This document shows positions 1 through 34,273 of a DNA stretch of 34,273 nucleotides, piece after piece. The notes under the pieces are model-generated. The model was not told the DNA's origin, searched no databases, and saw only the letters and a program-made list of their open reading frames with translations. Numbering within the stretch: position 1 is the first letter of the stretch; each line of letters opens with the position of its first letter. Source of the stretch: Nitrosovibrio sp. Nv4 (lineage in GTDB: Bacteria > Bdellovibrionota > UBA1018 > CAIMNF01); assembly GCA_943327105.2 (NCBI GenBank), contig CALPVV020000018.1, positions 1-34,273 of the forward strand, read 5' to 3'. The position numbers and the translations under genes are program-made.

Positions 1-150
1 ACTGGTGGAACTGGTGGAACTGGTGGAACTGGTGGAACTGGTGGAACTGGTGGAACTGGTGGAACTGGTGGAACTGGTGGAACTGGTGGCACTTGGGGTG
101 GTGGAACTGGTGGCACTTGGGGTGGTGGAACTGGTGGCGCTTGGGGTGGT
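1..150. repeat. Tandem repeat: 9-bp unit actggtgga x9, then 24-bp unit actggtggcacttggggtggtgga x about 2.8
   Basis: Read directly; all units are multiples of 3, so the TGG/TGGTWGGG frame is kept. Confidence 0.95.
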
Positions 151-258
151 TCGGGTATCCCAGATACCACTGGCTCTAATGGTGTCCATACAGGTAGTGC
201 TGCTGATTTCAAAAAAAGCGGTTGGGATGCAGCCACCACTGCTAATCAAAAAAATTGA
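1..258 (+). CDS. 3' end of a glycine/threonine-rich repeat protein (probable surface protein), truncated by window start
   Basis: Frame 1 is open from base 1 to TGA at 256-258: (TGG)9, then TGGTWGGG-type repeats, then SGIPDTTGSNGVHTGSAADFKKSGWDAATTANQKN*. The listed MELVELV ORF is an out-of-frame reading of the same repeat. Confidence 0.6.
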   Translation, partial: TGGTGGTGGTGGTGGTGGTGGTGGTGGTGGTWGGGTGGTWGGGTGGAWGGSGIPDTTGSNGVHTGSAADFKKSGWDAATTANQKN

Positions 259-284
259 AATTAATGATTTTTACTGGGGGGGAA

Positions 285-1877
285 ATGATGAAAAAGCTAA
301 GTTTAATTTTACTGGTTTCGTTTGTTTTCGATTCGAGTTCAGCACTTGCTCAAGACCTCAAGAATCCTGCTCTGAACAATTGCGTAAATGCTCTTCCGTT
401 TGCACCGTCAACCACTAACCCAACAAGGCCTAGTCATGAATACGACTGCGTTCCTACACCTGTTGATGGAAGTGGAAAACTGACCAATGCCGCAGATCGA
501 GATTACACCCAGTGGAACGACACCCTTTTAACTGGTGCTGACAAAAAACAAGTGAATGGTTTTTACACCAAAAAAGGGGCTCGCTGTGCGACTGCAACCC
601 AAGCCACCACTGACTGCCCGATTGCAGTGAAAGCGAAGTTTGTTTTTGCATGTGGCGACATTACCAACACAGCAAATTATAATAATGGCAAATGTGCTCA
701 AGCTAAATCGATCAAAGTTTACCACGCTACTTATCAAGCGGTAGCCATTCCTGGCGAGGCACCTATTCGTCCCACTATTGTCGGTGACGGCTCAATTGAC
801 GCTAGAGCATTTGATGCAACCCCGATTGCAACAGCAACCATCAGTACCAGTAACGGCAAGGGCAGTTATAAATGCGCAGACTTGCAGGTACAAGGTGGGC
901 CACCGCTGTTTCAAAAAGGCGAAGACGAATATGGGAACCCGATATGCCTTCAAGATACGACTGTTGAAAAAATGCGCGAGCAAATTTGCGAATTGCAGAT
1001 GAAAAACCTTTGGACACAGAGTGGTGGCGGCAGTTCGCAAGACCCGTGTGATGGAATTACCGTCTCAAAAGTTTTCAAACTCAGTAATCCAGGAAAAACA
1101 GATAAAACAATAAACGATTGCAAAGATGCAGGCGGAATTGTTTTCGATAAAACTGGTGCCACCAGAATTAACGACTTTAGCTCCTATCCAGGAGGTACCC
1201 TCAGTGGTTTGATCACCAGTGAATCAGCATTCATGACCAAGTATAAGATTTCTTCGGGCTTAGTCTCCCCGACCTTTCTTTGCAAAATGTCAAAACCGGT
1301 GGATAAGGTAAAAGAATCCACTTCGAATGACACACTTTATCTGGACGCAGACTTCGTACCCGGAAGCATTGTCGTTGATTACCTTCTCGGTGGCGGCGGT
1401 GGTGGCGGTTCAAGCGGCATGTCTAGTGGCGGCTTTGGTGGTTCAGCAAGCACAAACGCAAGTGGTTCATTAGCCGGTGTAAAAAAAACCGGTCAAACTT
1501 GTTCAATTACCATTGGCGCTGGCGGTGCTGGCGCTGACGCAGGTGCTGATTCTTGCGGTAAGGGCAAAGCCGGCAACTCTTCAAGCATCGTTTGTGAAGG
1601 GGGTAGCTTGACTGCCTCTGGTGGTTCAGGTTCAGGCTCATGCGATGGTGGCTGCTCTGGAAGCGGCGGAGGCGGTTCTATATTAGCCGGTGGCGGTAGC
1701 GGCAGTGGAGGCTGCGCGATGGGTGGCAATGGCAGTTATGGGTCTGGTGGCGGTGGCGGCGCAACTTGTGACTCTGGCTGGTTGAACCAAGATATATGCG
1801 GTGTCCGCAGCGGCGGCAGCGGCGGTGGCGGCTACGCGAAAATCAAATACCAAGTTTATGAATATACACCTTGGTAA
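285..1877 (+). CDS. Secreted protein with C-terminal phage-tail-like glycine-rich domain
   Basis: MMKKLSLILLVSFVFDSSSALAQ signal peptide (start 285/288 after a G-rich SD). C-terminus YLLGGGGGGGSSG...CSITIGAGGAG...GNSSS...GGGGYAKIKY has the layout of glycine-rich tail-fibre domains. Confidence 0.8.
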   Translation: MMKKLSLILLVSFVFDSSSALAQDLKNPALNNCVNALPFAPSTTNPTRPSHEYDCVPTPVDGSGKLTNAADRDYTQWNDTLLTGADKKQVNGFYTKKGARCATATQATTDCPIAVKAKFVFACGDITNTANYNNGKCAQAKSIKVYHATYQAVAIPGEAPIRPTIVGDGSIDARAFDATPIATATISTSNGKGSYKCADLQVQGGPPLFQKGEDEYGNPICLQDTTVEKMREQICELQMKNLWTQSGGGSSQDPCDGITVSKVFKLSNPGKTDKTINDCKDAGGIVFDKTGATRINDFSSYPGGTLSGLITSESAFMTKYKISSGLVSPTFLCKMSKPVDKVKESTSNDTLYLDADFVPGSIVVDYLLGGGGGGGSSGMSSGGFGGSASTNASGSLAGVKKTGQTCSITIGAGGAGADAGADSCGKGKAGNSSSIVCEGGSLTASGGSGSGSCDGGCSGSGGGGSILAGGGSGSGGCAMGGNGSYGSGGGGGATCDSGWLNQDICGVRSGGSGGGGYAKIKYQVYEYTPW

Positions 1878-1905
1878 ACCGCTGCAAACCCGATTTAACG
1901 CGGTA

Positions 1906-1945
1906 AGCATCAAAAAAGCCCCAGGGGCATTTTCAGGGCTTGATG
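1906..1945. terminator. Intrinsic terminator, possibly bidirectional
   Basis: AAAAGCCC-CAG-GGGCaTTTT hairpin nested in a larger gcatcaa...ttgatgc stem between two + genes. Confidence 0.6.
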
Positions 1946-1977
1946 CCCCCGCTTCTCTGGGCTAAACCTAGTCGCCT

Positions 1978-4677
1978 ATGTCAATTGTGGGCAACACGTT
2001 TAAACTCGATCCGAACGCACCTGAGTGCAGTACTCCACTGATGAAGCAATTCATTAAGCTGAAGGAAACTGCCGGTGATGCACTTCTGTTTTTTCGGATG
2101 GGCGATTTTTACGAACTCTTCGGTCAAGACGCGATCGATGCGGCGCCGATCTTGGGCATCACCCTCACCGCGCGTGACAAGCGAAGCGATAACCCTGTGC
2201 CCATGGCCGGACTGCCTTTTCACAGCTCGACTAATTATATTCAAAAGCTATTGAACGCGGGCAAAAAAGTTTCGATCGCCGAACAGATGCAAGACCCCGA
2301 CACGGTAAAAGGAATCGTTGATCGCCAGATCATTCGTACTTTCTCACCGGCGGTTCAATTTGAACTATCAGGCAAGGCCGAACCCCGTTATCTGGGCACG
2401 ATCGCGCCCGACGGAAAAAACTACATTCTTGGTTTGCTTGAACCCGCAACCGGAGAAGTGAAACTCTCAAAGCCCATCACCCTGGAAGGCTTGCTTGCTG
2501 AAAATGCGATTGGGCAGATTCGACACTTCTTGAAGTTTTCGGCAAAAACTCCGATCGAATTGATCGAAGCCATTCAACATCAAGATCAAACCCTGATGGA
2601 AGAAATTCCATACAACTGGATCTCGGATGCCGACATCGGCGCATTCTTGCAAAAACAATATGCCAAAGCAGTGCTTCACCCGTTGCTTGAATCGTCTGCC
2701 GCCCAAAAAGCATTGGCGCTTTTGATTCAATATGTTTTGAAATCACAGGGCATTGAAACCCTTTCGCATTTGCATGAACCTGCATCTTTGCATGAACACG
2801 ATCGACTGGTCGTGGGCCCGCACACCCACACTCACCTTGATTCTGAAGACCTGTTCGCACTCATCAATCAATGCGCAACTTCAATGGGTTCACGCACGCT
2901 TCATGGCTGGCTTGATTCGCCCTTCAAAAAAACAGCGACGATTCATGCACAACAAGCGGCGGTGAAGGAACTGGCGACAGCGTCACTCGAAGCTGCCCAG
3001 ATTCATACGAACCTGAAAGAAGTTTATGACCTGAATCGAATTCTTGGTCGTGTGTCTACCAAGCTTGCGCATCCGCGCGACACGTATGCGTTGGGGTCTT
3101 CACTTAAAAGTGCATTCTTGTTCACTGAAAAACTGGCTCGTTTCGGTGCGCCCAATCTGAAGGCTTTGAGTGAGCGCTTCACTCGCGCTGAAAAAGACCT
3201 ACGCCCATTATCAGAACGCATCTTGCGCACTCAAAAAGCCGAAGCCCCGATGCACACCCGCGATGGTGGAATTTTCGAACTCGGCACCGATGCAGAACTC
3301 GATCGCCTGATCAAACTGACTACTGAGGGTGAAAAATTCTTGGTCGATCTTGAAACGCGCGAACGCGAGGCAACCGGCATCGGCTCGCTCAAGGTAAAAT
3401 ACAACCGAGTTTTTGGTTACTTCATTGAAATCTCAAGTGCCAATTTGAAAAACGTTCCGTCTCATTATCAGCGCAAGCAAACGATGGTCGGTGGCGAACG
3501 CTTCTTCACTGAAGAACTGAAAAAATTCGAAGAAGAAATTCTCACCGCTTCATTCAAACAAAAAGCACTTGAAGCTTCCCTGTTCCAGAAACTGATTGAA
3601 GATCTCAATGCTCACGCCGAGAGCCTGAAAATGCTTTCAGAATCGATCGGTGAACTCGATGCGCTCTTGTCACTGTCTTTTCTGGCGTTGAAACCTGCAT
3701 GGACCTTCCCGCGCATTGACGATAGCTTTGAACTCAAGCTCGTCGATTCACGTCACCCGGTTGTCGACGAATCGCTTCGCGGTCAGTTTGTTTCAAACTC
3801 AGTGGAATTCTCACCGGCATCGGCTCGCACCCTGATGATCACCGGCCCGAACATGGGTGGTAAATCAACCATCATGCGCCAAATTGCTCAAATCATTTTA
3901 CTCGGCCAGATGGGTGCACCCGTCCCTGCTCGTGAAGCTTCATGGGGTATCTTTGATTCGCTTTACACCCGCATCGGCGCTCAAGATGCGATTGCCAAAG
4001 GTCAGTCGACCTTCATGGTTGAAATGGTTGAACTCGCGCATATTCTTTTGCATGCAAACAACCGGTCATTCGTGGTTTTAGATGAAATCGGCCGCGGAAC
4101 CAGCACCTACGACGGAATGAGCGTTGCTTCAGCAAGCTTGGAACATCTGCATAACCGTTCAGGCGCACGCATTGTTTTTGCCACTCACTATCATGAATTA
4201 ACCGAGATGGAGACGCGTTTGCCGGGGCTACGAAACGCGCACATGAAGGTGCTCGATGAAAAAGGGAAACTCACTTTCTTGTATGAACTTGCTCCGGGAC
4301 GCTCATCAAAAAGTTTCGGGATTCAAGTTGCCGAACTCGCTGGTTTACCCAAGCCCGTCATCAAGCAAGCATGGGGAATTTTGAAAGGCCTCGAAACCGC
4401 TGCCGCACTCGCGGGTAATGGCGCAGGCGACACGATGCAGATGAGTTTGTTCGGAACAGCCGCGGACGCTGACTCAGGAGCAGATTCTGACATCGATTCT
4501 AACATTGATTATGATTTTATAGATGAAGCTTCATATGATATCAGCGCGGAGCATTCATCGGCATCAGCTATGCCAGCCGAACACCCGCTGATCGCAGAAC
4601 TTCGCGACCTTGATGTGAATGCCATGACACCGATGCAAGCATTGATGCAGTTGGCGAAGATGAAAGAGCAGATCTGA
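1978..4677 (+). CDS. mutS: DNA mismatch repair protein MutS
   Basis: LLFFRMGDFYELFGQDA, TGPNMGGKST Walker A, DEIGRGTSTYDG, THYHELTEM motifs. Confidence 0.97.
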   Translation: MSIVGNTFKLDPNAPECSTPLMKQFIKLKETAGDALLFFRMGDFYELFGQDAIDAAPILGITLTARDKRSDNPVPMAGLPFHSSTNYIQKLLNAGKKVSIAEQMQDPDTVKGIVDRQIIRTFSPAVQFELSGKAEPRYLGTIAPDGKNYILGLLEPATGEVKLSKPITLEGLLAENAIGQIRHFLKFSAKTPIELIEAIQHQDQTLMEEIPYNWISDADIGAFLQKQYAKAVLHPLLESSAAQKALALLIQYVLKSQGIETLSHLHEPASLHEHDRLVVGPHTHTHLDSEDLFALINQCATSMGSRTLHGWLDSPFKKTATIHAQQAAVKELATASLEAAQIHTNLKEVYDLNRILGRVSTKLAHPRDTYALGSSLKSAFLFTEKLARFGAPNLKALSERFTRAEKDLRPLSERILRTQKAEAPMHTRDGGIFELGTDAELDRLIKLTTEGEKFLVDLETREREATGIGSLKVKYNRVFGYFIEISSANLKNVPSHYQRKQTMVGGERFFTEELKKFEEEILTASFKQKALEASLFQKLIEDLNAHAESLKMLSESIGELDALLSLSFLALKPAWTFPRIDDSFELKLVDSRHPVVDESLRGQFVSNSVEFSPASARTLMITGPNMGGKSTIMRQIAQIILLGQMGAPVPAREASWGIFDSLYTRIGAQDAIAKGQSTFMVEMVELAHILLHANNRSFVVLDEIGRGTSTYDGMSVASASLEHLHNRSGARIVFATHYHELTEMETRLPGLRNAHMKVLDEKGKLTFLYELAPGRSSKSFGIQVAELAGLPKPVIKQAWGILKGLETAAALAGNGAGDTMQMSLFGTAADADSGADSDIDSNIDYDFIDEASYDISAEHSSASAMPAEHPLIAELRDLDVNAMTPMQALMQLAKMKEQI

Positions 4678-4845
4678 ACTCTGATTGGCGTGATGTGGGC
4701 GATTGGCGCGAGTACTAGTCTTGAGACTAGTTCAACCACTGCATCGTCGCACTTCAGGCGCCCGAAGTGAATCAATGAAAAAAGTGGTAATCACCTAAAA
4801 TACGGACTTTTTATTGTGAACAGACTATTTTTTACATAGACAATG

Positions 4846-4874
4846 TTGACAAAAAAAGTCGGCGAGAATATATT
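4846..4874 (+). promoter_or_regulatory. Sigma70-type promoter, TTGACA-N17-TATATT
   Basis: TTGACA at 4846-4851, 17-nt spacer, TATATT at 4869-4874, upstream of the 4973 ORF. Confidence 0.65.
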
Positions 4875-4972
4875 ACGCAAATCATATCTGGCTGTTTAAA
4901 ATGAAGTACAAACTTCAGAAGTAATCGCACAAAACAATGGTGTTTTTGCCCCCCCAGATGGAATTATAAAAC

Positions 4973-5350
4973 ATGAAATTAACCAACCTTATCTTGGCCT
5001 CTGGAATCCTTTTCAGCTCTATTTCACAAGCAGGTGTTTGCATGGTTGAAGACCACGCTCACGGAAGAATCAACTTCGTCACCAGACAACCCCTCTATGC
5101 ACATAGCTGGTACGGCGGCGTGATCAAAACCAAAGAACAATGCTGGGAAAAGGCTTTAATTGTTCACGTTGCGATGGGCAGTGAATCCAATTACAAAGGC
5201 ACATCTATGAAATGGTGGGATCAAGATTTCGGTTTCAAACGCGTCATCGTCCCTAGAGCAGACATTAAAATTTTCATCAAAAGCGATGATACTTTTACCG
5301 TATCTGTAATGGGTCAAGAAGTTCAAAAAGACAAACTGGTTCGCAAATAA
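4973..5350 (+). CDS. Hypothetical secreted protein
   Basis: Signal peptide MKLTNLILASGILFSSISQAG; promoter upstream and terminator downstream. Confidence 0.7.
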   Translation: MKLTNLILASGILFSSISQAGVCMVEDHAHGRINFVTRQPLYAHSWYGGVIKTKEQCWEKALIVHVAMGSESNYKGTSMKWWDQDFGFKRVIVPRADIKIFIKSDDTFTVSVMGQEVQKDKLVRK

Positions 5351-5359
5351 AACCATTCA

Positions 5360-5398
5360 CCCCGTCTGAGAGCTCACCCTCTTGGGCGGGGTTTTTAT
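5360..5398 (+). terminator. Rho-independent terminator
   Basis: ACCCCG...CGGGGT stem followed by TTTTTATTTATT. Confidence 0.6.
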
Positions 5399-5403
5399 TT
5401 ATT

Positions 5404-5440
5404 GCTCCTTTGCTCCTTTGCTCCTTTGCTCCTTTGCTCC
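5404..5440. repeat. 8-bp tandem repeat (gctccttt), about 4.6 copies
   Basis: gctcctttgctcctttgctcctttgctcctttgctcc read directly. Confidence 0.95.
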
Positions 5441-5444
5441 GCAC

Positions 5445-5460
5445 TGGCACAATTAGTGCT
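5445..5460 (+). promoter_or_regulatory. Candidate sigma54 (-24/-12) promoter
   Basis: TGGCACaattaGTGCT: GG-N10-GC spacing, one mismatch to TTGCW in the -12 element. Confidence 0.35.
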
Positions 5461-5484
5461 TCATGAAACATGGAGGATTGGTTC

Positions 5485-6066
5485 ATGAAGAAATTACTAA
5501 TTGCGCTATCGCTATCTCTTTCACTTTCGGCCTGCAAATATTCGAACACCTTTCAAGGCACCTACAATGATAGTCCTGCGAGCATGACCGCTTATTCAAG
5601 AAACATTAATCGGTATTGCGTTGCACTTAACTTGACCGCTGGCGATCAAACAAAAAAGTCATACATCAGCTCAAAATACCTGTTTGACCCCAATGATTTC
5701 TTGAAGCCGACCTCGTTCAACTCCAAAGGCGATCAATGCCAAGCGAATCTTGATGAATATCTAGTGGGTACACGCAATACCACGGTGCTGGGTGATGCGC
5801 TTGTTTATCGCGAAGAAAATGTAAATTACAATTACTGCCAATCGGTATTCTATAAACAGTATCAGTACAAAGAAGACGTCAAAATCGATTTCAAGAAAAC
5901 GGCTGATGATCAATTAGTGGGAACGTTTGTTGGCGTAGGCAACGTTGATTACTACATCGACTACGGCCACCCCGTTGCTTACGGACCTATTTATTATTGC
6001 GGACCAATAAGACCACGACCATATCCGCATCCTTATCCATACCCGCATCCTCACCCGATACAATAG
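5485..6066 (+). CDS. Putative lipoprotein with Pro/His/Tyr-rich C-terminus
   Basis: MKKLLIALSLSLSLSAC lipobox after a GGAGGA SD; tail PRPYPHPYPYPHPHPIQ. Confidence 0.75.
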   Translation: MKKLLIALSLSLSLSACKYSNTFQGTYNDSPASMTAYSRNINRYCVALNLTAGDQTKKSYISSKYLFDPNDFLKPTSFNSKGDQCQANLDEYLVGTRNTTVLGDALVYREENVNYNYCQSVFYKQYQYKEDVKIDFKKTADDQLVGTFVGVGNVDYYIDYGHPVAYGPIYYCGPIRPRPYPHPYPYPHPHPIQ

Positions 6067-6081
6067 GGTAATAACGCACCC

Positions 6082-6112
6082 AGCATCAAAAAAGCCCCAG
6101 GGGTCTTTTAGA
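6082..6112. terminator. Bidirectional terminator between convergent genes
   Basis: AAAAGCCC-CAG-GGGtCTTTT; shares an exact 22-mer with 1906-1927. Confidence 0.65.
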
Positions 6113-7094
6113 GGGAAAACTCGTCACCTTCACGGGCAAAGAACCAATCCACATGAGGCGCCTTCACACCACTCTTGCTAAGAGCCTTGATTTCGAAGTG
6201 GTAATATTCACGAGCTTGTTTTTCAGCATCGGCAATCTTCTGATCACTTGCCATCGGGTCATGATGCACGAACGCGACTTTGCGAATGTGTTCACGCAAG
6301 GCAAGATCAATACCAATGGCCGCGGCGGCATGACCCCAATTCATTTTCTGGATCGCTTCTTCAATCGTGTATTGGGAATCGAAAATCATCAGATCAAGAT
6401 GCTGATACATCGGTAAATCATCGCCAAGCAACAATTCTGAAATGCGAGTGCCTTCGGTATCCACACAATAAGCCGCTGATTTACCCTGATAATCAAGGCG
6501 GTAACCCCAACACGGGTCTGGGTGATCAAGAAGATAAGGCGTGAGAGTAAGACCACCTTGAGCGCCTACCGTGACCGGCTTGCGCGGTTCTAATTCATGA
6601 TAAACAATCGTTGCGCCGAGCGATTCAAGCGGCACCGGAAAAAAAGGTTTTTGAAATAAAGTCTTCATCATTGCCGGCAAGTCTTTTTGAACTGCGTGCA
6701 AATGAATCTTGTTACCGGGAATGTATAACGGTGTGAAAAAAGGGAGACCAATGATGTGATCCCAGTGGAAATGAGTGAAATAAAAATGCACTTCACCTTG
6801 TCCGCGGCCGAGGGGGCCCTTCATTAATTCAGGCAAAAGACCTTTTAAGCCACTGCCTGCATCAATGATCAATTGCGTGTCACCGGCTTTCACTTCGACA
6901 CAGGCGGTGTTACCACCCCATCCACCGAATTCGTGACGTTGAAGCTCATGCAAAAAGGGTTCAACATCTTCAAGTGCATGATGTTTTCTGGCGAAAAAAC
7001 GATGAAATAAATCACGAATGCGCGATTCAACTTCTTCCGGAGTGTAAGGCGTGGGAATTGAACCTCTGGTACCCCAGAGCTTTAACTTGAACAT
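6108..7094 (-). CDS. MBL-fold metallo-hydrolase
   Basis: GTRGSIPTP, GGNTACVEV, FTHFHWDHIIGLPFF motifs. Confidence 0.88.
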   Translation of the reverse strand: MFKLKLWGTRGSIPTPYTPEEVESRIRDLFHRFFARKHHALEDVEPFLHELQRHEFGGWGGNTACVEVKAGDTQLIIDAGSGLKGLLPELMKGPLGRGQGEVHFYFTHFHWDHIIGLPFFTPLYIPGNKIHLHAVQKDLPAMMKTLFQKPFFPVPLESLGATIVYHELEPRKPVTVGAQGGLTLTPYLLDHPDPCWGYRLDYQGKSAAYCVDTEGTRISELLLGDDLPMYQHLDLMIFDSQYTIEEAIQKMNWGHAAAAIGIDLALREHIRKVAFVHHDPMASDQKIADAEKQAREYYHFEIKALSKSGVKAPHVDWFFAREGDEFSL

Positions 7095-7113
7095 TAACCC
7101 TAGTTTATAGGGT

Positions 7114-8166
7114 TCAGAATAATTTTGCCAAAAACTTCTTCACTGGAGCCGGAACGCCTGGCAATTCTTTGGCGCTAAACCAGGAGCCATGCCGAATAAG
7201 CTGTTCAGCAACATCTTTACTCACTTCAAAAACCAGGTGTTTGCGTTCGATTTTGTGATTAGTGACCACATAGCGCGAAATCTCTTCTTTCAATAAACGC
7301 GCACGCCCCACCTTGGTAAAATCAGGGATGGGAAAATCCCATAACCCTTTTCTCCAGCGAGCTTCTTCATTTTTCAATAACAACACTTTACCCGCGTGAA
7401 CCAACACCCATCGTTCTTCAGAAAGATGCTTCCATTCTTTCTTCGGTTTGGCCGGTGGATACTTCGACACCGAATCACTCAAGTAGGCCCGACATTCTTT
7501 CGAAACCGGACACTCCGCACACGACGGATTTTTGGGTCTGCAAACCAATGCACCGAGTTCCATCAACGCCTGATTCACCGAGCGTGGCTCGACGCCTTTG
7601 ACTTCGACAATTTCACGGGCACGGTCCCAGATCTCGGTTTTTTTCGCGTCAACTTTACCGATGGCGTGAACTCTTGATAAAACCCTGACCACGTTTCCGT
7701 CGACAATCGCTTCGCGCTGATTCAAGGCGATCGAACAAACAGCACCGGCGGTATATTCACCGACACCCGGAACTAAAAGCCATTCATTACGATTTTTAGG
7801 GAACCCCGAACCGGCATCAATCAATGCCTGCATTGCTTGAGCACCTTTATGTAAATTTCGGGCACGCGAGTAGTAACCCAAGCCGGCCCAATGAGAATAA
7901 ACCTGATCAATCGATGCGCGCGCAAGGTCTCCCACGGTCGGAAACGAGGAAAGAAAACGATTAAAATAAGGAATTACCGCAGTTACCTGCGTTTGTTGAA
8001 GCATCACCTCAGAAAGCCAGACCGGATAAGGCTGAGGGTTTCTTCGCCATGGAAGATCACGGGCGTTTTGTTCAAACCAGCGACTCAGTTTTTTCGCCAC
8101 CGGTACCGAATCAACAGCGCTTGGTTTTTTGACGCTCTTTTGTTTGCTTTTGCGTTGCACCCCCAT
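7114..8166 (-). CDS. mutY: A/G-specific adenine glycosylase MutY
   Basis: LPWRRNPQPYPVWLSEVMLQQTQV, LPG-type helix VPGVGEYTAGAV, and Fe-S loop CRPKNPSCAECPVSKEC. Confidence 0.95.
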   Translation of the reverse strand: MGVQRKSKQKSVKKPSAVDSVPVAKKLSRWFEQNARDLPWRRNPQPYPVWLSEVMLQQTQVTAVIPYFNRFLSSFPTVGDLARASIDQVYSHWAGLGYYSRARNLHKGAQAMQALIDAGSGFPKNRNEWLLVPGVGEYTAGAVCSIALNQREAIVDGNVVRVLSRVHAIGKVDAKKTEIWDRAREIVEVKGVEPRSVNQALMELGALVCRPKNPSCAECPVSKECRAYLSDSVSKYPPAKPKKEWKHLSEERWVLVHAGKVLLLKNEEARWRKGLWDFPIPDFTKVGRARLLKEEISRYVVTNHKIERKHLVFEVSKDVAEQLIRHGSWFSAKELPGVPAPVKKFLAKLF

Positions 8167-8208
8167 TATTTAGCACAGTTTCAGCCACTTTGTGATTAGA
8201 ATGGAACC

Positions 8209-9021
8209 ATGAATCTTTTTTTCGCACTGCTGCTTTCCTGCCTTCAAGCTGAAGCGATCGCAGTCAAACCGACCAAATTGCTGGTGGTGATTGATCCGGG
8301 CCATGGTGGTACGGACAAGGGCGCGATTTACCATAACGAAAAATCGATCAAAAACCTTTTCAAGGTTCCGGGTAAGCAAGTCGACATCATGGAAAAAGAC
8401 CTGACGCTGATGATCGCTCGTGACTTGGCTCGCGAATTACTCATCAAGGGCCATAGTGTGATTTTGACCCGCAACGAAGACAAAGACATGCAGTTGCCCG
8501 ATCGAACAGCATTGGCTAATCGACTGAAGGCGAATGTTTTCATCTCCATTCACATGAATTCAAGCACCGAAAAAGACCAAAAATCAGGTGGCATTGAAAC
8601 CTTCATCTTGAATCATGCAACCGATGACTCATCAAAGCGCCTAGCCGACCTTGAAAACAAGGTATTGATGGAAAGCAAGGCCATGGAGAAAACCAAATCA
8701 TCAAACGTATCATTGATCATGAAAGACATGATTTTGGATGCAAACCTTGAACCATCAAGACAACTGGCGTGTGCCGTACAATCGCGACTGAGCCAGAACA
8801 CGATCAGTCGAGGTGTCAAACAGGCTCTTTTTTACGTGTTATTGGGTGCCGACATGCCGAGCATTCTGATCGAAGCAGGCTTCATCAATGCAAAAACCGA
8901 TCGTCAGAAAGTATTAAAGACAAAATCGCGTTTGAAAATCGCAGCCCAGATCGCTCAAGCCATCGATGACTATCGCCAGAAAAAGATTCCTCAATCTTGC
9001 CACATCATCAACGGACAATAA
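8209..9021 (+). CDS. N-acetylmuramoyl-L-alanine amidase (Amidase_3), exported
   Basis: VVIDPGHGGTDKGA, FISIHMNSS, ILIEAGFINAKTD; N-terminal signal sequence. Confidence 0.93.
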   Translation: MNLFFALLLSCLQAEAIAVKPTKLLVVIDPGHGGTDKGAIYHNEKSIKNLFKVPGKQVDIMEKDLTLMIARDLARELLIKGHSVILTRNEDKDMQLPDRTALANRLKANVFISIHMNSSTEKDQKSGGIETFILNHATDDSSKRLADLENKVLMESKAMEKTKSSNVSLIMKDMILDANLEPSRQLACAVQSRLSQNTISRGVKQALFYVLLGADMPSILIEAGFINAKTDRQKVLKTKSRLKIAAQIAQAIDDYRQKKIPQSCHIINGQ

Positions 9022-9528
9022 TCACATTTCGGTATCGATCCACTTTTGAACACTTGCAGGAATGGTCGGCGGGTCAATGTTCATCTTGAGCAAACCGAAA
9101 ACCTCTTCAGGCCTTACATTTCCTTTGGGTGAACGAAAAAGCGCCTTCACGTGAGCCGTGGCAATCAATCGATTTTTACGTTCGAACCGCTGCTCGATGT
9201 AGAACCATTTTTCATCCCACGCGACGATCTTGGTTTTGAGTTTGAATTTCGCAAACGGCGGCAACGATTGGCGATAGCGAATATTCACTGCACCAACCAG
9301 TGGTTGCCAGCGATGCGCTACGAGATGAGTGAGCAGTTCGGCTCTCAACAAGAGATCAAGGCGTCCCAGATCCATGATCGTGAGAAAACGACCATTATTG
9401 AGGTGCATGTTGAGATCAAGATCATTGGGCCAAACCCGCAAATGAACCACTGATTCTGACAGCGGGTGAAGTTTTTTTCGGATAAAACTTTGAATCACGA
9501 TCGTGAACAGACGGATAAGCAGATTCAT
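9022..9528 (-). CDS. Acyl-CoA thioesterase-like (hotdog) protein
   Basis: VWPNDLDLNMHLNNGRFLTIMDLGRLDLL and FYIEQRFERKNRLIATAHVKALF resemble 4HBT-type THEM6-like proteins. Confidence 0.8.
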   Translation of the reverse strand: MNLLIRLFTIVIQSFIRKKLHPLSESVVHLRVWPNDLDLNMHLNNGRFLTIMDLGRLDLLLRAELLTHLVAHRWQPLVGAVNIRYRQSLPPFAKFKLKTKIVAWDEKWFYIEQRFERKNRLIATAHVKALFRSPKGNVRPEEVFGLLKMNIDPPTIPASVQKWIDTEM

Positions 9529-10505
9529 AGAAGAGAAGTCCAGAGGCCTTTGCCAAGAAGTGGCGTGTTTTTCAAAGAAAAGTCTATTTCAAAAAGTCCG
9601 TGCTCGAATTGCTGAATCGTCTCAAAAGTCCAATGACGCTTCCAGCGATCAAGATTGCGTTGCAGATACATGTTTCGCTTTTCACCGGAACGCGAGCGGG
9701 TCTTGTCTTCAAGAAGCACCAGCTTCAAGTGACGAAGATTCCAACTCACTAGGCCCAAGATCGGCAACTGCACATCGATATCTTCGCAGAAAAGATGCAT
9801 CCATTTCAAAACACGCTTTTTATCGCGACAGAAAATGGCATCAATAAAATCATCACGCGCAAAGGCGTCCACGCCATTCAATAAAACCTGTTTACGCAAT
9901 TCTTCTTCGTCGCCCACGAGCTCGAGTTTGGCGAGTTCCTGATCGACAATTTCAAGCGACCAAGGATCGAGCCCGCGCAACACGATTGCTTCTTCATTCT
10001 TGAGGGTGACACCGCGACGTTTGGCCAGATAACCGATCCACGGTTCACGATCAGGTTCGGCAACCTCTTCACATGGAATCACGGCTACCGTGTCTTGAAT
10101 TTTTTTCAGTGCTTTTTTTCGGGAATCAAAACCCTTTGAAACAAAAACCACCACATTGGCCAGCTCGGCTGCCTCGACCGGATGGTGCGATTCGATTGAA
10201 GAGAAAAAATCAGCGAGCAAATCCTGTTGCTTCAGGTCTTCGGCATTCCGAACCAGAACCACCTTAGTTCCGCCCATCATTGAAAAACCCTGGCTTGCAT
10301 CAATCACGGTGCCGGCGTCGACTTCAGACGCATCGAGCTTCTCAAAATTAAAATCATTCGGGGTCTGGTCACCCAAGGCCGCCTTTTGGATGCGTTTGAT
10401 CAACTCACGCGACTTCATGCGCTCCGGACCGAAAATCCAGTAAACCGGACGTAACTTACCGGAATCGAGCTCTTTTTGGATGACTTTGGCTTCAAAGCGA
10501 GACAT
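9525..10505 (-). CDS. holA: DNA polymerase III subunit delta
   Basis: YWIFGPERMKSRELIKRI..., VVLVRNAEDL, and overall HolA length and layout; 4-bp overlap with the downstream gene. Confidence 0.82.
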   Translation of the reverse strand: MSRFEAKVIQKELDSGKLRPVYWIFGPERMKSRELIKRIQKAALGDQTPNDFNFEKLDASEVDAGTVIDASQGFSMMGGTKVVLVRNAEDLKQQDLLADFFSSIESHHPVEAAELANVVVFVSKGFDSRKKALKKIQDTVAVIPCEEVAEPDREPWIGYLAKRRGVTLKNEEAIVLRGLDPWSLEIVDQELAKLELVGDEEELRKQVLLNGVDAFARDDFIDAIFCRDKKRVLKWMHLFCEDIDVQLPILGLVSWNLRHLKLVLLEDKTRSRSGEKRNMYLQRNLDRWKRHWTFETIQQFEHGLFEIDFSLKNTPLLGKGLWTSLL

Positions 10506-10613
10506 GGGTTAACACTCTCCCACCTTGCACGGTGCGTTAGCAACCATATTCCACCCCTATCTGTTGGGGTGTCCCTTGCTCAGTACCCCCATGTTGTAGT
10601 AGAACAGTCTGAA

Positions 10614-11138
10614 ATGAAGTGTCCCTTCTGTTCGATACCAGAAACGAAAGTCGTTGATTCCCGCTTGAACCAAAGTGGTGATATGACCCGTCGTCGTCGC
10701 GAATGCATTGAATGCGGCGGTCGTTTCACCACCTATGAGCGCATCGAAGAAGTCATGCCGAACGTGATCAAGAAAGATGGTCGCCGTGAGCCTTTCGCTC
10801 GTGAGAAAATCGTTTCGGGATTCCAAAAATCCTGCCAGAAGCGTCCGATCACTTCCCAACAAATTGAACAGGGCGTTTCGGAAATTGAAAAAAGAATTCA
10901 ATCATACGGATTGAAAGAGATTCCTTCGAACAGCATCGGCGAAATGCTGATGTTGGCGCTTCACAAACTCGACAAGGTAGCTTACGTTCGTTTTGCCTCG
11001 GTTTATCGTGAATTTCATGATGTCGAGGAATTCGTGGCCGATCTTCACCAACATGAAGCGCCTGCGAATCTGGAAGCAGAACGCGACAATCTTTCGTTTC
11101 CATTTTTATCCCCTCCAAACCCGGGAGAACAGCAATGA
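10614..11138 (+). CDS. nrdR: Transcriptional repressor NrdR
   Basis: MKCPFC...DSRLNQSGDMTRRRRECIECGGRFTTYER zinc ribbon plus ATP-cone. The listed ORF start (10476) is an upstream extension. Confidence 0.96.
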   Translation: MKCPFCSIPETKVVDSRLNQSGDMTRRRRECIECGGRFTTYERIEEVMPNVIKKDGRREPFAREKIVSGFQKSCQKRPITSQQIEQGVSEIEKRIQSYGLKEIPSNSIGEMLMLALHKLDKVAYVRFASVYREFHDVEEFVADLHQHEAPANLEAERDNLSFPFLSPPNPGEQQ

Positions 11139-11590
11139 GCAGTAACCATCATAGTCCAAGACATCGTGCGCGTGAGATCGCCTTTCAGTTCATCTATCGC
11201 TACGATCAGGAAATTCCCGGCACCCAGATTTTCGATGAATTCACCAACCACGCTGCACATTTTGAATGCCCGCAGGAATCTTTTGATTTCGCCGCACGCT
11301 TGGCTGAGACCACTCTCAAACAACTCAAGACCATCGACGAGATGATCGTGAAGCATGCACAAAACTGGCGCATCGATCGCATCAACTCGGTCGACAAATC
11401 GATTTTACGCATGGGTATTGCTGAACTTCTTTTTTTCAAGGACGTTCCGGCTTCCGTCACCTTGGATGAACTGGTCGAACTGAGTAAAGTCTTCGGCGAA
11501 GCCGAGACTCCATCGTTTGTGAACGGCATTCTCGACCCGATCAGCCGCGAACCGATGGCTACGAACGGCAAAGTAGCGTCAACTTCCTGA
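11135..11590 (+). CDS. nusB: Transcription antitermination protein NusB
   Basis: HRAREIAFQFIYRYDQE..., WRIDRINSVDKSILRMGIAELLFFKDVPASVTLDELVELSKVFG; ATGA overlap with nrdR. Confidence 0.95.
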   Translation: MSSNHHSPRHRAREIAFQFIYRYDQEIPGTQIFDEFTNHAAHFECPQESFDFAARLAETTLKQLKTIDEMIVKHAQNWRIDRINSVDKSILRMGIAELLFFKDVPASVTLDELVELSKVFGEAETPSFVNGILDPISREPMATNGKVASTS

Positions 11591-11617
11591 CAGCTTCGTT
11601 TCCAGCATTTTTTATTC

Positions 11618-11623
11618 TATAAT
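11618..11623 (+). promoter_or_regulatory. Candidate -10 element TATAAT
   Basis: Perfect TATAAT 22 nt upstream of the 11646 ATG; no strong -35. Confidence 0.4.
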
Positions 11624-11645
11624 CGTTGATTAAGGAGATCTCGGC

Positions 11646-11951
11646 ATGATGCTGATGAATGCCCGAAAAACGACGGAATATCTTTATCAACTCACACAGG
11701 AAAAAACCGAAGAGGGAAAATTTCCATCGGTGGTGTTGTATCATCGCGATCATCGCTTTCAGATGATCGACTGGAAGCTGAACGGACATTTTTCACGACT
11801 CTCCAAAAAGAAAATCATCACTGGAAAATACGGTGAAATCACACTCGCTCCGGTTCTCTGGAACGGCAAACAACTTACCTTTTACATAATCGGAATGGGC
11901 GATCTCCGTGAACCCGACGCCCACTTGAAAGGACTGGCCAGTGGATTTTAA
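11646..11951 (+). CDS. Small protein resembling a stand-alone M17 leucyl aminopeptidase N-terminal domain
   Basis: IDWKLNGHFSRLSKKKIITGKYGEITLAPVLWNGKQLTFYIIGMGD follows the PepA N-domain pattern (D..lnG.lsrli..g.f.Gk.Ge.lll......vll.GlG). Confidence 0.55.
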   Translation: MMLMNARKTTEYLYQLTQEKTEEGKFPSVVLYHRDHRFQMIDWKLNGHFSRLSKKKIITGKYGEITLAPVLWNGKQLTFYIIGMGDLREPDAHLKGLASGF

Positions 11952-12249
11952 AAACTTAGCCAAACGTCTGTTCACCATGAGCACTCTCGAAGAAAAGCGA
12001 ATCAAGGTTCCGCACGCGGATCCGCGTGAAATCACTTTTTTCAAAGAAATTGAAACGATGATCTCGCACAGTTTTTTCAAATCTTCGAGAGATACTTCAC
12101 GCCAATCGAATACGCCGACGGAGCTGAAACCGGAAGGTCCGAAACTTTTTGGTCGAACCCTTAAAGATGAAAAACTTCTCGAAAAACTCTTACAACATCG
12201 CGATGAGATTCCCCGCTCAAGCCGAATCATCCGGAAGAAGGACACATGA
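11941..12249 (+). CDS. Hypothetical small protein (GTG start)
   Basis: Overlaps the preceding ORF by 11 nt and the next by ATGA; co-directional. Confidence 0.6.
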   Translation: MDFKNLAKRLFTMSTLEEKRIKVPHADPREITFFKEIETMISHSFFKSSRDTSRQSNTPTELKPEGPKLFGRTLKDEKLLEKLLQHRDEIPRSSRIIRKKDT

Positions 12250-12677
12250 TCTGGGGTGACTTCATCAATCACGTTCGCACCATGCATGCAGAGTGCATTG
12301 AAGCATTCGGCATTCACCCTTCCGCGTTTTCACACGACATTGAATTGAACTCCGGTGCCTTTCCGTTTCCCGCCGAAGGCGATGATTTCGGTGAGTGGGA
12401 TGGTGCCGAGTTCCCTTCAGCCATTCAGGAAGCACTTGAACTTCACCCGGTTGAACGGGTTTTGATGGAAGGCCCGCTGATGCCGATTCACGAAATCAAG
12501 ATTCGTGAACAAGATTGGGCGCCACTTCAACAAGCGATTCTAGAGCTGGAAAAAGATTGGCTTCAAAAAACAAAACTATTCACTCCTGAAAAGTTTTCAT
12601 TCGTAGAAAAAAACCTGGGTGCACGATTCGTGCAGCTCCAACGGCGCGCCGGTCGCTTCTCACTGAAAGCGATTTAG
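12246..12677 (+). CDS. Hypothetical protein
   Basis: ATGA overlap with the upstream ORF; 11-nt gap to prkA. Confidence 0.7.
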   Translation: MIWGDFINHVRTMHAECIEAFGIHPSAFSHDIELNSGAFPFPAEGDDFGEWDGAEFPSAIQEALELHPVERVLMEGPLMPIHEIKIREQDWAPLQQAILELEKDWLQKTKLFTPEKFSFVEKNLGARFVQLQRRAGRFSLKAI

Positions 12678-12688
12678 AAAAGGACATC

Positions 12689-14857
12689 ATGATCGACTTG
12701 AAAAAAATCCAGGAAGAACTTCAGAAAAATTTCAAAGCAAACCAGCTTTTGCTGAATTTCGAAGAATACCTGCAACTGATAGCAAAGAATCCGATTCAAC
12801 AGATTCGTGGTAGCGCAGGCTATTCGGCCGACATGCTCGATCATTTCGGTACTCACAACAAAAAATCATTCAAGATCTTCGACCATAAACTCGTGGGCAA
12901 CGAAGGGGTTCAAAATCAAATTTACCAGGCACTTCGCGCCTATTCCCGATTGGGCATGAATCACCGTCTGATTCTTTTGCACGGCCCGAACGGCAGCGCA
13001 AAGAGCACCATCATTTCGGCGCTGATGGAAGGCCTTGAAAAATATTCCCATCTCCCTGAAGGCGCACTCTATTCCTTTTCATGGGTGTTTCCGGTTGATC
13101 GCGTGATTCGTGGAAGCCTTGGTATTCGCGGTGACGACGATCGTAAATCGAGTCCGCTGAAGTCGTATGCAAATCTCAGCGAAGAAGAAATTTCGTGCAT
13201 CATCCCGAGTGAAATGAAAGATCACCCGCTATTGCTATTGCCGATAGAAGTACGCGAGCAGTTTTTCAAGGATCTCGACCTGCCTGAAAAATTCGCCATT
13301 CCAAAACGTCTCAAGGACGGAGGACTCTCCCATCGCGATCAAGCTATTTTTCAAGCTCTTCTCACCAGCTATCATGGTGATTACGCGCAGGTGCTCAAGC
13401 ACATTCGCGTCGAGCGTTTTTACCTTTCGAAAGTTTATCGTTCCGGCCTGGTCAGCATCGAACCGCAGATGCACGTCGATGCGCAATTCCAGTTATTGAC
13501 GATGAATAAATCCCTTTCGAATCTTCCGGCTTCACTTCAAGGCATCAACTTCTTTTCCGTTACCGGTGACCTTCCCGACTCAAATCGCGGAATGATCGAT
13601 TACAACGATCTGTTGAAGCGTCCGATCGATGCATACAAATACCTTCTTACCGCCTGTGAAACTGGCAAGGTGAATGTCGGTCACAGCATTTTGCATCTCG
13701 ATACGGTTTTCATCGGTTCTTCAAACGAACTGCAACTCGATGCTTTCAAGGAATACCCTGATTTCAGTAGCTTCAAGGGCCGCATTGAATTGATTCAAGT
13801 TCCGTATCTCTTGGAACTTTCACAAGAACGCAAAGTATATGCGCCGATCTTGAAAAATATCGCGGGCAATAAGGCAGTGACTCCGCATACGGATTGGTGC
13901 ATCGCCTATTGGGGAGTTCTCACGCGCCTGCAAAAACCACAGCGCGACAATTACAGCAGTGAACTCGGTGCGATTCTTGACAAGTTCACCCCTGTCGACA
14001 AATTACGGTTGTACGATACCGGCGAAGTACCGGTACGGTTGAGCAATGATGAACGCAAATTGGTTCGCGCCAATCTTTCAGAAATCAAAAACGAGTACCG
14101 CAACATACCTTATTATGAAGGGCGAACCGGCGCCTCGGCCCGTGAAATGAAATCAATTCTGATCGACGCGGCCCAGAGCCATGAGTTCAAAACCCTCTCG
14201 CCACTATCGGTGATTACCGAAATCAGACAGTTCATCGGCAAGACCACTGAATATGATTTTCTTCGCCAGGAAATGGTCGATGGCTATCATGACCAGGAAA
14301 TTTTCATTGAAACCATTCTCGATGAATACGCCAATATCGTCGATCACGAAGTGCGCGAATGCCTTGGCCTCTACGACACCAAACAGTGGGCCGACTTCAT
14401 CAAGAAGTACATCGTGCATCTTTCTTCTCAATTGAAAAAAGAGAAAATGAAGAACCCGATCACCGGTGGCTACGAAGAGCCTGATCAATCGCTCCTGAAT
14501 GAATTTGAAAGCATTGTCGGTGCCCCTCAAGAGCCCTCTCAACGTGAACAGTTTCGAATGAACCTGATCACCCAGATCGGTGCATGGACGCTCGACAACC
14601 CGAATGAAGCGGTAGATTACTTCCGCATCTTCCCTGACCTGAAACAAAAAATTGAAAAGCATTTCTACGAAAGCCAGAAGACCCTGCTTCAGAAAATGAA
14701 CATCGCCATGAAACACTTCGGTTCTGACCATGAAGACCCGAATTCTGAAGGAATGAAGCTTGCCCGTCAAACCATCGATAATATGCAAAAAAAATGGGGA
14801 TACACTGTCGATGGCGCGAAAGAAGTGATTGGCTTTTTGATGTCGAAGAAGTATTAA
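12689..14857 (+). CDS. prkA: PrkA-family serine protein kinase
   Basis: LILLHGPNGSAKSTIISALMEGLEKYS, YNDLLKRPIDAYKYLLTACETGKVNVGHSILHLDTVFIGSSNE, C-terminal PrkA region. Confidence 0.93.
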   Translation: MIDLKKIQEELQKNFKANQLLLNFEEYLQLIAKNPIQQIRGSAGYSADMLDHFGTHNKKSFKIFDHKLVGNEGVQNQIYQALRAYSRLGMNHRLILLHGPNGSAKSTIISALMEGLEKYSHLPEGALYSFSWVFPVDRVIRGSLGIRGDDDRKSSPLKSYANLSEEEISCIIPSEMKDHPLLLLPIEVREQFFKDLDLPEKFAIPKRLKDGGLSHRDQAIFQALLTSYHGDYAQVLKHIRVERFYLSKVYRSGLVSIEPQMHVDAQFQLLTMNKSLSNLPASLQGINFFSVTGDLPDSNRGMIDYNDLLKRPIDAYKYLLTACETGKVNVGHSILHLDTVFIGSSNELQLDAFKEYPDFSSFKGRIELIQVPYLLELSQERKVYAPILKNIAGNKAVTPHTDWCIAYWGVLTRLQKPQRDNYSSELGAILDKFTPVDKLRLYDTGEVPVRLSNDERKLVRANLSEIKNEYRNIPYYEGRTGASAREMKSILIDAAQSHEFKTLSPLSVITEIRQFIGKTTEYDFLRQEMVDGYHDQEIFIETILDEYANIVDHEVRECLGLYDTKQWADFIKKYIVHLSSQLKKEKMKNPITGGYEEPDQSLLNEFESIVGAPQEPSQREQFRMNLITQIGAWTLDNPNEAVDYFRIFPDLKQKIEKHFYESQKTLLQKMNIAMKHFGSDHEDPNSEGMKLARQTIDNMQKKWGYTVDGAKEVIGFLMSKKY

Positions 14858-14866
14858 TGTCGAGCC

Positions 14867-16033
14867 GTGAGCGACGTAACTAAAACCCTGATCGGGAACA
14901 ATTATCTGGTGCGATACACTGTCACGCATGCTCAATCGGGCGTGCGTCTCGATCGTTTTCTCATGCCTCGCTACAAAAAACGCTCGCGCGAACAAATCAA
15001 AAAAGCGATTGATTCCGGCGCCATCACCATCGAACGAAAAGGCGGAGCACACCTGAATCTCGGCAAGATCAAGGCAAGCACTCCGCTCATCAAGGGCGAT
15101 GTGGTCCATGTACTCTCGACCCGATCAAAAGAACCCGAAGTCAATTTCAACTATTCGGTTTTGTTTGAAGACGAAGATCTGATTGTCATCAACAAACCAC
15201 CAAACCTTCCGGTTCACCCCGCTGGCCGCTACTTTTTCAATTCACTTCTGGTTCACCTGAAAACCAAAGGGTTCACCAGTGAATCAAACAGCGAAAAAGA
15301 CTACTATCTCGTTCACCGCATTGATAAGGAAACCAGCGGTGTTTTATTGCTCGCGAAGACCCGTGAAGCCTGCAATCAACTCACTTCTCAATTCCGCAAT
15401 CGCGAAACCGACAAATACTATCTTGCGATTGTTCGTGGCGAACCGAAAGAAAATGAATTCGATGTGACGGAAGCGATCGGTAAACGCAAAGGTTCTGCCA
15501 TCGGTCTTAAAATGTATCCGGTTCCAGAATCCGAAGGCGGACTTTCTGCACTCACTCACTTTGAAAAAGTAGAAACCCGCGGAAGCTACACCCTGATGGC
15601 CTGCTTTCCTCGAACCGGTCGTCAGCATCAGATTCGCGTACACGCCGATCTCGCCGGCTTACCGCTTGTGGGCGACAAACTTTACGGCATGAGTGAAGAA
15701 GATTGCCTTGTGCTTCTGGATTACCATACCGACCTGCGCACATTCGTTTCACAAGAAGAGGAAGTAGATGAGGGAGAGGTTCAGGAGACCGATGAAATCG
15801 AATCGCCTGAAGTTGATCCAGAACCAGAACTACCTAAGAGCGAACGCTACCTGGAAATCGAACGTTCACTTTTGATACCTCGACACGCCCTTCATGCCGC
15901 AGGTCTTCGGTTCAAACACCCTCGAACCGGAAGCGAAATGGTGTTCGAATCGGGCCTGCCTGATGACCTTCGCGCATTCTTTGAAACACTGAACGAAAAA
16001 CCTCTGGTACCCTTCAAAACAAAACACTGGTAA
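14867..16033 (+). CDS. RluA-family pseudouridine synthase with S4 domain
   Basis: GVRLDRFLMPRYKKRSREQIKKAI (S4), VINKPPNLPVHPAGRY, YLVHRIDKETSGVLLLAKT, GRQHQIRVHADLAGLPLVGDKLYG; GTG start. Confidence 0.92.
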   Translation: MSDVTKTLIGNNYLVRYTVTHAQSGVRLDRFLMPRYKKRSREQIKKAIDSGAITIERKGGAHLNLGKIKASTPLIKGDVVHVLSTRSKEPEVNFNYSVLFEDEDLIVINKPPNLPVHPAGRYFFNSLLVHLKTKGFTSESNSEKDYYLVHRIDKETSGVLLLAKTREACNQLTSQFRNRETDKYYLAIVRGEPKENEFDVTEAIGKRKGSAIGLKMYPVPESEGGLSALTHFEKVETRGSYTLMACFPRTGRQHQIRVHADLAGLPLVGDKLYGMSEEDCLVLLDYHTDLRTFVSQEEEVDEGEVQETDEIESPEVDPEPELPKSERYLEIERSLLIPRHALHAAGLRFKHPRTGSEMVFESGLPDDLRAFFETLNEKPLVPFKTKHW

Positions 16034-16107
16034 CCCATTGTAATTCAAGGGTTTTTAAAATAAAAAGCAGTTGACATTTGTGAACCTCTGCCATTAAAGT
16101 GGACTTT

Positions 16108-17037
16108 ATGTTCTTACTCTGGGGGATTATTGTATCTTTTTTAAGTGGGGCGACTTCAATGTCGTTTGCCGCTGCTCCAGAGCAATTCAGAGTTGAAAAC
16201 AAAACCGGTCTTTTTCGCCAATTTTATCTTTATAGTTCCACTCCTCACCCGCGCGGTCTGGTGATCATGTTGCACGGCTGTAAAACCAATGCCGCTGAAT
16301 TTGACCAAGGCACCGAGATGAGCAAATACGGCGCGAAATACAATCTTGCCGTGCTCTACCCTGAACAAAGCATTTACGACAACATCGACAAGTGCTGGAA
16401 CTGGTTCTGGGGAACTGAAAATGAAATCATCTCGGAAGGCATTCGCCTCGTTCAAAACCGCTTTGGCTTGAACCGTAAAAATACTTTCTTAATGGGAATG
16501 TCGGCCGGCGCTGCTCAAGGTGCAATCATGGCAAACCTTCACCGCGATCTTTTCTCGGCAGCATTACTGCACTCTGGCCTCCAATATTTAGCTGCAACCA
16601 ACTTGAACGATGCTCAAGCATCGCTTGAGCACGGTTCATTTACACCTTATCAACAGGCTGCTCGTATTGGCCTTGAAAACAATCGCTCACAAGCACCCAT
16701 TCAATTCATGGTGGTTTACGGCGATCAAGACAAACGCGTAGACCCGAAGAACAGTATTGAAAACGCAAACGAGCTACTCGAACTCAATCGACTGATCTAT
16801 CTGCGTAACAATGCAACACCCATGATCAACATCACCAAAGGCACTTCACCCGCTCAAGGCATGAAGCTTGGCTTTTACGAATCATATTTGACCATCAACA
16901 ACACGTTCATTGGCTCAGTGATTCAAGTTAACGGGCTTGTGCATGAGTGGAGCGGCGGAAACCCAGTTCAACCTCGCAACAACCCGAACGGTCCAAAGGT
17001 TGTCGATCGCTTCTTCAACCTTCTCGGCATTTTCTAA
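16108..17037 (+). CDS. Secreted PHB depolymerase-family esterase (alpha/beta hydrolase)
   Basis: VIMLHGCKTNAAEFDQGTEM, CWNWFWG, FLMGMSAGAAQGAIMA nucleophile elbow; signal peptide from ATG 16108. Confidence 0.85.
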   Translation: MFLLWGIIVSFLSGATSMSFAAAPEQFRVENKTGLFRQFYLYSSTPHPRGLVIMLHGCKTNAAEFDQGTEMSKYGAKYNLAVLYPEQSIYDNIDKCWNWFWGTENEIISEGIRLVQNRFGLNRKNTFLMGMSAGAAQGAIMANLHRDLFSAALLHSGLQYLAATNLNDAQASLEHGSFTPYQQAARIGLENNRSQAPIQFMVVYGDQDKRVDPKNSIENANELLELNRLIYLRNNATPMINITKGTSPAQGMKLGFYESYLTINNTFIGSVIQVNGLVHEWSGGNPVQPRNNPNGPKVVDRFFNLLGIF

Positions 17038-17102
17038 TTGGGTAATTGGGTGCCTGACTACTTTTATATGCTGGCAGCGTTATTTTAATGATGTCATTCA
17101 GT

Positions 17103-17198
17103 TTAGTGCGACTGCCTAGAGCCCCACATTAATACACCACAAAAACCAATTACCAACGCTACCATTCCATAAACAACCATATTTGCTGACATAAACAT
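17103..17198 (-). CDS. 31-aa single-TM protein, CcoQ-like micro-subunit candidate
   Basis: MFMSANMVVYGMVALVIGFCGVLMWGSRQSH*; AAGGAG SD just upstream; FNR-like box and -10-like module further upstream; GVLMWGSRQS resembles CcoQ GVLLWSNRKES in this window. Confidence 0.65.
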   Translation of the reverse strand: MFMSANMVVYGMVALVIGFCGVLMWGSRQSH

Positions 17199-17261
17199 TC
17201 TCCTTCTTAGCCAGTATAGGAAGAATGCAAGAAAGGTGTTATGAGCCGGTCGGCCGTGAGT

Positions 17262-17275
17262 ATGATCAGGGTCAT
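17262..17275. promoter_or_regulatory. FNR-like binding site ATGATCAGGGTCAT
   Basis: Near-palindrome matching ATGATCTGGATCAT at 25623; conserved flanks and spacing to TCATAACACCTT. Confidence 0.6.
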
Positions 17276-17301
17276 AGTTCGTGTTGACCCCGTGAAGAAT
17301 G

Positions 17302-17619
17302 TTATCTAGCGTTGTCAATTAATGCTCTACTTGCAGGAGCGCCAATTTTAGTGGGAAGTCCAATAGGTGGTTTTTTCTTTCCATACTGTTTCTGCAATAG
17401 ATCAAGTTTGGACTGAGCAACAAAAGAATTTGGATTTTTTGCCATATCCAAACAAATATCCTGAAGTGTATTCATGCACTGAACTGAACCAAACTCACCA
17501 CAAACACGATCTATTCGATCATTCACACAAGCATCCACTTTCGATTTGAGACTTTCATCTTCTTTCGAATAAGCACTAGTAGAAAAAAGCATAGATAAAA
17601 TCAGTATAAATTTATTCAT
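17302..17619 (-). CDS. Hypothetical small secreted protein
   Basis: MNKFILILSMLFSTSAYS signal peptide; GAGGGT-type SD; four Cys in the mature part. Confidence 0.65.
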   Translation of the reverse strand: MNKFILILSMLFSTSAYSKEDESLKSKVDACVNDRIDRVCGEFGSVQCMNTLQDICLDMAKNPNSFVAQSKLDLLQKQYGKKKPPIGLPTKIGAPASRALIDNAR

Positions 17620-17729
17620 ATCGTCTACCCTCAATTACTATATTAAGGATTCCGGTAACCCTCATCAAGAGTGTCTCTTCAGAGACGGGGGTAAACTAAT
17701 TCAATGGAAATTGGCTCTCAGGAGTCCAT

Positions 17730-18413
17730 TTATTTACAATTACTTAATTCATTCGAAATCGCGGAGTGATTCACGCCATGGTAAAAATGCCCGGCAACTG
17801 AAGCCAGCGAAGCAAGGACCATGATCACTGAAACCACCCGCGTGCCTTTGACACCGATGCGGGCAAACAGTCCCTGTAACAAGATTCGGCTGCCCATCAT
17901 CGCAGGCAAAGTGCCCAGCCAGAACACCGTCAAGGTCAGCGCACCACCCAGCAAACTATGAGTGGCAAGCGACAAAAGAACAAAACTATAAAGCCAACCA
18001 CAAGGCAGGAAAACGGTAAAAAAACCAACCAACGCCGGGCGAAGAATCGAGCGATCATTTTGACCAACTCGGTAACCAAGACCGATTCCGAATTTTGAAA
18101 TGCGAGAAGGAAGATTCCAACTCAAAATGAGATTCAAGGCGGAAAGCAAAAGCACCACTAAAACCAAAGCCGCGAAAAAAACCTGAAGTGGTTGCCATTC
18201 CCAAGAAGTGAACAACTGCTCACCCGCCGCACCGGCAATTGCGCCAGCCATGAGATATCCCATCAAACGAGACCCATGATACACGAATTGTGATTGCAAC
18301 CTTGAACCGGTAGCGCTCAACATGAGGCCACCACACATGCCCACGCAGTGAACACTGCCAGCGATCGAAGCAGCAAAGACTGCGAGTGCGGAACTAACGC
18401 CAAGGCCCGACAA
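17730..18413 (-). CDS. TauE/SafE-like membrane protein in the cbb3 locus
   Basis: IAGSVHCVGMCGGLMLS motif, multiple TM segments, FLPCGWLYSFVLLSLAT. Confidence 0.85.
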   Translation of the reverse strand: MSGLGVSSALAVFAASIAGSVHCVGMCGGLMLSATGSRLQSQFVYHGSRLMGYLMAGAIAGAAGEQLFTSWEWQPLQVFFAALVLVVLLLSALNLILSWNLPSRISKFGIGLGYRVGQNDRSILRPALVGFFTVFLPCGWLYSFVLLSLATHSLLGGALTLTVFWLGTLPAMMGSRILLQGLFARIGVKGTRVVSVIMVLASLASVAGHFYHGVNHSAISNELSNCK

Positions 18414-19770
18414 GCTTCACCTCCGCATCTTGCTTGAATTCACCATTGTCCCAAACACCGGTTACCGATGTGACTGCAGAACCTTCAACAAAATCTGCTT
18501 TTGGAACTTTCAAGAAAAACTGGGAAAGCACATTCCCGCCAGATGGAACCGTTTGAATTCCCTGATCGGACGGGGCACGAATCATTTCAATGCCCTTTTC
18601 TTTTGCCGACACTGACACCGAGTAATCGACTTTTGCTTCATTCCAATCAAGATTATAAAAACGAATCTTGAAATGATTGATCACCCACTCTTTACCGTCA
18701 GCATCTTTCACCTGCTGATAAGGAGTATCAACGGCTCGAATCACTTCAAGTTGATGAACTTGACGCGATTCCATGCGATAGGCAAATGCAGAAGCCGCTA
18801 TCGTGAACAACCCACTATAAAGAACGACACGACCTCGGAACCATTTTGTTTTCTTACCCTGAAGGGTTAACAAATTTCCGTAACCAATAAGTTTCTTTGG
18901 CTTTTTGATCCTGGTCATCACCGAGTCACAGGCGTCAGCGCACGCAGTGCAGGCAATGCATTCGAATTGCAATCCCTGGCGCACATCAATGCCTGTCGGA
19001 CAAACCGCCACACACTTGCCGCACTCAATACAATCTTTTCGCTTGTCATCATAAGCAAGAAAGAATGAACCCTGATCCATGAAGACCGACTGCATGCGAC
19101 CATAAGGACAGGCAACAAGACAGAACTGTTCACGGAACCAACCGAAATCAAACATCACGACCGCACTCATGATCATGACTGAAAGGAATGCAGATGGGTG
19201 CTCGGCCGGACTCATTGTCAAATAAGAAAATGCTTCTTTCGGACCAACAAAATATCCAAGAAAAATCTGACCAAGCAAAATCGAGATCAAACCGAAAATG
19301 CCGTACTTTAGGGACCGTTTGAAAAACTTGTGAATGTCCATCGGAGCCTGGTTCAATTTTTTTTGAGCCAGGTGATCACCATCAATCAAAAAATCAATTT
19401 TCCGGTAGATGCGCTCAATGAACACGGTTTGCGGACAAGACCAACCACACCAGGCACGACCAAATAAAGTCGTAATCAACGCGATCATCATCAAAAACAT
19501 CAACGCGACAAAAACCAAATTCGGTACTTCATGCGCAAAAAACAATTGCCCGAACACCGAGAAACGGCGATGGGCAATATCAAGCTGTAGCAGCGGGTGC
19601 CCGTGGATCTGAATCCACGGCACCGCTACGTAAAGAGCCAACATCCCCCACTGCACCCACAAACGACGCAAATTCCAAAAACCGTTCTTAGGGGCTTTTG
19701 CAGGAAAAACTTTGATTCGTTTTCCCTCGGTGCTGGTCGTAGTGAGTGCATCAGGAGATGTTTCGCTCAT
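18394..19770 (-). CDS. ccoG: Cytochrome c oxidase accessory protein CcoG (FixG)
   Basis: GRAWCGWSCPQTVFIERIYRKI, CPYGRMQSVF, CIECGKCVAVCPTGIDVRQGLQFECIACTACADACD. Confidence 0.95.
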   Translation of the reverse strand: MSETSPDALTTTSTEGKRIKVFPAKAPKNGFWNLRRLWVQWGMLALYVAVPWIQIHGHPLLQLDIAHRRFSVFGQLFFAHEVPNLVFVALMFLMMIALITTLFGRAWCGWSCPQTVFIERIYRKIDFLIDGDHLAQKKLNQAPMDIHKFFKRSLKYGIFGLISILLGQIFLGYFVGPKEAFSYLTMSPAEHPSAFLSVMIMSAVVMFDFGWFREQFCLVACPYGRMQSVFMDQGSFFLAYDDKRKDCIECGKCVAVCPTGIDVRQGLQFECIACTACADACDSVMTRIKKPKKLIGYGNLLTLQGKKTKWFRGRVVLYSGLFTIAASAFAYRMESRQVHQLEVIRAVDTPYQQVKDADGKEWVINHFKIRFYNLDWNEAKVDYSVSVSAKEKGIEMIRAPSDQGIQTVPSGGNVLSQFFLKVPKADFVEGSAVTSVTGVWDNGEFKQDAEVKLVGPWR

Positions 19771-20330
19771 TTGATTTCAGTTCCTTGTGGCGCTTTCGGA
19801 TTGGCAGGCTTGGTTCCATCAAGGGTCTTCACATAGGCAACAACCGAGTTCAACTGGGCATCACTCATGAGGGCTCCCCATGCCGGCATCCCTTTATCCA
19901 GAACACCTTCACGAACCACTTTGTAAATATCGGCCAATTCACCCTTGCCATGAATCCAGAACTTGTCGGCAAGGTTCGGACCAACTAAACCACCACCATC
20001 AGGCGCGTGACAAGAAGCACACTTCGATGCGAACTGTTCCTTACCTGGCTTGAGCTGTTCAGGATCATTCACCATGGCAAGCAGTGCTTTGACATCGGGA
20101 CCAGTCGGCTGATTCTGAATTTGCATGCGTTTGACTTCGGCAATGGACTGATTGATGCGTTCGTCTGAACTCATTCCTCCGCCCACTTCGTAATAAACAT
20201 AATAGCCAAATGCGAAGGCAATGCTCAGGTAGAAAAACAACTGCCACCAGAATGGTGCCGGATAATCGAATTCCTGAATCCCGTCGTATTCATGATCTGG
20301 AATCGGTTTTTGCTCGTCGTTGTTATTCAT
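19767..20330 (-). CDS. ccoP: cbb3 oxidase cytochrome c subunit CcoP, mono-haem form
   Basis: DHEYDGIQEFDYPAPFWWQLFFYLSIAFAFGYYVYYE N-terminus; single CASCH haem motif. Confidence 0.92.
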   Translation of the reverse strand: MNNNDEQKPIPDHEYDGIQEFDYPAPFWWQLFFYLSIAFAFGYYVYYEVGGGMSSDERINQSIAEVKRMQIQNQPTGPDVKALLAMVNDPEQLKPGKEQFASKCASCHAPDGGGLVGPNLADKFWIHGKGELADIYKVVREGVLDKGMPAWGALMSDAQLNSVVAYVKTLDGTKPANPKAPQGTEIK

Positions 20331-20506
20331 TTAGTGCCTCCCATTCCGTTTTCTTCCAACGGAAGATTTTCCATTTCCTTATAGATGGAGCGGCTCTCTT
20401 TGCGGTTTGACCACAAAAGCACACCGACAAAAACCATCGCAAACATCAACATGCTGACCACGGGCAACGTGGTCCAGTGCAAATGAGACAAAGCTTCGCG
20501 AATCAT
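20327..20506 (-). CDS. ccoQ: CcoQ-like subunit, 59 aa (below ORF-track cutoff)
   Basis: MIREALSHLHWTTLPVVSMLMFAMVFVGVLLWSNRKESRSIYKEMENLPLEENGMGGTK*, translated by hand; ATGA overlap with ccoP; between ccoNO and ccoP. Confidence 0.85.
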   Translation of the reverse strand: MIREALSHLHWTTLPVVSMLMFAMVFVGVLLWSNRKESRSIYKEMENLPLEENGMGGTK

Positions 20507-22668
20507 TTTGCACCTCCTGCCACACCTTGAACAGTACCAAGCTTTTGCAAGTACGCGATCAATGCAATGATCTCGCGGTCTTCAGTGATTTGAGCACCTT
20601 CGGCGTTCAGACCATCGGCGATTTTTTTCGCTTCTTCGCGTGCCCAGCTTTCGGCATTGATCACATCTTCATCACCGTAAGGAACTCCGAGTGACTTCAT
20701 CACTGAAAGTTTCTTCGACATCAATCCGAAGTTGATCTTCTCTTTATACATCCAACCATAAGAAGGCATGATCGAACCATTCACCACTTCTTGCGGGTTT
20801 CGCATGTGGCGGAAGTGCCAAAGATCAGGATACTTAGAACCTTCACGTGCAAGATCAGGTCCGATTCGTTTGGAACCCCATTGGAAAGGACGATCGTATT
20901 TCGAGTCTTCGATCGTACTTGGCGCACCAAAACGGAGCACATCACCAACAGTTTTACGAATCATTTGCGAGTGACAAGTATAGCAACCTTCACGAACATA
21001 AAGATCACGACCAGCCAATTGTAACGGTGTATACGGTTTCACCATCGCATCGTGATAGTTTGCTTCTACAACGGATGAAGACATCCACATCGGAGCAAGT
21101 GAAATCACCGAACCAATCCCGATCATCACTACGACCAATGCTGCAAGCAACATCGGTGCGCCTTCGAGTACTCGGTGAGAGAGTTTCATACCAGCCTGAC
21201 CAAAAAGAGGCTTTCTGACGTATGGCACGCATTCATCGATGGTTTCATTGGTTTGTGTTGCAGGAGCAGCTTTCACCGTCTTATACACGTTGTAAACCAT
21301 GACCAAGGTACCCGCGAGGTAAACCACGCCACCCAATGCACGAATCCAATAAAGCGGAACCACACGAATCACGGTTTGTACGAAATCAGGATAAGCGAGC
21401 TTTCCTGCCATATCGACTTCACGCCACATCAACCCTTGGGTGATACCAGACACGTACATTGCCATCACATAAATGATGATGCCGAGAGTTGCCGTCCAGA
21501 AGTGAACATTTGCCAAACGCTTGGAATACAATTCAGTACCCCAGAGTTTTGGAACGAGATAATAGATCATCCCGAATGCAAGGAAACCATTCCAACCCAG
21601 TGCACCCGCATGTACGTGAGCGATAATCCAGTCGGTGTAGTGTCCGAGTTCATTCACTGATTTGATCGAGAGCAATGGACCTTCAAAAGTAGACATACCG
21701 TAGAAGGTTGCGGCAAGCGCGAAGAACTTCACAATTGGCTCGGTACGAAGCTTGTCCCATGCTCCACGAATGGTCATCAGACCGTTGATCATTCCACCCC
21801 AAGAAGGAATCCAGAGCATCACACTGAAGGCCATCCCGACGGTTTGAGCCCAATCCGGTACTGAAGTATTCAGAAGATGGTGCGGTCCCGCCCAAATATA
21901 GATGAATACGATCGTCCAGAAGTGAACAACCGATAAACGGTAAGAGTAAACCGGACGGTTCACGGCTTTAGGAATGAAGTAATACATTAAACCGAGAAAA
22001 GGTGTGGTCAGGAAGAACGCCACCGCATTGTGACCGTACCACCACTGCACCAAGGCATCACTGACACCTGCATAAATCGGATAACTCTTGATCATGGTAA
22101 ATGGCATCGAAAGCGCATTCACGACGTGAAGTACCGCCACGGTAATGAACGTTGCAATGTAAAACCAGATTGCAACATAGATGTGCTTCACGCGACGTTG
22201 AACGACGGTCATCAACATATTGATCCCGAACGCAACCCAAACCACCGCAATGGCGATGTCAATCGGCCATTCGAGCTCGGCATATTCCTTTCCTTGAGTG
22301 ATCCCGAAAGGAAGGGTCAATGCAGCAGAAACAATGATCAATTGCCAACCCCAGAAGTGAAAGTTCGAGATCTTGTCTGAAAACATTCTCGCTTTACACA
22401 AACGCTGAAGTGAATAATAGATTCCCGCGAAAATGGCATTCCCTGCGAATGCGAAAATTGCAGCATTGGTGTGCAACGGACGGAGTCGGCCGAAGCTGAA
22501 CCATGGCAAACCGGTATTGAGTGGATGGTAAGCCAACTGCATCGCAATAATAATCCCAACCAAAAACGCTACAACCGCCCAGACAATGGTCGCGATCGTG
22601 AATTTCTTCACCACCCCGTCATCATAACTGAAGCGTTCGAGAGTTCCTGTTTCTTGAACGTCTTTCAT
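20503..22668 (-). CDS. ccoNO: cbb3 oxidase subunits I and II fused (CcoNO)
   Basis: CcoN: GRLRPLHTNAAIFAF, WWYGHNAVAFFLTTPFLG, HVHAGALGWNGF. In-frame CcoO: GRDLYVREGCYTCHSQMIRKTVGDVLRFG...SKRIGPDLAREGSKYPDLWHFRHM. Confidence 0.95.
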   Translation of the reverse strand: MKDVQETGTLERFSYDDGVVKKFTIATIVWAVVAFLVGIIIAMQLAYHPLNTGLPWFSFGRLRPLHTNAAIFAFAGNAIFAGIYYSLQRLCKARMFSDKISNFHFWGWQLIIVSAALTLPFGITQGKEYAELEWPIDIAIAVVWVAFGINMLMTVVQRRVKHIYVAIWFYIATFITVAVLHVVNALSMPFTMIKSYPIYAGVSDALVQWWYGHNAVAFFLTTPFLGLMYYFIPKAVNRPVYSYRLSVVHFWTIVFIYIWAGPHHLLNTSVPDWAQTVGMAFSVMLWIPSWGGMINGLMTIRGAWDKLRTEPIVKFFALAATFYGMSTFEGPLLSIKSVNELGHYTDWIIAHVHAGALGWNGFLAFGMIYYLVPKLWGTELYSKRLANVHFWTATLGIIIYVMAMYVSGITQGLMWREVDMAGKLAYPDFVQTVIRVVPLYWIRALGGVVYLAGTLVMVYNVYKTVKAAPATQTNETIDECVPYVRKPLFGQAGMKLSHRVLEGAPMLLAALVVVMIGIGSVISLAPMWMSSSVVEANYHDAMVKPYTPLQLAGRDLYVREGCYTCHSQMIRKTVGDVLRFGAPSTIEDSKYDRPFQWGSKRIGPDLAREGSKYPDLWHFRHMRNPQEVVNGSIMPSYGWMYKEKINFGLMSKKLSVMKSLGVPYGDEDVINAESWAREEAKKIADGLNAEGAQITEDREIIALIAYLQKLGTVQGVAGGAK

Positions 22669-22832
22669 TTTTGTTTCTCCTTTTCGTTGTTTAATTTTTC
22701 TTCAAATAAAATTCTAACGGCTGGTGTTTCCAGATCTTCAAATTGACCATTTCTGACAGCCCAGATAAAAATCGCGACAAAACCAGCACCAATCAATAAA
22801 GCCGAGGGAACCAGATACCAGATAATGTCCAT
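22665..22832 (-). CDS. ccoS: cbb3-type oxidase assembly protein CcoS, 55 aa (below ORF-track cutoff)
   Basis: MDIIWYLVPSALLIGAGFVAIFIWAVRNGQFEDLETPAVRILFEEKLNNEKEKQK*, translated by hand; overlaps ccoI stop and ccoNO start. Confidence 0.93.
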   Translation of the reverse strand: MDIIWYLVPSALLIGAGFVAIFIWAVRNGQFEDLETPAVRILFEEKLNNEKEKQK

Positions 22833-25114
22833 CACTCACGCTCCTTCAACCTGATCACACTTGACCAGAAAACGGTTAACGCCGAAGCAGGCATCAAGAT
22901 GGCCGCAATTAACGGGTTCATATGACCGGACAAACTCAATACCGCACCGATCAGATTATAACTGGTGCTCAAAGCAAAGTTTTGGCGAAGAGTACTTCGC
23001 ACCCGTTTTGAAATAGTAAGAAACTCTGGAACCAGTTCTATTCCTGGATTGAGTGAATAAACTTGAGCCGATTGAATGGCTGCTTCCATTCCACCCTGTA
23101 CGGCAATACTGACCTTAGCCGATGAAAGCGCAAGTGAATCATTCACACCATCGCCAACCATCATTGCATTCATGATGAAGTTAGATTTTTGCTCAGGCGA
23201 TTGCTTGCTGAAGAATGAACTGACACCGATTTGATGAGCGAGTTTTTCGACCGCGCGATCCTGGTCACCCGAAAGCAAAGCCAATTTGTAATTACAGCGT
23301 TTTAACTTTTCAATAGCCGGTTTTGTGTTGATGCGAATTGAATCTTCAAAAGAAACCCTGCAAATGAGAGTGCCGTTTTTGTAAAACACCGATTCGGTCA
23401 TTCCACTTTCGGAAGCTTCAGCACGGATGAATTCATAGCGATCATGCTGATCAGGATGAGCACCAATCAAGCCCATCCCAGCTTTTTCTTCGAATGATGA
23501 CCAATCGATCACTGACGCCATCACCGATTGTTCGGCGAATGCGCGTTCAACCGAACGAGAAGCCGGGTGACGGGAAAGACGAACCAAAGAAAAAAGTGCG
23601 GATGAATCTTTGGTTGATAATGATTTCAAATCGACACAGGCACTCAGACGCCCCTCAGTCAAGGTACCGGTTTTATCAAAATAAATCTGAGTGATTTCAG
23701 GAGCGGAATCAATCGCGGCCGGATCTTTCACCAACAGACCTTTTTTCAAAAGGGACTTCATCGACAAACTGAAAACCAAAGGGGTAGCCAAAGCCAGCGC
23801 ACAAGGACATGTCACGATTAATAGAGCCAAAACGCGACGAATTCCCTCTTCAGCCATTCCATGAGTGAAAAAATATCCTAGCGCAACGACCGCAATCGAA
23901 CTGACCAAGAGCAAAAGTCGCTGAGCCCACTGATCACTTTTTAATTCGGTAATGGTTCTTCTGGACTGCACATCTGCAACCTTTTCAAGCAATCGCGCCA
24001 GTCGGGTGGTTTTTCCGGTTTGGCGTACTTCTACCCAGATTTCGCCTTCTGATTCTAAAAACACGGTACCCGCGAAAACGGAGTCACCGGCCTGCAACCG
24101 TACCGGATCAGATTCACCCGTAAAGTGAGAGTGATCACACCAGCCCTCACCCTTGCGAACAATTCCATCAAAACGGATTTTTTCACCCTTTTGCAATTGA
24201 ACCAGATCACCCGGTTTACCGTCGAACTCACTTTGGAAAAAATCAAGAACACCAAGATTCAAGCGGGAAGACTGGCGAAGACGAGCCAAATAATACCGGC
24301 TGGCCAACAACAAGAATACGAGCGCAGTCAAACTATCAAAATACAACTGATGAGTTCCGCGAATCAATGAGTCGGTTGAATAGAAAAATGCAACAATCAA
24401 TGCAAGTAAAATGGGCGCATCGATCGGGAAGGTTTTCGACCTTAAGCCGGAATAAACATTTTTGAAAAACACCCTGCCCGAATAAAACAGTGACGGAACA
24501 GCAAGTACGAATGAAGCGACTTCGAACAGCGTTTCAAATCGACCGCCTACACCCGAATAAAGTGGGATACTCATCAACATCACATTGCCCGCGATTGCTC
24601 CAGCAAGCCCGAGATCAAGTAAGCGTTTTCGATTTTCTGACTCGATTTTTCGGGTCGCCTCATCAGAGTCAGCAATCAAATGAGGAATATAGCCCCAATC
24701 ATTGATCATTTTTGCCACTGAATTGATCTGCTCAGTTGAAACCAACTCGACGGTCAATACGGAACGATTCAAATTGAGTGAGCAAGTTTTCACGGAATGA
24801 GGCATTGACTGAGGAAGTCTTTCCAGCAACCAAAGACAGGCAGAGCAATGAACACCTTCCAGATAAAACTTCACTAAAGGCTGATCAACATGAAAGGTAA
24901 ATTGACGACTGGAAAAGGTAATCGGCTGGGATGGTTTGAAGCACACCCCAGTCTCTTTCAAAGTATAATAATCCCCTAACCCCGCAGTGCTCAAAATTTG
25001 ATAAACAGTCTCGCAACCATTGCAACAGAAACCGTTCCGACGTTCACTCGGAACAGGGTTTCCGCAATGCGTGCATACTAAGGTGAGTGCTGCGGGGTTG
25101 AGAATCATATCCAT
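22832..25114 (-). CDS. ccoI: Heavy-metal P-type ATPase (CcoI/FixI type)
   Basis: N-terminal CTHCGNPV...CCNGCETVY, HMA GVHCSACLW, TCPCALALATP, DKTGTLTEG, MVGDGVNDSLAL. Confidence 0.93.
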   Translation of the reverse strand: MDMILNPAALTLVCTHCGNPVPSERRNGFCCNGCETVYQILSTAGLGDYYTLKETGVCFKPSQPITFSSRQFTFHVDQPLVKFYLEGVHCSACLWLLERLPQSMPHSVKTCSLNLNRSVLTVELVSTEQINSVAKMINDWGYIPHLIADSDEATRKIESENRKRLLDLGLAGAIAGNVMLMSIPLYSGVGGRFETLFEVASFVLAVPSLFYSGRVFFKNVYSGLRSKTFPIDAPILLALIVAFFYSTDSLIRGTHQLYFDSLTALVFLLLASRYYLARLRQSSRLNLGVLDFFQSEFDGKPGDLVQLQKGEKIRFDGIVRKGEGWCDHSHFTGESDPVRLQAGDSVFAGTVFLESEGEIWVEVRQTGKTTRLARLLEKVADVQSRRTITELKSDQWAQRLLLLVSSIAVVALGYFFTHGMAEEGIRRVLALLIVTCPCALALATPLVFSLSMKSLLKKGLLVKDPAAIDSAPEITQIYFDKTGTLTEGRLSACVDLKSLSTKDSSALFSLVRLSRHPASRSVERAFAEQSVMASVIDWSSFEEKAGMGLIGAHPDQHDRYEFIRAEASESGMTESVFYKNGTLICRVSFEDSIRINTKPAIEKLKRCNYKLALLSGDQDRAVEKLAHQIGVSSFFSKQSPEQKSNFIMNAMMVGDGVNDSLALSSAKVSIAVQGGMEAAIQSAQVYSLNPGIELVPEFLTISKRVRSTLRQNFALSTSYNLIGAVLSLSGHMNPLIAAILMPASALTVFWSSVIRLKERE

Positions 25115-25127
25115 TTTTTGATTTCGT

Positions 25128-25544
25128 TTAGTGGGTTAAACGACTATGAAGCAATTCATTTAGTGCCTTCAATGCATCAGTAGTAGTAAAAATTCCAACC
25201 AATCGATGATTATCGACCACGAGAACGCTTCCGATTTTCTTTTCAGCCATCATTTTAGAAACATCATCAAGTTTTGATTCCGGCTTCACGAGAAACACTT
25301 CTGAACTGGCGATTTCATCAACGGTGGTTTTTGAACTTTCAACGCCACGAATGGACATTGCCAATTTCAAATCTCGATCACTGATCACTCCTGAAATTTG
25401 ACCACCTTTCATCACTGGAAGATGGCGAATTTTATTTTCGCTCATCATTTTGTGCGCTGTCTCAATCGTCTGGTCTGAGCCGATTGAATGGGGCATAACA
25501 GTCATAAACTTCATTACAGTTGGAACACTTTTATTCATGGTCAT
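25128..25544 (-). CDS. CBS-domain-pair protein
   Basis: From MTMNKSVPTVMKFM after AAAGGAGT SD; NKIRHLPVMKGGQISGVISDRDL and KKIGSVLVVDNHRLVGIFTTTD. The listed start at 25757 is an over-extension. Confidence 0.9.
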   Translation of the reverse strand: MTMNKSVPTVMKFMTVMPHSIGSDQTIETAHKMMSENKIRHLPVMKGGQISGVISDRDLKLAMSIRGVESSKTTVDEIASSEVFLVKPESKLDDVSKMMAEKKIGSVLVVDNHRLVGIFTTTDALKALNELLHSRLTH

Positions 25545-25622
25545 TGGGATAGACTCCTTTTCTTTGAAATCGAGTCTAGCGAACACCGTGCCGAAGGTGT
25601 TATGATGGCTCAAAGATTGATT

Positions 25623-25636
25623 ATGATCTGGATCAT
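25623..25636. promoter_or_regulatory. FNR-like binding site ATGATCTGGATCAT in divergent promoter region
   Basis: Palindrome between the CBS/cbb3 operon and the Crp/Fnr gene; ATGAT-N4-ATCAT variant of TTGAT-N4-ATCAA. Confidence 0.65.
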
Positions 25637-25650
25637 AATTCGAGGTATCT

Positions 25651-26337
25651 ATGGGAAAATTAAACGAAAAAGTGAAGTGTAGCGATTGCGAAACACGCGG
25701 GAAAAGCCTGCTCTGCTCACTGAAGCATGAAGCCCTGACTACGATCGATGAGTCCAAGTTTCATCAACATTATAAGGCCGGACAAAACTTGTTTTATGCA
25801 GGAAATCCTGCTGCTGGGGTATTTTGCATCTTATCAGGAACCGTAAAACTTGAAGTTCAAGATGAAGAAGGCAAAACCCAAATTGCCCAAGTTTATTCAA
25901 AGGGCGGCATGATCGGCTATCGAGCTCTCTTTAGCGATGAAACTTACCTGAGCAGCGCGATTGCCGCTGAACCGACCGATCTATGCTTCATTCCGAAGGC
26001 CACCATTCTTGAGTTAGTAAAGAAGAACCCAGAACTCTCTCTCAAATTTTTAAAACAACTTTCAGACGATTTCAGAATGATGGAAACACGACTCCACCGT
26101 GTTTCTTCAAACACCGCTGTCGAGCGCATCGCTGAGGCTTTGTTGTTCTTGCGTGAAAACTTTCATGAAAAAAACTGGACCCGTAAAGAAATCTCAGAAT
26201 GGGCCAGCACCACCACGGAAACAGTGATTCGCACACTTGCTGATTTCGAAACCGAAGGCTTGATTGAACAAAAAGGTCGAGTCATCACTATTCTCAAGCG
26301 GGATCTACTTCTAAAAAAGGCAAAAATTTCGGTTTGA
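25651..26337 (+). CDS. Crp/Fnr-family regulator with FNR-like cysteines
   Basis: cNMP-type beta roll; KCSDCETRGKSLLC plus TDLCFIP (position of FNR Cys122); HTH WASTTTETVIRTLADFETEGLI. Confidence 0.92.
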   Translation: MGKLNEKVKCSDCETRGKSLLCSLKHEALTTIDESKFHQHYKAGQNLFYAGNPAAGVFCILSGTVKLEVQDEEGKTQIAQVYSKGGMIGYRALFSDETYLSSAIAAEPTDLCFIPKATILELVKKNPELSLKFLKQLSDDFRMMETRLHRVSSNTAVERIAEALLFLRENFHEKNWTRKEISEWASTTTETVIRTLADFETEGLIEQKGRVITILKRDLLLKKAKISV

Positions 26338-26342
26338 AAAAA

Positions 26343-26831
26343 TTATAAGTGACGCGCATAGGTCCCGGTTAATTGGGCCGTGGCGATGATGTGGCCCTCA
26401 ACCTTTTCAATTAACTTCGATTTACTTAACCCAGGTTGCAAGTTCAACTTCTGATCAAGCGCATACAAGGTAAACACATAATGATGTGCCCCACTGTTAC
26501 GTGGTGGCAGCGGCCCTCGGTAACCGATTTTACCAAATGAGTTCATACCCTGTTCCATTTTAAACGGTTGATTGATGCGAAATTCGCCTGGCGGCATCGC
26601 TTCTGGAATGGAACGAATATTGGCTGGGATTTCGTAAGCCAACCAATGCACAAAAAACTGCCCCTTTTCTTTCGGGCAAAAAGCGTCATGATCTTCGCAA
26701 ATCAACGCAAAAGACCTAGTCTTATCCGGAACCCCACTCCACTCCAGTACAGGGGAAATATCCTCACTCTCACCTGTGTATGCAATGGGAATCGGGCGCT
26801 GATCCATAAACGCAGGGCTGGTCAAAATCAT
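26343..26831 (-). CDS. YbhB/YbcL family Raf kinase inhibitor-like protein (PEBP)
   Basis: SPVLEWSGVPDKTRSFALICEDHDAF..., FVHWLAYEIP, GYRGPLPPRNSGAHHYVFTLYAL. Confidence 0.92.
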   Translation of the reverse strand: MILTSPAFMDQRPIPIAYTGESEDISPVLEWSGVPDKTRSFALICEDHDAFCPKEKGQFFVHWLAYEIPANIRSIPEAMPPGEFRINQPFKMEQGMNSFGKIGYRGPLPPRNSGAHHYVFTLYALDQKLNLQPGLSKSKLIEKVEGHIIATAQLTGTYARHL

Positions 26832-26931
26832 AAGAAACCTCCCCTTCAAATCAAGCAAAAAGCATGCTCAATTTAGCCCTTCCTTTTTTGGCTAGGAGTG
26901 ATAAAACCTCATAAACACAGGGAAAACTTAC

Positions 26932-28137
26932 ATGAAAAGCTATCGACAACCGTTGATTTTTGTTACCGCGCTCTTTTTTCTTTTTGGATTCATCACTTGT
27001 CTCAATGACATTTTGATTCCGCATTTAAAAAGTCTTTTCACATTGAACTATGCGCAAGCGATGCTGGTTCAGGTTTGCTTTTTTTCGGCTTATTTCTTCA
27101 TGTCGATTCCATCTGGACGAATCACACTAAAGCGCGGCTATCGATTCGGTATCGTTGCCGGGCTTGCGACCGCAGCAGTAGGAACACTTGGTTTTATTCC
27201 TGCGGCACATTCCGGTTCATACACTGTGTTTTTAATTTCCCTTTTCATTCTTGCTTCAGGCATCACTCTGCTTCAAGTTGCTGTGAACCCTTATGTAACC
27301 CTGCTTGGGGCACCTGAAAAAAGCGCTTTTCGTCTGAACTTGGTGCAAGCCTTCAATTCACTGGGCACCACTCTAGCTCCTTTAGTCGGCAGCGTTTTCA
27401 TCCTGGCATCAGAAGATAAAGTAAAAGCCATCGAAACCCCGTACCTGATTCTCACTCTTGCATTGATTGTGGTATCGCTGGTGTTTGCAAAAATCCCATT
27501 GCCCTCACTTAGTGATTATTCAAATCAAGAAGTGCCTGAAGGTGATGAAACTTTCTCACAGTCCATTTCTCACTACCTGCGAACCATGAAAGAAAATCCG
27601 CATCTGGTGCTGGGCATGTTGGCCATTTTCTTTTACGTCGGGGCCGAAGTTTCAATCGGCAGTTTTCTGGTTTCCTGGTTGAATGACTCGCAAGTTGCCG
27701 GGTTTGGGAAAGAAGAAGCAGGTAAATATGTAGCCTTTTACTGGGGTGGCGCCATGGTTGGACGATTCCTCGGTAGCTATCTCACTGCAACCTTCAAACC
27801 TTCAACCGTGTTGCGTACAGCCTTGGCAGTCATCTTGATCTTGATCGTTGTTGCCGTTGCCATGTATCAGCCGAGTATATCAATGTGGGCAATCATCTTG
27901 ATTGGTCTTTTCAATTCGATACAATTTCCAACTATTTTCTCAATGAGCGTTGCGGGCCTGGGGAAAGACACCCCTTATGCTTCAGGATTGCTCTGTACCT
28001 GCATTGTCGGCGGCGCCTTGATCCCACTTTTCCAAGGATTTTTAGCAGATGCCAGCGGATTACGAATCTCTTACATCATTCCGTTCCTGTGCTATTTGTA
28101 CATTTTTGCTTTCGCAAAACGGTTCGAGAAACAATAA
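26932..28137 (+). CDS. FucP-type sugar MFS transporter
   Basis: LFFLFGFITCLNDILIPHLKSLF, YFFMSIPSGRI, LLQVAVNPYVTLLG, NLVQAFNSLGTTLAPLVGS. Confidence 0.92.
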   Translation: MKSYRQPLIFVTALFFLFGFITCLNDILIPHLKSLFTLNYAQAMLVQVCFFSAYFFMSIPSGRITLKRGYRFGIVAGLATAAVGTLGFIPAAHSGSYTVFLISLFILASGITLLQVAVNPYVTLLGAPEKSAFRLNLVQAFNSLGTTLAPLVGSVFILASEDKVKAIETPYLILTLALIVVSLVFAKIPLPSLSDYSNQEVPEGDETFSQSISHYLRTMKENPHLVLGMLAIFFYVGAEVSIGSFLVSWLNDSQVAGFGKEEAGKYVAFYWGGAMVGRFLGSYLTATFKPSTVLRTALAVILILIVVAVAMYQPSISMWAIILIGLFNSIQFPTIFSMSVAGLGKDTPYASGLLCTCIVGGALIPLFQGFLADASGLRISYIIPFLCYLYIFAFAKRFEKQ

Positions 28138-28147
28138 GGTATTTGAT

Positions 28148-28987
28148 ATGAAAATCATCGTAGACAGCGGTTCAACCAAGGCAGACTGGGCATTCATCAA
28201 TCAAGATGGATTCGTGACCTACACTCATACCATGGGGCTGAATCCTTATTTTCACGGCCCGGAAAAAGTTGAAGCGGAACTTTCTAAAAAAGCATTTACC
28301 GATGCGGTTCCTGTTCTTGAGATCAAGGAAGTTTACTTTTACGGCGCCGGATGCCCCGATGAATTCTATTGTTCAAAAATGGCAGATGGTTTGAAGCGTG
28401 TTTTTAAAAATGCCAAAATTGAAGTACATCACGACTTGCTCGGAGCAGCCCGTGCCACCTGTGGCAGAAAACCGGGTATTGCAGGAATTCTCGGAACCGG
28501 TTCAAACTCATGCCTCTATGATGGTTCGAACGTCACGGATAATGTCACCGCCCTTGCCCATGTCTTAGGCGATGAAGGCGGAGGGGTGCACCTCGGTAAG
28601 CTGATTCTTCAGGCTTATTACTACCGTGAATTACCATCTGAATTGGAAGATGATTTCAATCGCAGTTACCCTGAGGGAAAAGATGCGATCATTCACCGCA
28701 TTTACGGTGAAGGCCAAAACGTGCACATCGCTTCATTTGCTCAATTCGCAATTCGTCACCGGGAACATCTTTTTATCAATTCACTGATCAAGAAAGCCTT
28801 CCGCGAATACGCTAACCGCCATTTGAAAAAATACCGCAATTGGCAGGAACTTGAAGTGAATCTGGTCGGTTCCATTGCCGACATCTTGAGTGATGAAGTA
28901 CGCAGCACTTTTGCCGAAGAAGGACTGAAAACAGGCGTCATCATTCGCAAACCTATTGAAAAGCTTGTAGAATTCCATTCAAATTAA
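28148..28987 (+). CDS. BadF/BadG/BcrA/BcrD ATPase family, N-acetylglucosamine kinase-like
   Basis: MKIIVDSGSTKADWAFI, YGAGC, GILGTGSNSCLYDG, HVLGDEGGGVHLGK; start corrected from 28049. Confidence 0.9.
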   Translation: MKIIVDSGSTKADWAFINQDGFVTYTHTMGLNPYFHGPEKVEAELSKKAFTDAVPVLEIKEVYFYGAGCPDEFYCSKMADGLKRVFKNAKIEVHHDLLGAARATCGRKPGIAGILGTGSNSCLYDGSNVTDNVTALAHVLGDEGGGVHLGKLILQAYYYRELPSELEDDFNRSYPEGKDAIIHRIYGEGQNVHIASFAQFAIRHREHLFINSLIKKAFREYANRHLKKYRNWQELEVNLVGSIADILSDEVRSTFAEEGLKTGVIIRKPIEKLVEFHSN

Positions 28988-29030
28988 AGATTCGTCAAGA
29001 AAATGCCGATCAGTCTGACAGGAGATCTCA

Positions 29031-30089
29031 ATGAAGAAGTCCATGTCAGCCATTATTGCTTTCACATTCTTTGCTTTTTCCGCTTCCGCAATTGAAATCA
29101 AGTACTCTGAACAAAGAGATTTGAATAAAGCCGCTGACATAACAAAAATAGCTCCGATTTCAAAAGTAATGACGGGTACCAGCTTTTTCGAGTTTGAACC
29201 TACAACAGGCAGTGATTTCATTCTCGATCAATTCGACACGGTTTGGATCAATGAAGATGCTTCCCAAGCGGTATTAGTACAACTTGATTTGAAGCTCGAA
29301 GATCAAAACCTGATCGGCAGAACCATCAAGCTAGATGATGGTTACCTCATGCACGGAGAGACCATGAAGGGCAGCCACTTTGCCGCATATTTTCATGGCA
29401 TGAATGAAGAAGCCTCAAAAGCAATTTTCAATAAAATGAAAACATCTGAAAAAACAGCTTCAATTAAACACTTTTTAAGTGAACTTTCGTATTCAAGCGC
29501 ATACGCCGAGCAAAGTGTCAGCAGTTGCGCTGACATCAAAGGAACCATTACTGAAACCAAAAACAAAATCAAAAGCGCTTTTCGAAACAACAAATGGACT
29601 TGTATTAAAAGCTTTTCAAAAGAAAAACACGGCAGCCTATTCAATGCAGTCATGCAAAAAATAGTCGATTTTCAGAATGGCACCCTATGGACCAAGGCTG
29701 CAAACGCACTGAAGTTCATTCATGCGGTATTAGGTGTGCTTACGGATTCTTCAACGCTGAAGAATCTGACGGAAATTCGTTTCTTACCTGAAAAAAAACA
29801 AGCTGAATTGGTATGCAGGGTATTTGGAAGAACCAGTAAAAACAGTGTCGAAATCGTGAACAAGAAAAGCTGGAACCAGGCCGACCGAGACATCATCAAG
29901 AAAGATTTCGGGATGAACCTCAGCAGTGAGCTTTCGATGCAACAATCGGAAATAGCCAAAGGAAAGGCAAATCATACGGAATCAGCCTGTTCAAAACTAT
30001 ACACTCGAACAAAGACCGTGATCGAAAAGACGTACAATTCGGTATCTAAGTCGGTAAAAGGCAGCAAAAAATCTCAAAAAGGCAAATAA
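29031..30089 (+). CDS. Hypothetical secreted protein with basic C-terminus
   Basis: MKKSMSAIIAFTFFAFSASA signal peptide; GGAG SD. Confidence 0.7.
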   Translation: MKKSMSAIIAFTFFAFSASAIEIKYSEQRDLNKAADITKIAPISKVMTGTSFFEFEPTTGSDFILDQFDTVWINEDASQAVLVQLDLKLEDQNLIGRTIKLDDGYLMHGETMKGSHFAAYFHGMNEEASKAIFNKMKTSEKTASIKHFLSELSYSSAYAEQSVSSCADIKGTITETKNKIKSAFRNNKWTCIKSFSKEKHGSLFNAVMQKIVDFQNGTLWTKAANALKFIHAVLGVLTDSSTLKNLTEIRFLPEKKQAELVCRVFGRTSKNSVEIVNKKSWNQADRDIIKKDFGMNLSSELSMQQSEIAKGKANHTESACSKLYTRTKTVIEKTYNSVSKSVKGSKKSQKGK

Positions 30090-30227
30090 ATGCCTCCCTA
30101 TAAACTATTTTGATTAAATGTCATAAGTTTTTTAAATAACTTGTGTGTAATTTTACTTGTGCACATAAACCCATCATGTTAAAACCCTCAACGAACCGGT
30201 CAGTTCAGGTTCATGGGAGAGGGTAAA

Positions 30228-30713
30228 ATGAAAAAATTTATTTGCGGTTTAATGGTGTTTTCAATGTTGAGTCTTGCGGCTCCAAAAAAAGAGGCACACG
30301 CGGGCTTCATTATCGTGGCAATGGTAGAGGAAAGTGTTTATAATCACAAACATAAATTCGATGATTACATCATTTACTTTTTCGCAGCCTCACTCATCAC
30401 CTATTCATTTTTCGTACTTACCACCGGCTTAAACAGCGCTTACAGCATTGGGGCTGGTATCGTGCTTCTAGATGAAAAAATCGAAAACTCTCAGGCAAAC
30501 ATCAAGGCTTCTCTTGCCGCTCGTTACCCATTTCTGGACGACTCGGCATCGATTCAGAACCTTTCAAGCTTGATTGTCAGCAAATATGCATCGACAAAGG
30601 ATGCCGAAGGCAATGCCGAAATCAAGTTGAACGCACAGGAAGTCAAAAATTCGGTTCAAAGTCTTGATCTGACCCAAGATCAACTGAATGAATTGGTTGC
30701 TAGTTTGAACTAA
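30228..30713 (+). CDS. Hypothetical secreted/membrane protein
   Basis: MKKFICGLMVFSMLSLAAPKKEAHA signal; second TM IIYFFAASLITYSFFVLTTGL; SD GGAGAGGG. Confidence 0.7.
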   Translation: MKKFICGLMVFSMLSLAAPKKEAHAGFIIVAMVEESVYNHKHKFDDYIIYFFAASLITYSFFVLTTGLNSAYSIGAGIVLLDEKIENSQANIKASLAARYPFLDDSASIQNLSSLIVSKYASTKDAEGNAEIKLNAQEVKNSVQSLDLTQDQLNELVASLN

Positions 30714-30742
30714 TAATAAAAAATATAGATGATATCGATCAA

Positions 30743-30772
30743 AGCCTCCGTAGATTACGGGGGCTTTTTTTT
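30743..30772 (+). terminator. Rho-independent terminator
   Basis: AGCCtCCGT-agatt-ACGGgGGCT followed by TTTTTTTT. Confidence 0.85.
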
Positions 30773-30787
30773 GGCACGATCCTTCCA
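30772..30787 (+). promoter_or_regulatory. Candidate sigma54-like promoter
   Basis: TGGCACGatccTTcCA, one mismatch to TGGCACR-N4-TTGCW, 39 nt upstream of ATG 30811. Confidence 0.3.
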
Positions 30788-30810
30788 TTAATTACCACAG
30801 AAGGTAATCA

Positions 30811-32919
30811 ATGCCGTTAAAACAAGTAACAATCAGCTTCATGCTGTCTATACTATTGACGCTCGCCTATGTGCCAGACACTATGGCGCAGGCTCCTTCA
30901 TTTGATTTTCATCTCAACAGCTTTCGGTGCCGGTTTGCAAAAGATGCAATGAAAAATCTTGAAGCAACCGACCCAAGCGACATTGATCGCATTTTGAACC
31001 AATCGATCAGCAACACTGAATCAGCACTTGAAAACGAAAAGCTTGAATCGAACCAAATTAAAATACTGAGAACCCATCTTTCACTGATCAAAGTACTGAA
31101 GAAATCAGCATCTCCCCGATCGGAACTACATCAATTCTTTCAAAATCTATGTATCGATTCTGAAGTCGTTGTAAAAAACGGCGCCAAAGCCATTGCCCAC
31201 ACATCGAACACGGTCAATCAAGGGGTGACTTTTCCTTTTCGATTCATGTTCCGCTTTTTTGTCGGTTTATTCAGTGGAAAAGAAAAACCAGAACGACAGT
31301 TAACCTGGAATGAAGCACTGGGTGATCGCAACACCTTCGCTTTTTCATTGTATTTTTTATATCAAGGTCTAAAAGCGTCGCTGATCTCAAACCCGATACT
31401 CGTACCCATTTACGCTTCCCCGATGATTGACACCCTCACCATGAGGGTCTGTGATCACTCGAACGATCTAACCGAAGATGAAAAAAAGTTTTGTACCCGG
31501 TATTTGAAAACAAAACGATCATTTTATGATGCCGCTGCCATCGCTCAAAAATGGGGCTCAACGCTTTCTTCAAAGTCAAAATCATTGCCACTAGAACCAT
31601 GGAATAAGCCCGTTTCAGAGAATAACCTGTGCGAGTTCATTGAACACGACAAGAAGCTGATGAATGCCGAAACAGCAGGTCATGCAATCAGAAGGATTCT
31701 TCCTGCTTATCTGAATCCCGGCTCATTGACCAAACCGAAACCGGTCTTGATTGAAACGTCATCATCATTTTTGGAAAAAACCGAAGTTTCGACTTTTGCC
31801 GGTTTACGAAATGTAGTGGTTAGCCTTGCGCCACCACCGGAACTGATCAGCGAAGCGAAGCTGATAGAACTCAAGATCAAGAGAGCTGAGTTCAAAAAAT
31901 CAGATCGAAAGCTCGGTAAACTCTATCGTGAAAAGAATGTAGATGCCTGCAATAAACGAAAGTCTGATTCTGGCTTTTCTTATGCGGAATACAACTCAAT
32001 CAGACAACAACTTCAGACTAATTATATTTTCGAAAAATTTCACGAACAGCAGAAATCGATTGAAGTGATGTTCAAGTTTGAAACTTCAAGACTGAATCTA
32101 TTCAGGCATACCAAGCTGAAGTGGGAACTGATTCCGAGCAATACTCTCAACACGGTTCATCAGCTTCTCAATGACCCAAGTGTTGGCAATCTCATTTTAA
32201 TCACCCACTCTGTCGAATCACGACACAAGATGATCGACTCGATGGGAAACCAATACCCTTCGACATTTTTCAATCATTTTTCACCAAATCTGATGAGCAT
32301 CAGTTTTCTCACCTGTCACTCATCAGACATTCTGGAAACCTATCCACTTCAACAAACTTTCACCCAATCGAACAGCATCCATCAAAAAAAGGTTCTGAAC
32401 TTCATTGAAGCAAACGATTTACTGGAATCGGGAACTACCGCACCCTTGAACGGCTTTGGTGATTTTCTAAGACGCATTGACCGTTCACTCACTGAAACCA
32501 TTCAGGAAAACATGCTTGCCCAGACGTTCCATTCCAACAGCAATGTTCCGATCAAAACGCGTAACACCTGCACCCTTGAACTACCGGATGTAAAGGTTCG
32601 AAAAGGCACTTTGTCGCTTATATTAAACAGAAATTTCATCGGTGACCTGAATCCGGTTGAAACAACAGGCCAGTTCAAGTTCGATTGTTCCATTTTAAAA
32701 AATGACGGCGAGGATAACACGCTCTTACTTCAAAACTCCCGAATCATTGATGAAAGTCCAATCGAATTTGAAAACAACATCCTTCCTCATCGATTCTTCA
32801 TCAACGGATCCATGTTGGACTCGTCCAACTCGGAATGGAAAAACTTCAATTCAAACGAACACTATTCAAGCAGCAAAATCACTTTTAGAGGTAATTATTA
32901 TGAAATTCAAACCAATTAA
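30811..32919 (+). CDS. Hypothetical large secreted protein
   Basis: MPLKQVTISFMLSILLTLAYVPDTMAQA signal peptide; 702 codons, no confident family. Confidence 0.75.
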   Translation: MPLKQVTISFMLSILLTLAYVPDTMAQAPSFDFHLNSFRCRFAKDAMKNLEATDPSDIDRILNQSISNTESALENEKLESNQIKILRTHLSLIKVLKKSASPRSELHQFFQNLCIDSEVVVKNGAKAIAHTSNTVNQGVTFPFRFMFRFFVGLFSGKEKPERQLTWNEALGDRNTFAFSLYFLYQGLKASLISNPILVPIYASPMIDTLTMRVCDHSNDLTEDEKKFCTRYLKTKRSFYDAAAIAQKWGSTLSSKSKSLPLEPWNKPVSENNLCEFIEHDKKLMNAETAGHAIRRILPAYLNPGSLTKPKPVLIETSSSFLEKTEVSTFAGLRNVVVSLAPPPELISEAKLIELKIKRAEFKKSDRKLGKLYREKNVDACNKRKSDSGFSYAEYNSIRQQLQTNYIFEKFHEQQKSIEVMFKFETSRLNLFRHTKLKWELIPSNTLNTVHQLLNDPSVGNLILITHSVESRHKMIDSMGNQYPSTFFNHFSPNLMSISFLTCHSSDILETYPLQQTFTQSNSIHQKKVLNFIEANDLLESGTTAPLNGFGDFLRRIDRSLTETIQENMLAQTFHSNSNVPIKTRNTCTLELPDVKVRKGTLSLILNRNFIGDLNPVETTGQFKFDCSILKNDGEDNTLLLQNSRIIDESPIEFENNILPHRFFINGSMLDSSNSEWKNFNSNEHYSSSKITFRGNYYEIQTN

Positions 32920-33769
32920 AATACTCGCTATCCTTCTTTCCATTCCATTTGCCGCTGTGGCCGATGATTATATCATCAAAAAGGGCGATCATTACAGCAA
33001 CGTAACCGATTTGCCTTCTTACTACACGGGGAAGAGCATGAAGTTCAAAGCCATGTTCGATGAAAGTGCAATCTATGATCTGGGCAATGAGAATCAGTAT
33101 GATGTGAATAAACTGTATGGAACCTCTGACTGTGGAAGCTGGAGCCCAACTCAAAATAGCGCGCGATTCGGATGGGTATGGAACCTACAAACCAAGAAAC
33201 TCGAAATCTATGGTTTTGTTCATGTTAATGGAAAGTTTGATTTCACGCTGATTGACCATGCCGATTTGAACCAAGTGTTCGATTATGAACTCACACTGAG
33301 TGAAGATGGTTCCCAATATATTTTCAACTTCAGAGGCAAAACCATTTCAATGAACCGGGGTTGCACCAAATCAGAAATGAGCGGTTTCAAATTAAAGCCT
33401 TATTTCGGCGGCAACGAAGTCGCACCTCATGATGTTTTGATCAAAATCGAAGATTCAAGCGACTATGCCACTCTTTCGATTCAAAATGTTTACCCTAACC
33501 CAGTTATTGGACAAAACATCTCTCTTGATTTGAATCTTCCTGAATCACTCAATGTTGGTTTTCGAATCTATGACCTCAATGGCCGCTTGGTAACACAGAT
33601 CGAACCAACTGAGCTTCCTGCATCAGCCGCTTTGATCAATCACAAAATCAATTTAGGTAATTTGTCAGGCGGTGTTTATCTGATCAGACCCTATGCAATT
33701 GTCAGCGGTTCTGAAAAATATGGGTTTGTGAATGGTGAAGGCCGCGCGACCAAATTTGTTGTGCCTTGA
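32900..33769 (+). CDS. Secreted protein with T9SS type A-like C-terminal sorting domain
   Basis: MKFKPIKILAILLSIPFAAVADD signal; C-terminus NVYPNPVIGQNISLDLNLPESLNVGFRIYDLNGRLV...INLGNLSGGVYLIR...KFVVP. Start corrected from 32702. Confidence 0.75.
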   Translation: MKFKPIKILAILLSIPFAAVADDYIIKKGDHYSNVTDLPSYYTGKSMKFKAMFDESAIYDLGNENQYDVNKLYGTSDCGSWSPTQNSARFGWVWNLQTKKLEIYGFVHVNGKFDFTLIDHADLNQVFDYELTLSEDGSQYIFNFRGKTISMNRGCTKSEMSGFKLKPYFGGNEVAPHDVLIKIEDSSDYATLSIQNVYPNPVIGQNISLDLNLPESLNVGFRIYDLNGRLVTQIEPTELPASAALINHKINLGNLSGGVYLIRPYAIVSGSEKYGFVNGEGRATKFVVP

Positions 33770-33792
33770 TGAAAGAGTGCTAAGATTACAGC

Positions 33793-34273
33793 ATGATCAA
33801 AACCAAGGGTTATGCTGCCTTATCTGCCAATTCTCCTCTTCAACCATTTACCTTTGAAAGACGTGAGCCGAAACCGGATGAGCTCGTGATTGAAATCGCC
33901 TATTCAGGTATTTGTCATTCAGATATTCATACTGCCCGCAGCGAATGGGGTCCAACGGCCTACCCTTGCGTACCAGGACATGAAATTGTCGGTATAGTCA
34001 AAGCTGTCGGGAAAAAAGTGAAACGATTCAAGAATGGTGATCTTGCAGGTGTCGGCTGCATGGTCGATTCATGCGGAAAATGCAAAAGCTGTAAAACAAA
34101 TGAAGAGCAATTTTGCCATGATCATACCGTATTTACCTATAACAGCCTGGAGCTTGATGGAAAAACCCCAACACTAGGTGGTTATTCTAGCATCATCGTC
34201 GTAAAAGAAAAATTCGCACTGAAGATCAAGAAAGGCCAGGCACTAGAACGGGTTGCTCCACTGCTTTGTGCCG
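33793..34273 (+). CDS. Zinc-dependent alcohol dehydrogenase, truncated by window end
   Basis: YSGICHSDIHTARSEWGPTAYPCVPGHEIVGIVKAVGKKV, CGKCKSCKTNEEQFC structural zinc loop. Confidence 0.93.
   Translation, partial: MIKTKGYAALSANSPLQPFTFERREPKPDELVIEIAYSGICHSDIHTARSEWGPTAYPCVPGHEIVGIVKAVGKKVKRFKNGDLAGVGCMVDSCGKCKSCKTNEEQFCHDHTVFTYNSLELDGKTPTLGGYSSIIVVKEKFALKIKKGQALERVAPLLCA

Follow-up and report, generated by a model that had tools for sequence, protein, structure and literature searches.

The microprotein gene and its promoter

The 34,273-nucleotide stretch of DNA analysed here, referred to as the window, carries a set of cbb3-type oxidase genes encoding CcoI, CcoS, a CcoN–CcoO fusion (20503–22668, minus strand), CcoQ (20327–20506, minus strand), CcoP, CcoG and a DsbD_2 protein (17730–18413). 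The fusion of CcoN and CcoO into one protein is that of the known subfamily PRK14485, and most of the ccoN matches found in the order are long frames of this type. Beyond the DsbD_2 gene, the last of the cbb3-type genes, and an intervening unrelated 110-residue open reading frame (17302–17634, minus strand; signal-peptide-like start, several cysteines, no family match), lies the gene for a single-TM microprotein, which faces an esterase-like gene on the opposite strand. Its position past the end of the cbb3 operon agrees with an earlier note on this DNA.

The minus-strand frame at 17103–17198 translates as MFMSANMVVYGMVALVIGFCGVLMWGSRQSH, exactly the 31-residue product quoted in that note, and occurs as a single copy in the window's genome. 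The AAGGAG Shine–Dalgarno sequence is indeed present (17200–17205, minus strand), but the first ATG, from which the 31 residues are counted, is only 1 nt away from it, while the second (17192–17190) is at a distance of 7 nt. In all four homologues the frame starts where this second ATG stands, which makes MSANMVVYGMVALVIGFCGVLMWGSRQSH, of 29 residues, the most likely protein, encoded at 17192–17103 (minus strand) and ending with a stop codon at 17105–17103. Start, length, frame, stop and a similar Shine–Dalgarno element in the same place are common to all five copies, so that the check which the earlier note had set for start, Shine–Dalgarno sequence and frame is passed; conservation of these features and of the promoter in four relatives argues against a chance frame, and by this comparison the gene encoding the 29-residue peptide is real. 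A 71-residue frame from the TTG at 17318 was rejected: it runs through the promoter box described below and gave no separate match in profile searches, and the homologues begin at ATG 17192.

The earlier note had also ascribed to the gene its own FNR-like promoter module, and this is borne out. An FNR-like box, TATGACCCTGATCATA, at 17261–17276 (minus strand) is followed at exactly 42 nt by the −10 hexamer TATACT (17213–17218, minus strand), and this spacing is identical in all five peptide genes, each of which is preceded by the box TATGAYCNNGRTCATA with at most one mismatch and has TATACT, TAAACT, TAGACT or TAGAAT as its −10 hexamer; the distance from box to ATG is 68 or 75 nt. With transcription starting about 7 nt after the −10 hexamer, the centre of the box would fall near −61.5. 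This Class I position is rare in Escherichia coli, where most activated promoters have the box near −41.5 (PMC3688515). An element similar to TCATAACAC (17236–17244, minus strand) recurs in the promoters of both the peptide and CBS-domain genes, about 15–25 nt past the box and covering the −35 position, and is possibly a second FNR half-site.

A second exact copy of the box (25622–25637, minus strand) lies in front of the CBS-ccoI-S-NO-Q-P-G operon, the first gene of which encodes a CBS-pair protein (25128–25544, minus strand; start set by its Shine–Dalgarno sequence). CBS-domain genes, whether opening a cco operon or standing alone, share the arrangement of a box followed at 42 nt by the −10 hexamer. 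The full promoter pattern, allowing at most one mismatch, occurs in only seven places in the 13 genomes of the family, namely the five peptide genes, the CBS-cco promoter of genome G006 and a CBS gene on contig C70 of the window's genome (G000). When the box alone was searched for at the same threshold, that of the peptide was the sole match in G007 and in G010, and in G003 it is the only exact match. An FNR-type box at a conserved distance from the −10 hexamer is therefore common to the peptide gene and other genes, and from its promoter sequence the peptide gene is a member of an FNR-box regulon.

CBS-pair proteins recur in this regulon, as the first gene of a cco operon and, in G000 and G008, as a stand-alone gene whose promoter is laid out alike (G000:C70:5518–5581, L098; G000:C4:14465–14528, L100; G008:C11:26049, L180). 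In a sister clade (G009, G011 and G002; loci L149, L150 and L088) the CBS gene is preceded by CATGATCNNNGTCATG, which is a variant form of the window's box; the failure of these three genomes to match the box pattern thus says little, because their CBS promoters carry this related sequence.

The regulator acting at the box is likely to be the product of the gene at 25651–26337 (plus strand), a putative oxygen-sensing Fe–S FNR with a CxxC-x8-C motif and a fourth cysteine (CFIP). Orthologues are present in all five peptide-bearing genomes, and in all ten orthologues seen the CxxC-x8-C motif is kept together with the fourth cysteine, the latter in a C-F/Y-IP motif; the assignment of these cysteines as ligands follows the analogy with E. 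coli FNR.

Tight regulation, small size and a single TM segment are also features of type I toxin peptides in general. The peptide could accordingly be read as a small hydrophobic toxin of this kind, silent in the presence of oxygen and expressed when oxygen is low, but there is no evidence of an antisense or antitoxin RNA, Rfam gives no match to the locus, each genome has one copy and the gene is co-regulated with respiration genes, which makes this reading very unlikely.

Conservation and resemblance to CcoQ

A profile of the peptide was searched against 58 genomes of the class and 369 of the phylum. Its matches came from a single genus, in the five genomes G000, G003, G006, G007 and G010 (E of about 1e-17 to 1e-19), with no convincing member outside that genus in either set, so the family is known from five draft genomes of a single genus; the G006 copy is on contig CAIOKW010000122.1 of an Oligoflexia bacterium. 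Weak matches in other genera (L014, L015, L019, L032, L190 and L191) were discarded, being mostly shadow frames within longer open reading frames or lacking a helix, and no FNR-like box was found upstream of those that were checked for one. Three further weak matches (L021, L022 and L192) proved to be CcoQ proteins proper.

Residues M1, A3, V7, Y8, A12, V14, L21 and W23 are invariant across the five copies. Among the closely related copies of G003, G007 and G010 the changes fall mainly at third codon positions and dN/dS is 0.08–0.19, so that in these genomes the peptide is, as judged from codon substitutions, under purifying selection; between distant copies dN/dS is only indicative, because synonymous sites are near saturation. 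These observations bear on the reading in which the locus specifies an FNR-activated small RNA and the short frame is incidental. The gene is monocistronic and a possible weak terminator hairpin is suggested by eye in G003, G007 and G010, although it is not significant against shuffled sequences; on the other hand, the third-position changes, the fixed start, stop and Shine–Dalgarno sequence and, among the closely related copies, a dN/dS far below 1 leave a small RNA scarcely probable at all.

The likeness between the TM helix and the CcoQ of the window, to which the earlier note had drawn attention, exceeds chance. Comparison of the peptide profile with CcoQ proteins collected from cco operons of the phylum gave an hhalign probability of 91% (score 29.5, P 9.5e-7), against 19% (score 18.0) for the CcoS control, which had the best probability of the decoys; 115 TM windows of CtaD, CcoNO, CcoI and CcoP scored at most 17.1, and none of 200 column shuffles reached the CcoQ score (maximum 25.8). 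CcoQ proteins of other genomes outscore unselected TM segments with an AUC of 0.90. Against the CcoQ profile, the peptides of G000, G003 and G010 are surpassed by only three of 904 such segments, and these three, with scores of 41–72 bits, look like CcoQ pieces within longer frames. The G006 peptide taken alone has no resemblance to CcoQ, the likeness being seen as a family profile.

In Pfam the only matches to the peptide are FixQ (PF05545) and DUF979, each with E 0.051. The FixQ score of 14.0 bits is below the gathering cut-off of 29, a weak test because the operon CcoQ of the window, at 20.3 bits, also falls below it. No structural relatives of the peptide were found in the PDB. Homology between the peptide and CcoQ is possible on these profile comparisons; a likeness of this kind can also be the product of convergence between short helices.

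Relation to the cbb3 oxidase

Among the carriers, G000 and G006 have ccoN; G003, G007 and G010, which are 91–98% complete, lack it. Each of the latter three has one heme–copper oxidase, of the aa3 type, and the CtaD tree joins them. An aa3 oxidase was not found in G006 (assembly 84% complete), and no single oxidase was found in all five carriers. The loss of cbb3 looks real rather than an assembly gap: at the fnr loci of G007, G010 and G003 (L145, L146 and L147, respectively) the FNR gene is kept and adjoins on one side the same FKBP-like and asparaginase-like genes (named from reading their sequences) as in G006, while the CBS-cco operon has vanished from the other side. In G006 one contig carries the peptide gene, among unrelated neighbours, and another carries the cco operon, so the nearness of the two in the window does not represent a conserved linkage. 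Conversely, no peptide copy was detectable in the ccoN-bearing family members G001, G002, G004, G008 and G012.

These distributions weigh on the proposal, put forward in the earlier note, that the peptide is a micro-subunit or assembly peptide of this oxidase. A dedicated additional cbb3 component of the CcoM or CcoQ type would account for the CcoQ-like helix, for the box shared with the cco operon and for the position of the gene about 1.2 kb beyond ccoG in the window. However, three of the five carriers lack ccoN while keeping the peptide under purifying selection, adjacency is lost in G006, in most relatives with ccoN no peptide could be detected and CcoM is not similar to it. To the extent that genome comparison can show it, association with the oxidase fails, and such a component is improbable. 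What survives of the note's description of a stand-alone oxygen-regulated peptide for cbb3 is the genuine stand-alone gene with its FNR-type promoter and CcoQ-like helix, and what does not is the tie to the oxidase.

Retention of the peptide in the absence of cbb3 would equally be expected of a low-oxygen-induced modulator of an unrelated membrane protein, a transporter or ATPase, comparable to AcrZ, KdpF or MgtS, in which the CcoQ-like helix would be a convergence. Such a role would also suit a gene whose neighbours are not conserved beyond the G003/G007/G010 clade and a family in which one copy is not CcoQ-like. The resemblance to CcoQ, well above that of TM decoys and shuffles, speaks against it, and the genomic context suggests no alternative partner; a modulator of this kind is accordingly possible, if doubtful.

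Proposed function

The reading adopted here, with some hesitation, is that the gene is monocistronic and FNR-switched and that its 29-residue single-pass product, induced at low oxygen, acts as an accessory helix of some respiratory membrane complex and is not tied to cbb3. Upon a fall in oxygen, the Fe–S FNR-type regulator would bind the box centred near −61.5, activating a promoter with a poor −35 element and switching on the peptide gene. The peptide would insert as one helix, N-out/C-in, and its CcoQ-like face, ending in a tryptophan followed by a polar tail, may dock beside a respiratory membrane complex, where it would play an accessory or stabilizing part modelled on those of CcoQ and CcoM at cbb3. 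An oxidase or another low-oxygen respiratory complex would be the likeliest partner; since the peptide is kept where cbb3 has been lost, that partner cannot be cbb3 alone, and the peptide probably serves something besides it.

A more specific version, in itself rather unlikely, holds that the microprotein is CcoQ-derived or CcoQ-like and has been freed from cbb3: FNR and the peptide would have been kept after the loss of cbb3, with the peptide as the best, or even the sole, remaining strict FNR-box target and its helix serving another low-oxygen respiratory complex, for example the aa3 oxidase.

The single-helix small subunits of oxidases are commonly missed by gene finders and are regarded as belonging to one enzyme. 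In the present case the oxygen-regulator promoter of an unlisted 29-residue peptide is among the clearest in its genome, and the peptide outlives the enzyme that it resembles, which amounts to a natural experiment on the role of CcoQ-like helices. It also suggests that an FNR regulator can persist after losing its classic target, with a microprotein apparently as its main strict-box gene.

Comparison with known small membrane subunits

CydX and AppX are accessory subunits of cytochrome bd of about 30 residues, with a single TM segment and a link to low oxygen, and in these respects the peptide is like them. A CydX-type subunit was rejected, as none of the 13 genomes of the family has cytochrome bd (PF01654).

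CcoM of Pseudomonas stutzeri (PDB 5DJQ, chain N), which is needed for the stability of cbb3 but not for its activity (PMC8267372), is likewise a very short protein with one TM segment, its gene occurring in a cbb3-bearing organism. It differs in scoring 3.0 bits against the CcoQ profile and 6.6% with the peptide in hhalign, and the peptide is not tied to cbb3; homology to known CcoM was rejected for want of sequence similarity.

CcoQ, which in some species stabilizes the interaction of CcoP with the cbb3 core (PMC8267372), comes closest. The peptide and CcoQ/FixQ share a single helix in which small and aromatic residues are spaced alike and a tryptophan precedes a polar tail, and the cco operon here is under the same FNR box as the peptide. 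In contrast, CcoQ/FixQ proteins have 51–66 residues rather than 29, and the peptide lacks both their N-terminal MIRExL stretch and the C-terminal Y...PL segment of the CcoQ proteins of the phylum. It has its own promoter outside the operon, and another gene occupies the operon's slot between ccoN/O and ccoP; in G000 and G006 it occurs alongside a normal CcoQ, and in G003, G007 and G010 it is kept without ccoN. No described family matches the peptide. At most it would act in the manner of an orphan CcoQ-type helix, although it fails several features of CcoQ membership, and it is best placed among the small accessory TM proteins of low-oxygen respiration.
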